From positions 1-64,000 of the forward strand of contig CATLTV010000002.1 in NCBI GenBank assembly GCA_950059285.1: a stretch of 64,000 bases of DNA. The letters are read 5' to 3'. The stretch is from an uncultured Pseudomonadota bacterium. GTDB lineage: Bacteria > Myxococcota_A > Bradymonadia > Bradymonadales > Bradymonadaceae. The stretch's first letter is position 1; each line of letters opens with the position of its first letter. Positions 1-64,000 of the stretch are shown here, piece by piece. The notes under the pieces were generated by a model. That model did not search any database, was not told where the DNA came from, and saw only the letters and a program-made list of their open reading frames with translations. Both the position numbers and the translations under genes were made by a program.

Positions 1-129
1 AAACCAAGAATAGTAGCCGTGTTACATTCTGTTTTTGCGACACCAAAATACGCGATTTCTACGAGCTTTTCCGACCAGCTATTTCTTTATTACGCTCTAG
101 AAGGTTGGGCCAGGTGAGCCATATACATT

Positions 130-2274
130 TTAAATCATGGAGAGGCTGATTCTTCCACGCTTGCGATCAATCTCCATGACGGTGACATCCACGCGGTCAC
201 CCACGCTGACGACCTCATAAGGATTATGCACTCTGGAGGTCGCCATCTTGCTGATGTGAACGAGGCCATCCTGCTTGACGCCGATATCCACAAACGCGCC
301 AAAATCAACCACATTACGCACTGTGCCAGACACCTTCATGCCTTCCACAAGATCATCCATGGTGAGCAACTTCTGGCGTAAATCTGGTGGGTCGAGGTCT
401 TCACGAGGATCTCGACCAGGACGATTCAAGTGGGCCACAATATCAAGCAGGGTGGGGCGGCCAAAGCCATGCTTTTTGGCAAGCTCATCAAACTGACCGC
501 GCTCAACTTCACGCTGCCATGCTTGAGGTGGCAACGACGCTCTTTCCAGAGCTTGCTTGAGCGCTCTGGCGAGCTTGTAGCTTTCAGGGTGAATCCCGGT
601 GTTATCAAGTGGGTCTTCGCCATTTCTGACGCGCAAGAACCCTGCACACTGTTCAAATGTCTTGGCACCAAGTCCCTTGATATCTTGAAGCTGCTTACGT
701 GTCCTGAACAGTCCATTGCTTGCGCGATGCTCCACAATATTGCTCGCAAGCTTTGGTCCCACGCCTGCAATGTGAGCCAGCAGAGCAGGGGAGGCTGTGT
801 TCAAATCCACACCAACACTGTTGACCACATCCTCCACCACAGCATCAAGCGTCTTGCTGAGTGTGGTCTGATTGACATCATGTTGGTACATACCAACACC
901 CACGCTCTTGGGGTCAATCTTGATGAGTTCAGCGAGCGGATCTTGAAGACGTCTTGCGATGGAGACCGCTCCTCGAAGACTCACATCGAGGTCTGGCATC
1001 TCCTGACGGGCAAGGTCGGAGGCGGAGTATACGCTTGCGCCTGCCTCATCAACCACAGCATAACGCACATCCTGAACCTCGTTATCCCTGGACCAGTTCT
1101 GAATGACATGTGCCATCGCCTGTTGTGCCTCGTGTGTGCCTGTACCATTGCCAATTGCAACAAGCTGGACACCATATTTATTAAGCAGTGTTTCAAGCTT
1201 CTGATGGGCCTGATGCACGCGTTGATCGTGTAAATAGAGTGTGTCCGTGGTCAGGACATTGCCCTGGTCATCGACAATGGCAAGTTTGCAACCTGTGCGC
1301 AAACCAGGATCAAGCCCCATGACCTTGCGACCTGGCAGTGGAGGACTAAGAAGGAGGTTCTTGAGGTTGAGCGCAAAGATGTTGATGGCGTGCTGATCCG
1401 CATCGGACTCAAGCTGGGCGCGAAGTTCACGCTCAAGTTGAGGTTGAAGGAGACGCTTGTAGCTCTCTTCCACCGCATCATTGAGAATTTCCCTGTTGGC
1501 TCTGTTCCTGAAATTAACCTCTCGTCGCTGGACATCCTGACACCATCGCTCCTGCTCGCCTGGAATCTTGACGCTCAAGACACCTTCCTTTTCGCCACGT
1601 CGAATGGCGAGCGTCTGGTGGGGTTTGAGATACGAGTTTTTGATCGAAAAATCGATATAAATTGAGTATTTGGGATCTTCTTCTGCGCCGCGCTTTTTCT
1701 TGCTCTCAAGGACGGAGTAACGCTCAAACTTCTGGCGTAAAAAGTCTCTGACGTGAGCATCATCGGCGATTTTTTCAGCGAAGATATCCACCACACCCTG
1801 CCGTACGGCATCGGTGTCGGGGTATTGCTCGCAGACAAATTTCTTGAACTGCGAGGAGGCATCAGAGAGGTCCCTTGAGACAAGGTCCGCAGCTTTATCA
1901 AGACCGGCCTCAATCGCCTTTTGAGCGCGCGTCATACGACGAGGACGATAAGGCGCGTACAGGTCTTCAAGGCGAGTTAAATCTTGCGCCTGTTGAATCG
2001 AGGAGATGAGCTTTTTATCGTTGATGCCCTGTTCTTCAAGAGAGGATAGGATGCTTGTGCGTCGCTTTTCGAGGTCACGCTTTTGCTCCATGGTGGTTTG
2101 CACAAGACGAATCTGAACCTCATCAAGTGAACCTGTCTGTTCCTTGCGGTAACGCGCGATAAACGGGACGGTGCTCTTATCATCAAGAAGCTTTATGACT
2201 GCATCGACCTGCCATTGTTGAAGACTCAGGGTTTTGGCAACGTAGGCAGATACATCGTGAGCAGGAGTGGACAT
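130..2274 (-). CDS. tex: Tex family transcription accessory / S1 RNA-binding protein
   Basis: This 714-aa protein has the full Tex architecture: an N-terminal helical region with the family signature FIARYRKE near residue 38, a YqgF/RNase H-like domain in the middle (GLDPGLRTGCK), helix-hairpin-helix repeats (NTASPALLAHIAGVG) and a C-terminal S1 domain (VRNVVDFGAFVDIGVKQDG). Tex is a cytoplasmic nucleic-acid-binding protein that affects transcription and stress tolerance; the exact role varies between species. I chose the ATG at 2274 because a GAGG ribosome site lies 7 nt upstream and family homology starts there. The open frame continues upstream to 2361, but that part runs into a terminator palindrome and looks non-coding. 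The next gene upstream on the same strand is another S1 protein, separated from tex by the palindrome. Confidence 0.95.
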   Translation of the reverse strand: MSTPAHDVSAYVAKTLSLQQWQVDAVIKLLDDKSTVPFIARYRKEQTGSLDEVQIRLVQTTMEQKRDLEKRRTSILSSLEEQGINDKKLISSIQQAQDLTRLEDLYAPYRPRRMTRAQKAIEAGLDKAADLVSRDLSDASSQFKKFVCEQYPDTDAVRQGVVDIFAEKIADDAHVRDFLRQKFERYSVLESKKKRGAEEDPKYSIYIDFSIKNSYLKPHQTLAIRRGEKEGVLSVKIPGEQERWCQDVQRREVNFRNRANREILNDAVEESYKRLLQPQLERELRAQLESDADQHAINIFALNLKNLLLSPPLPGRKVMGLDPGLRTGCKLAIVDDQGNVLTTDTLYLHDQRVHQAHQKLETLLNKYGVQLVAIGNGTGTHEAQQAMAHVIQNWSRDNEVQDVRYAVVDEAGASVYSASDLARQEMPDLDVSLRGAVSIARRLQDPLAELIKIDPKSVGVGMYQHDVNQTTLSKTLDAVVEDVVNSVGVDLNTASPALLAHIAGVGPKLASNIVEHRASNGLFRTRKQLQDIKGLGAKTFEQCAGFLRVRNGEDPLDNTGIHPESYKLARALKQALERASLPPQAWQREVERGQFDELAKKHGFGRPTLLDIVAHLNRPGRDPREDLDPPDLRQKLLTMDDLVEGMKVSGTVRNVVDFGAFVDIGVKQDGLVHISKMATSRVHNPYEVVSVGDRVDVTVMEIDRKRGRISLSMI

Positions 2275-2312
2275 CAAAAGACCTCGGGAGAAAATATCTG
2301 AACATTCTGAAC

Positions 2313-2380
2313 ATAAAGAAAGCGGCGAGCGATGGGCGCACGATTGCAATCGTGCGCCCATCGCTCGCCGCTTTCTTTAT
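2313..2380. terminator. 68-bp perfect palindrome between two minus-strand genes
   Basis: Two 34-bp arms (2313-2346 and 2347-2380) are perfect reverse complements with no spacer. The ends are A-rich on the left and T-rich on the right, so the hairpin could terminate transcription in either direction. It follows the stop of the S1/TPR gene and precedes tex. Confidence 0.8.
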
Positions 2381-2418
2381 CACAGCAGACCAGGGATGTA
2401 TAATATCTAACCTGAAGC

Positions 2419-3831
2419 TCAGTTCTTCTTGTTCTCTTCAAGCTTGGCAAGCAACAGCTCGCCAAGTGAGCCCATGTTGTCCTGTGCTCTGGAGGTGGAC
2501 TTTGACGAGGAGCCCCTCTGTTGACCACGGCCCTGCTTCTTCTTTCTGGACCGTTCTCGTCTTGGCTTTTGTGATGCCTCACCCTGCGAGGAGGATGTTG
2601 ATGACTGTGCAGGTTCGACTTCGGGCGCGGGCAAAATTGCTTTTCTGCTCAATGCGATACGATAGCCATTCTGATCAGCACGCTCTTCCACGCTCATGAC
2701 CTTGACCTCGATCACATCACCAAGTTTGAGGACCTGACCTGGCTCTGAAATACGTTCGTGAGCAATCTCGCTGATGTGCAACAAACCCGAGTGCTGCTTA
2801 CTCAACGTAAGGAATGCGCCATAGTCCTTGAAGCTCCTGACGCGTCCGCGCACGACCTCGCCAACCTCGGGTGGGGGCTCGACAACCTCTTCTTCCTTGG
2901 GAAGTTCGGCCTGCAAGGACTTGAGGCGCTCCATGCTGCTATTGATATGCTTGCGCATGCTATACTTACGTGTGTGCCTGAGGCCCTGACGTAGTAACGC
3001 CTCTGCTTCTTCAAGCCAGCCGCGAATCTGGGTAAGTTCAGCGCCTTCATGACGAGCACGCTCCATCAGGGCCTGTGCAAGGTTATGTTTGAGGAGAACG
3101 CTCGTGGGGAGGGCTCTAAGACCGCTGCGATAGGCCCATTCAGCGCGTGCGTAATCCTTGTCCGCTTCCTTGTACCATGTGCCGCGTGAGTTCCAGGATG
3201 CCTCGGCATCACTCAGTTGAATGGCCTGTTCCCAGTAGCGCTCACTGGCTTCGCGGTCCGTGAACCAGAGGGCCTGTGCACACAGCGTGTTGTAGAACGG
3301 GTCCTGTTCATAGAGGGACGCAAGGGTGGGGAGCTGTGTGGAGAGAGCCTCGACCATGTGTGGCGCGGCCTTGAGGTCTTCAAGGTCAAACAACAGGATG
3401 GAGAACCCGAGGCGCACGAGGTGGAGCAAACGCTGGCGTTCATCAGCGAGCGTATCTTCCATGCGGCTGGCGACGCTTTGAACGCCATCGAGCACATGGG
3501 TGAGGGCGTCCTGGCTGCGGCCTTCCTTGCGAGCGAGCGTGGCTGCGACGCGGTGGAACTCGACGCCACGCTCGTTGACTTCCTGATCAAGCTGCATCTT
3601 GAGGAGACGGTCGCTGAAGCTTTGCAATCCAAGTTTGAGCGTAAGGTTTGCAAGAGGGCCACCCAGCTCGGGGTATTTTGTACACAGTTCAAAGAGGCGA
3701 TTGAGCTCCTGACTGACATCGGGCAGGGAGCTTGCGTCTGGCTTCTTTTGCGGGGTTGTTTCAGGTGTTGCCGCGTGTTCGGGCTGTGTATCTACCTGCT
3801 CGGAGGGGGCTCCTTGCTCATCTTGACTCAT
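2419..3831 (-). CDS. TPR-like and S1 domain RNA-binding protein
   Basis: A 470-aa protein. The first ~40 residues are low-complexity and acidic. Residues ~45-310 are helical with TPR-like stretches (YARAEWAYRSGLRALP). An S1 domain follows at ~330-400 (VRGRVRSFKDYGAFLTL ... GLLHISEIAHERI), and the last ~70 residues are Ser- and Arg/Lys-rich (RRERSRKKKQGRG). It probably binds RNA or ribosomes in the cytoplasm; the TPR part may bind a partner. The ATG at 3831 is preferred over an in-frame GTG at 3837 because GAGGTG sits just upstream of the ATG. The gene is read in the same direction as tex but is separated from it by a strong palindrome, so the two are probably separate transcription units. The exact cellular role is unknown. 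Confidence 0.85.
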   Translation of the reverse strand: MSQDEQGAPSEQVDTQPEHAATPETTPQKKPDASSLPDVSQELNRLFELCTKYPELGGPLANLTLKLGLQSFSDRLLKMQLDQEVNERGVEFHRVAATLARKEGRSQDALTHVLDGVQSVASRMEDTLADERQRLLHLVRLGFSILLFDLEDLKAAPHMVEALSTQLPTLASLYEQDPFYNTLCAQALWFTDREASERYWEQAIQLSDAEASWNSRGTWYKEADKDYARAEWAYRSGLRALPTSVLLKHNLAQALMERARHEGAELTQIRGWLEEAEALLRQGLRHTRKYSMRKHINSSMERLKSLQAELPKEEEVVEPPPEVGEVVRGRVRSFKDYGAFLTLSKQHSGLLHISEIAHERISEPGQVLKLGDVIEVKVMSVEERADQNGYRIALSRKAILPAPEVEPAQSSTSSSQGEASQKPRRERSRKKKQGRGQQRGSSSKSTSRAQDNMGSLGELLLAKLEENKKN

Positions 3832-4013
3832 GGTCACCTCAAGACTAAAACCTGTTTACATTCAAAGGCTTGTGTTGTTTATATGAAGAAAAATCGATGC
3901 TTAATTAAATAGCACGCCTGCGCGTGATCGTGTGCACTAGTAGCGTACCTTGTGAGGAGTTGCCAGACAAATCCAACCCGTGGGGGGCGAGTGAAAGAGG
4001 GCGCCTACAAAAA

Positions 4014-4092
4014 ATGAATGCTTATTCATAAAAATGATTGAACGCTCATTCAGCTATTGATTTTTGCCCAAAAATGAAGCACCATTCATTTT
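4014..4092 (+). promoter_or_regulatory. Cluster of three FadR/TetR-like operator dyads upstream of acyl-CoA dehydrogenase
   Basis: Three dyads lie in 80 bp. ATGAAT-4 nt-ATTCAT is at 4014-4029, TGATTGAACGCTCATTCA at 4035-4052, and AAAATGAA-6 nt-TTCATTTT at 4071-4092. The middle one resembles the operator of the TetR-family fatty-acid degradation regulator FadR of Bacillus (TGAATGANTANTCATTCA, from memory). They sit between divergent genes, about 250-325 bp upstream of the acyl-CoA dehydrogenase start, so a repressor binding here could control either gene. Confidence 0.55.
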
Positions 4093-4170
4093 ATCGGGTG
4101 CATCTTACCCGTGCGGAATCACAGGGCCCTCACACACGATGAGCCCGAGCGTTCCAGGACATAATTCAGG

Positions 4171-4191
4171 CAACATTTTCCATAAATGTTG
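4171..4191 (+). promoter_or_regulatory. 21-bp dyad in the acyl-CoA dehydrogenase leader region
   Basis: CAACATTT and AAATGTTG are perfect inverted arms separated by 5 nt. A TA-rich segment (CTATATACAAAAT) follows directly and could include a -10 element. It differs in sequence from the FadR-like dyads upstream, so it may bind a second regulator. Confidence 0.4.
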
Positions 4192-4338
4192 TGTCTATAT
4201 ACAAAATCTTCTCAAGAGAAGTGTCGTTCATAACTCAACAATCTGGACACCCTCAAATCTCGCTCACGTCGCATGGTGTGACATGAGAGAGTCTGTGTTT
4301 GATTCACTTCTCGAACTCAAAAACAAAGGAATGGAAGT

Positions 4339-6102
4339 ATGGAATACTACAAGGCACCTGTCAAAGACATGATGTACATGCTCAAGGCATTTCAATACAC
4401 CGAGCGCGTGCACTCCCTCGAGGCATTTGAAGGCTTTGATCTCAGCATGGTCGAGAGCCTCTTGCAGAGCGCCGCAGACATTGCCGTCAACGAGACACTT
4501 CCCCTGAACAGGCTTGGTGACGAGCATGGTATCAAGTGGGATCCCGAGACCTACGAGGTCACCACACCGCCTGGTTTCAAGGAAGCATACCAGAAGCTCA
4601 TCGACAACGGCCTTGTAGGCATGACCTGTGACCCCAACTACGGTGGTTCAGGTGGTCCCGAGGTGCTCGGCGTGTTGTTCAGCGAGCTTTCCACAGCCAC
4701 CAACAAGTCCTTCTCCATGTGTCCTGGTCTGACTCGCGGTCTGATTGATGCGCTCGCAGCGCACGGCACCGAGGAGCAGAAGCAGAAGTACATGACCAAG
4801 CTCATCAGCGGTGAGTGGACAGGTACAATGTGCTTGACCGAGCCCCAGTGTGGTACAGATCTTGGTTTGATCAACACCAAGGCAGTGCCTCAGGAAGATG
4901 GTACATACAAGCTGACAGGCACCAAGATCTGGATCACCTTTGGTGATCACGACATGGCCGAAAACATCATCCACCTTGTGCTTGCACGTTTGCCCGATGC
5001 TCCTGAAGGCATTAAGGGCATCAGCGCATTCATCGTGCCCAAGTTCATCGACGGTGAGCGCAACGCTGTGAACTGTACAGGTCTTGAACACAAGATGGGT
5101 ATCAAGGCATCACCCACATGTGTCATCGACTTTGAGGACGCCACAGGTTACCTCGTGGGCACACCTCACAAGGGTATGCGCTCCATGTTCGTGATGATGA
5201 ACGCTGCACGTCTTCACGTGGGTGTGGAAGGTATTGGTCTTGCAGAGATCGCGTACCAGACCGCGCTTGCATTCGCCAAGGATCGTCGTCAGTCACGCTC
5301 ACTTGACCCCGAGAAGAGCGATGCAAACGCACCTGCTGACAACATCCTCGTGCACCCTGATGTGCGCCGCATGTTGCTCAACATCAAGTCCACCAACGAG
5401 GCACTTCGCGCGCTCGCTGTCTGGATCTCCGTGGAATACGACATTGCCCATCATCACCCCGATGAAGAAGCTCGCCAGAAGGCCGACGACATCGTCGCGA
5501 TCCTGACCCCCATCATCAAGAGCTATGGCTCCGAGCGCAGCTTCCTGAACATCTCCGAAGCCATGCAGGTTTGTGGCGGCGCAGGTTACACCACTGACTG
5601 GAACATCGAGCAGTACCTTCGCGATGAGCGTATCGCCATGATTTACGAAGGCACAAACCACATCCAGGCGCTTGACCTCGTGGGTCGTAAGTTGCCAAAA
5701 GATGGTGGTCGCATGGTCCGCGCCTTTAGTGAAGTCATCACCGACATGATTCGCGCAGGCAAGGAGAACGAAGAGCTTGCCGAGTTCACCGACTACCTCA
5801 AGGAGCTCTCCAAGAAGCTTACTTCCGTGACCATGGAGCTTGCAGGCCAGGCGATGGCTGACCGCGAAGTTGCTGGTGCAGTGGCATCTCATTACCTGAA
5901 CCTCTTTGCACTCACCGCATTGACCTACGTCTGGTGTGTGCAGGTCAAGTACGCCATCGAGTCTGATGCACCTAACAAGGACACCAAGCTCAAAACCGCA
6001 CGTTACTTCATGCACAAGGTCTTCCCCGAGCACGAGACCCTTGTTCGCCAGATCAACACCTGGAAATCAAACCTCATGGAGTTTGATGTCGAGGAGCTCT
6101 AA
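4339..6102 (+). CDS. Acyl-CoA dehydrogenase (large, with extended N and C termini)
   Basis: A 587-aa FAD-dependent acyl-CoA dehydrogenase of the longer (~590-600 aa) class with an extra N-terminal segment. It catalyses the first, alpha-beta dehydrogenation step of fatty-acid beta-oxidation. The FAD/substrate signature is CLTEPQCGTDLG near residue 170, with KIWITFGDHD following. VCGGAGYTTDWNIEQYLRD near 410 and IYEGTNHIQALDL contain the expected catalytic base, Glu437. The start codon follows AAAGGA with suitable spacing; the nearby ATG at 4331 is out of frame. It is monocistronic, preceded by operator-like dyads and closed by a strong terminator, which suggests regulation by a fatty-acid-responsive repressor. 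Its chain-length preference cannot be read from the sequence. Confidence 0.95.
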   Translation: MEYYKAPVKDMMYMLKAFQYTERVHSLEAFEGFDLSMVESLLQSAADIAVNETLPLNRLGDEHGIKWDPETYEVTTPPGFKEAYQKLIDNGLVGMTCDPNYGGSGGPEVLGVLFSELSTATNKSFSMCPGLTRGLIDALAAHGTEEQKQKYMTKLISGEWTGTMCLTEPQCGTDLGLINTKAVPQEDGTYKLTGTKIWITFGDHDMAENIIHLVLARLPDAPEGIKGISAFIVPKFIDGERNAVNCTGLEHKMGIKASPTCVIDFEDATGYLVGTPHKGMRSMFVMMNAARLHVGVEGIGLAEIAYQTALAFAKDRRQSRSLDPEKSDANAPADNILVHPDVRRMLLNIKSTNEALRALAVWISVEYDIAHHHPDEEARQKADDIVAILTPIIKSYGSERSFLNISEAMQVCGGAGYTTDWNIEQYLRDERIAMIYEGTNHIQALDLVGRKLPKDGGRMVRAFSEVITDMIRAGKENEELAEFTDYLKELSKKLTSVTMELAGQAMADREVAGAVASHYLNLFALTALTYVWCVQVKYAIESDAPNKDTKLKTARYFMHKVFPEHETLVRQINTWKSNLMEFDVEEL

Positions 6103-6122
6103 GAATCATGTAAGTCATTCCA

Positions 6123-6188
6123 AATGACCCAAAGAAAGAAGGGGTGCGCTGCTACTTGGCAGCGCACCCCTTCTTTCTTTGGGTCATT
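6123..6188 (+). terminator. Intrinsic terminator after acyl-CoA dehydrogenase
   Basis: Two perfect 30-bp arms (6123-6152 and 6159-6188) enclose a 6-nt loop, TACTTG. The arms carry A-rich and T-rich outer halves, so termination could be bidirectional. It lies 20 nt after the dehydrogenase stop. Confidence 0.85.
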
Positions 6189-6372
6189 ATTTAAGTCCGA
6201 TAAGGCTAGTTATGTAAACTTATAAGAGTGTAACCGAGGAATGATCCCATTGATACAATGGTTTGAGTGACCGAGATGTTTCAACTGTCCTCTCGGGTTC
6301 TCCCTCCTACGCCCTGACCTGTTACCCAGAGAGGACTCTAGTATTTTTAAATCTCTTTCCAGGAGAAACCTA

Positions 6373-7299
6373 ATGCCTACAAGGTATCTAACTTTGGCTC
6401 GTATCGCTTGTCTTTTGCTAGGTTTCATTACTGGATGCAAAAGTGAGACTGAACCAGTAGTAACAACTACTTCTCCGGTGCCACCAGAGAGCATGATATT
6501 AAAACCTGGTGGCTCTAAGCCTGTTCATACATGGTCAAAAGTAAGAAACATTAAATTACTTGAAAAAAAATCGCTGACGACACTCCATCAATGGCTGGGT
6601 GTAAAGTTGACAGATGTAAAGCAGCTTGAGGAGTTAGGAGAGACAAAAAATGTAACGCGAGAATTTTGCGGTGATGATTGGATCTATTATGGTCGTATTT
6701 TTAGTGATCCCTGGCCATATCCTGATACAGATATGGCTATAGACTTATTGACATATAAAGACAATATAGAACTTATTATTATACAAATGACAACTTATAA
6801 TAAGTCAATATATCACGGACAATTGTCAATTGATGATAAATATAAATTTGAATGGACTTCATGTGCTCAAAATGATGCCTTACATGCACTGATTTGTGAT
6901 GATTATATGATAAGTGTCATGGATCGTAGTTACGGAATTATGCATTCATTAGATAATGATGAGATTAAAAATGTGAAAGAATTACTATCTTATCCTACAA
7001 ATTCAAGCGATTACACGGGGATAGCAAATCTTATCGGTGTCTATGAAAACGTAATTCTTATTTATAAAAAAGACCAACAAGAAAAGATTTTAAACTTATA
7101 TTTAAACTTTCATAGATATTATGAACCTAATTTTGAAGGTGCTCTGGATACTAATATAACAAAATTCCCCACGTATGCGCCAACAAGTTGTATCAGTACG
7201 TTATCGCGTTGGTACAGCACTAAACCTGGAGATGATTTTGGTACGATCTTCTATCGTCAGGATATATTAAGAAACAAACGAAAAAGTAAGCAATATTAA
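6373..7299 (+). CDS. Hypothetical lipoprotein
   Basis: A 308-aa protein with an N-terminal signal sequence and a lipobox ending FITGC, so it is probably a lipid-anchored envelope protein. The mature part is rich in Tyr, Asn, Lys and Ile, with no motif I recognise. AGGAG lies just upstream of the ATG. The base composition is clearly more AT-rich than the flanking metabolic genes, and the codons favour A/T endings, which suggests recent acquisition. A second lipoprotein follows within 45 nt on the same strand, and the two share the phrase KxRNIKLLEKK/SLT at the DNA level near 6548-6570 and 7279-7320 (AGAAACATTAAATTACTTGAAAA-like), hinting at a partial duplication between them. Function unknown. 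Confidence 0.8.
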   Translation: MPTRYLTLARIACLLLGFITGCKSETEPVVTTTSPVPPESMILKPGGSKPVHTWSKVRNIKLLEKKSLTTLHQWLGVKLTDVKQLEELGETKNVTREFCGDDWIYYGRIFSDPWPYPDTDMAIDLLTYKDNIELIIIQMTTYNKSIYHGQLSIDDKYKFEWTSCAQNDALHALICDDYMISVMDRSYGIMHSLDNDEIKNVKELLSYPTNSSDYTGIANLIGVYENVILIYKKDQQEKILNLYLNFHRYYEPNFEGALDTNITKFPTYAPTSCISTLSRWYSTKPGDDFGTIFYRQDILRNKRKSKQY

Positions 7300-7341
7300 A
7301 TTGCTCGAAAAAATCGCTTACTCTTGCTTTTCAAGGCTAAA

Positions 7342-7842
7342 ATGAACATGAACATACGATTATTATACAAGTATTCTTTTTTTTGTGTGTGGTTTTTACT
7401 TGGGTGTCAAACCACAACACATAAAGGCAGTAATACGCCCCAAAAAGATACCGTCGAGGTGACTTCAGCACAGGAGAAATCACTGGAGTTTGAGCATTCT
7501 GAAGAGTCTTCTCAAACGAATGCGACCCATGAGTATCAACCTCCAAAAGAACGTCAGTACATATGTCCAAATGGTTGGCGTCAAGAACGTGAAATGCCTT
7601 CGTATTCACTGGATGAGCATGAGCTTTTTCTAAAAGACCTCCCTTCTTTGGATGATCAAAGAGTTTTAATTGAGTTGAGAGTTAGTGGATTGTGCAAAGC
7701 AAATGCAATAGGGACTAAATTTCAAGGCTTTGATAAGCCTCTTCTCCTGGTTGAACCGAAGGAAAACGTACATGGATTTTCAAAGATCGAGTTTGGTCTG
7801 ACTGACACACAACAATTATGTGTATCTTCAAGCCCCCATTGA
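7342..7842 (+). CDS. Hypothetical lipoprotein, probably frameshifted at its 3' end
   Basis: A 166-aa reading frame with a signal peptide and lipobox ending FLLGC. The mature N-terminus is Ser/Thr/Glu-rich, followed by a domain containing ICPNGWRQE. The ATG at 7342 has AAGG six nt upstream; the frame also opens at a TTG-type codon at 7324. The stop at 7840-7842 comes abruptly after DTQQLCVSSSPH. A second frame continues beyond it with good coding character to a stop at 7969 (see the separate entry). The natural protein may therefore be ~210 aa. It follows the lipoprotein at 6373 closely and is likely co-transcribed. Function unknown. Confidence 0.65.
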   Translation: MNMNIRLLYKYSFFCVWFLLGCQTTTHKGSNTPQKDTVEVTSAQEKSLEFEHSEESSQTNATHEYQPPKERQYICPNGWRQEREMPSYSLDEHELFLKDLPSLDDQRVLIELRVSGLCKANAIGTKFQGFDKPLLLVEPKENVHGFSKIEFGLTDTQQLCVSSSPH

Positions 7843-7969
7843 TGGCTGTATCCTTTTTGAAAAATACGAAGGTGATATGTTAATGAGACTTGTCTTGAAG
7901 CTGGATGTCAACATGATCACACTGGATGATGGTATGAAAAAAGCCGTGGTCACAGGTATGGTTCAATAA
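7810..7969 (+). pseudogene. Out-of-frame continuation of the lipoprotein at 7342
   Basis: Shifted by one base relative to the upstream frame, this stretch reads YVYLQAPIDGCILFEKYEGD and then ~30 more residues to TAA at 7967-7969. It has no start or ribosome site of its own. The simplest reading is one extra base near 7800-7820, either a true mutation or a sequencing error. Confidence 0.5.
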
Positions 7970-8092
7970 AACGTATTTCGACTGTGATGAGCATGAAACA
8001 AAGAGCACAGAGAATCATTTTATGCAGCATCTTCACTGCTCAATACAATATAAACCATGGTGTATGAACACTAAGCATTATGTCAACTTATA

Positions 8093-8167
8093 TTATAGAG
8101 GAGCGTAAAAAGAGGGCGGCCCAAAATCGAAGATTTTGGGCCGCCCTCTTTTTACGCTCCTCTATAA
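8093..8167. terminator. Bidirectional terminator hairpin (36-bp perfect stem, GAA loop)
   Basis: Perfect 36-bp arms at 8093-8128 and 8132-8167 flank a 3-nt GAA loop. It sits between the convergent lipoprotein genes at 7342 (+) and 8171 (-). Internal A5 and T5 tracts suit termination from both sides. Its core (CCAAAATC-GAA-GATTTTGG) is shared with the hairpin at 53485-53559. Confidence 0.85.
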
Positions 8168-8170
8168 CGC

Positions 8171-8779
8171 TTACTCTTCAGTCGTCTCATCCACACATGT
8201 TGTGCTCACTCCAGGAGGTCCTGCTGCCTCGCAAATCTGGGCCTTGGTCATTGAACCATCTGTGGCGTTCAACACATTGATGCGACACAGCACCGTGTTG
8301 CCTGTCTCTTCCTGCGCTGCACGAATATCGTTGGCGCATGTATCCTCACACTCAGTATGTGATTCATATGGACTGGCTGAACCCTGACAGCTTTCGTGCA
8401 TCTGTGCGCAATAACGATCGCAATCAGACACCTCATCCACGCACATCCCTGCCCCTGTTGGCCCGGAGTGTGGACAGTGCAACTCAGGATCTGTTTCAGC
8501 CACGCTCAGGTGATACACACGACACTGCAACGTATCTCCCTTTGTATCGCCCTCATCCCCCGTCGTTGCATAACCACTACATGTCGTCAGACACTCGCCA
8601 AGGCTCGCATACTGCGCATTTCCATCCCTGCACACTGTAATAGAATCATTACAATAATCTTCACAGATCTGCTCCTGTTCGGTACTATCCTCCTCACAGC
8701 CCATCATCACTGCAGGCATCACAACCAGCGAGGTGCTCACGATCATACGCTTGATCCAAACCTTCAACATCACTTTCAT
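8171..8779 (-). CDS. Cysteine-rich lipoprotein, hypothetical
   Basis: A 202-aa protein with a basic N-terminus, a hydrophobic core and a lipobox ending MMGC, then a mature region with about 15 cysteines. Two related Cys-rich units are visible: ICEDYCNDSITVCRDG...CLTTCSGY and DCDRYCAQMHESCQGS...CEDTCAND, each followed by a short segment ending in LxCRVYH or LCRINV. This internal duplication suggests disulfide-stabilised modules on the outside of the cell. Such proteins are common in myxobacteria-like genomes, but I cannot name a function. The start is ambiguous: ATG at 8779 lies only 2 nt after AGGAG, while the in-frame ATG at 8770 has an 11-nt spacing. Confidence 0.8.
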   Translation of the reverse strand: MKVMLKVWIKRMIVSTSLVVMPAVMMGCEEDSTEQEQICEDYCNDSITVCRDGNAQYASLGECLTTCSGYATTGDEGDTKGDTLQCRVYHLSVAETDPELHCPHSGPTGAGMCVDEVSDCDRYCAQMHESCQGSASPYESHTECEDTCANDIRAAQEETGNTVLCRINVLNATDGSMTKAQICEAAGPPGVSTTCVDETTEE

Positions 8780-8837
8780 CTCTCCTTTCTGAGTCCTTGA
8801 TTGATCCTGTCTCATCACTCCAGCGCCACTACATCCT

Positions 8838-9335
8838 ATGCAATACTCTGACGCTATTCCACAATGCGCAAAAAGTCTGTGCGTTTCTTGCCTTCTCCTC
8901 GTGGTCTTACTACCACACAATGGAATGACGCAACAAAGACCTTCTTCCTCGGAGCGCTCTCTTTATACCTCCACATCTGTCATGACTGTGCTCATGCTCT
9001 CTGCTGCTATCGCCTTTCAATATATAGATCAGGACAGCACACTTCATGTCATAAGCGTCACGTCTTCTTGCACGAGTGACCTCATCAACCTCTCGCTAAG
9101 CTCTTCACAAAGCCAGGCCCTCCTCTCCTATATCTCGCTTTATCCACACGACATCGCCATGGACCTCGCCATGCGCGGAGGACCACACCTCACCGAGCTC
9201 ATCAATCTCTTACCCCTGAATACACTCTCCCGAGCACATCTTGTGGATCACCACCTCTCCCCTCCTGATAAACTGATTGATGTGCTCTACAAGGGCTCTC
9301 CACAGGAGTTTTTAACGGCGCTCTTGCATCACTAA
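8838..9335 (+). CDS. Hypothetical protein with N-terminal hydrophobic segments
   Basis: A 165-aa open frame, divergent from the Cys-rich lipoprotein and convergent with the globin gene. It has a hydrophobic stretch (LCVSCLLLVVLLPHNG) and a second one (VMTVLMLSAAIAFQYI), then a soluble helical C-terminus (GGPHLTELINLLPLNTLSR). No ribosome site precedes the first ATG; later in-frame ATGs at 8925 or 8982 are possible. A sequence matching the DnaA-box consensus TTATCCACA lies inside the frame at 9140-9148, perhaps by chance. No family is recognised; coding potential is moderate. Confidence 0.5.
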   Translation: MQYSDAIPQCAKSLCVSCLLLVVLLPHNGMTQQRPSSSERSLYTSTSVMTVLMLSAAIAFQYIDQDSTLHVISVTSSCTSDLINLSLSSSQSQALLSYISLYPHDIAMDLAMRGGPHLTELINLLPLNTLSRAHLVDHHLSPPDKLIDVLYKGSPQEFLTALLHH

Positions 9336-9338
9336 ATA

Positions 9339-9737
9339 TTACTGCTCCTCGGGGACATTTCGCATGAAATCGGCCACCTGAGTAAAGCGTGCAGAGAGAT
9401 AATTATACACCTCCTCGGGCACCTCATTCTTCTTCATCGATGCATCCATACAACGCACCCAGGCGTCACGCATCTTGATGTTTACCTCCACATTTCTGTG
9501 GCGCATTCTCAACCTTGGATGCCCATACTGAGCCATGTATTCTTGCGGGCCACCAAGCCAACCCACCAGAAATAGTGCAAAACGATGGCGTACATCCGCC
9601 TCAATCAGCCCATCCTCGGTGCACTCGTGCAGGCGAGTAAGCTCGGGCTCCTCTTGCTCCATAATATCGTAAAAACTGTGTGCGATTTGCTCGACCTTGG
9701 CGCGACCGCCAAGGATGTCGTAGAGTGATGGCTCCAT
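9339..9737 (-). CDS. Truncated haemoglobin, group II (trHbO-like)
   Basis: A 132-aa protein matching the 2-on-2 globin fold. SLYDILGGRAKVEQIAHSFY forms the N-terminal helices, LVGWLGGPQEYMAQYGHPRL contains the group II signature Trp and Gly-Gly, and RMRH carries the proximal haem-ligand His. Such globins bind O2 or NO and are usually linked to redox or nitrosative stress. The ATG at 9737 is chosen because GAGGAT lies upstream and the globin fold begins there. The frame runs upstream to 9881, but that extension overlaps the first 29-bp repeat and has no globin similarity. The gene is convergent with 8838 and its promoter region borders the repeat array. Confidence 0.9.
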   Translation of the reverse strand: MEPSLYDILGGRAKVEQIAHSFYDIMEQEEPELTRLHECTEDGLIEADVRHRFALFLVGWLGGPQEYMAQYGHPRLRMRHRNVEVNIKMRDAWVRCMDASMKKNEVPEEVYNYLSARFTQVADFMRNVPEEQ

Positions 9738-9775
9738 AATTTTATCCTCGCTATGGACCTCTTCAAGGGTCTGGT

Positions 9776-10279
9776 TGCACGAAATGTAATAGCTATTCTG
9801 GATCAATTCCCCCGATCCAGAGGCCCACACAGTGACCGATTCACACCCTTTTGTCATCAGAAAGTCCCCAATTTGCACCAAACGTAACAGTTATTCTGGA
9901 TCAATTTCCCCAGGGCGTACATCCTTGTCACACGTCTTTTTGCACCAAACGTAATGGAAAACCTGGATCCATAATCCTTGCTCGCCAAACCTTCTTGCAC
10001 CAAACGTAACAGTTATTCTGGATCATATGCAGCCGTTACAACGTATGAACACGCATCAAATTTTGACGATTTTTAAATTTAAATAATTGATTTTAAAATG
10101 GTTTTTGCGAAATCTTATTATAAAATGGTGCACTTTCTTGCACGAGACGTAACAGTTATTCTGGATCACTAAAATCAGCGGCCAGGCTACAATTTGCACC
10201 AAACGTAACAGTTATTCTGGATCGCCAAACGGCGTTAAAAACGTTCACTTTGCACGAGACGTAACAGTTATTCTGGATC
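9776..10279 (+). repeat. Iteron-like direct repeats, block 1 (7 copies of a 29-bp unit)
   Basis: Copies start at 9776, 9874, 9941, 9996, 10139, 10195 and 10251, all in the same orientation. Each begins TGCAC, carries an R-Y-GTAA core and ends CTGGATC. Most have CAGTTATT between core and end. The copy at 9941 instead has TGGAAAAC, and the copy at 9776 is diverged (TAGCTATT). Start-to-start distances are 98, 67, 55, 143, 56 and 56 bp. An AT-rich stretch (about 10055-10130) separates copies 4 and 5. Confidence 0.92.
10055..10130. other. AT-rich segment, candidate DNA unwinding element
   Basis: This segment between repeats 4 and 5 is made almost only of A/T runs (for example TTTTTAAATTTAAATAATTG). 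A second AT-rich stretch lies at 10340-10400. In iteron origins such a segment is where the helix opens first; here that role is an inference from position. Confidence 0.45.
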
Positions 10280-10334
10280 GGCGTGCGCGCGATTTGTTGC
10301 GAACGCAACAAATCGCGCGCACGCCGATCCAGAA
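10271..10334. repeat. Hairpin 1 of the origin-like region (31-bp stem)
   Basis: Arms 10271-10301 and 10304-10334 are perfectly complementary with two unpaired A bases between them. The left arm begins inside the last bases of repeat 7 (TTCTGGATC), so the right arm ends with an inverted copy of that repeat end. Core is GC-rich (GCGTGCGCGCGA). Confidence 0.85.
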
Positions 10335-10402
10335 GATCACAATAACGTGTAGTAAAGTATTGATAATTCTAAAAATTTTTAAATATTTTGCGGTTTTTCT
10401 TA

Positions 10403-10454
10403 ACGCGAGAGCGATTTTTTATTTTCTCCGAAAAATAAAAAATCGCTCTCGCGT
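10403..10454. repeat. Hairpin 2 of the origin-like region (23-bp stem)
   Basis: Arms 10403-10425 and 10432-10454 pair perfectly around a 6-nt loop (CTCCGA). The stem combines a GC-rich base (ACGCGAGAGCG) with a T-tract, so a terminator function is also possible. Confidence 0.8.
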
Positions 10455-10459
10455 AACTC

Positions 10460-10494
10460 TTCTAGAAAGATCTCCTAAAGGAGATCTTCTAGAA
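10460..10494. repeat. Hairpin 3 of the origin-like region
   Basis: TTCTAGAAAGATCTCC pairs with GGAGATCTTCTAGAA across a 4-nt loop with one bulged base. It lies 6 bp after hairpin 2. Confidence 0.7.
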
Positions 10495-10583
10495 CAGATC
10501 TACTGGCGATCCAGAGCACTTTTTTGACAGGCCTCAAAGGCGCTATTTTACTGGCTGATCGGACATTCGTGAAAAACGCGCTC

Positions 10584-10905
10584 TGCACGAGACGTAACAG
10601 CAAACCTGGATCCGTGCACGAGACGTAACAGCAAACCTGGATCCGTGCACGAGACGTAACAGCAAACCTGGATCTGTGCACGAGACGTAACAGTTATTCT
10701 GGATCTTGCACGAAACGTAACAGTTAATTTTGACCTCTGCACCAGATGTAACAGTTATTCTGGATCAATTCAGCCCCTGGCCGATCACTACCCTGCACGA
10801 GACGTAACAGTTATTCTGGATCAATTCATACGTTTTGCACCAGATGTAACAGTTATTCTGGATCAACGGTTCACCTTGCACGAGACGTAACAGTTATTCT
10901 GGATC
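10584..10905 (+). repeat. Iteron-like direct repeats, block 2 (9 copies of a 29-bp unit)
   Basis: Copies start at 10584, 10615, 10646, 10677, 10707, 10738, 10794, 10836 and 10877, in the same orientation as block 1. The first six are spaced 30-31 bp, close to three helical turns, and the last ones 56, 42 and 41 bp. The first three carry CAGCAAAC instead of CAGTTATT; the copy at 10707 has a degenerate end (TTGACC instead of TGGATC). The block ends ~50 bp before the first open frame leading into the 644-aa initiator-like gene. Confidence 0.92.
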
Positions 10906-10955
10906 AATTTCAGAAAACGTATTCAATCTCAACGAACGTCTTGCACAAACTCTCA

Positions 10956-11220
10956 ATGCTTGCTTTGATGTTCGCCGAGGTCAACGTTTGCAAGCGTACG
11001 CTCCCCGAGCTTATCGAACCTGTTAGCCCGTTCACACGATGCACCGAACTGGCCACACCAGAGACTCCCGATGAGCTCGGCCCCAGGCAACATCACCACA
11101 CCTCTTGCACCAGGTGACGCACTGCCAGCCGCAATCGAAGAACTTTCAAAACGTTTTGACCTGACTTTATTTTGCCAGACGCCACAAGCACACGGACCGT
11201 GCGTCGACCTTCGCTGCTAA
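10956..11220 (+). other. Possible broken 5' end of the initiator-like gene
   Basis: From ATG 10956 (or 10968) a frame with good coding character runs as MLALMFAEVNV ... CTELATPETPDELGP and stops at 11117-11119. From about 11071 a second frame, shifted by one base, reads MSSAPGNITTPLAPGD ... IEELSKRFDLTLF and stops at 11218-11220. The main 644-aa frame opens at 11160 in the same phase as the first. Two compensating single-base shifts (near 11080 and near TTTATTTTG at 11166-11174) would join all three into one longer protein of ~715 aa. Confidence 0.4.
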
Positions 11221-13106
11221 AGATGTTCTCTTTGCATGTCAAAGACTCGGAAGAATCTATGGAGAGTTCATATTATCTCAACCTTGCACGACGCATGACC
11301 GATTGGCCTCATGGCTTCAATCAACGTTCTCTCGTCAGGGTAACTCGCAAGGTCCTCAAGGACTTTGGCTCCTACGACCAGTGGATCGAGGCCATCCATA
11401 CGGGCGCCATCGACAAGCTCGAAGACGCCGAATATTCATGGGCTTACAAGATTATTCGCTCCTTTGTCAGCGAAGCCAGAAGGCCCGATCTTGATGAACC
11501 CGTGGAGCGTCGCACGATGGACCTCTACCTCGGTTTGCTCCGCGAATTAAGCGCCTCCAACGTGCGTCAGGAAGAGCGCTATCAGCGCGCCCAGAGCTTT
11601 GTGCTTGATAACCTCGAGGGATTCTCTGGCTGGGAGATCCTCGTCGCATCAAGCTCTGAATATCAGCTCGACGATCCTCGCCCATGGTGGAAACCTGGGG
11701 ACTTCTTCACCAACGAGGAGATGCGTCAGCACCTCATGACCAGCAAAAATGATGCGTCCAAGTCCAAGATCGCGGACATCCTTCAGGACAAGGGCTTTGC
11801 TCAGATCTCCAAGCCCCAGTACCTCGAGCGCATCCGACAGAACCTGATCAACTATCAGCTCCTCAAGACCAAGATCCTTGAACAACCTCTGGCCATCATG
11901 TTGCTCTACTGCACCCCCGCAAAGGAGAGAGGGCTTATCCCGAAGCTCCTTGGCACGCGTATGGAGGATCTCCAGATGCGCTGTGTGCAAGCGCTCCAGC
12001 GTCAGAACCCCACGGTTCCCATGTGGTCGCTTTACTCGCTGCCACGTGAAGCCAACAACATCTCAACGTTCTTCCTTGCTCGTGCAGATCAGCTGGAAGT
12101 GTCGGCCAGTGGAGATCTTATTCGCGGTCCTCTTGACCGCGCCAGAGTCAAGGTTCTTCAGGAAGATACAGGCCAACAAACGCTCTTCTTTGACACCGAT
12201 CTTGTCTCGGGAAAGGAGCGCAAGCGCGCAGATATCTTCATCTCCGTGGAGGTCGATCAGCGCCAACCTGATGCGATGGGTGCCCTGATGCGCGCCATCG
12301 AAAAATTCGACGTCGATCGTAATATTTTTGAGCACTTACCACGTGTCTGTGCAGGCATGTTTGCTGCCGCTCAACGCGATCGACGACTGCGCTTCAACTC
12401 ACCAGGTACGTTTTGGGACACGGACTCGGGCTATCGTGTGTGCCGCATTATTGGCTTTGATCCTGACAATCCCCGTCACCGCAAGCGTGTGCAGGATGCG
12501 CGTGATCTGCTTGAAAACTTCATCCTCCATCGCAAGGCCAAGGGCAGAGATGAAAAAGGCAGAAAGGTCGATGTCGAGTGGTGTGGTCCCATCATCGAAG
12601 CTCGTCGTGCACGAATCACCCTAACCGTTGAAGAGCGTGAAGGATTGAGCGCACGACATAACTTCCACTCCTGGTCCATCGCCGAGGAGCTCTGGAACAT
12701 GACCTTGCTTGAGGAAGAAGGTGGTACGCCTTCGTTCACAATCATTGATCAACGCGCCTTCGAACTGGATGCACGCACAAGCGCGCCCTTTAACATCTAC
12801 TGGACCCTGATTAACAGAGCTTATAACGACCGCATCGCCCCCGATGGAAGTTTTGAGGTGGGCCTGTGGACGCTCTATCTCTGGAGTGGTCTTGAGTCCA
12901 TCAATCCTCGCCCATTCAGAATTCGTGATCAGCTCCGCGAGGCTCTGGACCTGATGCTTGACCGTGGATTGTTGCTCTCTTGGGAATGCGCTCAACTCAG
13001 GCAAAATACGACCATGGATAATCTTCAAAAGGCTCGCCTGCGAGTTGTGTTCTCCGAACAACAACGCCATTCTTTGCCATTGAATCAAGCGCTTGTAAGA
13101 GTCTAA
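11172..13106 (+). CDS. Large DNA-binding protein, putative replication initiator (Rep-like)
   Basis: A 644-aa reading frame with no family I can name with certainty. The annotated start is a TTG at 11172; the first ATG is at 11223, and neither has a good ribosome site, which fits the idea that the true start lies upstream in a shifted frame. Much of the protein is helical and charged. The C-terminal ~150 residues (FNIYWTLINRAYND ... FEVGLWTLYLWSGL ... LREALDLMLDRGLL) look like a winged-helix domain of the type found in plasmid Rep proteins. Its position beside 16 iteron-like repeats supports an initiator role. That role is inferred from context and fold impression, not from a recognised motif. 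It is followed by a regulator gene 33 nt downstream. Confidence 0.6.
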   Translation: MPDATSTRTVRRPSLLKMFSLHVKDSEESMESSYYLNLARRMTDWPHGFNQRSLVRVTRKVLKDFGSYDQWIEAIHTGAIDKLEDAEYSWAYKIIRSFVSEARRPDLDEPVERRTMDLYLGLLRELSASNVRQEERYQRAQSFVLDNLEGFSGWEILVASSSEYQLDDPRPWWKPGDFFTNEEMRQHLMTSKNDASKSKIADILQDKGFAQISKPQYLERIRQNLINYQLLKTKILEQPLAIMLLYCTPAKERGLIPKLLGTRMEDLQMRCVQALQRQNPTVPMWSLYSLPREANNISTFFLARADQLEVSASGDLIRGPLDRARVKVLQEDTGQQTLFFDTDLVSGKERKRADIFISVEVDQRQPDAMGALMRAIEKFDVDRNIFEHLPRVCAGMFAAAQRDRRLRFNSPGTFWDTDSGYRVCRIIGFDPDNPRHRKRVQDARDLLENFILHRKAKGRDEKGRKVDVEWCGPIIEARRARITLTVEEREGLSARHNFHSWSIAEELWNMTLLEEEGGTPSFTIIDQRAFELDARTSAPFNIYWTLINRAYNDRIAPDGSFEVGLWTLYLWSGLESINPRPFRIRDQLREALDLMLDRGLLLSWECAQLRQNTTMDNLQKARLRVVFSEQQRHSLPLNQALVRV

Positions 13107-13139
13107 TATACGATCTCTGGTTGTATAACACGCAACTCT

Positions 13140-15539
13140 ATGTCATGTGATGAAAGTACATCAACATGGTTTGAGAAGATGAAGACAGAGCACATGGGCA
13201 ACACGTCATCGAGAAACGGGGACATTACAGAGCATCATGATATCTCGATAGAGGCAGACCTCATCGAACCGCTGATACAACAGCTTCAGGCATGTGACTT
13301 TGGTTGCGAGCGTTGGTCCAGTAACAGGACGCAGATGCTTGGCTACATGACTCCCGAGGCGCTCTTACTCAGGTTGCAAGAAGGTGAGACGACCTGCCAC
13401 GCAAATCATGCGTGCTCCTGTATCCTGAATATCATTCACACACTGGATTCATCTGCGCGGGCCGTGCTCTTTCACGGCGTGACGTTCCATACCTCGTTTA
13501 GTCTGGAGTTGATGGAGACGCTTCTTCGCGATGAAGAGGTCGACCTCTTTGATGGTTTGCATGAGCTTCAGGAGCACGGGCTGCTTCTGGTACAGCAGGA
13601 CTCACAGGGGGTGATGCATTGCTGTGTGAACAGGTTGGTGTATGCCGATATCACACGCTACGCCTCAATTTATAGCACTACATTTGGGGTTGATTTCACG
13701 CAGCTTTATCACAAGCACGCACGTCTGATGATAAGCCTGTTTGAAGATGACTGGAATACGTTTCAGTTCTTCATCGAGGATGATCCTGTGTATGACAGGA
13801 TGACACGATATACGTGGGATCTTGAGAACGCGTACCACAGGAGCGTCCAACACGAGTGGTCTCCTGAGGCGGGTTTCTTTGAAGAAGCGCTCGCCCTGAA
13901 TGCACTTCATGCAGGACAGTGGTCCAGAGCACATGAGTACACCACTGACTGGAGATGTGAGGATGAACACAAGGACGTGTTATTATCTCACAAGGCCCGA
14001 GCGTTGACATATCTGTTGATTGTCTCGCGATCGGACCGTCCTGGCCGAGGTTTGCAGCTTGGACGAGCCTGGCTTGACATGCTCGCCTCGGAGAAGCAAC
14101 AGGAGCATGTGTTGTTTCGGTTGACGTTGATTATTCAGGTCGCCGAAATTGCCTCTCATCTGGAAAATTTTGATGATATTGAGCCGCTGGTTGAACTTGG
14201 TCTGGAGTTATGTGACAGGCCCGCCTGGAACCATCAGAAAGCACGACTGTTGTTGATTTGTGGTTTGAAGAGCATCTATGAGCGTGATTGGCCAAGGGCA
14301 CAGGCGATGGTTCAGGAGGCGGAGCATCTCTTTGCGAGTCTTGAACAGCCACGTTATCTGGGGCTGTCATGTTACCACCTTGGGCATATCTATAAAAACC
14401 TCTGGCGAGAGGCCGAGGCGCTCAAAGCGTATGAGGACGCGTTGCTTTATGGTGGGAATGCAGGTGATACACGTGTGCTTGTGAACACCTACAGAGAGCT
14501 TGGTTGGATGTGGCTTGATAAGGTCGAGACCACAAAGGCGCTGGCGTGTGTGGAAGCGCTGGAGGAGCTAGCCAGGACACAACCGCGAAGCTCGATTCGA
14601 GGTGTGCAGTGCATGTTAAAGGGGCAGTTGTTGATGCAACAGGGTGTGGCCGATCAGGCGCTCGTGGAGCTTGAGACAGCCCGATGGCATCTTGCCGCAA
14701 GTCAGCAACAGTACTTGCTTGTGGCCGCGTTGTACTTTGAATTCCTGTGTTACTGGTCACTGGGACACTTGCCACAGGCGCAGGGTTATCTTGAGCTTGG
14801 CAAGGGTTTGAGCGAAGAGCTTACGAGTTTGATGGCCAGGACATGTTATGGATGTGCGACGATTGCATCACATGTCTGGGAGTCTCGTTATGAAGAGGCG
14901 GAGCAAGAGATTAAGGCCCTTGAGGATCTTCATCGCGCAAGTTTAAGCATTGGTTGGCTTGGATGTTTACTTGATGTACATCGCTACTATAAAGATCTTC
15001 ATAAATATTTGGATATAAAGAAGAAATCATCCAAAAAGGCGAGGGAGCTTGCGTCCGTACTCGTCAAGCAAGGCATCATATTACAGCTTCAGTATAACAA
15101 GGGTGGCGTGATCACCGAGTTTAATGGGGAGGTACGTTTTTGCTGGCGTATGATTCAGGCAAAGATCCCCGCAGAGTTAATGTCGATGATCGAGCTTGGT
15201 CTACTTGATCCATCCGGAGAGGCCCTGATTCTTGATCGAGGCCAGGGATTATTTCGCGCACCTGAGCAGGGTGTGTGGTGTGATATGAAACGACGCGTCA
15301 CACCATTCAAGTTATTATGCGCTCTGGTGGATCAGCATATCGAGTCACCAGGAGAGCCGATCGATCCTGCCGACCTGTTTGAAGCCGTGTGGCCAGGAGA
15401 GAGCATTCTTCAAGAGTCGGCCCAAAACCGTCTTTATGTGACGATGAACACGCTCCGCAAGGAGGGGCTAAAGGGCTACATTGTCAACTCCTCGGAAGGA
15501 TACTCGTTGCTTGAGAGCATGAGACTTATCGAGATTTGA
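13140..15539 (+). CDS. TPR-rich regulator with C-terminal winged-helix DNA-binding domain
   Basis: A 799-aa protein. Residues ~95-180 (AVLFHGVTFHTSFSLELME ... LHELQEHGLLLV) resemble the winged-helix segment that follows the NTPase in STAND-type regulators, but no Walker A motif is present. Residues ~230-620 are TPR-like helical repeats (CYHLGHIYKNLWREAEALK). The C-terminus, ~710-795, resembles an OmpR/PhoB-type winged helix (FKLLCALVDQ ... DLFEAVWPGE ... NRLYVTMNTLRKEG ... VNSSEGYSL). It is probably a cytoplasmic transcription factor whose TPR region senses a protein or ligand. The domain order is the reverse of classical SARP proteins, which carry the DNA-binding domain first. No ribosome site is obvious at the ATG. 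It lies 33 nt after the Rep-like gene and may be co-transcribed. Confidence 0.75.
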   Translation: MSCDESTSTWFEKMKTEHMGNTSSRNGDITEHHDISIEADLIEPLIQQLQACDFGCERWSSNRTQMLGYMTPEALLLRLQEGETTCHANHACSCILNIIHTLDSSARAVLFHGVTFHTSFSLELMETLLRDEEVDLFDGLHELQEHGLLLVQQDSQGVMHCCVNRLVYADITRYASIYSTTFGVDFTQLYHKHARLMISLFEDDWNTFQFFIEDDPVYDRMTRYTWDLENAYHRSVQHEWSPEAGFFEEALALNALHAGQWSRAHEYTTDWRCEDEHKDVLLSHKARALTYLLIVSRSDRPGRGLQLGRAWLDMLASEKQQEHVLFRLTLIIQVAEIASHLENFDDIEPLVELGLELCDRPAWNHQKARLLLICGLKSIYERDWPRAQAMVQEAEHLFASLEQPRYLGLSCYHLGHIYKNLWREAEALKAYEDALLYGGNAGDTRVLVNTYRELGWMWLDKVETTKALACVEALEELARTQPRSSIRGVQCMLKGQLLMQQGVADQALVELETARWHLAASQQQYLLVAALYFEFLCYWSLGHLPQAQGYLELGKGLSEELTSLMARTCYGCATIASHVWESRYEEAEQEIKALEDLHRASLSIGWLGCLLDVHRYYKDLHKYLDIKKKSSKKARELASVLVKQGIILQLQYNKGGVITEFNGEVRFCWRMIQAKIPAELMSMIELGLLDPSGEALILDRGQGLFRAPEQGVWCDMKRRVTPFKLLCALVDQHIESPGEPIDPADLFEAVWPGESILQESAQNRLYVTMNTLRKEGLKGYIVNSSEGYSLLESMRLIEI

Positions 15540-15857
15540 ACGGCTATCGATAGAATCTTCACCAGATAAGAACAAGATTTCACATGGTGGTGCTCTCTGG
15601 AGCAGAGGTTGGACTTATCGTTTAAAAAATTTCAACATGTCAGCCTGTGCGTTGTGTTTTCTTGGATAAAAGGTGAGCTTTTTGGGTGGGTGGAAAGAAA
15701 GAATTGACAGAGATTGTGACAAGGATGTAAAAATAATGTGTACGGTTCACATTATTTTCACAGCGAGATGCAGGTCGTTGTACAAGATGATGAAGCCTGG
15801 TTGTCACCATGAAAGAGTTCGTTTGCGAGAGCCTGCATTGCATCAAGAAGTTAAGTC
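15540..15857. promoter_or_regulatory. Promoter region with an operator-like dyad upstream of the HTH gene
   Basis: A -35 candidate TTGACA at 15704-15709 is followed, after 18 bp, by TAAAAA (15728-15733). Overlapping and following it is a perfect 11-bp inverted repeat, AAAATAATGTG / CACATTATTTT (15730-15740 and 15748-15758, spacer 7 nt). A repressor on this dyad would block the promoter, and autoregulation by the downstream HTH protein is the simplest guess. No gene is supported in the rest of the stretch. Confidence 0.55.
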
Positions 15858-16331
15858 ATGACATCATCCAAAAAAATGCCCCCATCCGTTATGAGTTCAC
15901 CTGATAATCAGGAAAAAGAAGTTTCCTCAGACAGTTACTCCAACTGGAGGGAGTACCGAAGGCAGCTTGCCTGGGATATGGTACAGCGAGGCATGGAGCA
16001 GAAGACAGTTGCAGAGCTGTTGGATGTGACACAAGCAGCGGTCTCTCAGTGGGTTAAGCGTGCGCGTGAGGAGGGCCGTGCTGCCCTTGAGGCGAAGCCC
16101 ACGCCTGAGCGAGCCAAGAAACTTGCCAAGGAACATGTAGATAAGCTCGTGGACTGGCTCTCTGAAGGTGCGCAGGCGCATGGATTTGGAGAGCGCTGGA
16201 CCACCTCAAGCGTGGCTGAACTTATCGAAAATCGCTTTGGTGTGGAGTATCACCCTGCACATGTCTCGAGGATGCTCAAGCAATGGGGTTTTGTGTGGGT
16301 GGGCATCTCGGGCTGGGTCGTGATGCAGTAA
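15858..16331 (+). CDS. Stand-alone IS630-type helix-turn-helix protein
   Basis: A 157-aa protein. After a polar N-terminus it has a helix-turn-helix (QKTVAELLDVTQAAVSQWVKR, residues ~50-70) and a second winged helix (SSVAELIENRFGVEYHPAHVSRML, ~118-141). This pair is what precedes the DDE catalytic domain in IS630/Tc1-type transposases. Here the frame ends 14 residues after the second helix, so no catalytic domain exists. It may be a domesticated regulator or a transposase remnant. No inverted terminal repeats or downstream DDE remnant are visible, which favours a regulator. The dyad upstream may be its operator. Confidence 0.8.
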   Translation: MTSSKKMPPSVMSSPDNQEKEVSSDSYSNWREYRRQLAWDMVQRGMEQKTVAELLDVTQAAVSQWVKRAREEGRAALEAKPTPERAKKLAKEHVDKLVDWLSEGAQAHGFGERWTTSSVAELIENRFGVEYHPAHVSRMLKQWGFVWVGISGWVVMQ

Positions 16332-16405
16332 ACCTGGAAAAAGGTTCATTTTAAAATCAAAAAAGTTGCGCAGCGCAACACAGAGTACACTTAATTTTTG
16401 AATGC

Positions 16406-16467
16406 AGTCTGCGCATTTTAAAGCAGACTTTTGTCACAATAATGATGCACCGCATCATCATTGTGAC
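16406..16467. terminator. Two hairpins between the HTH gene and the pfa promoter
   Basis: AGTCTGC/GCAGACT (16406-16412 and 16423-16429) forms a short stem followed by TTTT. Next, 16433-16448 and 16452-16467 form a 16-bp stem with one mismatch and a 3-nt loop. Together they could end the upstream transcript before the pfa promoter. Confidence 0.5.
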
Positions 16468-16514
16468 TGGCAGTTCAGCCAGATTTAAAGCGCCAAAAAC
16501 ACATTTTGCCCCTC

Positions 16515-16544
16515 TTGACACGCGATCCTTTTCGGTACTAATTT
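16515..16544 (+). promoter_or_regulatory. Candidate sigma-70 promoter of the pfa genes
   Basis: TTGACA at 16515-16520 is an exact -35 consensus. TACTAA (16536-16541) or TAATTT (16539-16544) could be the -10 element, with 15- or 18-bp spacing. It lies ~60 bp before the preferred GTG start of pfa1. Confidence 0.5.
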
Positions 16545-16602
16545 CGCGCGCGTCCAATTCGTGTGTTCAGACTCGAATGAATTGTCTATCCAAGGAGCCC
16601 AA

Positions 16603-18219
16603 GTGTCCTCTGTGTTATCTTCATGGCAGCCATCCAGTTCAAGCAAGATCGCGCTTGATCAGGTCGCCCTCTCTGACATCCTCTCCACTACAACTCCACG
16701 TCAGCCCTTGCATGTGATTCGTCGTACCTCGGATGGTGCGCGCGGCCTTGCAACTGACGGCCAGATTGGTGCAACACCCTCGGGTGAGTACCAGATGCTT
16801 GGTCACCTCTCGGCGATGTATCCCGAGTGGTTGGGAGACAGGAGCTTCTGCGAAACCCATGGCACTCGCTTTGCCTATGTGACAGGCGCCATGGCCAATG
16901 GCATCGCTACACCTCGTCTGGTCATCGCCATGGCACGCGCAAAGATGCTGGGCTTCTTTGGCTCCGCAGGACTCTCTTTTGACAGAGTCGAGCAAGGCTT
17001 GCAGGTCATTCAGAGCGAACTCAAGGGAAGTGACACCGCCTGGGGCGTGAACCTGATTCACTCTCCTAACGAGCCAAAGCTTGAGCAACGTGTGGCAGAT
17101 CTTTACATCCGTCACAGCGTGCCTCGCGTGTCCGCAGCGGCTTACATGAAGCTCTCACCGAGCATTGTACGCTACGCCTACAGCGGATTGACGACGACGC
17201 CTCAAGGCGAGATCGTGAGACCTCATAATGTGTTCGCAAAGATTTCACGTACCGAGACTGCACTGCACTTCATGCAGCCTGCTCCCGAGGCGATGCTTCG
17301 TAGCCTCGTGCAAGCGAACCTCTTGACTGAGCAGGAAGCAAGGCTTGGTTCCATGCTTCCTGTCGCTGAGGATATCACCGCTGAATCCGATTCGGGCGGT
17401 CACACGGATAACAGACCTCTCACAGCGCTCCTTCCCGAGATCATGGCTGCGCGTGACCAGGTTATGAGCACACACAAGTTCACACGTCAGATTCGTGTTG
17501 GAGCTGCTGGTGGTATGGGAACACCTGCTGCCGTGGCAGCATCCTACGCCATGGGCGCAGCCTACGTCCTTACAGGTTCTGTCAACCAGGGCGCTGTGGA
17601 GAGTGGCTTGAGCGAGGCAGGTCGCAAGATGCTTGCACAGGCGAGCATGACCGATGTCATCATGGCTCCAGCAGCCGACATGTTTGAGCTTGGTGTGGAG
17701 GTTCAGGTCCTCAAGCGCGGTACAATGTTTGGTACGCGTGCCAAGAAACTTCATGACATCTACACCACATACAACTCCATTGAAGAGATCCCTGCCAAGG
17801 ATCGTGAAGCGCTCGAAAAGCGCGTCCTTGGAGCCAAGATCGACGATATCTGGCAAGAAACCTACGCGTTCTGGAGTCGTCGAGATCAGGAAGAAGCCGA
17901 GCGTGCGCTTGAAGACCCTCGTCACAAGATGGCGCTCATCTTCAGGTGGTATCTTGGCAAGGCGAGCAAGTGGGCCATTGATGGAACCCCCGAACGCGCC
18001 TTTGATTACCAGATCTGGTGTGGTCCCGCGATGGGAGCCTTTAACACATGGGTCAAGGACTCGTTCCTTGAGCCTGTCGAAGCTCGCTCCGCAGTGCAAA
18101 TTGCACTCAACCTGCTTGAGGGCGCGACATACATCACCCGAGCACAGCAACTTCGTGCGCTCGGTGTGCCCGTGCCTTCTGCTGCATTTAACTTTAAACC
18201 TCGCAAACTCTCACTGTAG
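16603..18219 (+). CDS. pfa1: PUFA synthase enoyl reductase subunit (PfaD / Pfa1)
   Basis: A 538-aa FMN-dependent enoyl reductase of the PfaD family, related to 2-nitropropane dioxygenase TIM barrels. It reduces trans-2-enoyl-ACP intermediates made by the PUFA megasynthase. Visible motifs include MLGFFGSAGLSFDRVEQGLQ, GVNLIHSPNEP, AGGMGTPAAVAASYAMGA and GSVNQGAVESGLSE. The C-terminal region has WCGPAMGAFNTWV and LLEGATYITRAQQLRALGVP, both typical of the family. I prefer the GTG start at 16603, with AAGGAG five nt upstream; an earlier in-frame GTG at 16561 lacks a ribosome site. It is the first gene of the pfa set, in the order found in myxobacteria (pfa1-pfa2-pfa3), and is followed by a 40-bp palindrome before pfa2. 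Confidence 0.93.
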   Translation: MSSVLSSWQPSSSSKIALDQVALSDILSTTTPRQPLHVIRRTSDGARGLATDGQIGATPSGEYQMLGHLSAMYPEWLGDRSFCETHGTRFAYVTGAMANGIATPRLVIAMARAKMLGFFGSAGLSFDRVEQGLQVIQSELKGSDTAWGVNLIHSPNEPKLEQRVADLYIRHSVPRVSAAAYMKLSPSIVRYAYSGLTTTPQGEIVRPHNVFAKISRTETALHFMQPAPEAMLRSLVQANLLTEQEARLGSMLPVAEDITAESDSGGHTDNRPLTALLPEIMAARDQVMSTHKFTRQIRVGAAGGMGTPAAVAASYAMGAAYVLTGSVNQGAVESGLSEAGRKMLAQASMTDVIMAPAADMFELGVEVQVLKRGTMFGTRAKKLHDIYTTYNSIEEIPAKDREALEKRVLGAKIDDIWQETYAFWSRRDQEEAERALEDPRHKMALIFRWYLGKASKWAIDGTPERAFDYQIWCGPAMGAFNTWVKDSFLEPVEARSAVQIALNLLEGATYITRAQQLRALGVPVPSAAFNFKPRKLSL

Positions 18220-18261
18220 TTTCGTTGGTTTTTCATCAAGATAGAAACGTTCTCAGGCCCA

Positions 18262-18301
18262 GGAGGAGGCGAGGATGAACATGTTCATCCTCGCCTCCTC
18301 C
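18262..18301. terminator. 40-bp perfect palindrome between pfa1 and pfa2
   Basis: Perfect 20-bp arms (18262-18281 and 18282-18301) without a spacer. No T-run follows, so it may stabilise or process the mRNA, or attenuate transcription, rather than end it. Confidence 0.7.
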
Positions 18302-18341
18302 GAGGCATAAATACTCAGGATTCATTTCAAGGAAAAAGTCT

Positions 18342-21300
18342 ATGTCTTCGAAGTACCCTCTTGTTGCCATCGTTGGTGCAGGTGCGCTGTTCCCCGGTTC
18401 TCTTACAGAAGGTCGCTTCTGGCAAAACATTCTGGAAGGTAACGACCTCCTCAGTGAAGTGCCAGAGACACACTGGCTTCTGGACGATTACTACGATCCA
18501 GATCCCCGCACTCCTGACCGCACCTATGCAAATCGCGGTGGCTTCTTGCCTGAAGTGGACTTCTCCCCCATGGACTTTGGTGTTCCTCCAAACATCATCC
18601 CTGCGACAGACACAGCGCAGCTCCTTGCATTGAACATCGCCAAGCGCGTCCTTGAAGACGCTGCTCAGGGTGACTTCTCCCACATGAACCGTGACAAGAT
18701 CAGCGTCGTGCTCGGTGTCGCCAGCGCCACCGAACTTGTCGGTCACATGTCTGGCCGCTTGCAGCGCCCTGTCTGGGAACGCGCCTTGAAAAACATTGGC
18801 TTGAACCAAGATCAGGTCCAGGCATTCAGCGATGAAATCAGCGCCTCCTACACCGAGTGGCAAGAGTCCACCTTCCCTGGCCTCCTTGGAAACGTGGTCG
18901 CAGGTCGTATCGCCAACAGGCTTGACCTCGGTGGTACAAACTGTGTGGTTGACGCTGCATGTGCATCCTCACTGGCTGCGCTCGAGATCGGTCTCAACGA
19001 GCTTTACCTTGGCCAGTCCGACATGGTCATTACAGGTGGTGTGGATACACTCAACGACATCCTGATGTTCATGTGCTTTAGCCGCACCACAGCGCTCTCC
19101 CCTTCTGGTGACTGTCGTCCATTCTCGGACCAGGCAGATGGCACCATGCTCGGCGAGGGCATCGGTATGTTTGCGCTTAAGCGTCTTGAGGATGCAGAGC
19201 GTGATGGTGACAAGATCTACGCTGTGATTCAGGGTCTTGGTTCATCCTCCGATGGTCGCGCCAAGAGCATCTATGCTCCCGTGTCAAGCGGTCAGGCCAA
19301 AGCTCTCAGGCGCGCTTACGAGCACGCAGGCTATGGTCCCGAGACTGTGGAGCTTGTGGAAGCACACGGTACAGGTACAAAAGCAGGTGATGCTGCTGAA
19401 GTGGGCGGTCTGAAGATCGTGTTCGACGATGAGAACAACCGCAAGGACCGTCAGTGGTGTGCGCTTGGTTCTGTGAAGTCTCAGATTGGTCACACCAAGG
19501 CAAGCGCAGGTTCTGCTGGTCTGTTCAAGGTGGCCATGGCGCTTCACCACAAGGTCATTCCTCCCACCATCAAGGTCGACAATCCAAACTCCATGCTCGA
19601 CCTTGAAAACAGCCCCTTCTACATTTCTACTGCAGCGCGCCCCTGGATTCGCTCCTCGGACCACCCTCGTCGCGCATCGGTCAGCTCCTTTGGCTTCGGT
19701 GGCACAAACTTCCACGTCGCACTTCAGGAGTATGACGGTCCTGGTAAAAAAGCTGAAAAACTCAGAATTCAACCTTCTGAGCTCTTCACATGGTCCAGCG
19801 CATCGGCCGCCGAGCTTCGTACACAATTGCTCAGCTCCATCGATGCGCTCTCCAAGCATCCAGAGCATGACCTCTTCCAGTTCCTCGCTTACAGCAGCCT
19901 CCAGAGCTACGATGCGAAGAACCCCGCGCGCCTTGCCATCGTCGCAGAAGATGCGGCTGACCTGACCAAGAAGCTCAAGCTTATCTGTGACCACCTCCAG
20001 AAAGCGCCCGAGCGTGCATACACCACACCAAATGGTGTTCATTATGGCTTTGACCAGAAAGCAGGTCAGGTTGCCTTCCTCTTCCCTGGCCAGGGAAGCC
20101 AATACATCAACATGGGCAACCAGCTCGCCATTCACTTTGATCAGGCACGTAAGGTCTGGGACATGGCCGCTGATATGGAACTTGATCCCGAGGTCAAGCT
20201 TCATAACGTGGTGTTCCCTCCCACACCATTTAGTGACGAGACGAAACAAAAACAGCTCGACACACTCACCGCAACAGAGTGGGCACAACCTGCAATTGGT
20301 ACAACTAGCCTTGCTGTGTTGACCTTGCTTGACAGCCTTGGCATCAAGCCAAGCTGCGTGGGTGGTCACAGCTTTGGTGAGGTCACCTCCATGTTCGCCG
20401 CGGGCGTCGTGGATCAGGATAGCTTCCTTGCCATCGCACGTAAGCGCGGCGAACTCATGGCTGCTGCAAGCGAACTTGATGGCTCCATGACCGCAGTTGT
20501 GGCTGAGGTTGATGTTGTGCGCGAACACCTCGAGTCCTGGGGACTTGATGTGGTTGTGGCAAACCATAACAGCCCAACACAGGTCGTGATCTCTGGTGCA
20601 ACAGATGCCATCGAAGCTGCCGAGTCCAAGCTTCAAGAAGCTGGCCTCAAGTTCAAGCGTCTCAAGGTCGCCACCGCGTTCCACTCACCTCTTGTCAGTG
20701 AGTCCAGCGGTCCATTCAAGTCCTTCCTTGATGGACTTGAGTTTGGCACCCCCGAGATGCCTATTTACTCCAACGCCAACGCTGCACCTTACAGTAGTGA
20801 CGCTGAAGAGATCCGCAGCACGCTCGCCAATCAGATCGCCCAGCCTGTGCGCTTCGTTGAGCAGCTTGAAGACATGTACAACTCTGGCGTCAGAACCTTC
20901 ATCGAGGTTGGCCCCGAGGCTGTCCTGACAAACCTTGTCGGACGTACACTCAAGCACGATGATGTCCTCGCAGTCTCCACAGACCGCAAGGGCAAGCACA
21001 GCGTTGATAGCTTCTACGCTGCACTCGCTCAGCTTGTGGCACGTGGCCTTGATATGGACTTCTCCATGTTGTGGGAAGGTTACCGACTTCCTGTCGATCC
21101 TCGCACACTCAAGAAGGCTCCATTCCAGATCACGCTCAATGGTGCAAACTACGGCAAACCATCTCCTTACCGCGAGCCAGGCGACTCCGCCAAACAGGTC
21201 GCAATCGAGATGAACACCACCAAGGAAGTTGAAAAGATCGTCGAAGTTCCTGTGGAAGTTGTCGTCGAGAAAATCGTTGAAGTTCCTGTCGAGGTTCCAG

Positions 21301-24300
21301 TGCACGTTCAGGGCAATGCCACCCAGGCACCTGTGTCTGTATCTGCACAGCCCACCTACCAGACACAGTCCGCTCCCGCAGCGCCTGCTGCTGACTGGTT
21401 GTACGCCATGGACCGCATGCAACAGGAAACAGCTCAGGCACAGGTGGAATACCAACGCATGATGGCCGAGGCTCACGCCACGTTCCTGCGCACTGCTGAA
21501 CAGTCCATGCAGCACATTCTTGGACAGGGTGCATCACAACCTGCCGTGACCTATCAGCAACCTGCTGCGCCTTCTTCCACATTTGTAGAGCCACAGGTGA
21601 CATCACCGCTTTCCAGCATGAGAAATGGTGCAAATGGTGCGTACACCACAACCACACAGTCATTTGTTGCCCCCGAGGTTCTTGCTCAACAAACAACCTC
21701 CAAGCCTGCTGTGATGGAAGCCAGAGCGCCTGTCGCGCCCAAGGTTTCAAGACCTGCGCCCAAGAAGCCAGCTCCTGCGCCAAAAGCACCAGTAGCACAG
21801 CCAGCTCCTCAGGCTACACAGGCCCCTGCTGCTGACCTGACCAACACCATGCTCGATGTGGTCGCTGAGAAGACAGGTTACCCCGTGGAAATGCTTGAGC
21901 TCTCAATGGAGCTTGAAGCCGACCTCGGCATCGATTCCATCAAGCGCGTTGAGATTTTGTCAGCAATGCAGGAAAAAGTACCTGGATTGCCTGAAGTGGA
22001 AACCTCCAAGATGGCGTCACTTGTGACGCTTCAGGAAATCGTCGATTACATGACCTCTCTCATGGGGAGTGCCGCACCTGCCGCCACAACAACCGTTGCA
22101 CCAGCAGCACCTGTTGCGGCAGCCCCTGCTGCTCCCAGTGTAGACCTTGTGCCCGTAATGATGAACGTGGTGGCCGAAAAAACAGGCTACCCCGCAGAAA
22201 TGCTCGACCTCTCAATGGAGCTTGAAGCCGACCTCGGCATCGATTCCATCAAGCGCGTTGAGATTTTGTCAGCAATGCAAGAGCGCGTTCCAGGTCTTCC
22301 CGAGGTGGAAACCTCCAAGATGGCGTCACTTGTAACGCTTCAGGAAATCGTTGACTACATGTCCTCCCTGATGGGTGCTGCACCTGCAACAGCGACCGCT
22401 ACACCACAGGCTGCGCCTGCTGCGCCAGCAGCACCAAGCGTGGACCTTGTGCCTGTAATGATGAACGTGGTGGCCGAAAAAACAGGTTACCCCGCAGAGA
22501 TGCTCGACCTCTCAATGGAGCTTGAAGCCGACCTCGGCATCGATTCCATCAAGCGCGTTGAGATTCTCTCGGCGATGCAAGAGCGCGTTCCAGGATTGCC
22601 CGAGGTAGAAACTTCCAAGATGGCGTCACTTGTGACGCTTCAGGAAATCGTTGACTACATGTCTTCCCTGATGGGTGCTGCTGCACAGCCTGCTCCCCAG
22701 ACAATGCAGAACGAGTTTCATCGCGGTGAAGTGACTCAGCTTGTCGATCCTCCAACCTTCGAGTCCGAAGTCATCAGCGATGATGTCGCACGTTACGAAG
22801 TACACCTTGTGGATGCGCCTGCGCGTCAGCTTGCAGTGTCAGGTCTTACAAGTATTCGCACCGTCGAAATCATCTCGGATGGTACAGGCGTGGCACAGGC
22901 GCTCTCGATGGAGCTTGAAGCACGTGGCATTCAGGGCCTTGTCGTGGACAACGCGGATAGCCTCACAGGAACAGCTCAGATGGTGATCTACCTTGGTGGA
23001 TTGACACCAGCGATCACCTTTGAAGACGCTGTCGCCATCAACCGTGAAGCCTTCAAAGCTGCAACAACCATGGCCGAGAAGTTCTCCACCGAACGTGGAA
23101 TCTTTGTCACTGTGCAAGACACAGGCGGAGACTTTGGCATGAGCGGTGCCAAGACACGCGCATGGCTTGGTGGCCTTGCTGCTCTCGTCAAAACAGCTCA
23201 AAAAGAGTGGACACTCTCCACAGCACGCGCCATCGACATTGAGCGAGGTGAGAGATTGCCAGGCGACATCGCCAGGGCAATCGCCGATGAACTCTGGCAA
23301 GGTGGTGCAGAGGTTGAGGTCGCTCTTGACGCACAGGGCAACCGTCGCACACTCGCAGCCATCCCCACCAAGGTTGGTCTGAGTGGTCGCTCCATCAACA
23401 AGTCCTCCGTGATCGTGGTCTCGGGTGGTGCACGTGGTGTGACAGCTGCAAGCATCATCGAGCTGGCACGTCAGACCAGAGCGAGCTTCGTACTCCTTGG
23501 AAGAACACAACTCTCCGAAGAACCTGCTGTGTTTGCAGGCAAAGAAACTGATGCTGAGCTTAAACGAGCTGCGCTCGAAGAAGCCAAGCAAAAAGGCGAG
23601 AAGATCTCTCCCAAGGACTTGAACTACAGAGTCTATCGCGTCAAGGCTGACCGTGAAGTGCGTCAGACGCTCGCCGATCTAAACGCGGCTGGCTCCAACG
23701 CCAAATACGTCTCTGTGGATGTGCGTAACGCTGCTGCCCTTGATGAAATCTTCCAGGATGTGCGCAACGAATGGGGACACATCACAGGTATTGTCCATGG
23801 TGCAGGCGTGCTCGCTGATGCATTCCTGACCAAAAAGACCGTCGATAACTTCGACCACGTCTTTGGCACCAAGATCATGGGTCTCAAGGCTCTGCTTGAA
23901 GCCACAAGCACAGATGACCTTGAAGTTGTCTGCCTCTTCTCCTCCGTCGCTGCACGCACAGGTAACGCTGGTCAGGCCGATTACGCCATGGCCAACGAAG
24001 TCCTTAACCGTGTCGCTGCTGAACTCACCCGCGCTCATGCTGGCTGTCACGTCAAGAGCCTTGGTTGGGGTCCATGGGAAGGTGGTATGGTGACACCCGA
24101 GCTCAAAGCCCTCTTTGAGCAACGTGGTGTGGCACTCATCCCTGTCGACGCAGGCGCTCGCGCCTTCGCTGCTGAAATGCTTGAGGACTCCTCCGAGAGC
24201 GCTGTGGAAGTTGTCCTCGGTGGTGGTGTGGTTCATGGTGGTCTTAACAGTCAGCTCCCCTCCGAAGGTAGCATGACCACCACCTTGAATATCTCACACG

Positions 24301-25070
24301 ACTCCCACGCGTACCTTGAAGATCACACCATCCAGGGCAAGGTTGTCCTCCCTGTGGTAATGGGACTTGAGTGGTTCACACGTGCAGCACAGTCTTCTCA
24401 GCCAAACAGCACACTCAGAAGCGTGCGCGGACTCAAGGTCCTCAAGGGCGTTGCTCTTGGTAACTTCAACTCCTCGGGCGATGTCTTTGGCATCGAGCTT
24501 CAGCGTCAACCCGAAGGATTTGTGAGCGCCAAACTCAACGACCGCGCAGGCGTCAAGCGTTACGAAGCCGAGGTTGAACTTGGCGACGAGGCCCCCGAAG
24601 TGGCTCCATTTACAGGTCTTCAACAACCTCTCGAGGAGTCACCATGGCAAAGCACAGACACCATCTACGCGGATGACACTCTGTTCCATGGTCCAGTGTT
24701 TCAAGTGGTTGAAAACATTGAAGGATTCTCTGATGAAGGTGCGCGAGCAACGCTCGGCGGACTCACCACAAAGAATCTTGCAAGCGACGCATGGATGACC
24801 GATGCCCTCCTCCTTGATGGCTGTCTGCAAATCGCATTGCTCTGGGGCCTTCGCGTCAGCAAGGGACAGTCCTTGCCCATGCGTGTCTCCCAGATCAACT
24901 TCTACCAGAACGTGACAGAGGGTCCATTCACCTGTGAGCTCGTGGGTCAGCAACACAGTGCACAACGCACTGTGTCCAACATCCGCGTCACAGATGCACA
25001 ACAGAACCCGGTCTGCGATCTCATCGGTGTAGAAATGTACGTCGTTCCTGGCGGTACATCCTCCAAGTAA
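18342..25070 (+). CDS. pfa2: PUFA synthase subunit KS-MAT-ACP3-KR-DH (PfaA / Pfa2)
   Basis: A 2242-aa multidomain iterative synthase that elongates and processes the acyl chain in the cytoplasm. In order: ketosynthase (residues ~1-465; Cys207 in DAACASS, His342 in EAHGTGT, His384 in GHTKAS); malonyl-CoA acyltransferase (~575-880; GQGSQ, nucleophile Ser677 in GHSFGE, His781 in AFHS); a linker with repeated VEKIVEVPVEV; three tandem acyl carrier domains with phosphopantetheine serines at 1199, 1302 and 1402 (LGIDSIKR); ketoreductase (~1685-1960; GGARG, SSVAARTG, Tyr1881); and a C-terminal PKS-type dehydratase hotdog region (~1985-2235; His1995 in DHTIQG, Asp2159 in LDGCLQ). The architecture equals myxobacterial Pfa2. 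The ATG follows AAGGAAA. Activation needs a phosphopantetheinyl transferase, which is not in this window. Confidence 0.95.
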   Translation: MSSKYPLVAIVGAGALFPGSLTEGRFWQNILEGNDLLSEVPETHWLLDDYYDPDPRTPDRTYANRGGFLPEVDFSPMDFGVPPNIIPATDTAQLLALNIAKRVLEDAAQGDFSHMNRDKISVVLGVASATELVGHMSGRLQRPVWERALKNIGLNQDQVQAFSDEISASYTEWQESTFPGLLGNVVAGRIANRLDLGGTNCVVDAACASSLAALEIGLNELYLGQSDMVITGGVDTLNDILMFMCFSRTTALSPSGDCRPFSDQADGTMLGEGIGMFALKRLEDAERDGDKIYAVIQGLGSSSDGRAKSIYAPVSSGQAKALRRAYEHAGYGPETVELVEAHGTGTKAGDAAEVGGLKIVFDDENNRKDRQWCALGSVKSQIGHTKASAGSAGLFKVAMALHHKVIPPTIKVDNPNSMLDLENSPFYISTAARPWIRSSDHPRRASVSSFGFGGTNFHVALQEYDGPGKKAEKLRIQPSELFTWSSASAAELRTQLLSSIDALSKHPEHDLFQFLAYSSLQSYDAKNPARLAIVAEDAADLTKKLKLICDHLQKAPERAYTTPNGVHYGFDQKAGQVAFLFPGQGSQYINMGNQLAIHFDQARKVWDMAADMELDPEVKLHNVVFPPTPFSDETKQKQLDTLTATEWAQPAIGTTSLAVLTLLDSLGIKPSCVGGHSFGEVTSMFAAGVVDQDSFLAIARKRGELMAAASELDGSMTAVVAEVDVVREHLESWGLDVVVANHNSPTQVVISGATDAIEAAESKLQEAGLKFKRLKVATAFHSPLVSESSGPFKSFLDGLEFGTPEMPIYSNANAAPYSSDAEEIRSTLANQIAQPVRFVEQLEDMYNSGVRTFIEVGPEAVLTNLVGRTLKHDDVLAVSTDRKGKHSVDSFYAALAQLVARGLDMDFSMLWEGYRLPVDPRTLKKAPFQITLNGANYGKPSPYREPGDSAKQVAIEMNTTKEVEKIVEVPVEVVVEKIVEVPVEVPVHVQGNATQAPVSVSAQPTYQTQSAPAAPAADWLYAMDRMQQETAQAQVEYQRMMAEAHATFLRTAEQSMQHILGQGASQPAVTYQQPAAPSSTFVEPQVTSPLSSMRNGANGAYTTTTQSFVAPEVLAQQTTSKPAVMEARAPVAPKVSRPAPKKPAPAPKAPVAQPAPQATQAPAADLTNTMLDVVAEKTGYPVEMLELSMELEADLGIDSIKRVEILSAMQEKVPGLPEVETSKMASLVTLQEIVDYMTSLMGSAAPAATTTVAPAAPVAAAPAAPSVDLVPVMMNVVAEKTGYPAEMLDLSMELEADLGIDSIKRVEILSAMQERVPGLPEVETSKMASLVTLQEIVDYMSSLMGAAPATATATPQAAPAAPAAPSVDLVPVMMNVVAEKTGYPAEMLDLSMELEADLGIDSIKRVEILSAMQERVPGLPEVETSKMASLVTLQEIVDYMSSLMGAAAQPAPQTMQNEFHRGEVTQLVDPPTFESEVISDDVARYEVHLVDAPARQLAVSGLTSIRTVEIISDGTGVAQALSMELEARGIQGLVVDNADSLTGTAQMVIYLGGLTPAITFEDAVAINREAFKAATTMAEKFSTERGIFVTVQDTGGDFGMSGAKTRAWLGGLAALVKTAQKEWTLSTARAIDIERGERLPGDIARAIADELWQGGAEVEVALDAQGNRRTLAAIPTKVGLSGRSINKSSVIVVSGGARGVTAASIIELARQTRASFVLLGRTQLSEEPAVFAGKETDAELKRAALEEAKQKGEKISPKDLNYRVYRVKADREVRQTLADLNAAGSNAKYVSVDVRNAAALDEIFQDVRNEWGHITGIVHGAGVLADAFLTKKTVDNFDHVFGTKIMGLKALLEATSTDDLEVVCLFSSVAARTGNAGQADYAMANEVLNRVAAELTRAHAGCHVKSLGWGPWEGGMVTPELKALFEQRGVALIPVDAGARAFAAEMLEDSSESAVEVVLGGGVVHGGLNSQLPSEGSMTTTLNISHDSHAYLEDHTIQGKVVLPVVMGLEWFTRAAQSSQPNSTLRSVRGLKVLKGVALGNFNSSGDVFGIELQRQPEGFVSAKLNDRAGVKRYEAEVELGDEAPEVAPFTGLQQPLEESPWQSTDTIYADDTLFHGPVFQVVENIEGFSDEGARATLGGLTTKNLASDAWMTDALLLDGCLQIALLWGLRVSKGQSLPMRVSQINFYQNVTEGPFTCELVGQQHSAQRTVSNIRVTDAQQNPVCDLIGVEMYVVPGGTSSK
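21837..22680 (+). repeat. Three tandem ACP-coding repeats inside pfa2
   Basis: ACP2 and ACP3 coding units are exactly 300 bp apart and nearly identical in DNA; ACP1 to ACP2 is 309 bp. The stretch around each active-site serine (DLGIDSIKRVE) is identical at nucleotide level in all three. They are separated by Ala/Pro-rich linkers. Confidence 0.9.
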
Positions 25071-25100
25071 CCCGTTGAGTTCTTTTACCCCTGGCAAGAA

Positions 25101-25130
25101 GTGAGAGAGGTGTTTTTACACCTCTCTCAC
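25101..25130 (+). terminator. Hairpin between pfa2 and pfa3
   Basis: GTGAGAGAGGTG and CACCTCTCTCAC form a perfect 12-bp stem with a 6-nt loop (TTTTTA), 30 nt after the pfa2 stop. A pyrimidine-rich tract follows, but no T-run, so read-through to pfa3 is likely. Confidence 0.6.
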
Positions 25131-25161
25131 ACCTCTCTTCTCCCAACCTGTTAAGAAATTC

Positions 25162-28100
25162 ATGAAAACATCATCTACTGGTACTTCCGTCGAGCCCTTC
25201 TCACCCATCGCCGTGGTGGGTCAAGGGTGTGTCCTCCCTGGCGCGCATAGCCCCGAGCAGCTCTGGGATCTGGTTGTCCACCACAAGGACATGTTAGGAG
25301 TCCCTCCAGAACATTACTGGGGAGTTGAGCCCGATCGCGTGGCCACCTCACCTGATCAACCAAGTGGTGACCATACATGGTCCGCCAAGGGTGGCTATGT
25401 TCGAGGGTTTGAACAGGTATTTGATGCAACAAAGTTTCAAATCGATGCCTCACTCATCATGCAGCTCGATCCGCTCTTCCAGTGGACGCTTGAAGCTGCA
25501 CGACAGGCATGGGAAGGCGCAGGTTACTCCACACAGTCCGAGATTCCTCGCGCTGGTGTGATCCTCGGTAACTTGAGCTACCCCACACGCGCCCTCTCCG
25601 ACTTCGCCCTCGAAGTCTGGCAGCACGGCACCGCTTCAAAAACGCTCGCCTACAACCGCTACATGTCTGGCCTCCCTGCTCAGATTGTCGCCAACGCGCT
25701 CGGCGCTCGCGGCGAGGCATTTTGCCTGGATGCAGCATGCGCGTCATCACTGTACGCGATCAAGCTTGCGAGCGAAAAACTTCAAGATAATCAAGCAGAT
25801 GTGATGCTTGTTGGTGGTGTAAACCACGCCGATGACCTCTTCCTTCACATCGGATTCTGTGCTCTCAAAGCGATGAGTCGTACAGGTCAGAGCCGCCCCT
25901 TCCATAGCGGTGCAGATGGCCTTGTCCCCGCTGAAGGCGCAGGCTTTGTCGTGCTGAAACGACTTGAGGATGCCATCCGCGATGGAAACTCCATCCTCGG
26001 CGTCATTCGCGGCGTGGGCCTCTCCAATGATGGTCGTGGTCGTGGCATGCTCACTCCTTCTCAGGATGGCCAGTACCGTGCCATGATGCAGGCATACCAG
26101 ATGTCTGGCTTGCAGCCAGAAGACATCTCCATGATCGAGTGCCACGCCACAGGAACTCCTCTTGGCGATGCCACCGAACTCAGAAGTATGGCCACCATCT
26201 TCGAGGAGAGTAACAAGACATCTGGTCAACAGGTTCCCATTGGCTCCTTGAAGTCAAACCTTGGCCACCTGATTACAGCCTCTGGTGTGGCGGGTCTGCT
26301 CAAGGTCCTCTCAGCCATGAAGCACAAACAAAGACCACCCACAATTCATGTCGATGAACCTGTCGACTGGCTTGATACAACTCCATTCAGGCTCCTCACC
26401 GAAGTTGAGCCATGGGAAAGCGATGGCCCTCGTCGTGCCGCCATTAATAACTTTGGCTTTGGTGGTAACAACGCACACCTCCTTGTGGAGGAATGGACCG
26501 AGCAAAGTTTCTCATTGCCTCCTGCAAAGCCAGCGCTCAAACCAAAGGTCGCGGTCGTCGCCATGAGCGCCATGGTCTCAAACATCAAGGACGCTGATGC
26601 CCTTCGCCATCAGCTCATGTTTGCGCCCTCCGACGACCTCTCCATCAAGGCGATGGAAGAGATCGAGTTTGATATTACCCAGCTCAAGTTCCCACCCAAC
26701 GATCTTGTGCACACGCTGCCTCAACAGCTGCTCTCGCTTAAAACAGCGATGCAACTTTCTGAAAAGATTGATGAATTGCCAGGTCAAAGCACAGGCATTT
26801 ATATGGGAATGCAGTGCGATACCGAGATCGCACGCTATGGTGCACGCTGGCGTATGGCAAACCTCGACGCAAGCGATGAGGGCATTCAGCCCGAACGTGA
26901 TAAGATCATTCAGTCCCTTGAAGCAGCAGGCGTCCTTGGCACCATGCCAAACATCGTCGCCAACCGCATGAACTCACAGTTCAACCTGCTTGGCCCAAGC
27001 TACACCGTCTCCTCCGAGGAGGCCAGTGGACTTGTCGCCCTCAAACTCGCCATGCGCGCACTGCTTCACAACGACCTTGATGCTGCCATCGTCGGTGCCG
27101 CCGACCTCTGCGCCGACCCCGTGCACGAAGAAGCTGCCCGTCAGGTCCTTGATGCAAAATATCATCAGGGTGGTGATGTTGGTATCATCCTCATCCTCAA
27201 GCGTCTTGATGATGCCATTCGCGATGGAGACACCATCCTCGCCACACTCGATCCTTCCGATGATACCGAGTCTTACACACAAAACCTCGGCTCCGAGGAA
27301 GGTGCCGTGGACCTGACCACACGTTTTGGTCACGCACACGCAGCGAGCGGTCTCTTGCACCTTGGCGTCGCGGCGCTCTGCACATCACACAACGCAGTGC
27401 TCTCACACGACCCAACGCTTGCACCCACACCAAACCTTGAGAGTGAACACCACATCAAGGTGACAGCAACACCGCTGCTTGGTAACCCCGTGGAGCTTGC
27501 CGTACAGCGCCATCAGGGTTCAACACCTAGCGCAGATACACACGCACCAATGCTGCACCTGTTCTCGGCCAACAGCATCGATGCACTCAAGCAAGCCGTG
27601 GCAAATAAAACAATTGGGCACAATGATGGTCCATTTAGACTTGCCGTGTTGTGTGAAAAAACACAGTTAGATCAGAAACTTGAAGAGGTTCTTTCGACGT
27701 TCGACGCGCTTGTGCAAAAGCAGTCAACACAGAGGATCGTCTCCCTCAATGACGACATCTTCTTCTCATCCACACCCATCGAGGGCGAGACATCGTTCGT
27801 CTTCACTGGCCCAGCGGGTGCATACAAGGGGATGGGACGTGAGCTTCTGCTCTCAAACCCACAGCTCCTTGAACCACTCCACCAGCAGTTTGGAAACATG
27901 CAGCAGGCCGTTGGCTGGATTTATGATCCACAGGCCGAGGACCAGCGCCCACCAGTCGATAAGCTCTGGGGCTCATCGTTCCTCTGTCAGGTTCACGCTC
28001 AGCTTACACGCCAGCAACTCAAGATCCCTACCCAGTCCGCCATCGGCTTCTGCTCTGGTGAGACAAACGCGCTCTTTGCCATGGGTGCCTGGTATGGCCT

Positions 28101-31100
28101 TGAGCAAATGCATGCGGACATCAACACACGCGGCGTCTTTGATCAGGCGCTCGGTGGACACTTCGAGGTCTTGCAGCAGGATGAAGCCTGGCCAAAAACC
28201 GAGAGCGGCGAGAGCGCACCATGGCAAACATGGAGAGCTCTCTGTGATGAAGAAGAACTCAAAGCTGCCATTGAAGATGAGCCAAACCTTTACCTGACCA
28301 TTATCAGCGCTCCTGGTGATTGTGTCATGGCTGGTGATATCAGCGCGGCACAACGTGTCATGGACAGGCTTGGCGCACATCGCTTCAGAGAGCTTGGCTA
28401 CAATCTCGTGATGCATGCTCCCAAGGCGCTCGGATTTAAATCATCCTGGTATGACCTTCACCATCGCCCCACCACTGCGGTCGATGGCGTCAGGTTCTAC
28501 ACCAATGCGTCTTGCTCAAGTTACGAGGCCACCTCGGACAACGCCGCTAACGCGCTCACATCACAGGCCATGACCACCGTGGATTTCCCCGCGCTGGTAC
28601 AAAAAGCCTACGATGATGGCGTGCGTATCTTCATTGAGCACGGCCCGCTGGCGGGTTGTAGCAAGTGGATCTCCAAGACCCTCAAGGATCAACCTCACCT
28701 CGCTGTGTCCCTTGATGCGCACGGTAAGAGTGATGTGCTTCACATCTCACAGACGCTGGCCCAACTCTTTGTTGCAGGTGTTGACGCAGACTGGTCCGCA
28801 TGGAGCCAGACCGCACAACCACAACCAGCGAAGAAGCAAAAACGTCAGATCTGCAAGAGCTACCCTGCGCACCTCCCTGCCGTGACCATCTCGCGGGACC
28901 CCATGCAGCACGTCCAGAAATCAAACTCTGCACATGCCACGTCCACGATTTCACCACAGCGTGCCAGCGCGTCACTCTCACAATCCGCACCCATGGAGCA
29001 GGACCATGACATCATGATTCCTCCTCCCGAGCTGCCCCCTGTGAGCCTCGACCACAGCCTTATACGTGCACAGGTGAACGCCAATGTGACCCCATACAGG
29101 TTAGTTCCTCCGCACGAGGCTACTGTACAGGCACCAGCACAGACGGCTCCACAGGCCACGCAGCGCGCTCAGAGGCCGCAGGCCCAGCAACCCGTACGTG
29201 AAGTAAGAAGACAACAAGAACAAAAAATCTCTGGATCAGGCCGTGCATTGTCACGACAGGTCCAGCCCACAAAGGCTCCTCAAAGAGAGTTCGTGATGAC
29301 CAACAAGAAAACCTCACAACATCCACAAACCCCACAGGTGAGCGACGCACCACAGGCCAATTCGCCTTCTGCGGTCGCGGCAAAACACTTTGAGCAGCTC
29401 TCAAAACTCCACCAGGAGTTCCTTGAGAAACAGGCCCAGATCCAGCAAGAATTCTTGCAAGCTCGTGGCCGCATTCTTGAGCAAATCTCACAGGCTCAGC
29501 ATGGACAGGTACAACAACCTCAGCCTGCGCCCGCAAAACAGCCTCTCTCCTTGCCCGTTGCACAGGTCGCAACCGCAGCGCTCATCTCCAGCGTAGCAAA
29601 ACAAGCGCCTCGTCATGATGATGTGGCGCTCTCCAAACCACTCTTTGCGCCCACATCCACATCCTTCACAGGGACACACACCACAGAGGGCGCGCTCCCC
29701 ACGTTGTCTCAGAAATCACACGTTGAAGAGGCGCGCGCAAAGCATGCAGGGGCCTCTGTAAAACCTGCTGCTGCGACAAAGACCTCCAAAAAGGTTGAAG
29801 CAAAGACTCTGAAAACAAAGAGTATTTCAAAAGCTCCAGCGGTTTCTGCGCCTGCGCCAAAAAGCCTCAAGGCACCCAAAAAAGGTGCGCCCAAGAGCGC
29901 CACGGCGAACATGCAAAAGCATGATATTATCCCCAGCGCACAGAAGCCAAAGCCCGTCGGTCCTACCTACAACTATGACCAGATCGCGATCCATGCTTCG
30001 GGCAAAATCTCCGAGATCTTTGGCTCTCCCTTTGAGCAACAGGACGACTGGAAGGTTCAGGTCCGTATGCCCGAGCCCCCTCTTCTGCTCTGCCATCGCG
30101 TGACAGGCATCGATTGTCAGAAAGGTGTCGTGGGCACAGGTAGTCTCTGGTGCGAATCCGATATCCCCGAGGATGCATGGTATCTTAATGAGGGCCGCAT
30201 GCCTGTGGGTATCATGATCGAGTCAGGTCAGGCTGACCTTATGCTCATCTCCTACATGGGCGCTGACTTCGAGAACAAGGGCGACCGCGTCTACCGATTG
30301 CTTGGTTGCGAGCTCATGTTCCATGGCGGTCTTGCGCAGCCTGGTGACATCCTCAAATACGACATTCACATCGATGGTCACGCCAAACAGGATGCCATCC
30401 GTCTGTTCTTCTTCCACTACGACCTTGAAATTGATGGTAAGGTTCGCCTCAGCGTCAGAAACGGTCAGGCAGGCTTCTTCTCCTACGATGAACTTGCTGA
30501 ATCCAACGGCGTTCTCTGGGTCCCTGCCGATGAAGATAGAGATGAAATCCTCGCAGCACCCTTTGATGCACACCCACAAATCACATCCAAACGCAGCTTC
30601 AGCGCCGAGGAAGTGCAACGCTTCAGCGAGGGCGGCGGTTACGAGGTCTTTGGTAAGGGATTTGAAAAAATCGCTGCTCAAACACGCACACCCTCCATCC
30701 AGTCGGACAAGATGAGGTTCATGGATGAGGTCATCGAGTTTGATCCCACGGGCGGACCGTGGAACAGAGGTTACCTCAAGGCAATTCAGAACATCAGCGA
30801 TGATGACTGGTTCTTTGATGGACACTTCCTTAACGACCCCTGCATGCCTGGCACCCTCATGTTTGAAGGCTGCGTTCAGGTCATGGCCTTCTACATGGCT
30901 GCGTGTGGCTGGACCGTTAACCGTGACGGCTGGATCTTTGAACCCGTGCCCTTTGAACGCTACCCACTGCGCTGCCGTGGTCAGGTCGCGCCAGGCGCAA
31001 AACAGGTCGTGTATGAGGTCATGGTCCGCGAGGTCCACGATGGCGATATCCCCAAGGTTTACGCAGACTTGATGTGTAGTGTTGATGGACTCAAGGCGTT

Positions 31101-34100
31101 CCATTGTGGTCGTATGGGCTTGCAGCTCACACCCGATTGGCCGATGGACGGTGAAGCCAAGGCGTTGCTTGATGGTTACGTGGAGCCAAAACCAGTGGCG
31201 ACCGCAGCGGATGGTCATGCGTTCGATTATGATTCTCTTATTGCCTGTGCCTGGGGACGCCCCACCCGCGCATTCGGTTCGATGTACAAGCCATTTGACT
31301 CACATCGCACCGTGGCAAGGCTCCCTGGCCCGCCCTACCACTTCATCTCGCGTGTAACCGAGGTCGATCAGTCCGCTCAGAACGCCATGCGCTCTGGATG
31401 CACCATCAAGGTCGAGTACGATGTGCCCGCAGATGCATGGTACTTCAGAGAGAACGGCGCCAAGGTGATGCCTTACGCCGTACTCCTTGAAGCAGCGCTG
31501 CAACCTTGCGGCTGGCTTGCAAGTTACGTGGGCTGTGCGCTCACACGTGATGACATCGATCTTGCGTTCCGTAACCTTGATGGTACCACCACACAGTTTA
31601 TCGAGGTGACCCCCGAGACGGGCTCTATCGAGACACGCACCACGCTCACCAACATCGCTCGCGCAGGTGGTAACATCATCGTCAGCTTCGACGTCGAGAT
31701 GACAGAGGTGGGTACAGGAAGAAAAGTCCTCACCATGGACACCGTCTTCGGCTTCTTCCCACCCGACTCACTGGCAAACCAGGTTGGGCTCCCCATCAAA
31801 GACGAGCACCGCGCACGATTTGATGCAAAAGGTGAGCACATTGAAGATCTTACCGTCCGTCCTGAACAGTACTGCGCCAACTCCTTGCGCATGGCTGAGC
31901 CGATGTTGCTGATGCTTGATCGCGTCACCGTCATGGATCGCACAGGCGGCGAACACGGCCTTGGTTTCTACCGCGCCGAGAAAGATGTCGACCCCAACGA
32001 GTGGTTCTTCAAGGCTCACTTCTTCCAGGACCCTGTCCAGCCAGGCTCACTTGGCCTTGAAGCCCTCCTGCAATTGCTCCAGTTTGCAATGCTTGAGCAA
32101 GACCTCGCCAAGGACATGGAAGCACCTCGTTTTGAAGCAATTGCCCTGAACGAGCCTATCGCATGGAAATACCGTGGTCAGGTGCTTACGCACAACGAAA
32201 CCATCACAAGTACCCTTGAAATCAAGGAAATTCGTCGCGACGAAGGAGGCATCCTCGCCATTGCTGACGGTTCTCTCTGGGTGGATGGCATGCGCATTTA
32301 CCAGTCCACCAACATTGGTATGAGGGTCGTGGATCAGGGTCTGATGACCACTGAGACCGATGATTATGTGCTCTCCGAGGTCAGCCTCGCTGAGGACAAG
32401 GCAGAGGGTGAAGACGGAAAAAAGCCTGAAGGAGTCAGCCAGCTTTCAAGGGAGTTTACCCTTGATCCCATGGAAGATAGCTGGCTCCTTGATCACTGCC
32501 CTACCTACACCGATCCAGCGCTCCCGATGATGAGCATCATTGACCTGCTCGTTGGACAGGCCCAGCAGGCCTACACCAACCGCGTGGTCGTCTCACTGGA
32601 GGATGTGAAGCTCAAGAAGTGGGTGATCTTCACCCATAACCAACCTCGTAAGCTTCGCACTTCGTTTGATGCCAACACCCAGGAAGCTGTGCTTGAGCTG
32701 TGGTGGGATGCCCCCAATCCAAAGCTCTCACGCTACGATGAGGTCGCACGTGGCAAGGTCAAGCTCTCCTCCGAGTGGCCTTCTGACACACCCGAAGCGT
32801 TTGAACCGCTGGACGATCCTGCTCAGGTTGAGGACCCTTATCAGTCAGGCGAGCTCTTCCACGGCGAATCGTTTCAGCTTCTGACAGGTGTCTGGAGAGA
32901 TGAGGTTGGCGCACAAGGTGTGATCGATCTGTCACGTAATGCTGTTCCTGCGTATACGGTTCAGCCAGGTGCGCTTGATGCAGCGTTGCAGATTCTGCCC
33001 CATGACAACATGGAGCTGTGGTGGAAAGAGCACGCAGGCGACACCATCGCGTATCCGCACAAGATCGAGTCGATTAACTTCTACAGCCCTACACCACAAC
33101 AGGGAGAGCTTCGCTCCGAGGTTCGCTTTGTCAGCGGTCAGGAACACACCGTGACCTGTGATGTTCAGGTGTGGAGTGGTGCTCAGCTCTGGATGGCAAT
33201 GCGTCTGACCGAGATCCTCTTCCCCAAGGGGCCGCTTGGCCGCATGACAGGCCAGGATCGTCAGTCCTTTATCCGTGATTGCCTCCCTACCAAAGGTGCA
33301 TCGCTTGCCACTCTTGAGGGCAACACAAGCACACTTGATGTGCAGGGTGTGCTCGAGAGCAACTGGTTCAAGGGTACGCTTGAGACACTGTATCATGTGT
33401 CAGGTTCACCCACCGAGCTTGCGCTTCAGATCGCTGCCAAGGAGCTTGTCGCAAGCAAACTTGGCGTCCACCCCGAGGCGCTTCAGGTGGACAGCACCTA
33501 CAATCGCGTCTTCTATCGTGGAAACCCTCTGTTTGGCACACGCTTTGAGTCAAGCTTTGACGAAGATGCAGCCGCCTGGACCGTGACCCTGCCTGATGCA
33601 GAAGAAGATGAGGTTAGCCTCGACTTTGATATGGCTTATGTGTCGCAGTGGTGGGCCGACAAGCTTGGTCTCTCCACAGGATGGTTTGGTGATGACCTGT
33701 ATCGTGGCATGATCGAGCGCTTTGTCCGCCAGATTTCCTTTGAGGATCTTGGTGCGATGCGTGACATCGAAGGGCGCAGCGTACTGTTCCTTGGAAACCA
33801 CGAGGTTCAGATTGAATCACTCCTGATCACCATTCTTGGTAGTGTGCTGACAGATAGCGTGGTCATCACCATGGCCAACGCCAAGCACGAGAAGGGTTGG
33901 GTGGGTCAGCTCATCCGCGATCTGTTCTCTTACCCTGAGTGCGTTGATCCCAAAAACATCGTGTACTTCAACCAGAGTGATCCCGCTTCGATGTTTGATT
34001 TGATCGCACACTTCAAGCAGCAGGTGGCCGAGCGTCAGGCGTCGGTGATGGTGCACGCACCAGGCACACGCGCCCGCTCAGCAGGCGAACAGGTAGAACG

Positions 34101-34572
34101 CATCAGTTCAGCGCTGATCGATATGGCGCTTGACCTGAACCTTGTGATCGTACCCGTGAACTTCTCGGGAGGTTTGCCACATGAGAAGGTCTCCGAGGAC
34201 AAGCTGGAGTTCCCTTTCCAGCAAACAGGACAGGATTACCGCTTTGGCTCGCCGCTGCTCCCCGAGAAGCTCAAGGAGCTTCCTTATGGTGAGCGTCGTC
34301 GTTGTGTGCTTGATGCAATTAACCGCATCGCGCCCACATCCCCTGGCCCAAATCCTCCCGAGCTTGGCTTTGATCAGGAGATTCAGTTCCTTCAGGAAGA
34401 GCCACTTAATCTCGACGAGATCAACGCTACCTTGCTCAATATTCTGATGCGCCTTGAGGACGCAGGTTCCGACGTGAAGACGGTCGTGGGCATTGCGCAG
34501 CAAGAGGTGCAACCGTTGAGGGAGACATTGCTTGATCGATGGTCAGCATCGATGGCATCACGCTTCTCCTGA
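25162..34572 (+). CDS. pfa3: PUFA synthase subunit KS-CLF-AT-DH-DH-DH-AGPAT (PfaC / Pfa3)
   Basis: A 3136-aa megasynthase. In order: ketosynthase (~10-450; Cys193, His328, His369); chain-length-factor-like decarboxylating domain (~460-790; active Cys replaced by Glu620 in VSSEEASG); acyltransferase (~870-1210; GFCSGE around 963-966 where GHSxGE is expected, His1085); a long Gln/Pro/Ala-rich linker with a coiled coil (~1240-1570); two FabA-like double-hotdog dehydratases (~1580-2010 and ~2020-2400; His1888 in GHFLNDP, His2286 in AHFFQDP); a third, PKS-type dehydratase-like region (~2430-2720; His2445, LFHGESFQ, Asp2606); and a C-terminal 1-acylglycerol-3-phosphate acyltransferase-like domain (~2830-3110; NH-x4-E at His2880/Glu2885, PGTRARS, VPVNFSGGLP). 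That last domain is characteristic of myxobacterial Pfa3 and suggests direct transfer of the product into phospholipid. It follows pfa2 closely on the same strand. Confidence 0.95.
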   Translation: MKTSSTGTSVEPFSPIAVVGQGCVLPGAHSPEQLWDLVVHHKDMLGVPPEHYWGVEPDRVATSPDQPSGDHTWSAKGGYVRGFEQVFDATKFQIDASLIMQLDPLFQWTLEAARQAWEGAGYSTQSEIPRAGVILGNLSYPTRALSDFALEVWQHGTASKTLAYNRYMSGLPAQIVANALGARGEAFCLDAACASSLYAIKLASEKLQDNQADVMLVGGVNHADDLFLHIGFCALKAMSRTGQSRPFHSGADGLVPAEGAGFVVLKRLEDAIRDGNSILGVIRGVGLSNDGRGRGMLTPSQDGQYRAMMQAYQMSGLQPEDISMIECHATGTPLGDATELRSMATIFEESNKTSGQQVPIGSLKSNLGHLITASGVAGLLKVLSAMKHKQRPPTIHVDEPVDWLDTTPFRLLTEVEPWESDGPRRAAINNFGFGGNNAHLLVEEWTEQSFSLPPAKPALKPKVAVVAMSAMVSNIKDADALRHQLMFAPSDDLSIKAMEEIEFDITQLKFPPNDLVHTLPQQLLSLKTAMQLSEKIDELPGQSTGIYMGMQCDTEIARYGARWRMANLDASDEGIQPERDKIIQSLEAAGVLGTMPNIVANRMNSQFNLLGPSYTVSSEEASGLVALKLAMRALLHNDLDAAIVGAADLCADPVHEEAARQVLDAKYHQGGDVGIILILKRLDDAIRDGDTILATLDPSDDTESYTQNLGSEEGAVDLTTRFGHAHAASGLLHLGVAALCTSHNAVLSHDPTLAPTPNLESEHHIKVTATPLLGNPVELAVQRHQGSTPSADTHAPMLHLFSANSIDALKQAVANKTIGHNDGPFRLAVLCEKTQLDQKLEEVLSTFDALVQKQSTQRIVSLNDDIFFSSTPIEGETSFVFTGPAGAYKGMGRELLLSNPQLLEPLHQQFGNMQQAVGWIYDPQAEDQRPPVDKLWGSSFLCQVHAQLTRQQLKIPTQSAIGFCSGETNALFAMGAWYGLEQMHADINTRGVFDQALGGHFEVLQQDEAWPKTESGESAPWQTWRALCDEEELKAAIEDEPNLYLTIISAPGDCVMAGDISAAQRVMDRLGAHRFRELGYNLVMHAPKALGFKSSWYDLHHRPTTAVDGVRFYTNASCSSYEATSDNAANALTSQAMTTVDFPALVQKAYDDGVRIFIEHGPLAGCSKWISKTLKDQPHLAVSLDAHGKSDVLHISQTLAQLFVAGVDADWSAWSQTAQPQPAKKQKRQICKSYPAHLPAVTISRDPMQHVQKSNSAHATSTISPQRASASLSQSAPMEQDHDIMIPPPELPPVSLDHSLIRAQVNANVTPYRLVPPHEATVQAPAQTAPQATQRAQRPQAQQPVREVRRQQEQKISGSGRALSRQVQPTKAPQREFVMTNKKTSQHPQTPQVSDAPQANSPSAVAAKHFEQLSKLHQEFLEKQAQIQQEFLQARGRILEQISQAQHGQVQQPQPAPAKQPLSLPVAQVATAALISSVAKQAPRHDDVALSKPLFAPTSTSFTGTHTTEGALPTLSQKSHVEEARAKHAGASVKPAAATKTSKKVEAKTLKTKSISKAPAVSAPAPKSLKAPKKGAPKSATANMQKHDIIPSAQKPKPVGPTYNYDQIAIHASGKISEIFGSPFEQQDDWKVQVRMPEPPLLLCHRVTGIDCQKGVVGTGSLWCESDIPEDAWYLNEGRMPVGIMIESGQADLMLISYMGADFENKGDRVYRLLGCELMFHGGLAQPGDILKYDIHIDGHAKQDAIRLFFFHYDLEIDGKVRLSVRNGQAGFFSYDELAESNGVLWVPADEDRDEILAAPFDAHPQITSKRSFSAEEVQRFSEGGGYEVFGKGFEKIAAQTRTPSIQSDKMRFMDEVIEFDPTGGPWNRGYLKAIQNISDDDWFFDGHFLNDPCMPGTLMFEGCVQVMAFYMAACGWTVNRDGWIFEPVPFERYPLRCRGQVAPGAKQVVYEVMVREVHDGDIPKVYADLMCSVDGLKAFHCGRMGLQLTPDWPMDGEAKALLDGYVEPKPVATAADGHAFDYDSLIACAWGRPTRAFGSMYKPFDSHRTVARLPGPPYHFISRVTEVDQSAQNAMRSGCTIKVEYDVPADAWYFRENGAKVMPYAVLLEAALQPCGWLASYVGCALTRDDIDLAFRNLDGTTTQFIEVTPETGSIETRTTLTNIARAGGNIIVSFDVEMTEVGTGRKVLTMDTVFGFFPPDSLANQVGLPIKDEHRARFDAKGEHIEDLTVRPEQYCANSLRMAEPMLLMLDRVTVMDRTGGEHGLGFYRAEKDVDPNEWFFKAHFFQDPVQPGSLGLEALLQLLQFAMLEQDLAKDMEAPRFEAIALNEPIAWKYRGQVLTHNETITSTLEIKEIRRDEGGILAIADGSLWVDGMRIYQSTNIGMRVVDQGLMTTETDDYVLSEVSLAEDKAEGEDGKKPEGVSQLSREFTLDPMEDSWLLDHCPTYTDPALPMMSIIDLLVGQAQQAYTNRVVVSLEDVKLKKWVIFTHNQPRKLRTSFDANTQEAVLELWWDAPNPKLSRYDEVARGKVKLSSEWPSDTPEAFEPLDDPAQVEDPYQSGELFHGESFQLLTGVWRDEVGAQGVIDLSRNAVPAYTVQPGALDAALQILPHDNMELWWKEHAGDTIAYPHKIESINFYSPTPQQGELRSEVRFVSGQEHTVTCDVQVWSGAQLWMAMRLTEILFPKGPLGRMTGQDRQSFIRDCLPTKGASLATLEGNTSTLDVQGVLESNWFKGTLETLYHVSGSPTELALQIAAKELVASKLGVHPEALQVDSTYNRVFYRGNPLFGTRFESSFDEDAAAWTVTLPDAEEDEVSLDFDMAYVSQWWADKLGLSTGWFGDDLYRGMIERFVRQISFEDLGAMRDIEGRSVLFLGNHEVQIESLLITILGSVLTDSVVITMANAKHEKGWVGQLIRDLFSYPECVDPKNIVYFNQSDPASMFDLIAHFKQQVAERQASVMVHAPGTRARSAGEQVERISSALIDMALDLNLVIVPVNFSGGLPHEKVSEDKLEFPFQQTGQDYRFGSPLLPEKLKELPYGERRRCVLDAINRIAPTSPGPNPPELGFDQEIQFLQEEPLNLDEINATLLNILMRLEDAGSDVKTVVGIAQQEVQPLRETLLDRWSASMASRFS

Positions 34573-34582
34573 GTGGAATTCG

Positions 34583-34649
34583 AAAAAGAGAAAGAGGGAG
34601 GGGAATGTTTTCTTTCAAGTGAAACATTCCCCTCCCTCTTTCTCTTTTT
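34583..34649. terminator. Intrinsic terminator after pfa3 (28-bp perfect stem)
   Basis: Arms 34583-34610 and 34622-34649 pair perfectly around an 11-nt loop, with a 5' A-tract and a 3' T-tract. It lies 10 nt after the pfa3 stop. Confidence 0.88.
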
Positions 34650-34826
34650 TCTAAAAACCGAAGGATTCAAGAGGAGTTCGGCCATACTTTTATCCAAAAG
34701 GTTAAAAATAGAACAATCCCAAGATGTTAGAAATATTTTTAAACTGCTTGAGTGATTGGCTTGAGTGAGGTATGGGCAAGAGACCCCTCGAGGGCACGTA
34801 AGGCGCTTATTTAGCGACTAAAAACC

Positions 34827-34872
34827 TGACTCGGGAGTCAAAAGAATGCTGATTCACGAGTCAAACTTTGAC
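34827..34872 (+). promoter_or_regulatory. Tandem operator-like dyads upstream of the carboxylase gene
   Basis: TGACTCGGGAGTCA (34827-34840) and TGATTCACGAGTCA (34850-34863) share the form TGAYTC-nn-GAGTCA, with centres 23 bp apart. GTCAAA-C-TTTGAC (34860-34872) overlaps the second. They lie in a 453-bp gene-free stretch (34573-35025) that otherwise holds only the pfa3 terminator and a TATTAT-rich segment near 34991. Repeated dyads suggest cooperative binding of a dimeric regulator controlling the carboxylase. Confidence 0.55.
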
Positions 34873-35025
34873 TTACCACAGGTCTGATGTGGTCGCTTTG
34901 AATATTATCTCTTAAAGCGAAACATGAGACAGGCAGGCGCGAGGCGCTCTGTTGAGGGTGAGCCAGAATCTGTAAATGAATTTGGACCATTATATTATAG
35001 AACTACGATGTGAAGGAGAATACTC

Positions 35026-38000
35026 ATGGCGATTTCAACTACACGCTGGATACCACGAGATGGCATCAAGCCGCTGCGTATGGCAGTTATCAACCGTGGA
35101 GAGAGCGCAGTCAGGTTCATGCGAACGGCCCGTGTCTGGAGCCGTCGTCATGATCGACCCATTGAGTTGATCGCGTTCTACACAGAGCCCGATGCAAAAG
35201 CCCCATTTGTTCAGATGGCAGACCGCGCCATTTATCTTGGCGACCCCTTTATGGTCGACGCCGAAGGTGTGCGAAAGTCAAGCTACCTTGATGTGGAAGG
35301 TCTGGTGGCGCTCTGTAAAGAGAACGACGTCGACACCGTGTGGCCTGGCTGGGGCTTCCTTGGTGAGAGCCCTGAGCTCTCCGAGGCGTGTAAGCGAGAA
35401 GGCATCACCTTCATCGGTCCTGATGCAGACGTCATGCGTTTGCTTGGTGACAAGGTTCGCTCCAAGGCATTTGCCGAGGAACACAATGTGCCTGTGAGTC
35501 CCTGGTCTGGAAAGGCTATTTCTGATCCTGAAGAAGCACTTCAGGCAGCAGAGCGCATTGGCTTCCCCTTGATTCTCAAAGCTGCCGCAGGTGGTGGTGG
35601 TCGTGGTATCCGACTTGTCCGCGAGCCAGGTGAGATCGAGTCCGCCTTCAGAACCGCGACCGCCGAGGCGCTCGCAGCATTTGGTGATGGCGCCGTCTTC
35701 ATCGAGAAGTTCGTGGAGTCCGCACGTCACGTGGAGGTCCAGATTCTCGCTGACCGTCATGGCACCGTCTGGAGCCTTGGTACACGCGACTGCTCCGTGC
35801 AAAGGCGTCACCAGAAGGTGCTTGAAGAGACACCTGCTCCTGCACTTGACCCCGCCGTGGAAGACGCCATCTGTGCTTCCGCACGTCGTATGGCAAAGGC
35901 ATGTGGTTACCTCGGCGCAGGCACCGCAGAATTCCTCCTCCTCCCCGACAAAAAGACCTTCTATTTCCTTGAGATGAACGCTCGCCTTCAGGTTGAGCAC
36001 ACCATCTCCGAGTGTGTCTTTGGCGTGGACCTTGTGGACGCTCAGATTGACGTTGCTCTTGGGCAGCACCTCCCCGAGGAAGCACCTCAGCGTCGTGGCG
36101 CAGCGATCGAAGCACGTCTGAACGCAGAAGAGCCCGACATGGGCTTTGCCCCTGCGGGTGGTCTTATCCGTACCTTTGATTTCCCTGGTGGACCTGGCAT
36201 CCGTGTGGACGCTGGCTTCCGCGCAGGTGACAGCATCTCTGGCGCGTTTGACTCCAACATTGCCAAGATTATCGCCCAGGGTCGTGACCGCGCCGAGGCG
36301 CTTGCTCGCCTTGAACAGGCTCTTCGCGACACACGCGTTGTCATCGAGGGTGGCCTTACAAACCGCGCCATGATTCTCGAAATCCTCACCGAGGATGACT
36401 TCATCAACGTGACACACACCACCAAGTGGCTCGACACCTATCTTGGTCGTCGTCCACAGTCTGTGGAGCGCCCTTTCCTTGCACAATCGATGATCGCCGC
36501 TGCGTTGTTTGACTTTACAAACCAGCGCGCCGCCGAGCGTCAAGATCTCTTTGCAAATGTTCACGCAGGTAAGCCTCAGCGCCTCAACCCTCCACAACCT
36601 GTCACATACAAGTACCTCGTGGATGGTAACCCTCTTGCAATCACCGTCGGCGAGCTTGAGCCCGACCGCTTGCAGGTCCACTGCGATGACTTTGAGACTA
36701 TCTGCATCGTGGAAGACATCACCGAAGGTTCCGTGACCTTCGTGGCAGGCGACAAGCGCTACACCGCACTTGCTGCACAGGGCGCTGGCTGGATTCAGAT
36801 CAATACTCATGATGTCAGCCACCGTTTTGAGCGCATCCCCGATGGTTGCATCATGTCCGACATGGCTGCTGTGATCACACAGGTGTGTGTCGAGCCAGGC
36901 CAGATCGTGCACCGTGGTGATCGTCTCCTCACCCTCGAAGTGATGAAGATGGAAATCCATCTCGACGCACCCATGACTGGTATGGTCGATCAAATCCATG
37001 TCACCTCTTCAGTTCAGGTTGGACCTGGCGAGCCATTGCTTGACCTTGCGCCCGTGAGTGAAGCTACGGATGAAGCTGACCCGATTGAAGATATCCACAT
37101 CGAATTTGAAGGTGAGCAGAAGCAGGCATCACATGCGCAGATCATCCGTGCTGGTATCCTTGGCTACGATGTCACCGAGCAGCAGCTCAAGACCTCTCTT
37201 GATGCGCTCGCAAAAGATAGCTCCATTCTCTCCATGGATGCGTTGCTTGATGTCATGGAAGCTCTCATCATCCAACATGACCTCTTCCTCGAGGCTCCTT
37301 ACGATGATGGCTTGAACGACGCCCGCGAATCCAGCGCTGCACAAACCATGTGGTTCCTGTTGCATCGTCGTTTTGATTCAAGTCGTTTGAGCGCCGTGGT
37401 CGAAGCTCGTTTGCACACCTTGTGCGCCTTGCATCAGGTGGACGTCGATCATCCTGTCCAGCTTGAAGATGCATTGTTCCGCTTGCTTCAGACACATCTT
37501 CGTGATGCAAAGCGTCAGCACGCATTCTCGGTCTTCCTCGATGACATGCTCTCCATGTGGGAGTCTGGCGAAATGACTCAGGAGCACATCGAGCGTGCGA
37601 TTCCTCAGCTTGATCGCCTTGTGGAAATCTCCACACAAAAAGGTACACACGAGCTGACACTGCGAGCACAACACATTGCGCACCGTTTGCGTGGCTTTGC
37701 TGACCCTGCAAGCGTGGAAAACGTGGAAGAAACCGCAGAAGGTCAAGAGAGCGATACACCATTGCTTGACCTTGCGCTTGAGCACACCGCGACACTCCGT
37801 GAGTTTGAAATCAAGCCTCTGCCTCGCGTTGTGAATCATCACGCACGCTGTGCTCTTGCTGTGGCTCATGAAGATGAGACAGACCGTCGCATCCTCGCCG
37901 TGGGCGCGCTCACCAAGTTTGAGCCTACACAACAGGATGACGGTTCATGGCACTGTCCACATGTCCATGCGCTCCTTCGTGAGAGCATCGATGAGCTCCG

Positions 38001-40011
38001 TCAAACCTTGCTTGACCACCGTCACGAAGGCCCATGGCACTGGAACCGCATCACACTCTTTGTGGCTCCTGAACTGACCGTGGACGCCAAGCAGATGATG
38101 AACGTGTTCAACAGCCTCGACACCAAGGAGATGACATCTCTTGAGCTTGAGAACCTTGTGATCGTGCACCCTCCACGCAGCAACAACGATGGCTGGAAGA
38201 TCGAACTCACACCATCACACGCATGGAATGGCAAGACCACAATTCAACTCAGCGCCATTGATAATGCTGTCATTCAGAACCTCTCCAAGGATGACCAGCG
38301 CATCATCAAGGCACGTCGTCGTCGTCAGCTTACACCAGAGCAACTTGTGTCACTGATGTCTTCCACCACAGAGGCGGGCGTTACAGGTCAGGGTACATTC
38401 ATTGAGTATGACCTCGATGCAGATTACAACCGCGTCAAGGTCGGTCAGGGCCGCCATCCTGGCGAGCGTAGCGCAAACCTGATGATTGGTGTGATGAACC
38501 ATCCTCACGCACGCTTTGACAAGGGCCTTGAGCGCGTTGTCATCGTGGGTGACCTGACACGCACCATGGGCTCGCTCTCCGAGCCCGAGTGTCGCCGTGT
38601 GAATGCAGCCATCGAGCTTGCTGAAGAAAAAGGTCTCCCCGTCGAGTGGATTTCATTCTCCTCTGGCGCCAAGATCTCCTTTGATTCTGGTACAGAGAAC
38701 CTCGACTGGACCGCGCGTACATTGCGCAAAATCATCGAGTTCACTGAAAACGGCGGCACCATTCATGTGCTCGTTGACGGTGCATGCGTCGGTGCTCAGT
38801 CCTACTGGAACGCTGAAGCCACCATGCTCAGTCACTGTAAAGGTGCACTGTTCATGACACCTCGCGGTTACATGATCCTCACAGGTAAGAGAGCGCTTGA
38901 GCACTCTGGCTGTGTCTCTGGTTCAAGCAACGAGGCCATTGGTGGTCTTCCCATCATGGCTCCAAACGGCGAAGCGCAGTACATCGCGCCGAACCTCGCA
39001 GAAGCCTACAACATGTTGCTTCGTCACTACGAAGTGACCTACATCGAGCCAGGCAACGTCTACACCAAAAAGGTCCAGACCAAGGACCCCATCGATCGCG
39101 ACGTCACCAAGCAGCCTTACACAGGTCAGATTGGCGACTTCAAGAAAATTGGTGAGATCTTCTCCAACGACACCAACCCAGGTCGCAAGAAAGCGTTTGA
39201 TATCAGGACGGTGATGACCACCGTACTTGACCAGGACATCAAGCCTCTTGAGCGCTGGAGCGAGGTTGAAGGTGGTGAGTCCGCAGTGGTCTTCCACGGT
39301 CAGCTTGGCGGCCAGCCCGTTTGTATGATTGGTATTGAGTCCATGCAGGTTCAACGTAAAGGTCTGAGCCCCACACACGGTCCATCCTCATGGACAAGTG
39401 GTACGCTCTACCCCGAGTCCTCTCGCAAGGTCTCTCGTGCCATCAACGCTGCTAGCGGTGTCAAGCCCGTCGTCGTGCTCGCCAACCTCTCTGGCTTCGA
39501 TGGCTCCCCCGAGTCATTGCGCAACCGCCAGCTTGAGTTTGGTGCCGAGATTGGTCGCTCCGTGGTTAACTTCGATGGACCGATCATCTTCTGTGTCATC
39601 TCTCGCTACCATGGTGGTGCATACGTGGTCTTCTCACAGGGCCTGAACGAAAGGCTTGAGTCCTACGCTCTTGAAGGCACCTACGCCAGCGTGATTGGTG
39701 GTGGTCCTGCTGCGGCAGTGGTCTTCCCTCGCATGGTCAAGAAGCGCGTGGAGAAAGATCAGCGCATCATCGACGCCAAGCAGAAGCTTGGACTTGGTCA
39801 GCTCACCGAGCTTGACTTTGAACGCGTCCACCGTGCGGTGCACGCCGAGATGCAGAGCCAGGTCGCCAAGGAGTTTGACGAAATCCACACCGTGCAGCGT
39901 GCACGCGACGTGGGCAGCCTCTCTGGCATCATGGACCCCACCAAGCTGCGTCCGTTCCTCTGTGAGCGTACACACCAGGCTGTGGAGTCTTTCCTGAGCA
40001 CACAAAAATAG
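35026..40011 (+). CDS. Single-chain biotin-dependent acyl-CoA carboxylase (BC-BCCP-CT fusion)
   Basis: A 1661-aa fusion of all carboxylase activities. Biotin carboxylase occupies ~15-480 (ATP-grasp AAAGGGGRGIRLV, EMNARLQVEHTISE). The biotin carrier is at ~600-680, with biotinyl Lys641 in EVMKMEI. A ~430-residue central region with no clear family follows. The carboxyltransferase fills ~1110-1650, with a beta half (VLVDGACVGAQSY) and an alpha half (YHGGAYVVFSQGLNERLES ... GGGPAAAVVF). The order BC-BCCP-central-CT resembles eukaryotic acetyl-CoA carboxylase more than the split bacterial enzyme. It would make malonyl-CoA (or another carboxyacyl-CoA) from acyl-CoA, ATP and bicarbonate. AAGGAG lies 7 nt before the ATG. 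Its place right after pfa3 suggests that it supplies extender units to the PUFA synthase, though it seems to have its own promoter and terminator. Substrate choice is not determined by sequence alone. Confidence 0.9.
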   Translation: MAISTTRWIPRDGIKPLRMAVINRGESAVRFMRTARVWSRRHDRPIELIAFYTEPDAKAPFVQMADRAIYLGDPFMVDAEGVRKSSYLDVEGLVALCKENDVDTVWPGWGFLGESPELSEACKREGITFIGPDADVMRLLGDKVRSKAFAEEHNVPVSPWSGKAISDPEEALQAAERIGFPLILKAAAGGGGRGIRLVREPGEIESAFRTATAEALAAFGDGAVFIEKFVESARHVEVQILADRHGTVWSLGTRDCSVQRRHQKVLEETPAPALDPAVEDAICASARRMAKACGYLGAGTAEFLLLPDKKTFYFLEMNARLQVEHTISECVFGVDLVDAQIDVALGQHLPEEAPQRRGAAIEARLNAEEPDMGFAPAGGLIRTFDFPGGPGIRVDAGFRAGDSISGAFDSNIAKIIAQGRDRAEALARLEQALRDTRVVIEGGLTNRAMILEILTEDDFINVTHTTKWLDTYLGRRPQSVERPFLAQSMIAAALFDFTNQRAAERQDLFANVHAGKPQRLNPPQPVTYKYLVDGNPLAITVGELEPDRLQVHCDDFETICIVEDITEGSVTFVAGDKRYTALAAQGAGWIQINTHDVSHRFERIPDGCIMSDMAAVITQVCVEPGQIVHRGDRLLTLEVMKMEIHLDAPMTGMVDQIHVTSSVQVGPGEPLLDLAPVSEATDEADPIEDIHIEFEGEQKQASHAQIIRAGILGYDVTEQQLKTSLDALAKDSSILSMDALLDVMEALIIQHDLFLEAPYDDGLNDARESSAAQTMWFLLHRRFDSSRLSAVVEARLHTLCALHQVDVDHPVQLEDALFRLLQTHLRDAKRQHAFSVFLDDMLSMWESGEMTQEHIERAIPQLDRLVEISTQKGTHELTLRAQHIAHRLRGFADPASVENVEETAEGQESDTPLLDLALEHTATLREFEIKPLPRVVNHHARCALAVAHEDETDRRILAVGALTKFEPTQQDDGSWHCPHVHALLRESIDELRQTLLDHRHEGPWHWNRITLFVAPELTVDAKQMMNVFNSLDTKEMTSLELENLVIVHPPRSNNDGWKIELTPSHAWNGKTTIQLSAIDNAVIQNLSKDDQRIIKARRRRQLTPEQLVSLMSSTTEAGVTGQGTFIEYDLDADYNRVKVGQGRHPGERSANLMIGVMNHPHARFDKGLERVVIVGDLTRTMGSLSEPECRRVNAAIELAEEKGLPVEWISFSSGAKISFDSGTENLDWTARTLRKIIEFTENGGTIHVLVDGACVGAQSYWNAEATMLSHCKGALFMTPRGYMILTGKRALEHSGCVSGSSNEAIGGLPIMAPNGEAQYIAPNLAEAYNMLLRHYEVTYIEPGNVYTKKVQTKDPIDRDVTKQPYTGQIGDFKKIGEIFSNDTNPGRKKAFDIRTVMTTVLDQDIKPLERWSEVEGGESAVVFHGQLGGQPVCMIGIESMQVQRKGLSPTHGPSSWTSGTLYPESSRKVSRAINAASGVKPVVVLANLSGFDGSPESLRNRQLEFGAEIGRSVVNFDGPIIFCVISRYHGGAYVVFSQGLNERLESYALEGTYASVIGGGPAAAVVFPRMVKKRVEKDQRIIDAKQKLGLGQLTELDFERVHRAVHAEMQSQVAKEFDEIHTVQRARDVGSLSGIMDPTKLRPFLCERTHQAVESFLSTQK

Positions 40012-40060
40012 TGTGAGATCTTGAATCATTGCTCGGCGTGAGTCATTTTAGGATCGGTCA

Positions 40061-40128
40061 AGGATCCTGAAGGCGAAGGGGCGGCTCCTTTTCTAGAAAA
40101 GGAGCCGCCCCTTCGCCTTCAGGATCCT
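40061..40128. terminator. 68-bp perfect palindrome after the carboxylase gene
   Basis: Arms of 34 bp (40061-40094 and 40095-40128) match perfectly with no spacer. The centre is TTTTCTAGAAAA, so a hairpin of ~32 bp with a tight loop would form. Confidence 0.82.
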
Positions 40129-40206
40129 GTAAACGCACATGTTATGACGAGTTAGAAGCCTCGCAGGTGCGAATGAAAAGTACTTTTGAATCAAGGAGAT
40201 AAACCC

Positions 40207-40650
40207 ATGATGGACACTGTAATCCTCCCTTTGACAGGAGGCGTCTTGATCGGGCTAGCCAGCGCCATGGTCATGATTTGGAATGGTCGTATTGCAGGCA
40301 TCAGCGGCATTGTGGAGGGAGTTATATCACCCCGCTTTGCCGACGATAAACCTGTCGATTTCATGTGGAAGACATGGTTTCTGGTAGGTCTCATCGTGAT
40401 GGGTGGGATTCTTTTGATCGTGCGCCCGGAGAGCTTTCCAACCACGATGCCACGCTCGACCGTGGCGATTGCCATTGCGGGTTTATTGGTTGGTTTTGGG
40501 ACACGACTTGGGTCAGGGTGCACCAGTGGTCACGGGGTCTGTGGCATGAGCCGTTTTTCGACGCGCTCGATCGTGGCGACGCTGACATTTATGGCCACAG
40601 GAGGAATCACGGTCGCTGTGATTCGACACCTGTTGGGAGGGAGTGTCTAG
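40207..40650 (+). CDS. YeeE/YedE family membrane protein (first of pair)
   Basis: A 147-aa integral membrane protein with about four hydrophobic helices. The family signature GFGTRLGSGCTSGHGVCGMSR holds two conserved cysteines. YeeE/YedE proteins are half-size relatives of sulfur-compound (thiosulfate) transporters and usually occur as pairs. AAGGAGA lies 8 nt before the ATG at 40207; the frame opens earlier at a TTG (40186) without support. The stop is followed by the second half 1 nt later, so the two are co-transcribed and may form a heteromeric channel in the inner membrane. Confidence 0.85.
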   Translation: MMDTVILPLTGGVLIGLASAMVMIWNGRIAGISGIVEGVISPRFADDKPVDFMWKTWFLVGLIVMGGILLIVRPESFPTTMPRSTVAIAIAGLLVGFGTRLGSGCTSGHGVCGMSRFSTRSIVATLTFMATGGITVAVIRHLLGGSV

Positions 40651-40651
40651 G

Positions 40652-41128
40652 ATGTCTACACGAATAAACAACAAGGAGTCGACCAACAAGCAAGCGCAAT
40701 ATGCGGTGTCCTTTGTGGCAGGTCTTATCTTCTCGCTTGGACTTGGGATCAGTGGGATGACCTTACCCGAGAAGGTGATTGGCTTTCTCGATGTGACAGG
40801 AGACTGGGACGGATCGCTTGCGTTTGTCATGGGTGGTGCTGTGGTCGTGTATGCGATCGCCTACCGTATGGTAATCAAAATGGAGCGACCTCGTTATGCG
40901 GTGAAATTTCATATACCCAGACGCAAAGATATTGATGCTCGATTGCTGGTTGGTGCGGGATTGTTTGGCGTGGGTTGGGGGTTAGGAGGATTCTGCCCAG
41001 GACCAGCGCTTGTCAGTTTATCAGCGGGTTTTGCGGGCGTATGGGACATTGTCATTTTTGTTGCATTTATGATGATTGGAATGTGGCTCTTCCGCATTGT
41101 TGATGGTATCCTCTCCAAGACTCCCTGA
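40652..41128 (+). CDS. YeeE/YedE family membrane protein (second of pair)
   Basis: A 158-aa membrane protein with four predicted helices and the motif GFCPGPALVSLSAG, matching the second (DUF6691-like) half of the YeeE/YedE pair. GGAGGGAG precedes the ATG at 40652 by 8 nt; an in-frame GTG at 40643 is less likely. Together with the preceding gene it probably moves a sulfur compound across the inner membrane. No rhodanese or persulfide dioxygenase gene is nearby in this window to narrow the substrate. Confidence 0.85.
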   Translation: MSTRINNKESTNKQAQYAVSFVAGLIFSLGLGISGMTLPEKVIGFLDVTGDWDGSLAFVMGGAVVVYAIAYRMVIKMERPRYAVKFHIPRRKDIDARLLVGAGLFGVGWGLGGFCPGPALVSLSAGFAGVWDIVIFVAFMMIGMWLFRIVDGILSKTP

Positions 41129-41161
41129 GAGTCAGGTCACATCATTTATCGCAGAACTTGT

Positions 41162-41183
41162 GAGGCTCTCTTTTGAGAGCCTC
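41162..41183 (+). terminator. Short hairpin after the YeeE/YedE pair
   Basis: GAGGCTCTC and GAGAGCCTC pair around TTTT, 33 nt after the stop, 20 nt before the next start. Only TTC follows, so it is a weak terminator at best. Confidence 0.55.
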
Positions 41184-41202
41184 TTCACACATTGGAGGCG
41201 TT

Positions 41203-43071
41203 ATGCCCCAACAAAGGTGGCTTGCAGAGCTCCAGCGTTACCACGTCATGGATGCCTCTCGACAGGAGCTTCTGAACGCTCTTGGACTACTTTACAATTA
41301 CATGCCCGGTTGTGCGAAGCTCCTGGATGAAGATGCATTTCTTCTCTCCATGGGTCAGAGAGGCTTTGAGCTCATGGAGGTTGAGGACTTTGAACCGCTG
41401 CGTGGCGTATGCTGGTTGGATGTGTGGAGAGGAAACTACCGCCAGCGTGCAGATCGAGCGTTCAAGGAAGCTAAACAGGGTGGGATTGGAGAGTTTGAGG
41501 GGTATGCCCCCACGACACAGGGGACTCCCAAGTGGTGGCGAGTAACGATCCTGAAGGTCGCCATGTCGGGTAAGCCGTTGTATTTTGCGCTCTCGCAGGA
41601 TATTACCAGTGAACGCGCGCAGCTCTTCTGGGAAGGGGATCACTCACTTGGCAACCAGCAAAGTAGTGAGGGCGGATTTGATGATAAAATCTATTCATTT
41701 CAGATGGATAATGAAGGCATTGTCAACGCGATCACAGAAGATGCCGAACGTAAGCTTCAGCTTCATCAGGGTGATTCCTTCATGGACAGGCTCCTTGCAT
41801 CCACTTATGCAGAGCTTGAACAGGAGCAGGAGGAGCACACACAGATCAAGCGAGATCTTATTCTTGTGCAGCTCCCTGGCAAACCACACATGCACGCCAT
41901 GCTTCATATGCAAGCGGTGCTCTCCATCGAGGGGGAGCACGTGGGCTGGCATGTAGAGCTGACCGATTTGAAGAACAGAGAGAGCCTCAAGCATGAGCTT
42001 GAGCAGCTTTATAACATCACACCAGGCATGGTCTTTGTGCTTGATAAACAGGGGCGTGTCACCAACTGCAACCCTTCTGTGCTCCATGCATTTGACTGCA
42101 CAATGCACGAGCTTCTCAAGAAGTCTTTCAGGGATTTCCTCACTGAAGATAGCGTCAAGACATTGCTTGGTGATGAGCATGTCTACCCCACGGCGGCCAC
42201 AGTACGCGCGCAGTTTAAGCAATGTACGGATCAGGATGACCCTCGCTGGTACATGCTCTCCATCGCCAACGATGAGAACTCACGCTACGTGTACATCTAC
42301 GCCACAGATATCACCGAGCAGAAAGAAGCTGAAGATGCCTTGAACCTGGCCAACAAGTCTCTGACACAACACAATCAGTACCTTGATATGCTGCGCCAGA
42401 TTAGTCATCACAACTTGCAGGAGCCTGTGCGCAAGATCGCGCTCTACAGCGACTTCCTTGTGCAAAATCTCAATGCAGTCAGCGACCACATTGATGAGAG
42501 CAGGCTCAAACGCATCAGGCAGAGCATTCATGCTCTCAGTCGCATTCAAAAAGAGATGCATGTTCAGCTCAAGGCATTGCTGAAGTATGTGGACACCTCC
42601 CAGGATAGCGTCGCCCTCAAACCATGTCCCATGGAGTCAATTTACAAGAGCATCAAGGAGTCTTACCAACTGGAACTCATGGAAGACCCCTTCGAGCTCG
42701 AGTGTCATGCACCTGATGACTTGACGATCGGTTGTGATCAAGATCTCGTGACAAGTATGGTGATGTATATCATTGATAATTCAATGAAATTTAAAAGCAC
42801 GGAGGTGGTTGTTAACGCTGCACCTGATGACTCAGGTCACGTTGTACTCACCATCAGAGACAACGGAATCGGTGTGGAGGAGCGTCACCTGGAACGTATC
42901 ACCATGCCCTTCCAACAACTCGATCAGAAATCTGAGGGTTCGGGGATGGGCCTTGCGCTCGCCAAGAAAATAGCCGAAAATCACGGCGCAACGTTGTCAT
43001 GTCATAGCGCAGGCCCCAATACAGGGCTTGAGGTCAAGATCACGTTTCCTCCCCAAGTTTTGATAGAGTAA
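41203..43071 (+). CDS. PAS domain sensor histidine kinase
   Basis: A 622-aa kinase without an obvious membrane segment, so probably cytoplasmic. The N-terminal ~250 residues contain PAS-like regions; a clear PAS domain lies at ~265-380 (GMVFVLDKQGRVTNCNPSVL ... YIYATDITEQKEAED). The dimerisation/phosphoacceptor helix has His402 in ISHHNLQEPVRKI, and the HATPase domain follows (N box VMYIIDNSMKF, G1 IRDNGIGV, G2 GSGMGLALAKKIAENHG). The ATG at 41203 is chosen because GGAGG lies 4 nt upstream; the frame extends to 41173 without support. No response regulator is adjacent, so this is an orphan kinase. It would sense an intracellular cue. Confidence 0.9.
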   Translation: MPQQRWLAELQRYHVMDASRQELLNALGLLYNYMPGCAKLLDEDAFLLSMGQRGFELMEVEDFEPLRGVCWLDVWRGNYRQRADRAFKEAKQGGIGEFEGYAPTTQGTPKWWRVTILKVAMSGKPLYFALSQDITSERAQLFWEGDHSLGNQQSSEGGFDDKIYSFQMDNEGIVNAITEDAERKLQLHQGDSFMDRLLASTYAELEQEQEEHTQIKRDLILVQLPGKPHMHAMLHMQAVLSIEGEHVGWHVELTDLKNRESLKHELEQLYNITPGMVFVLDKQGRVTNCNPSVLHAFDCTMHELLKKSFRDFLTEDSVKTLLGDEHVYPTAATVRAQFKQCTDQDDPRWYMLSIANDENSRYVYIYATDITEQKEAEDALNLANKSLTQHNQYLDMLRQISHHNLQEPVRKIALYSDFLVQNLNAVSDHIDESRLKRIRQSIHALSRIQKEMHVQLKALLKYVDTSQDSVALKPCPMESIYKSIKESYQLELMEDPFELECHAPDDLTIGCDQDLVTSMVMYIIDNSMKFKSTEVVVNAAPDDSGHVVLTIRDNGIGVEERHLERITMPFQQLDQKSEGSGMGLALAKKIAENHGATLSCHSAGPNTGLEVKITFPPQVLIE

Positions 43072-43094
43072 GTTAACATAATAAAAGGACAGCT

Positions 43095-44261
43095 GTGTTA
43101 AAGAGGTGTCGAATCCTGTTTGTTTTTGGAACGCGTCCCGAGCTCATAAAACTCCAGAGCATCTGGGACGCGCTACAACACTCGCCACTGCATGACCAGG
43201 TGGAAGTCTACTTCACAGGTCAGCACCAGGATCTGGTCGACTATCAACAAGCACGCAAGATCCCCTTCCCTCTTCACCTCCCTAAACAGGGCGTAAAGCG
43301 TGGCCTCTCCCTGAACGCGCTACTCTCTCAATTCCTGCAAGATCTCGACTATCAACTTGAACGATTAAACCCAGAAATTGTTATTATTCAAGGAGATACG
43401 ACGTCTGCCGTCGCAGGTGCCCTGGCGAGCTTTCACCGCCAGATTCCAGTTGCCCATGTGGAAGCAGGCTTGCGCACACCATCTATTCAGGAGCCCTTCC
43501 CCGAGGAGGCAAACCGCCGCCTCATCTCTCAACTTGCAAGCATGCACTTTGCGCCCACCTCGCAGGCAGAACAGAACTTGCTGGATGAAGGGATCTCTCC
43601 GCAAGACATCCTCGTCACTGGCAACACAGGCGTGGATCATATCCTTCAACACACCGACTCTTCAGAAGCTTTAACTACGGCTGATCACGAAGTTATGCGC
43701 AAGCTTGAGGTTGCCATGACGCCCCAAAAGCGCATGGTGCTCATGACGCTGCATCGTCGCGAAAATATGAATCATCTTGAGTCTTTACTCGAGACACTCG
43801 CAGCGCTTGTGACAAAGTACCCACAGTATCATTTTGTCTGGCCGCGCCACCCCAACCCCACGATCATGAAGACCTCCTCCGAGCAACTTGGAGGACACGC
43901 TCAATTTACGTTACTCCCCTTTGTATCACATGCACTGTGCTTGAACCTGTTGCAGCGCGCGGCGCTGGTGATGACAGACTCTGGAGGTTTACAGGAAGAA
44001 GCCATCACATGGGGTAAGCCCTTGCTCGTGATGCGACAGCACACAGATCGTCCCGAAGGATTGACACAAGGTGCGCCCGTGTACATGCCGCAAGAGTGTG
44101 AAGATGTGGAAGGAGGGTTTGTAGCCAACACCATGCAGATACTTGAGCAACTGCTCCAGGAGCTCCCCCCTGCTCAGGAGATATCACGCGATGTGTATGG
44201 TGATGGCACCGCAGGTCAACGCATTGCCAAAGCGCTCGGACGCATGTTGACCTGCGTGTGA
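43095..44261 (+). CDS. wecB: UDP-N-acetylglucosamine 2-epimerase (non-hydrolysing)
   Basis: A 388-aa enzyme that interconverts UDP-GlcNAc and UDP-ManNAc for surface polysaccharide synthesis. The N-terminus has FGTRPELIKL, followed by GDTTSAVAGALA and the family signature HVEAGLRT ... PFPEEANR. The GNTGVD motif and the C-terminal DSGGLQEEA (UDP binding) are also present. Length is close to the family norm (~370-380). GTG is the start, with AAAGGA six nt upstream. It follows the kinase gene by 23 nt and could be read with it, although the two have no obvious functional link. Confidence 0.92.
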   Translation: MLKRCRILFVFGTRPELIKLQSIWDALQHSPLHDQVEVYFTGQHQDLVDYQQARKIPFPLHLPKQGVKRGLSLNALLSQFLQDLDYQLERLNPEIVIIQGDTTSAVAGALASFHRQIPVAHVEAGLRTPSIQEPFPEEANRRLISQLASMHFAPTSQAEQNLLDEGISPQDILVTGNTGVDHILQHTDSSEALTTADHEVMRKLEVAMTPQKRMVLMTLHRRENMNHLESLLETLAALVTKYPQYHFVWPRHPNPTIMKTSSEQLGGHAQFTLLPFVSHALCLNLLQRAALVMTDSGGLQEEAITWGKPLLVMRQHTDRPEGLTQGAPVYMPQECEDVEGGFVANTMQILEQLLQELPPAQEISRDVYGDGTAGQRIAKALGRMLTCV

Positions 44262-44277
44262 GCCGTCAGATGAGCGC

Positions 44278-45912
44278 TCAGGCCTGAGCCAGGAGGTTCA
44301 TGGCGTTCATACTTGCCTGTGCTCGTATCATGCCGAAATTATTTGAGAAATCACAATACCATACAGCGATTTTGCGAAGCTCCCCGCCCAGAGGCAAGAT
44401 AAAGCACATGGTCTGCGAGTCAAAGATGTAGAACTCCTCGTAGCGATCGTGTTGTGCAAGCGTGAGGTACATCTGATCCATGGCTGAACGCATGGCACGG
44501 ATGTTACTCTTGTGATGCGCAAAGTGTTGCATTTTTGCGTTGGTAGAGTCCGTCACATAGCCTTCCCAGAAGTCCTGATTGTGTTGAGAGGCTTCCGGGA
44601 TGTTGTACAACATGACCATGTTGCAGCCCGGGACGTCCTTGGCGAGCGCCTTGATTCTGTTGCTTGGCTCAACAAAGCTCTGCATATCAGAGCTCAGTGT
44701 GTCCTCCACAGGAGCCTGAAACGCCTGTGGTGTGGTGTTATTCTTGTATTGTTGTGTCAAGCTCAATGCCTGGCCAATGATGCGAGGCATATGGCTTTGA
44801 GGATAGCACTGTGTGTTGATGAAGTCCTTGTCCTGGAACAACATGGTGAAGTGCTGTTGTGAGAGCGCCGCAAACATGAGGCCCCCCGAGGTAAAACCAC
44901 AGGAGCGCATCAATTGTCTGGAGGCATTTCCAAGAAGTGTGTTCTGTGTAGCAGAGCTCAAACTATGATCGGTCTCTTTTGTATGATCGATGAGCGCGTC
45001 AAATGGATGTAGTGGTTCGATATGATGTAGTAACCAGCTCTCCGCCTTGAACTTTTTGGCCAGACGCGTGAACGCCTGGGACGAGAGCGTGTCATGAACC
45101 TGCTCATTTGAATCCTGAAAGACGAACAAATCAAGCAAGTTAAAGGTTATGGGTTGTACAGATGGAGTGGTGCACGAGACCTCTTCAAGAGGCAAAACAC
45201 GGCTGAGGTTCACGCGTGCAGCGGTGCTGAACAACCTGAGCATACGCTCCATCAAGGCGCGCCGCTCCTGATCATCAAGCTCGAAGCTGGCGCTGATCAG
45301 GATGTTGTACTTGAGCTCATTGGCCAGGCCATCGTGCGTATGTTGTGTCAATTCATGACGAATACGATCGCACAAGGCAGGCTGTTCTTTTTTGAGCTGG
45401 GTATCAAGGAAGGGTTTGCCTGTGACGCGCAACGCCAGGCTAATCTTGCCATCAATGACAAGAAGCTCCATCGGGCTCTTCCCTTCCCCCACAGGAAGTC
45501 GAATCAGGTGCGCACCTTCAAGCTGTTCAATGGCAAGAAACCACAATAAAAGCTGGCGTCGAATGTTTTTGCGCTCAAGCTGTTCCTCAACCTCGACCCC
45601 CTGATCGGTTGCAGGCTGTGCTTTGGTGGTCTCTAACATCTCATCCAGAAGTTCGTCGAAGAACTCCTCGACATCCTCTGGGATGATGTCGGCCTCGGAA
45701 AATGGACGGTGATACCTGTCTGTACTCTCCCTCCCACCAAATCCTTCATACAGATCCTGGCTCTTGACCGCCATATACTCACCTGACTCCTCCATGACTT
45801 TTTGCATCTTGGAGAGCGCAGGAAGGCCCATCTGAGTGTCTGTTTTCTTCGAAATCTCACCCTCTTCCAAAAGCTTGTCCCATACATCTGAGATGTCATC
45901 ACTTTCGCTCAT
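44278..45912 (-). CDS. Hypothetical protein with acidic N-terminus
   Basis: A 544-aa protein of unknown family. The first ~120 residues are strongly acidic (EDVEEFFDELLDEMLETT). A middle region (LEGAHLIRLPVGEGKSP ... LLVIDGKISLALRV, ~140-170) hints at a small beta-rich domain with a GEGKSP turn. The rest is mixed helix/strand with no motif I recognise. No signal peptide or membrane segment is seen. ATG at 45912 is preferred; the frame runs upstream to 46128 through more AT-rich DNA with weak coding character. It is convergent with the epimerase gene, and divergent from the aminotransferase gene. Function unknown. Confidence 0.75.
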   Translation of the reverse strand: MSESDDISDVWDKLLEEGEISKKTDTQMGLPALSKMQKVMEESGEYMAVKSQDLYEGFGGRESTDRYHRPFSEADIIPEDVEEFFDELLDEMLETTKAQPATDQGVEVEEQLERKNIRRQLLLWFLAIEQLEGAHLIRLPVGEGKSPMELLVIDGKISLALRVTGKPFLDTQLKKEQPALCDRIRHELTQHTHDGLANELKYNILISASFELDDQERRALMERMLRLFSTAARVNLSRVLPLEEVSCTTPSVQPITFNLLDLFVFQDSNEQVHDTLSSQAFTRLAKKFKAESWLLHHIEPLHPFDALIDHTKETDHSLSSATQNTLLGNASRQLMRSCGFTSGGLMFAALSQQHFTMLFQDKDFINTQCYPQSHMPRIIGQALSLTQQYKNNTTPQAFQAPVEDTLSSDMQSFVEPSNRIKALAKDVPGCNMVMLYNIPEASQHNQDFWEGYVTDSTNAKMQHFAHHKSNIRAMRSAMDQMYLTLAQHDRYEEFYIFDSQTMCFILPLGGELRKIAVWYCDFSNNFGMIRAQASMNAMNLLAQA

Positions 45913-46274
45913 CGTTATTCTCGTCCTGGGGCTAGGGTTGGAATCACTTGTTGTGAATTCCATTCTATCATGTGTCTTGTTGAAATGATAGCGCCTGAAG
46001 TACTCTACATGGCTTTTATCTCGCTTTTTCTGCATGTCTTGTCCCAGGGTTTTTTCGAATACAAATGGTGCAGTTTTGATATTTTTCAAAACAGTGATTA
46101 CATGTGTTGTTTCAACTAGAAGATACATATCGTACGCGATTTTTTCATCGACTCAAGTAAACAATCGCATTACTTCTTTGTTTGTTTTTTATTTTGCTTA
46201 GTGTTAAAGTGACATTATGTGGCACACTCATAAACATTTACACACTCAAAAATTCCAAAAATTCCAAAATCATC
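45913..46274. promoter_or_regulatory. Divergent intergenic region, AT-rich
   Basis: This 362-bp stretch separates divergent genes and should hold a promoter for each. T-rich runs lie at 46175-46200. A small direct repeat, AAAATTCCAAA, occurs at ~46249-46268 just before the aminotransferase start. I see no gene or convincing dyad in it. Confidence 0.4.
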
Positions 46275-47480
46275 ATGCATAAAATCCCCTACTCCAAACC
46301 CTGGCTTACTTCCGATGAGGAACGCGCCACTGCACACACCATCTCATCAGGACGACTCATCCTTGGTCCTGAAGTCCGCGCCTTTGAAACCTCTCTGGCA
46401 ACCTTCACAGGCCGACAACGCGCGGTCGCTGTCACAAGCGGTACTACCGCCCTTCAGCTCGCGCTCCATGCTCTCGGTGTTAATCAGCACTACAGTGTCC
46501 TTGTCCCCGCTTACACCTGGGTCGCGACCTGGAACGTGGTCCACTGGCTTGGCGCTGAACCTGTCATGATTGATGTCGACCCCTCCACCTTCTGTATCGA
46601 TCCCAACGACTTTGAACGTGCACTCGCTTCATGCTCTCGTACACATCGTGCCATCCTCCCTGTCCATATGTTCGGCTTTCGCGTCGATCCAACCTGGCTT
46701 GATGCCATGGTCCATCGTCATAACCTTACCCTCGTGGGTGATGGCTGCTGCGCCTTTGGTGGTGAACATCAAGGGCTTCGCTGTGGTGCATGGACTCCTG
46801 TTGAATGCCTCTCCTTTCATCCTCGTAAGGTGATTACCACAGGTGAAGGTGGTGCCATCCTGACCGATGATCATGAGCTTGCGGATCGTCTTGAACGTCT
46901 GCGTGATCATGGCGCGCATCGCTCTCGAGAACAACGCCGCCAGACGACTCAGGGCGGTTTGATGACACCCGAGTTTCCCGAGCCTGGTCACAACTTTCGA
47001 ATGACCGAAATGCAAGGCGCTCTTGGTCGTGTCCAGATGGAGCGCGTACACACCCTCATTCAGGCCCGAAAAACAGTCGCCTCTCGTTATGATGAACTTA
47101 TCGCTGCACAGATCCCCTGGTTAAAACTCCCTCCTGGTCAACACGACCCCGGGCGAGTGCTTACATTCTATCCTGTTCAACTCCAGATTCCCGAGGCGTC
47201 TCCTACGCAAATACTCGCCATGAAAACACACCTCGTAACATTTATGGCATCACATGGCATCGCCGTAAGAACTCCCATGATTGATCTTGTAAATCAACCG
47301 TTTACGCGTGAGTCTGCGAAAGGTTACGACTTCCCCGGCGCGCAACACACATTCCTCCACACCCTTGGTCTCCCCTTCTTCCCTCAGATGACTCGGGAAC
47401 AATCCGAGACAGTGGTGCAAAAACTTGCGGAATTCACCCCCACACTTCATGCCCTCCTCAAGTCAGGAGCATCATCATGA
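46275..47480 (+). CDS. DegT/DnrJ/EryC1/StrS family PLP-dependent aminotransferase
   Basis: A 401-aa fold-type I aminotransferase. It has AVTSGTTALQLAL near residue 60 (phosphate binding), VLVPAYTWVATWNVV, DGCCAFG and the PLP lysine, Lys185, in SFHPRKVITTGEGG. The C-terminal part has RMTEMQGALGRVQ. Family members aminate keto sugars bound to nucleotides or make aminohydroxybenzoate or aminocyclitol precursors. The ATG at 46275 matches the family start; no good ribosome site is seen, and the frame extends upstream without similarity. Its stop overlaps the ATG of the next gene (ATGA), so the two are translationally coupled. The nearby epimerase gene fits a sugar role, but the radical SAM partner points to a small-molecule pathway. 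Confidence 0.9.
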   Translation: MHKIPYSKPWLTSDEERATAHTISSGRLILGPEVRAFETSLATFTGRQRAVAVTSGTTALQLALHALGVNQHYSVLVPAYTWVATWNVVHWLGAEPVMIDVDPSTFCIDPNDFERALASCSRTHRAILPVHMFGFRVDPTWLDAMVHRHNLTLVGDGCCAFGGEHQGLRCGAWTPVECLSFHPRKVITTGEGGAILTDDHELADRLERLRDHGAHRSREQRRQTTQGGLMTPEFPEPGHNFRMTEMQGALGRVQMERVHTLIQARKTVASRYDELIAAQIPWLKLPPGQHDPGRVLTFYPVQLQIPEASPTQILAMKTHLVTFMASHGIAVRTPMIDLVNQPFTRESAKGYDFPGAQHTFLHTLGLPFFPQMTREQSETVVQKLAEFTPTLHALLKSGASS

Positions 47481-48859
47481 ATCCACACAATGCACGTGCA
47501 TTCAAACTCGCACGACAAACGCCCCACACCTTTACCATTCAGTATCCTCCCTCGCGGGCCTATTTCCAACAACGCTTTCAGCGCCCCGAAATCAAGGATG
47601 CGACGCCATGGCTTCTGTCAGATCTTGCGGAGCGCCACCACGCCCTCCTCTATGTCCACGTCCCCTTCTGTGCTCAGCGCTGCTTTTACTGTAACTTTGC
47701 GGTCGACCTTCGCAAAAATGAAGACCTCCATCAACGTTATATCAAGGCCCTCACCACACAGAGCGCGCGCTTGCTTGAGCGCTGGCCATCTCAAACCAAA
47801 CTCAAGGGCATTGATATTGGTGGTGGTACACCCACACAGATTCATATCAACCTCCTTGAGACGTTGATGCGCGCGCTCCAACCCTGGATGAGCCGTTGCA
47901 CACCCGATGCGCAGTGCTCCATTGAGACCACGCCACGGGTGGCTGCTCATGAGCCAGATAAACTTGCGCTACTTCACAATCATGGCATCCAGCGCGTCTC
48001 CATTGGCATTCAAAGCACCAACGACGAGACGCTCAAGCATGTGAACAGGCGACAACAACGCTCCCTTGCGCAACAGGCCCTGCATAATCTTACACACGCA
48101 GGTTTTGAACGGGTCAGCGTGGATCTTGTGTTTGGCCTGCCAGACCAGAGCACCGAGGCGTTCCTTCAGGATCTGGATCGCGTGATTGGTTCTGGTGTGG
48201 ATGCCATTACAATCTATGACTGTTTGTATCGTGGTGAGGGCCGTATTTTGCCTGGATTATCAGATGAAATGCGCCCCGAGGTCGCCCATTATCATCGCAT
48301 GTACGATGCTGCATTTGAACGCCTTACGACCAGCGGCTTCCATGGACAGTACGGTGGCGTGAACTTCAGCCGTCATCCTGATGAATATGGTACTTCATCC
48401 TACTTCACACATCGCCTGCTTCATGGTCAGACCTATGTGGGACTTGGCAATTATGCGTCTAGCCTGACCCGAGAGGGCAAGTGGTGGTTTGCGCCCTACG
48501 AGGTCGATGATTACATCGACGCTATACACGCCTCACAGGAGGTGGTGTTGCCCGTCTCTGGCAGCGCTTATGAGCTTCCGTGGCAGGAACATGCTGCCAA
48601 GTTCATTCTGGCGAACCTCAACTTTGGAAAGATTCAACTCGATGATTTTAAAGTTATTTTTGGCAGAGATTTCATGGATTGCTACGCATCTCAGGTCGAG
48701 GAGATGCTCCAGAGAGGTTGGGTTACATTCTCCGCAGATAAGACCGCACTTCATGTACAACAGGGACAGTTTCCTGCGCTTTACTTCTGCCGAGCGCTCT
48801 TCTACAGCACTGAAGCGCTCCAGTGGGTCGAGTCTCATATGGAGCTATGTGCCGTGTAA
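47477..48859 (+). CDS. HemN/HemW-like radical SAM protein
   Basis: A 460-aa radical SAM enzyme. YVHVPFCAQRCFYC carries the [4Fe-4S] ligands Cys65, Cys69 and Cys72 in the CxxxCxxC arrangement, GGGTPT contacts SAM, and RVSIGIQSTNDETL, VDLVFGLPDQS and a HemN-type C-terminal region follow. HemN-like proteins include oxygen-independent coproporphyrinogen oxidase, the haem chaperone HemW, haem-degrading enzymes and class C methylases of natural-product pathways. The protein is longer than typical HemW (~380 aa), with an extra N-terminal ~50 residues. AGGAG lies upstream of the ATG, which overlaps the aminotransferase stop. The coupling to a DegT aminotransferase argues against housekeeping haem synthesis. 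Confidence 0.88.
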   Translation: MNPHNARAFKLARQTPHTFTIQYPPSRAYFQQRFQRPEIKDATPWLLSDLAERHHALLYVHVPFCAQRCFYCNFAVDLRKNEDLHQRYIKALTTQSARLLERWPSQTKLKGIDIGGGTPTQIHINLLETLMRALQPWMSRCTPDAQCSIETTPRVAAHEPDKLALLHNHGIQRVSIGIQSTNDETLKHVNRRQQRSLAQQALHNLTHAGFERVSVDLVFGLPDQSTEAFLQDLDRVIGSGVDAITIYDCLYRGEGRILPGLSDEMRPEVAHYHRMYDAAFERLTTSGFHGQYGGVNFSRHPDEYGTSSYFTHRLLHGQTYVGLGNYASSLTREGKWWFAPYEVDDYIDAIHASQEVVLPVSGSAYELPWQEHAAKFILANLNFGKIQLDDFKVIFGRDFMDCYASQVEEMLQRGWVTFSADKTALHVQQGQFPALYFCRALFYSTEALQWVESHMELCAV

Positions 48860-48963
48860 TGCCAAACACACGTTACGATTTTATATTGATGTTTCTCAAG
48901 GGTCGGAGCATACAATAGGAGCGCCTTGATAGTTTATCCTGGTGTTTCTTCAATGGACCACAC

Positions 48964-49500
48964 ATGTTTTCGGACTCGGGAGCTGCCATATATACCCTCG
49001 GCGTGGGAAGTTTGAGCCGCGAGCATCTCGTGCGCTGGCTTATGTGTCGAGAAGTCGAGTATGTCATTGATACTCGGAGTCCTCCCTATGCATTTGATCG
49101 TCAGGATTTTTTCCCCGATGAGTTTGCACAGTTTCTGATGGCACAGCAGATGAAGTACCTGGACCTCCATAAAAACCTTGGAGACCGTCCCAGTGATATA
49201 AGTCTTCACACAGGTATCAACCGCATCGATTACAGAAGATATCTCAAGCGAACCTATGCTATAGCAGGAGTGAGCCGCATCGCGCTCGCCTTTACCATGG
49301 GATGCAGGGTATGCGTGCTTGGACGAGAGGGAAACCCCGTGTACGCTCACCACGCGCGACTGATAGGTCAAGCCTTGCACAACAAAGGTATTGGTGTAAG
49401 ACACCTTACGCACATGGGGAATCGATTGATTAGCCACAAGTCACTCATTCAAATGATCCACATTCAGGGTGATTCGGTACACTTCTCCCCTCCCCAGTAA
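48964..49500 (+). CDS. DUF488 family protein
   Basis: A 178-aa protein matching DUF488. It has IYTLGVGSLSREHLVRWL at the start (residues ~9-26), VIDTRSPPYAF, a motif YLDLHKNLGDRP at ~62-73, and a conserved CRVCVLGREGNPVYAHHARL later. DUF488 proteins are small, cytoplasmic and of unknown biochemistry. The gene stands 68 nt before the SNF2 helicase gene on the same strand and may be co-transcribed with it. Confidence 0.85.
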   Translation: MFSDSGAAIYTLGVGSLSREHLVRWLMCREVEYVIDTRSPPYAFDRQDFFPDEFAQFLMAQQMKYLDLHKNLGDRPSDISLHTGINRIDYRRYLKRTYAIAGVSRIALAFTMGCRVCVLGREGNPVYAHHARLIGQALHNKGIGVRHLTHMGNRLISHKSLIQMIHIQGDSVHFSPPQ

Positions 49501-49568
49501 GTTTGATTTTCGATAAACGTCTAAAAGTATAAGAAACAATATTTTATCAAGATAAAGCGAGCGTTAGT

Positions 49569-52500
49569 ATGTTTTTGACCTCGGGACAGAGGAGAAAATA
49601 CCTCGATGTGTTGCATGACCTGATTCATGATTATCGTCTGCAAGATGCGTTGTTACGCCCTGTGAAAAACGCATCTGCGTTGCCTGGCCTGTCAAATGAT
49701 GTCGTGCGCGAAATCCAGAAGACACACATGGATATTGATCGCTTGCTCTTCTACCTCGCAGAGAGCAGCGATGTATCCACGCTCGACTTCCAGCTCCTCT
49801 GGAGCTTTGCACATACCGAGATCTGGATTGTGCGTCGTCGACTCGATCGCGAAAATCTGTTGCGACGTGGCACACGTATCAAGTCCATTAAAAAGGGGAT
49901 GTCTCGCGAAGATCTTGAAGCGTGGGCGTTGTCTCACAACATCAGCACCTGGCTTGATACGCCTCTTGCGACGTTCACGGGCATGTCAGAATATGTAGGG
50001 CATTTGACTCAATTTGATAGTGAAACCAATGTCTTGTGGGTGTGTGTGGCTGACATGTTATGTGAGGAGCGCCTCTTTACGCTCAAGCACACGCTCCAGA
50101 AATGGTTTCTTAAGAACACCACGCAACGCCTGGAAGAGCTCGCAAGTAAAGCCGCAAAAAAACACAAACACACGCCCGACAAGATCGAAAAAGACCTTGA
50201 GACCTGGAAACCTGCCGAGGCATGTGTGGAACCCCTGTTTGAGAGGTTGACCGAGCAGCTACACCTCCAGCTTCAGGATACATCCCCCACCAAGCAAAGT
50301 TTTGCTGAGGCCCATGACCTCACCATGGACAGCATGTGGGGTAAACTCCAGGAGCAACGTAAAGTCCCCTCAGAGTGTGGCATGTCCAGAGATGGCACAA
50401 CCGTGGAGCTTGACCTTCAGGACCCCAAGTTTTCGGTCATGTGTAACTGTCCTCATAACCCACACCGTGCATGCCCTACAAAGCTCTCAGCGCTCTATCA
50501 CATGCTCAATCTGGTGCGAGAGCATAAACAGGGCCGCTCTCCCGAGGAAGAACAGCTCTACAAGGGGATCAAGGAGACGCTGATATCGCCGCTCTGGCAA
50601 CGTCAGATCGATTTCCTGCTTGAACAACTTGAACCTAAACCTCTGATCCCCGAAGAGCTCTCTGGTATGCCATGCTGGATTGGCTGGTGTATCAAGGAAA
50701 CACCTCAACAGACCCTCTCGCTGTATCCTGCCCTGATGCGCCACAAGAAGCGAGGCAATGGTGTGATGAGCAAGGCGTTCAAGCCCACAGAAGCACACCT
50801 TGAGGAGATTGAAGACCAGGCCGAGGTTGAGCGCCTTAGACGATGGATGCTCATTCAAAACTCCACGCATCAATCCACCGATGAAGAGCGCATGATCCTC
50901 GACATCGCCAACCACAAGCACCTTTATCTTCACACCACCATGACACACCCCTGTCGTGTGCGTGTGGAAGAGATCAAGGTCCAGGTCGCACGTAACGCAG
51001 ATGACGCCATGGAGATGGCCTTTGTCGCAGGTGATCATACACTTGATGAATTTGAGGTCCACGACCTCGCATGGGCGATGCGACACAAGCCATACAAGCT
51101 TATTCAACTCAGAGTGTATGATGATCACGGTGAAATCCTCTTCTACAGAGCCTCTCAAAAGACGTTGAAATTAATGGAGGTTCTCCCATCAAGAAAGATG
51201 AATTTACCCATTAAATCAGTAAGTTATTTGCTTGATAATTTGAGCAAACGTCCCGTGGCACAGGAGAGCATCGAGCTTGATCAGGGGTTGCGTGGCAAGA
51301 AGGTCAAGGGAGAGCATAACCTGATCATCAGGCTGTCCATGGTACGAGGTGTGTTGAGCATCGCGCTGCGAGCGCAACCTCTGGAAGGTGGTGTCACACA
51401 TCATCCAGGCGGTGGTCCCACCATGATTTACACAGTACGCGATGGAGAGGCGCTGTATACTGAGCGAGACTTGCCCAAAGAAGTCAAGAAGGCCAAGAAG
51501 CTTATTCGTAAGCTTGATCTTGATTACAGCGCAGGCGACCTCATGGCCTGGGATGAAACAGAGCCCGAGTATGCCATTGAGCTTGTAGACCACATCAAGG
51601 CTCTCTCCGAACTGGACCCTTCCCTCAAGGTGCTCTGGGATAGCAAGGAGCCACGCATCGTTGGCACAGCCACCAATCAGCAGATGTTCCTCAAGATCTC
51701 ATTGAAGGACAAGCTCTTTGAGATTGGCGGGCAGCTTGACATTGATGGTGAAAATATACCCGTGTCACAACTCCTTGATGCCGCCAGCGAGCAGCGCCGC
51801 TGGATTCAAATCAAGGATGACCACTGGCTCAAGCTTGATGAGAGCCTGCAACAGAGCGTGGACAAGCTGGAGCAGCTCTCCAAACAAAACAGGTATGGTC
51901 AGATCTCTATTCTTGCAGCGCCCGTCATCGAGGAGCTCAAGGAGGAGGGTGTGCACATTGATGGGCCTCCCGAGTGGTTTGATTATATCGACCGTATGAA
52001 GTCGGCGATGGATGAGGAGGTCGTGATTCCGAAAACCTTGAAGGCCACGCTGCGACCTTATCAGGAGGATGGGGTTCGGTGGTTGTTGAGGTTATCACGA
52101 TGGTCTCCAGGGGCGTGTCTTGCCGATGATATGGGTCTTGGTAAAACCATTCAGGCGCTTGCCTTGTTGCTTGATCGCAGCGAGCTTGGACCCGCGCTTG
52201 TCGTCGCGCCCACCTCACTTGGGTTTAACTGGGAACAGGAAGCACAGAAGTTTGCGCCCTCATTGAACATCATCAGGTTGCGCAGCAAGAGCGATTGTGA
52301 GCTCCTTGGTGAGCAATCTCTAAAGAACAAAAAAGATTATAAATCAAATGTTTACATTATGAGTTATGATCTTCTCGCCAGGAACCACGAGCAGCTCCAA
52401 CACATCTTGTGGCAGACCATGGTCCTTGATGAGTCGCAGGCCATCAAGAACAGCGCGACCAACCGCGCAAGCGCCGTGCATGGTCTTGATGCCAAGTTCA

Positions 52501-53471
52501 AGCTTGCCCTGACAGGCACGCCGCTTGAGAACCATACAGGAGAGCTGTGGAGCTTGATGCGCGCGATTACTCCAGGTTTGCTCGGTTCACAGGCGCAGTT
52601 TCGCAAGAAGTATCAGATCCCCATTGAGCGCGATGAAGATCAACGCGTGCGTCAGATGTTGGCCAGGCTCGTGTCGCCCTTTATCCTCCGTCGCCTCAAG
52701 CGAGATGTCGCGCAGGATTTGCCAGAGCGCACGGATATTCGACTTGCCGTGGAGCTTTCATCAGCAGAAAGAAAGCTCTACGATGAGCTGCGACGTGCGG
52801 TGCTCTCCAAGATCTCCAAGACGGACAATGCTCCTGGAGCCACACGTGGTACGCAAGAGAACAAGTCACGTTTTGATGTGCTCGCTGCAATTACACGTTT
52901 GCGTCAGGCGGCGTGCCATCCTCAGCTTTACCAGCCTCACACGACGACAAAGTCAACCAAGGTGGCGATCCTGAAAGACCACCTTGAGGGTCTTGTCGAA
53001 GAGGGCTATGCCGCGCTGGTCTTTAGTCAATTTACGAGTTTGCTTGGGCTCGTCAGGGAGGAGCTTGAGCAGACAGATTTGCGCATTGCATATCTTGATG
53101 GGTCACTGTCGGCGGTACAGCGCCAGAAGGTGGTCAGTGATTTTCAGGATGGAAAGTATGATGTGTTCCTGTTGTCCATCAAGGCAGGTGGTGTGGGTCT
53201 GAACCTTACGCGCGCCAACACGGTGTTCTTGCTTGATCCGTGGTGGAACCCTGCTGTGGAAGATCAGGCGACGGACAGGGCGCACCGTATTGGTCAGAAG
53301 GAGCCCGTCACGGTGTACAGGCTTGTCGCGGAGGGCACGATTGAGGAAGCGATTTATGAGCTTCATGAGGAGAAGCGAGCATTGCTTGATGGTGTGTTGT
53401 CAGAGACCGATGCGCAGTCAGGGCGTGCACTGTCCGTGGATGAGTTAAAGGGTTTGATTTTTGGTGAGTAG
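49569..53471 (+). CDS. SNF2 family DEAD/DEAH-box ATPase
   Basis: A 1300-aa SWI2/SNF2 ATPase that would translocate on double-stranded DNA or remodel nucleoprotein. A SWIM-like zinc cluster is visible near residues 293-309 (CNCPHNPHRACPTKLSAL). The ATPase core starts at ~830: Walker A DDMGLGKTIQALALL, motif II DESQAIKN (DESQ in place of DEAH/DEGH), motif III TGTPLENHTGELWSLM, and in the second lobe FSQFT, KAGGVGLNLTRAN, DPWWNPAVEDQATDRAHRIGQ. The ~800-residue N-terminal part is a long bacterial SNF2-associated region. The length and layout match large bacterial SNF2 proteins (HepA/RapA-distinct). It is followed by a strong terminator. No restriction or defence partner is adjacent. Confidence 0.93.
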   Translation: MFLTSGQRRKYLDVLHDLIHDYRLQDALLRPVKNASALPGLSNDVVREIQKTHMDIDRLLFYLAESSDVSTLDFQLLWSFAHTEIWIVRRRLDRENLLRRGTRIKSIKKGMSREDLEAWALSHNISTWLDTPLATFTGMSEYVGHLTQFDSETNVLWVCVADMLCEERLFTLKHTLQKWFLKNTTQRLEELASKAAKKHKHTPDKIEKDLETWKPAEACVEPLFERLTEQLHLQLQDTSPTKQSFAEAHDLTMDSMWGKLQEQRKVPSECGMSRDGTTVELDLQDPKFSVMCNCPHNPHRACPTKLSALYHMLNLVREHKQGRSPEEEQLYKGIKETLISPLWQRQIDFLLEQLEPKPLIPEELSGMPCWIGWCIKETPQQTLSLYPALMRHKKRGNGVMSKAFKPTEAHLEEIEDQAEVERLRRWMLIQNSTHQSTDEERMILDIANHKHLYLHTTMTHPCRVRVEEIKVQVARNADDAMEMAFVAGDHTLDEFEVHDLAWAMRHKPYKLIQLRVYDDHGEILFYRASQKTLKLMEVLPSRKMNLPIKSVSYLLDNLSKRPVAQESIELDQGLRGKKVKGEHNLIIRLSMVRGVLSIALRAQPLEGGVTHHPGGGPTMIYTVRDGEALYTERDLPKEVKKAKKLIRKLDLDYSAGDLMAWDETEPEYAIELVDHIKALSELDPSLKVLWDSKEPRIVGTATNQQMFLKISLKDKLFEIGGQLDIDGENIPVSQLLDAASEQRRWIQIKDDHWLKLDESLQQSVDKLEQLSKQNRYGQISILAAPVIEELKEEGVHIDGPPEWFDYIDRMKSAMDEEVVIPKTLKATLRPYQEDGVRWLLRLSRWSPGACLADDMGLGKTIQALALLLDRSELGPALVVAPTSLGFNWEQEAQKFAPSLNIIRLRSKSDCELLGEQSLKNKKDYKSNVYIMSYDLLARNHEQLQHILWQTMVLDESQAIKNSATNRASAVHGLDAKFKLALTGTPLENHTGELWSLMRAITPGLLGSQAQFRKKYQIPIERDEDQRVRQMLARLVSPFILRRLKRDVAQDLPERTDIRLAVELSSAERKLYDELRRAVLSKISKTDNAPGATRGTQENKSRFDVLAAITRLRQAACHPQLYQPHTTTKSTKVAILKDHLEGLVEEGYAALVFSQFTSLLGLVREELEQTDLRIAYLDGSLSAVQRQKVVSDFQDGKYDVFLLSIKAGGVGLNLTRANTVFLLDPWWNPAVEDQATDRAHRIGQKEPVTVYRLVAEGTIEEAIYELHEEKRALLDGVLSETDAQSGRALSVDELKGLIFGE

Positions 53472-53484
53472 GTGTGTGTTGGAC

Positions 53485-53559
53485 GCAAAAAAGAGTTCAG
53501 GGCGAGTTTGGCCAAAAATCGAAGATTTTTGGCCAAACTCGCCCTGAACTCTTTTTTGC
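53485..53559. terminator. Bidirectional terminator hairpin (36-bp perfect stem, GAA loop)
   Basis: Arms 53485-53520 and 53524-53559 pair perfectly around GAA, with A6 at the 5' end and T6 at the 3' end. It lies between the convergent SNF2 gene and the small gene at 53608. It has the same arm length and loop as the hairpin at 8093-8167. Confidence 0.88.
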
Positions 53560-53607
53560 AGCACATGAAATTTATTTCATGTGCATTATCAGTGACATAA
53601 GTTCTGT

Positions 53608-53811
53608 TTATTCAGGGTCTTGCTCATGATCTTGAGCGTCATCAGCGCCAGTGATACGAACTTTATGTGCGCGTGAGAGAAGATCGGTCAGGGGGTCATC
53701 GACGTGGTCCCAAAAGGGAGTCATGCCAGCCTGACGCATTTTGCGTTCCCACTCGGGCATATCCTTGGCTTGTTCGGGCTGAAAAGGGTTGCTGCTCTGT
53801 GACCTGCTCAT
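53608..53811 (-). CDS. Small hypothetical protein (67 aa)
   Basis: A 67-aa hydrophilic protein (start MSRSQSSNPFQPEQAKDMP, then WERKMRQAGMTPFWDHVDDP). A strong ribosome site, GGAAGG, lies 7 nt upstream of the ATG, which supports it as real. It has no membrane segment, cysteines or known motif. It is downstream of the ParB-like gene on the same strand, but a hairpin lies between them. Confidence 0.65.
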   Translation of the reverse strand: MSRSQSSNPFQPEQAKDMPEWERKMRQAGMTPFWDHVDDPLTDLLSRAHKVRITGADDAQDHEQDPE

Positions 53812-53966
53812 GGTGTATCCTTCCTTGGTTTGGAGTCGGTATCAGGACCGTAGAAGAGGAGAATGTTGATGGTGCGTCACATGATCGTGTGCACATGTCA
53901 GTGAATGATCCGTCCGTGGATGCGAGCTGACAGCAATCCCATGTGAGCTAATAATCTTCGTGCTCC

Positions 53967-53993
53967 TGAACAGATCATGACATGATCTGTTCA
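53967..53993. terminator. Hairpin downstream of the ParB-like gene
   Basis: TGAACAGATCATG and CATGATCTGTTCA (13-bp arms, one base between) form a compact dyad 31 bp after the ParB-like stop. It could be a terminator or a protein-binding site; no T-run follows on the minus strand. Confidence 0.5.
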
Positions 53994-54024
53994 GAAGAGC
54001 TACTGATTTTTTCAGGATTGAAGA

Positions 54025-55203
54025 TTATTCTGGCGGTGTACCCACAACGAGGTAGCGGGTGTCTTCATCGCCAAGTTGCTGGAGTAAATCCTCAGGACTT
54101 GCAGCGATGTGCGTGATGTCGTTTTGTCCGCGCGTCCAGACTGCGTAGACAACGAGTTCTTCGCCCACGACCACGTAAGATGGCCCGTAGACATCGCTGC
54201 GCTTGATCGAGGCGTGGAGCTGGATGGCACCTGTGAACGCGCGGCTTCCTGTGGGAGCCTGGAGCACGAGGAACCCGCCCATATCAAGGCGTTGCCTGAG
54301 CTGTCTGCCAAGGATAATCCAGTCTTCAATGGAATCAGGATGAGCGACGATGACACCAGCAGTGCCTTCAAAGTGTTCCAGACCTGCGAAGCTGATGACC
54401 TCGAGCTTGGGGGAGAACCTGGGCGCAGCCTGGCTTGTAGCACCAGCAGCTTTTGTGGGCTTGGAGGGTGTGATCTTGACCTTGACGGTCTTTTTGGCAG
54501 GCGCAGCCGCGGCTGTAGCGAGTGCTTTTGCGGGTGTGGCGGTGGGAAGAGGCTTGGAGAGCTCCTTTTTGACCTTCTTCTTGCGCTCTTCTTTTTGTTG
54601 TTTGAGGTACGCTCGCGCGCCGACCTTGTCGATATGATACTCATTACCCTGTGCATCAAGACGCACGTTCTGGGACTTGATCTCGCCGTCATCTTCGAGC
54701 GTGGAGCGGACCTTGCTGACAAATGGTCTTGAGACGGCACACATGACAGCGAGCTTGTTGTCCGAGAGTTTGATCCACTCGGGGTCCATGAGCGCGCGTG
54801 CGACAGCACGTCGCTTGTCGGCGTTGGTGCGTCTTAACCCGTGACGGGAGTTGGCAGACAGTGAGTAGCGAATGGCATCACGCAAGTCACCATCCTCGAT
54901 GTCGGCCTGAAAGTTTTTGATCTTGAGCCGACGAGCAGCTTCAAGACGGTGGAAACCATCAGCGAGCCAGAGCTTGTTGTTGTCGCGAAAGACCTTGATA
55001 GGTTCAAAGGGGCGTCCTTCGAGGTCCTCAACAGGTTGATCCTTGGAGGGCTTTTGCATGCGCTCCATGTATTCTTTGACGGTTGCCTGATCAAGCTCTG
55101 CACGTGGCTGTGTACGATCGTCGATGTTAACATCAGAGAGCTTGATGACATCCCAGCGTGGTCGCCTGGAGGAGGATGAATTTTTGCGAATCTTTACGGT
55201 CAT
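54025..55203 (-). CDS. ParB/Spo0J-like N-terminal domain protein
   Basis: A 392-aa protein with a ParB N-terminal nuclease-like domain at ~20-110 (LADGFHRLEAARRL replaces the usual GERRxRA box) and a helix-turn-helix at ~130-165 (DNKLAVMCAVSRPFVSKVRSTL). An Ala/Lys/Pro-rich linker (~210-260) leads to a C-terminal alpha/beta domain (~270-390; GFLVLQAPTGSRAFTGAI). It probably binds DNA. The DGFHR variant is common in solitary ParB-like regulators, not chromosome-partition ParB, and no parA gene or parS array is beside it. ATG at 55203 is chosen from family similarity; the ribosome site is weak. The gene is followed by a 13-bp dyad. Confidence 0.8.
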   Translation of the reverse strand: MTVKIRKNSSSSRRPRWDVIKLSDVNIDDRTQPRAELDQATVKEYMERMQKPSKDQPVEDLEGRPFEPIKVFRDNNKLWLADGFHRLEAARRLKIKNFQADIEDGDLRDAIRYSLSANSRHGLRRTNADKRRAVARALMDPEWIKLSDNKLAVMCAVSRPFVSKVRSTLEDDGEIKSQNVRLDAQGNEYHIDKVGARAYLKQQKEERKKKVKKELSKPLPTATPAKALATAAAAPAKKTVKVKITPSKPTKAAGATSQAAPRFSPKLEVISFAGLEHFEGTAGVIVAHPDSIEDWIILGRQLRQRLDMGGFLVLQAPTGSRAFTGAIQLHASIKRSDVYGPSYVVVGEELVVYAVWTRGQNDITHIAASPEDLLQQLGDEDTRYLVVGTPPE

Positions 55204-55571
55204 AGCAGCGTATACCTGAGGTGCTAAATAAGTATGTTTTATAATGCGATACAGCGGGTTTGTTGCAACCCTTGCCAAGGCATTCTGTGCGATATGCGCC
55301 TGTACAATGTGCATCACCCTGTGTGGGCGTTGCACGCGGCGCAATGGAAGTCATGAACACGACAAAATAGAAGAGATGGACTGATACATACAGAGTCTTG
55401 AAGGGTTCTTGGCCCTCGACATGGTGGATGTCGAGTCTGGCGCGACCTCTGCTCTGGTAATGCTAACCAGCATCATGAGTTAAAGCATGACGAGATAAGG
55501 CTCGTCAAGGTTCAGTCACGTTTATCTCTTTGAACTGAATGCATTCAACCCAGTCCAAACACTGTACAGAC
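55204..55571. other. Gene-free stretch between the ParB-like and UbiB-like genes
   Basis: Both flanking genes are on the minus strand, so this holds the ParB-like promoter and the end of the UbiB transcript. One dyad, CTCGACAT-5 nt-ATGTCGAG, lies near 55415-55435. No gene or RNA is supported. Confidence 0.4.
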
Positions 55572-56915
55572 TCAAACTATACCACGTCGTTTGGCTGCTT
55601 GATAGGCTATTTCATACACATTTATCTCGGCATCAAGTCGAATCAACAGTCCTTTGACGCCGCTTAACATCCTGAAATAAGGGAGCGATTCGGCAGGAGG
55701 TGCGATCATCAAAAAGCTAGGATGACTCAACATAAAGTGTCGTCCATCCGTCGCTGGAGTCCAGTCCGCAAACTTGAATGGCTCATCGCGCAAGAAGGGT
55801 TTGAGCACGATGTCATGGTAGTCTGCAAGGAGCTGTGGGTCGATGTCTGACCACTTGATTCTCTTGGCTCCAAAGCCAAGCTCCTGATACACATCAATCG
55901 CTTCCTCGGGTGCATTACGCCAACAGATATCCATCAGCTTTAACATCCCATCAGCAAAGCTTGGCTCAAACTGCTTCACGCTCCCAAAATCAAGGATTGT
56001 GAGCGTGCCATCTTCTTCCAGTAAAAAGTTGCCAGGATGTGGGTCTGCATGCAGCTCAAATAACTCGTGAAACATCCATGTATAGGTTTCAACCCATTTG
56101 ATCAGGTGCGGCTGCCTCTCTTCCCTGGACATCTTCAGCAGCGCAGAATCAAATTTCTCCCCCTCCACATACTCCATCACCAACACGTTCTTTCGTGTCC
56201 ACTCCATGAACGGTTTGGGCGCACGCACACCCTCACGCTCCGATAAGAGCTCATGAAAGTGCTGTAGTTTACGTGCTTCATCCTCGTAGTCGGCCTCCTG
56301 AATGACCGTCTCGCGGATCTCATTCATATACTCGTGCAAGCGCTCCTTCTCCATCACCGCTCGCCCGTAACTCATCATGCCTTCAATGGTTTTGAGATCG
56401 CTCTCCAGCGCATCAATCACACCAGGATACTGAATCTTGACGGCGACCTTTTCTCCGCTATCAAGCACGGCATAATGCACCTGACCAATGGAGGCGGCAC
56501 CAATCGGATCGGGGTTGAACTCGCGAAAAACAAGCTCAATGGGGCGATCAAGCGCCTCTTCGATTTGCTTTTTGACTGTGACATACGTCATCGGTGGTGC
56601 GCTGTTCTGCAAGCTTGACAGGTGCTCGCCAAATCCATCAGGCATCAGCTCGGGATCGGCCGAGAGAAGCTGGCCTACTTTCATTGAAGCTCCCTTGAGC
56701 TTGCCCAACACCTCGACGATACGCTCCGCGTTGGCTTGATACAAAAGATCCTGTTGCTGCGCATCCTTCTTCGAGATCAGGTTTGTGGCCTTGTGCGCGA
56801 GCATGCTTGCTCCCACGCGCGCGCTCATCTTACCGAGGGCAAACATCCTGCCAAATCGAGAGGATGGTACTTCCTCCCCCTTCTCTCCTGCCAACTTTTC
56901 CCAATCATCGCTCAT
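55572..56915 (-). CDS. ABC1/UbiB family atypical kinase
   Basis: A 447-aa protein of the ABC1/ADCK/UbiB family. The signature KxGQ helix (GASMKVGQLLSAD) is at ~75-87. The Ala-rich nucleotide loop PIGAASIGQVHYA at ~133-145, the lysine in VAVKIQYP and the catalytic DPHPGNFLLEEDG with LDFGSVKQ (metal-binding DFG) follow. Members are linked to quinone or lipid metabolism, but the phosphorylated or bound substrate is not settled. ATG at 56915 has AAGGA upstream; the longer open frame to 57026 has no similarity. No transmembrane segment is obvious at the C-terminus. Confidence 0.9.
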   Translation of the reverse strand: MSDDWEKLAGEKGEEVPSSRFGRMFALGKMSARVGASMLAHKATNLISKKDAQQQDLLYQANAERIVEVLGKLKGASMKVGQLLSADPELMPDGFGEHLSSLQNSAPPMTYVTVKKQIEEALDRPIELVFREFNPDPIGAASIGQVHYAVLDSGEKVAVKIQYPGVIDALESDLKTIEGMMSYGRAVMEKERLHEYMNEIRETVIQEADYEDEARKLQHFHELLSEREGVRAPKPFMEWTRKNVLVMEYVEGEKFDSALLKMSREERQPHLIKWVETYTWMFHELFELHADPHPGNFLLEEDGTLTILDFGSVKQFEPSFADGMLKLMDICWRNAPEEAIDVYQELGFGAKRIKWSDIDPQLLADYHDIVLKPFLRDEPFKFADWTPATDGRHFMLSHPSFLMIAPPAESLPYFRMLSGVKGLLIRLDAEINVYEIAYQAAKRRGIV

Positions 56916-57236
56916 GCAGTCATCCTTTTTCACAATTCGTTGCTTCTCCCAAACACTCCGTGTGAGCGGGCCGAAACTGCGCACCACAACTCGAACCTTC
57001 AAGTCGAACGTACACCGTATTTTCACCTTCTGTATGATGAACGTATGTATTTCGATGGTGCAGATGGAGAAAACGACTCAGAGCCCGCGCCAATAATCGT
57101 CATGCACAAGAAGCTCCTGGCTTGAGGGCTCCAGGTCCACTGAACTCTTTTCTCATCGAAATCACGAAATCATTCGCGCCCAGACCCAAACACAGTTACT
57201 CTTATCGATGTAAACCTCCTCCACATCAGGATTAGC

Positions 57237-57908
57237 ATGGCACAGCATCAGCCTAGCACTCGTCACGTCATACAGATACTCAGGGTCACTCCTCTATGGA
57301 TACTCCTGTCAGGTTGCGGACCTTCCGAAAAGGAGGTTGGTTTACTCATGCTACTGACCATGCCTATCGCCTGGATTGCGAGCAGTGGCATGCTATTTAT
57401 CGCACAAAAAGTCTCCTACAATAGGTTCATACGCTCCACTGTTGTAAAATACCTGTATCCTGTAATCTCCCTCATCTTGCTTGCGATTAGCGCCGTGATG
57501 GTGTTTCGCATAGAACGGTTTGATGCTCCTCTTGCTGGACTTATCAGCGCCATGGTCAGCCTTGGTGTCATCGTTTGGTTTATCTTCTTCTGGCTCCTGA
57601 TCCTCATTGCTCGTCGACTCTCCAACAACACAGACCTCCTGGACAAACTCCCCGAGCTTGTTGTGCCTTGCCTGGTTGCGACCTACACCCTCTTTGGAGT
57701 CCTCCTCCACCTTGAGGTCTATCCAAAGAATGCCAACAGCGTCACCGAGGTCATTGCAATTTTTCTGATTGTTGTGCCCCTGTACGCGGCTATTCCCTTT
57801 CAAGTCATACATCTCATCGTGCTCGCGCTCATGTTTCGTGCTCGACGCAAAAACGCCCAATCACAGACCACCATGGAGGACAACACGATCGTGGATGTCT
57901 TTACATGA
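57237..57908 (+). CDS. Hypothetical multi-pass membrane protein with lipobox-like N-terminus
   Basis: A 223-aa membrane protein. The N-terminus ends in LLSGC, a lipobox-like sequence at Cys27, followed by five hydrophobic segments (for example LLMLLTMPIAWIASSGMLFI, YPVISLILLAISAVMVF and VIVWFIFFWLLILIA). A charged C-terminal tail follows. If the lipobox is used, it would be a rare lipid-anchored polytopic protein; otherwise the region is a sixth helix. No family is recognised. It is divergent from the UbiB-like gene. Confidence 0.7.
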   Translation: MAQHQPSTRHVIQILRVTPLWILLSGCGPSEKEVGLLMLLTMPIAWIASSGMLFIAQKVSYNRFIRSTVVKYLYPVISLILLAISAVMVFRIERFDAPLAGLISAMVSLGVIVWFIFFWLLILIARRLSNNTDLLDKLPELVVPCLVATYTLFGVLLHLEVYPKNANSVTEVIAIFLIVVPLYAAIPFQVIHLIVLALMFRARRKNAQSQTTMEDNTIVDVFT

Positions 57909-57910
57909 AA

Positions 57911-57953
57911 GCGCAATATTTGCATTTGTTTCAAAGGTGCGTAAATATTGCGC
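57911..57953. repeat. 11-bp inverted repeat after the membrane protein gene
   Basis: GCGCAATATTT (57911-57921) and AAATATTGCGC (57943-57953) are perfect inverted copies 21 nt apart, starting 3 nt after the stop. It could be a terminator stem with a long loop or a protein site. Confidence 0.55.
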
Positions 57954-58131
57954 ATGCTACAACACAAGGAGGGTTCAGCTTGAAGTGCTGTATGCCTCAA
58001 GATATTGAAGAAATTAAAAAATATGAATCTTATCGTAATCTGGCACATTAATTGTTTACATTACAGAATGTGTCCGATGAATGATATACCTGTGATGTAC
58101 AGTCACAGGACAACACGCCAGGAGAATGATT

Positions 58132-58362
58132 ATGTCAGAAGCAACCAGCAGTAGTTTTCAAAACGAGGGAATCGTCGACCGCGTCGTTCGCGTCGCTCTC
58201 GGTGTTGCCATCTTAAGTCTCATGTTTGTTGGTCCAAAGACCATGTGGGGCCTGATTGGCATCGTGCCTATTCTTACAGGTGTAATTGGCTTTTGCCCCC
58301 TTTACAGAGTGCTTGGGTTCTCCACCTGCAAGGGCGGTGATTGTAGCAAAACTGAAGCCTGA
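58132..58362 (+). CDS. DUF2892 (YgaP-like) small membrane protein
   Basis: A 76-aa inner-membrane protein with two hydrophobic helices (VALGVAILSLMFVG and GLIGIVPILTGVIGFCP). NEG-IVDR-VVR at the start and CPLYRVLGFSTC at the end are the DUF2892 hallmarks. Related domains are fused to rhodanese in YgaP and are linked to sulfur handling. ATG at 58132 has GGAG 7 nt upstream and is better placed than the ATG at 58126. The gene is followed by a strong terminator. Confidence 0.88.
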   Translation: MSEATSSSFQNEGIVDRVVRVALGVAILSLMFVGPKTMWGLIGIVPILTGVIGFCPLYRVLGFSTCKGGDCSKTEA

Positions 58363-58370
58363 GATACTCA

Positions 58371-58450
58371 AGAACAGCCCAAAAAGCGACGCCATGGGGC
58401 TGATTTTACAAGTAAAATCAGCCCCATGGCGTCGCTTTTTGGGCTGTTCT
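58371..58450. terminator. Terminator hairpin (38-bp perfect stem, CAAG loop)
   Basis: Arms 58371-58408 and 58413-58450 pair perfectly around a 4-nt CAAG loop. It carries A5 and T5 tracts in mirror positions. It is the longest perfect stem in the window and lies 8 nt after the DUF2892 stop. Confidence 0.9.
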
Positions 58451-58609
58451 ATTTGATCAAAGCTCACCACAACTTTTTTGAACCATCCTGAGTGTCAACA
58501 CATATATTCCTTGCGTTTACTTTTTTCTCTCGCGTACACTGCGGTCTCGAAATCTGCGGCAAAATGCCAGGATAACTACACAGGAACCTTTCTCTACGAG
58601 TTTTTGTTC

Positions 58610-59128
58610 ATGAGTTGTGATCATAAATCTGTCCCTCCATGTCTCCTCCCTGCAATAACCAGGAGACGCTTCCTTAAACAAACTGCCATCACCAGCGCTG
58701 CTGTCGCAACGTTGCCTGCCTGCGAGTTCGCCGAGTCCTTTGTTCAAGGTCAGGCGTTCGAGTTCGATATCAACTCTGCAACCTTTGATGCACTCCAAAC
58801 TGTCGGTCAGGCCGTCGCGTTTGATGCAGGTGAAGGTGAAACAGCTCTCAAAGTCATCCTCGTACGTGTGAGTGATGATGAGGTCGCTGCGTTTGACCGC
58901 ATCTGTCCTCACGCAAACCTCGATATGGACCCCGAGCTCGCCGCTCCCCTTGGAAATGAATGGCTTCAGGAAGAGCAACAGCTCAAGTGTGGCTGGCATA
59001 ACTCCAAGTTTGATATCAATGGTGATGTGGTCCCTGGCTCCCCCAGCGCCGATGGCATCAATCGTTATAAGGTCGAGTTTGATCCTGCCACTGGTGTCGG
59101 TCAGTGCGATACAAGTGAGGTGGTCTGA
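58610..59128 (+). CDS. Tat-exported Rieske [2Fe-2S] protein
   Basis: A 172-aa Rieske protein. TRRRFLKQTAITSAAVATLP is a twin-arginine signal, ending in a lipobox-like LPAC, so it is probably folded with its cluster in the cytoplasm and exported as an anchored lipoprotein. The cluster ligands are in CPHANL and CGWHNSKFD, separated by ~35 residues. The start is placed at ATG 58610 so that the Tat motif lies near the N-terminus; the frame extends upstream to 58478 without support. Its stop overlaps the next ATG (TGATG), so the two products are made together. A role in periplasmic electron transfer is inferred. Confidence 0.88.
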   Translation: MSCDHKSVPPCLLPAITRRRFLKQTAITSAAVATLPACEFAESFVQGQAFEFDINSATFDALQTVGQAVAFDAGEGETALKVILVRVSDDEVAAFDRICPHANLDMDPELAAPLGNEWLQEEQQLKCGWHNSKFDINGDVVPGSPSADGINRYKVEFDPATGVGQCDTSEVV

Positions 59129-60297
59129 TGCGTCTTAATCTATCACTTCTCGCACTCTCTTTCTTTGCTATCTTACTTACGCCTGCGCTCGCCACAGCCG
59201 TGCCTCGCATGTCTTTGACCGCAGGCACGCCCTGCTCTGCTTGCCATATCAATGGTCAAGGTGGTGGTATGCGTACTGAAATTGGTTGGGGCGCATCTGT
59301 GTATACAGGTGCATATATCCCGGAAAAACTTGAGGAAATGGAATCGAACTCGTACTTCGATGGACTCCTCTCCGTCGGTACAGATATCCGCCTGCAAACC
59401 TTCCGTGGCTCCGTGGCACCAGGCTCCGATGAGCTCCCCTCTCGTCTGTATCTCCCCATGCAACTTCAGCCCTATATCGCGAGCATCCCCACAGAATGGC
59501 TCACGCTCTATGGCTCCTACAACATTGGTCCATCGGTCTTTCGCGGTGATGGCCTCTGTAACCCTGTCTACGCAGGTCAGTCCTGCTTCGAGGCAGCCGC
59601 AAAGATTCAGCCAAGCTACACAGCACCTTATGTCCGCGTGGGTAATTTCCAACCCTCCATCGGTGTACGTCACGATGACCACACCATGCTCCTTCGCAAT
59701 GATGCGGCCTCTCCTCGTACGCCAATTATTGCACCCAATTACGCTGAACTTGGTGCAGAGCTGACATACGTCCCCGCGCACTGGTTCCACACCGATGCAG
59801 GTGTCTTCCGCGCAGCGAACCTCTCCGAATCCATTGCCGATGAAGAGGTTGTCGGTAAAAATGACATCGCCTACCTTGGCCGTGTTCAGTTCATGCCTCG
59901 CCTTGATGATATTGACCTCGTCTCATGGATTGGTACATCACTCTATGGCGCAGGCTCATTCAAAATGGAGAACTACTTCATCGGTGTGGGTAAGCTTGAT
60001 ACAGCCTCTCTGATGGTCGAGCTCTCACGCAGCACACGTGGTAAAGACAAAGATTACAAAACTTTGAATTTTATGACCAAGCTCGACGTCCCCATTAAAG
60101 AGTGGATCGTACTGTCCGGGCGAGTTGAGCAAGGGACAACTCAAAACGCAGGGAACGAGAGTCAAACTCAACAGGCTGTTCTTGGGGTCGAGTTCTTCCC
60201 CATTCCTTTTGTTGAGCTAAGACCCGAGTATCGTTACACTCGCACAGGTACATATGCACTGGCGCAATACACGCTTCAAATGCACGTGTTTTATTAG
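59128..60297 (+). CDS. Outer-membrane beta-barrel-like protein with N-terminal c-type haem motif
   Basis: A 389-aa secreted protein. A signal peptide (LLALSFFAILLTPALATA) is followed at residues ~36-40 by CSACH, a c-type haem attachment site, in TPCSACHINGQGGG. The rest is Gly-, aromatic- and strand-rich (for example YGSYNIGPSVF and PYVRVGNFQPSIGV) and ends ...MHVFY with a terminal aromatic, as in outer-membrane barrels. It looks like a mono-haem porin. It is translationally coupled to the Rieske protein. The pair could carry electrons from the periplasm into or across the outer membrane. That function is an inference from architecture and coupling. Confidence 0.8.
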   Translation: MRLNLSLLALSFFAILLTPALATAVPRMSLTAGTPCSACHINGQGGGMRTEIGWGASVYTGAYIPEKLEEMESNSYFDGLLSVGTDIRLQTFRGSVAPGSDELPSRLYLPMQLQPYIASIPTEWLTLYGSYNIGPSVFRGDGLCNPVYAGQSCFEAAAKIQPSYTAPYVRVGNFQPSIGVRHDDHTMLLRNDAASPRTPIIAPNYAELGAELTYVPAHWFHTDAGVFRAANLSESIADEEVVGKNDIAYLGRVQFMPRLDDIDLVSWIGTSLYGAGSFKMENYFIGVGKLDTASLMVELSRSTRGKDKDYKTLNFMTKLDVPIKEWIVLSGRVEQGTTQNAGNESQTQQAVLGVEFFPIPFVELRPEYRYTRTGTYALAQYTLQMHVFY

Positions 60298-60362
60298 TGC
60301 TTGAAACCTTTTGGATTATCGCACATCCTTAGACATGTTCGTTCGATTGATGTGACACACTT

Positions 60363-60384
60363 TGTGGGCTGATTGCAGCCCACA
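60363..60384 (+). terminator. Hairpin between the barrel gene and yceI-like gene
   Basis: TGTGGGCTG and CAGCCCACA pair around ATTG (perfect 9-bp stem). No T-run follows, so it may be an mRNA stabiliser in the leader of the next gene. Confidence 0.55.
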
Positions 60385-60418
60385 TCCAAACACAACCTTT
60401 TTAAGGAGCTTTCCTACA

Positions 60419-61048
60419 ATGAAAACTCAACAAATCATCTCTTCCGCAGCCCTCTCCGCCATGATCCTCTGTGTGGCTTCCACCGCATTTGCTCAGGATC
60501 TCGAAGTACTCTCTGGAGAGGCCAAGATGAAGGTCGCAACCAAGAAGAGCAACATCAAGTTTACAAGCGAAGCTCCCGCCGAAAAAATTGAAGGCACCGT
60601 CGAGTCAGGCATCAAAGGCGCATTCGTAATCAACGCTGATGACGTGAAGAAAACCAAAGGCGCTATCTCCTTGCCTGTCGAGCAAATGAACACAGGTAAC
60701 AAACTCCGTGACAAGCACATGCACGGTAAAGACTGGCTCAACGCCAAAAAACACCCCGCCATCACCTTCACCGTGGAAAGCCTCGACAAGGTTGAAATGG
60801 GCAAGTCTGACGGTAAAAAGCAGGCATTCAAGGCGGTCGCTGTCGGTAAAGTCAACATCAACGGCGTCGACGCTCCTGCAAAAGCTGGCGTCAAAATCAC
60901 CGCTCTTGCCAGCGGCAAGATGAAGATCGAAATCGAAAAATTCACCGTCAAGCTCGCTGACCACAAGGTCGCAGGCAAGAAGGGTGTCGTCGGAAACAAA
61001 GTCGGCGAGTCCATCGAGATCGAAGGTCTGATCTACGCAGGCAAGTAA
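60419..61048 (+). CDS. YceI-like periplasmic lipocalin-fold protein
   Basis: A 209-aa exported protein. A signal peptide ends at AFAQD. The mature part has the YceI pattern: IKFTSEAPAEKIEG, VNTGNKLRDKHM-like MNTGNKLRDKHMHGKDWLNA, HPAITFTVES and later KFTVKLADHKVAG. YceI proteins bind polyisoprenoid or amphiphilic lipids in the periplasm. ATG at 60419 has AAGGAG 10 nt upstream; the earlier start at 60362 lies in the hairpin. A clear terminator follows. It is downstream of the Rieske/barrel pair but separated by 121 bp. Confidence 0.88.
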   Translation: MKTQQIISSAALSAMILCVASTAFAQDLEVLSGEAKMKVATKKSNIKFTSEAPAEKIEGTVESGIKGAFVINADDVKKTKGAISLPVEQMNTGNKLRDKHMHGKDWLNAKKHPAITFTVESLDKVEMGKSDGKKQAFKAVAVGKVNINGVDAPAKAGVKITALASGKMKIEIEKFTVKLADHKVAGKKGVVGNKVGESIEIEGLIYAGK

Positions 61049-61089
61049 CGTATTCAACGTATTGGTTTATCGGTCTTTAATCTGACCTT

Positions 61090-61133
61090 AAAAGCCAACA
61101 TAACTCCTTTTGTACACAGTTATGTTGGCTTTT
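61090..61133 (+). terminator. Intrinsic terminator after the yceI-like gene
   Basis: AAAAGCCAACATAACT and AGTTATGTTGGCTTTT (16-bp arms) enclose a 12-nt loop and are followed by TT. It lies 42 nt after the stop. Confidence 0.85.
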
Positions 61134-61157
61134 TTGTCCCATCTCAAAGGTCTACTG

Positions 61158-61451
61158 ATGAAAATTGCTGGCATCATTCTGCTCATTCTCTCCGCTGCAA
61201 CCTTCGCCTACTGGGGCGCCACAGGCGCACACTTCATCACCCTCTATGAACAGCCCGAAACATACACGGAAGTGGATGACTTTGGCGATGAAGTCGAAAA
61301 GACACGTATGGTGGAAAACTTTCAGTTTGGTCTCAACCCCTCCGAAAAATATTACGATGGTGCGCTCCCCATTGGCGGTACAACAGGCGGTCTTGGCCTG
61401 GCTCTGCTCATCGGTGGCATCGTCCTTGGCAAGAAGAAAAAGACAGCCTGA
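61158..61451 (+). CDS. Small two-helix membrane protein (DUF3185-like)
   Basis: A 97-aa protein with an N-terminal helix (MKIAGIILLILSAATFAYWG) and a C-terminal helix (GLGLALLIGGIVLG) ending in KKKK. Between them is a polar loop of ~55 residues. AAAGG lies 8 nt before the ATG at 61158. It resembles small membrane proteins of the DUF3185 type, but I am not sure. It is convergent with the methyltransferase-like gene with a 1-bp gap. Confidence 0.7.
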   Translation: MKIAGIILLILSAATFAYWGATGAHFITLYEQPETYTEVDDFGDEVEKTRMVENFQFGLNPSEKYYDGALPIGGTTGGLGLALLIGGIVLGKKKKTA

Positions 61452-61452
61452 A

Positions 61453-62112
61453 CTACTTCTTTTTTATCTTGTACAACCCACCACATGGAAAAAGCTGCGT
61501 GTACTGCACACGCAGCTTTTTCTTGATCAACGCACCCTTGACCTCCTCAAACACCAGCGCCCCCTTCTCTTCACCCTCATACTGGCGTCGATCTTCTTCA
61601 GTTTTGAAACTCACACAACCCACCAACACAAGACTCTTGCGTGTGCGTGCAAGTTCCTCAAAAATCCCTTCCATCAAGGCCACAAATATCTCTGCACGCA
61701 TTCCCCTGAGATCATAACTGAGCACCACCACATCAAAGCCCTCCCGTGCGCGCTCTCCGATGTGTTGGAGCAGTGGCTTGATATCCTCCATGCTCATGTG
61801 AACCACATCACAAGCCACTGCTCCAACACATCGAATCACGCTGAGATCTGGCAACCTGTCACGTACCTGCTCCACAGAATCTTCACCATATACCGCCCCC
61901 CAACTCTCACATCCCCCCACGTAAAAATAGCTCGCCAAATTTCCTGACCCAAGGTTCAAATCAAGCACTCTCTTTGAACCATCAGGTTGTCCTGCCCTGT
62001 AATACATCTCTTCTAGCAACTCATCATATCCACCATATGGGTAGGGATAGGTTGCCTCCTGATGCTTGTCGCTATACACTGCCTTCAAATATTTTAGCGT
62101 TGTGTTATCCAT
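61453..62112 (-). CDS. Class I SAM-dependent methyltransferase-like protein
   Basis: A 219-aa protein. RVLDLNLGSGNLASYF at ~48-63 resembles methyltransferase motif I. FDVVVLSYDLRGMRAE at ~130 could be motif IV. The C-terminus is Lys-rich. No substrate can be deduced. ATG at 62112 is chosen; the open frame runs further upstream, overlapping the divergent gene at 62135, without similarity. Divergent starts only 22 bp apart imply overlapping promoters. Confidence 0.65.
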   Translation of the reverse strand: MDNTTLKYLKAVYSDKHQEATYPYPYGGYDELLEEMYYRAGQPDGSKRVLDLNLGSGNLASYFYVGGCESWGAVYGEDSVEQVRDRLPDLSVIRCVGAVACDVVHMSMEDIKPLLQHIGERAREGFDVVVLSYDLRGMRAEIFVALMEGIFEELARTRKSLVLVGCVSFKTEEDRRQYEGEEKGALVFEEVKGALIKKKLRVQYTQLFPCGGLYKIKKK

Positions 62113-62134
62113 TGACCTGACCGTTTTTATCATT

Positions 62135-63139
62135 ATGCCACATCTTCCTGTATTTACTCCCCTTTTCTTGATGAGCCCGCCTCGAAAAGACTGGCACATC
62201 AAGGGTCGTGCTAACTTTCGCTCACACTCCATACAACAAGCTGATGCCTCCGTGGCAAGAAAAGAATGGACTGAGCTGGCTGATGCTATCACTCAAGCAG
62301 GTGGACAGGTTATTGTCCTCCCTCCTCATCCTGATAAAAATCTTACAGGTTTGATTTATACAGCCGAGGCAGGCCTTCTTGAACAACCTGTGCGTGATAC
62401 ACCTCATTACTTTCTCTCGTTCATGTCACCTCCTCACCGTAAACCTGAGGCGCGTTGGATTGAACATATCGTCTCGCGTTATTATCACTGGACGACCTCC
62501 TTTCAAGACAAATACATCTGGGAGGCACAGGGTGATGTGCTCTATCTGGATCACTATCGCACCATCATGACCTATGGCGAGGGTCACTTTGCGCGCACCT
62601 CAAAACAAGGCCTGGAACACCTTGCAAGCTCCGTGTCAAAAAGCCATATATTATTGAAATTCAAGGCAGATCCATGGTTTCATGGGAACACCTTTATGAA
62701 CGTCTACTTCAAGTCAGACATGCCCTGCAAGAAGGTGCTCTTCCTTGCCAAAGACGCGCTAGCCGTTGGCGAGTTCGAACGCCTTGAGCAATGGCTCTTA
62801 CAACAGGACCGCATCCTTGGTACAGAGACACATATCGAACACATCTCCACCGAAGAAAGCCTCGCCTATGCGACAAACTCCCTCCAGGTTGGAAATACAG
62901 TCATCGCCCCCAGGGGCATCTCTCAGCGATGCCAAAATATTTGGTCTTCTCTTGGCTTACACATCATAACACTTGACCTTTCAGAGCTTTTTCTCAAAGG
63001 TGGAGGCGCTCCCGTATGTTTGACATGTCGCTTACTTGGCCTTAAACAGGAGCAAATCCCTACAAAGTTCGTATGGCAGGTAGGATCGACCATCTCGGAC
63101 TTTGAACAACTCATTCATTCTTCCTCCACGAGTCCCTGA
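62135..63139 (+). CDS. Amidinotransferase / dimethylarginine dimethylaminohydrolase-like enzyme
   Basis: A 334-aa protein of the guanidino-group-modifying enzyme superfamily. The C-terminal FLKGGGAPVCLTCRLL carries the expected nucleophile Cys295 in a GGG-xxx-C context. WEAQGDVLYLD (~130) corresponds to the acidic E-x-GD motif, and FHGNTFMNVYF may hold the catalytic His. Members deiminate or transfer guanidino groups of arginine derivatives. The start is either ATG 62135 or ATG 62171; no ribosome site is seen. Its stop overlaps the next ATG (TGATG), so it is coupled with the DUF2237 gene. Confidence 0.8.
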   Translation: MPHLPVFTPLFLMSPPRKDWHIKGRANFRSHSIQQADASVARKEWTELADAITQAGGQVIVLPPHPDKNLTGLIYTAEAGLLEQPVRDTPHYFLSFMSPPHRKPEARWIEHIVSRYYHWTTSFQDKYIWEAQGDVLYLDHYRTIMTYGEGHFARTSKQGLEHLASSVSKSHILLKFKADPWFHGNTFMNVYFKSDMPCKKVLFLAKDALAVGEFERLEQWLLQQDRILGTETHIEHISTEESLAYATNSLQVGNTVIAPRGISQRCQNIWSSLGLHIITLDLSELFLKGGGAPVCLTCRLLGLKQEQIPTKFVWQVGSTISDFEQLIHSSSTSP

Positions 63140-63516
63140 TGAGCCTCACATTAAACGTTCTTGGTACGCCACTTAAATCATGTTGCACCTCCCCAAAGAC
63201 AGGATACTACCGTGACGGATTCTGTCGTACCGATGAACAGGATAAAGGTCGCCACGTCATCTGTGCACAGATGACAGATGAGTACCTTCAGTTCTCTCGC
63301 GCTCGTGGTAATGACCTCATTACCCCTCGTAAAGAATGGAAGTTTCCAGGTCTGAAAGCAGGTGATTGCTGGTGCCTCTGTGCTCTTCGTTGGAAGGAAG
63401 CCTTTGACGCAGGCTGCGCTCCTCCTGTAAACCTTGAAGCAACTCATCAGGTCGCGCTCGAGTACGTTGACCTTGATGACCTGCTCGCACATGCACTCAT
63501 TCATGATAAACATTGA
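63139..63516 (+). CDS. DUF2237 family protein
   Basis: A 125-aa Cys-rich protein matching DUF2237 along its full length: NVLGTPLKSCCTSPKTGYYR, CAQMTDEYLQFSRARGNDL, FPGLKAGDCWCLCALRW and APPVNLEATHQVAL. The conserved cysteines suggest a metal or redox role, but none is established. Translationally coupled to the amidinotransferase-like gene. Confidence 0.93.
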   Translation: MSLTLNVLGTPLKSCCTSPKTGYYRDGFCRTDEQDKGRHVICAQMTDEYLQFSRARGNDLITPRKEWKFPGLKAGDCWCLCALRWKEAFDAGCAPPVNLEATHQVALEYVDLDDLLAHALIHDKH

Positions 63517-63607
63517 ACTTCCTTTGAGTGCTACAATAGCACTCAAAAGAAGTAATAAGTTTTTGAAATAATTACTAAATAAGCCAAAAAAGCACAGGTA
63601 TATCTGT

Positions 63608-64000
63608 ATGTCTCGTACACTCCTCCTCACACTACTCGTTTCTCTCGCACTCTCTGCATGCTCAAAAAAAGAGCAGGTCCAGGCAGATGAGCAACCTGCG
63701 GAAACCACAACAGCAACAACGGAACCCACAGAAACCGCATCGCAAGAATCCGAGCAAGCCACAACACCCACAGTCTCCGAAGAGGGCACGATCGCCGCAC
63801 CTGCCAACGTCGAAGCACCTCCTGCTGAAGCAACTGTGACAGACAGCGGACTTGCCACGCTTGTCCTCGCTCCAGGCGATGGCACAATACATCCTGGTCC
63901 CACGAGCGTTGTCAGAGTCCACTACACAGGATGGACCACCGACGGCAAAATGTTTGACTCCTCTGTTGTTCGCCAGGAATCCATCAGCTTCCCCCTCAAC
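63608..64000 (+). CDS. FKBP-type peptidyl-prolyl isomerase lipoprotein (partial)
   Basis: The first 131 codons of a gene that runs off the window. A signal peptide ends with lipobox LSAC at Cys18, then a ~60-residue Thr/Glu/Pro-rich spacer, then the start of an FKBP domain (VVRVHYTGWTTDGKMFDSS). It would be an envelope-anchored folding enzyme that isomerises prolyl bonds. The ATG is at 63608 after a short AT-rich leader. The 3' end is not in the window. Confidence 0.88.
   Translation, partial: MSRTLLLTLLVSLALSACSKKEQVQADEQPAETTTATTEPTETASQESEQATTPTVSEEGTIAAPANVEAPPAEATVTDSGLATLVLAPGDGTIHPGPTSVVRVHYTGWTTDGKMFDSSVVRQESISFPLN

Follow-up and report, generated by a model that had tools for sequence, protein, structure and literature searches.

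Described iterons are mostly 17–22 bp long and occur 2–7 times per origin, with longer units in a few plasmids (PMC4980987). For the Myxococcota, a 2024 account gives pMF1 and pSa001 as the only two plasmids or plasmid-bearing organisms of the phylum (PMC11705834), and among 284 Myxococcota genomes we found initiators of the Rep_3 type in none and of the RPA type in one. Here we describe a locus with an iteron-like layout in a window of 64,000 nucleotides, which is part of a 70.7-kb contig (CATLTV010000002.1, here C2) of a 6.65-Mb genome assembled in 441 contigs (G000). Sixteen long direct repeats in the window are very probably the replication start site of an extra, plasmid-like replicon, and we are confident, if short of certain, that the protein encoded beside them represents an undescribed family of initiators with iteron-type origins.

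The array at positions 9776–10905 consists of sixteen direct copies of a 29-bp unit, TGCACGAGACGTAACAGTTATTCTGGATC, all on the plus strand. Seven of them form block 1 (9776–10279, with starts at 9776, 9874, 9941, 9996, 10139, 10195, and 10251) and nine form block 2 (10584–10905, with starts at 10584, 10615, 10646, 10677, 10707, 10738, 10794, 10836, and 10877), in which the units are spaced by 30–31, 41–42, or 56 bp. As the copies match the unit at 21–29 of 29 bases, against top scores of 20 in 50 shuffled windows and of 17 (plus strand) and 18 (minus strand) outside the array, the array cannot be attributed to chance. A scan of the 6.65-Mb genome with the pattern TGCACSARAYGTAACAG, allowing one mismatch, gave 15 matches, every one inside the array; the divergent copy at 9941 was missed by this pattern, and the reversed control pattern had no match in the same genome. 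Unit scoring, pattern scan, and shuffles agree with an earlier, sequence-only reading that had reported sixteen same-direction repeats in two blocks. Of the motif TGCAC...GTAA...CTGGATC that it ascribed to all copies, TGCAC and GTAA are present in 16 of 16 and CTGGATC in 15. The array is intergenic, lying between a divergent gene for a bacterial globin recognized by Pfam (ORF 9339–9881, minus strand, likely start around 9737) and the large gene of the initiator candidate.

Further elements are found among the units. A scan of the window for half-iterons gave 20 matches where 3.1 were expected; 14 of them fall within 9797–10905, and three of these 14 are inverted. One inverted half-iteron, on the minus strand at 9814–9821, reads GATCCAGA on the plus strand, the reverse complement of TCTGGATC; the other two, from the same scan, are at 10326–10333 and 10508–10515. 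The three are candidate dimer or regulatory sites. The most A+T-rich 60-bp stretch (10066–10125, 15% G+C) is inside block 1 and is a candidate for a DNA unwinding element; around 10345–10400 the sequence is again A+T-rich. A near-perfect palindrome with 33-bp arms and a 2-nt loop covers 10269–10336; the 3′ end of iteron 7 opens its left arm and recurs, inverted, in the right one. A hairpin with 25-bp arms and a CGCGAG/CTCGCG base, common to the five assembled origins of this genome, is located at 10401–10456, and 10 bp past it is the small palindrome AAGATCTCCTAAAGGAGATCTT (10467–10488). Folded as single-stranded DNA, the 251 bases from 10270 scored 16.8 standard deviations better than shuffles; an Rfam search gave no matches. 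The DnaA box TTATNCACA was not found near the window array with up to one mismatch. Such boxes are optional at iteron origins and not universal among iteron plasmids.

The proposed replication initiator is encoded on the plus strand at 11259–13106. Its start is probably ATG 11259, giving 615 aa, rather than TTG 11172, giving 644 aa, because the ATG is preceded by the better ribosome-binding site (GGAAGA) and lines up with the closest relatives. The sequence-only reading was right in placing the array upstream of a large unclassified protein, although the 644 aa it assigned should probably be 615 and a gap of 353 bp separates the array end from the ATG. Sequence searches of Pfam, NCBIfam, and the PDB found no relative of the protein, PHROGs gave only insignificant matches to proteins of unknown function, and plasmid, phage, and viral collections, searched with tblastn or by pattern scan, held no match. 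DUF5752 and similar weak Pfam matches were set aside, as each occurred in single family members only, and the downstream 799-aa gene (13140–15539) was dropped as a part of the module, not being conserved beside other copies.

An AlphaFold2 model of the 615-aa protein, built with 12 sequences, had a pLDDT of 85 and a pTM of 0.75, and its secondary structure can be read as an all-helical N-terminal domain (residues 1–246) followed by two winged-helix-like domains (approximately 250–455 and 465–600). In a Foldseek search against the PDB, the top match was domains 2–3 of Vibrio RctB (E = 0.005, probability 1.00, TM 0.46 by target), and the rest was noise. With a second family member, modeled at pLDDT 83, the RctB match was not reproduced, the sole initiator-like match being a weak one, to a plasmid Rep WH1 domain (probability 0.38). 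We take the predicted fold as a pointer and not as proof. The only viral structure matching the initiator model at E < 0.001 was A0A8S5V5R6, an unnamed 584-aa phage protein of Myoviridae sp. ctrEx11 (E = 6e-6); going by its predicted fold, it may be a related initiator.

Besides the window copy, the genome encodes five paralogues at 38–52% identity, on contigs C12, C43, C74, C7, and C155, and six more copies were found in a second genome of the same taxonomic family, G007 (MAG CAJXPN01, “uncultured Myxococcales bacterium”). These two were the only initiator-bearing genomes among 57 of the class and among 379 in a sample of the phylum, and a scan of 84,980 species genomes, made with short peptide patterns that may miss distant relatives, matched solely on G007 contigs. 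In a tree of the 12 initiators, each genome forms one clade, both with support of 100/100, although the copies of one genome have diverged widely from one another. We conclude that the family radiated within each lineage; either lineage-internal duplication or a genus-wide plasmid pool would produce a tree of this shape, here from two genomes only.

The sequence-only reading had tied its case to repeats beside homologues of the 644-aa protein, and direct-repeat arrays indeed adjoin 11 of the 12 initiator genes, with a unit sequence private to each gene. The twelfth gene, on C7, ends around 38 bp from the contig end. In its nearest relative, C155, the array is found on that same side, and the C7 array may have been lost in an assembly gap. 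Oriented to the window, the units of C12, C43, and C74 are TGACAAAACGTGGCGGGAAATCTGGATC, AGGACAAAACGTAATAGCTTTTGTGGATC, and CTGCAAAAAAAGTAGCGGTTAATTCGATCGG, respectively. The units of C2, C12, and C43 are mutually related (18–21 matching bases, P value < 0.01 against shuffles), and those of C74 and C155 are related more weakly. In the related units, one half resembles ACGTA and the other GGATC, which would suit a protein with two DNA-reading domains. Unit length is 28–31 bp in the G000 arrays and 24–33 bp across the family, with 8–18 units per origin. The prevailing spacings of 30–34, 41–43, and 53–56 bp equal three, four, and five helical turns, and pooled phasing at approximately 10.5–11 bp was strong (Rayleigh P value ~1e-9, distinct spacings per array), the phasing in the window’s own array being weaker (R 0.34–0.66). 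Around its initiator gene, C155 (locus L037) also has an 8-bp unit, ATAACGTT with variants, in short tandem arrays at three places (5503–5590, 8807–8870, and 12102–12197); a further direct-repeat array lies at 6068–6440.

The hairpin with the CGCGAG/CTCGCG base is present in all five assembled G000 origins, the rest of its stem differing each time; outside the window it is found at 14986–15019 on C12, 16493–16526 on C43, 10145–10200 on C74, and 11546–11588 on C155. In 650 kb of the genome we counted eight such hairpins, five of them in the five origins (~7.8 kb); the motif was picked after inspecting the origins, which makes the count post hoc, but the concentration is nonetheless very strong. 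A small palindrome follows the hairpin in three origins (window, C12, and C155). The hairpin is absent from the six G007 initiator contigs. We infer that it is read by a common host factor and the iterons by private initiators.

A turn in GC skew coincides with the array on C12 and on C74 and falls close to it on C43. Cumulative skew on C12 is lowest at 15,149, eleven bases away from the array (15,160–15,853), and the skew is −0.12 on the left side and +0.085 on the right. For C43, the lowest point lies 1.75 kb away from the array (−0.07 left, +0.11 right), and for C74 the skew steps up from 0 to +0.16 there; the curve of C155 is ambiguous. Such curves are also shaped by gene orientation, and we regard the turns as support for the origin reading, not as proof.

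Partition genes accompany many of the initiators. A ParA followed by a ParB-like protein is encoded on C12, C43, and C74 and on C154 and C20 of G007, most of the ParA proteins having an N-terminal HTH; C152 has a ParA and C229 a ParB-like protein. The ParB-like family is not recognized by Pfam. A profile search found six copies in G007, four in G000, and none in six relatives lacking the initiator. Its members, found mostly beside ParA and with the motif WxADGFHR, include those at L032 4569–5657, L043 5515–6846, L029 6976–8187, L034 4644–5912, and, in the window, at 54025–55344 (minus strand, 439 aa); they are possibly a partition family of their own. Chromosomal-type ParB_N, with a single match each in G000 and G007, was rejected as a partner: genomes with and without the initiator have one match each, and it is unlinked. 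Beyond the ParA genes with clear counterparts in relatives, G007 has six, and three of its contigs with ParA/ParB-like genes and no initiator (C85, C424, and C838) were not accepted as replicons of the family, having no known array. C43 additionally encodes a DnaG-like primase, an AAA_25 ATPase of a helicase-like class, and a tyrosine recombinase. The proposal of an iteron origin, made from the letters of the window, is strongly supported by the private arrays, by the partition and replication genes, and by the skew turns on C12, C74, and near C43; the skew of the window itself speaks against it.

The window copy is where a competing account fares best. The family would be an origin module, but this copy, having arrived on a plasmid, would now be integrated into the chromosome and silent or conditional. 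This account bears on what the window copy is today and leaves the nature of the family as it is, and so it overlaps our preferred explanation; we give it a substantial minority share of our belief. A GC-skew switch near 10 kb, for which the earlier reading had suggested looking, is absent from the cumulative skew of the window (−0.043 left and −0.033 right of the array), and no ParA was found on the 70.7-kb contig, as on C7 and C155 of the same genome. The genes around the array are of chromosome type (Tex, an SNF2 helicase, an ABC1 kinase, and a PKS/PUFA cluster), the ParB-like gene, of the family adjoining ParA on other initiator contigs, is 41 kb off and without a partner, and the composition of the contig is near that of the others. 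On the other hand, the initiator ORF is intact, nearly all iterons are well preserved, the hairpin is retained, and the ParB-like gene is on the same contig as the array. Chromids, too, have an ameliorated composition and chromosome-type genes. The missing skew switch and ParA weaken the case for a free replicon, whereas it is favored by an initiator gene and array that are both intact and by the ParB-like gene, and we lean mildly toward the contig being a free replicon today. Both genomes are fragmented assemblies, and a check of contigs for circularity found no overlapping ends. Several G007 contigs (L039–L043) end in CTGTCTCTTATACACATCT-type sequence resembling untrimmed Nextera adapter, an artefact of the assembly. 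As a separate observation, the PKS/PUFA-synthase-like cluster (16561–40011) encodes a PfaD-like protein (FabD helical insert and NMO), a 2242-aa KS-AT-ACP-KR-DH protein, a 3136-aa ORF, and a 1661-aa fusion of biotin carboxylase and carboxyltransferase; the N-terminal HTH part of an IS630-type transposase, 157 aa and apparently a fragment, is found at 15858–16331.

Iteron-like arrays are also found in partition sites and operators, and ParA-like genes are near several of the arrays described here. Could the arrays be operators or centromeres and the 615-aa protein a regulator or partition adaptor binding them? We consider this improbable. Of the eleven arrays, nine are upstream of the gene and two, those of C74 and C155, downstream, so that the arrays are not simply operators of the gene. 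The protein is retained where ParA is not present, and the partition genes, where found, form a separate ParA/ParB-like set. The skew turns at arrays, the primase and helicase-like genes of C43, and a winged-helix tandem whose top fold match is an initiator likewise fit a regulator or adaptor poorly. Slightly less probable still is that the six copies are plasmids of other organisms placed in a metagenome bin: G000, in 441 contigs, is probably a metagenome-assembled genome, but two genomes of differing GC (~0.50 and ~0.66 on initiator contigs) have six copies each in one clade per genome (100/100), the composition of the initiator contigs fits the host, and the estimated contamination is 0.95%.

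Returning to the reading of the family as initiators with their own iteron origins, we infer DNA binding, melting, and autonomous replication by initiator and array. The initiator would bind the 29-bp units via its two winged-helix domains, one on the ACGTA half and the other on the TGGATC half, stack cooperatively along the helically phased units, and melt the A+T-rich DNA between them. It would then recruit helicase and primase, perhaps aided by the CGCGAG hairpin, and the inverted half-sites and surplus units could serve autorepression and copy control. A module of this kind, with a differing repeat each time, is present six times in G000 and six times in G007, on contigs often carrying ParA/ParB-like genes. 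A wider scenario, which we rate a little below even, is that the lineage has its genome split over at least six secondary replicons sharing one cell, each going back through duplication to the same ancestral iteron plasmid; with initiator and iterons diverging together, each new copy would escape incompatibility, and the common hairpin, read by the host replication machinery, would stay fixed. If true, a private initiator family with six distinct co-resident iteron systems would help to explain plasmids missed by known Rep families, could provide vectors for a phylum in which these are scarce, and would be a natural series for testing how initiator and iterons change specificity jointly, letting related replicons share one cell.

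Among described systems, RctB and ori2 of Vibrio chromosome 2 resemble the window locus in the large initiator (615 vs. 658 aa) whose two winged-helix domains are preceded by an additional N-terminal one, in the top fold match to RctB domains 2–3 (with one model, not the second), in the origin beside the gene, and in GATC within most units of four G000 arrays. RctB has a domain IV (residues 532–658; PMC11711613), for which there is no counterpart, our model ending approximately 15 residues past the second winged-helix domain; the G000 units are 28–31 bp and not Dam-dependent 11/12-mers; and a profile search of all PDB chains, RctB domains included, did not find RctB. A gene for D12-class Dam (MethyltransfD12) was found neither in G000 nor in four related genomes, and Dam-type control via GATC was dropped for this reason. 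Membership in the RctB family was likewise dropped, as the fold match was not replicated and both domain IV and D12-class Dam are lacking. The iteron plasmids F/RepE, R6K/pi, RK2/TrfA, and P1/RepA share with the locus one-orientation direct repeats beside the initiator gene, an A+T-rich stretch, inverted half-sites, helical phasing, partition genes, and the proposed winged-helix pair. The family differs from them in its 24–33-bp units, at least three helical turns apart and 8–18 per origin, in an initiator more than twice the length of RepE, and in that no DnaA box was found at the window array. None of the 12 family members matched Rep_3 (PF01051) or RPA (PF10134) at E up to 1, and hhalign comparisons with RepE and with an RPA protein gave nothing. 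With the Myxococcota plasmids pMF1 and pSa001, the replicons proposed here would share the phylum and an extrachromosomal existence.
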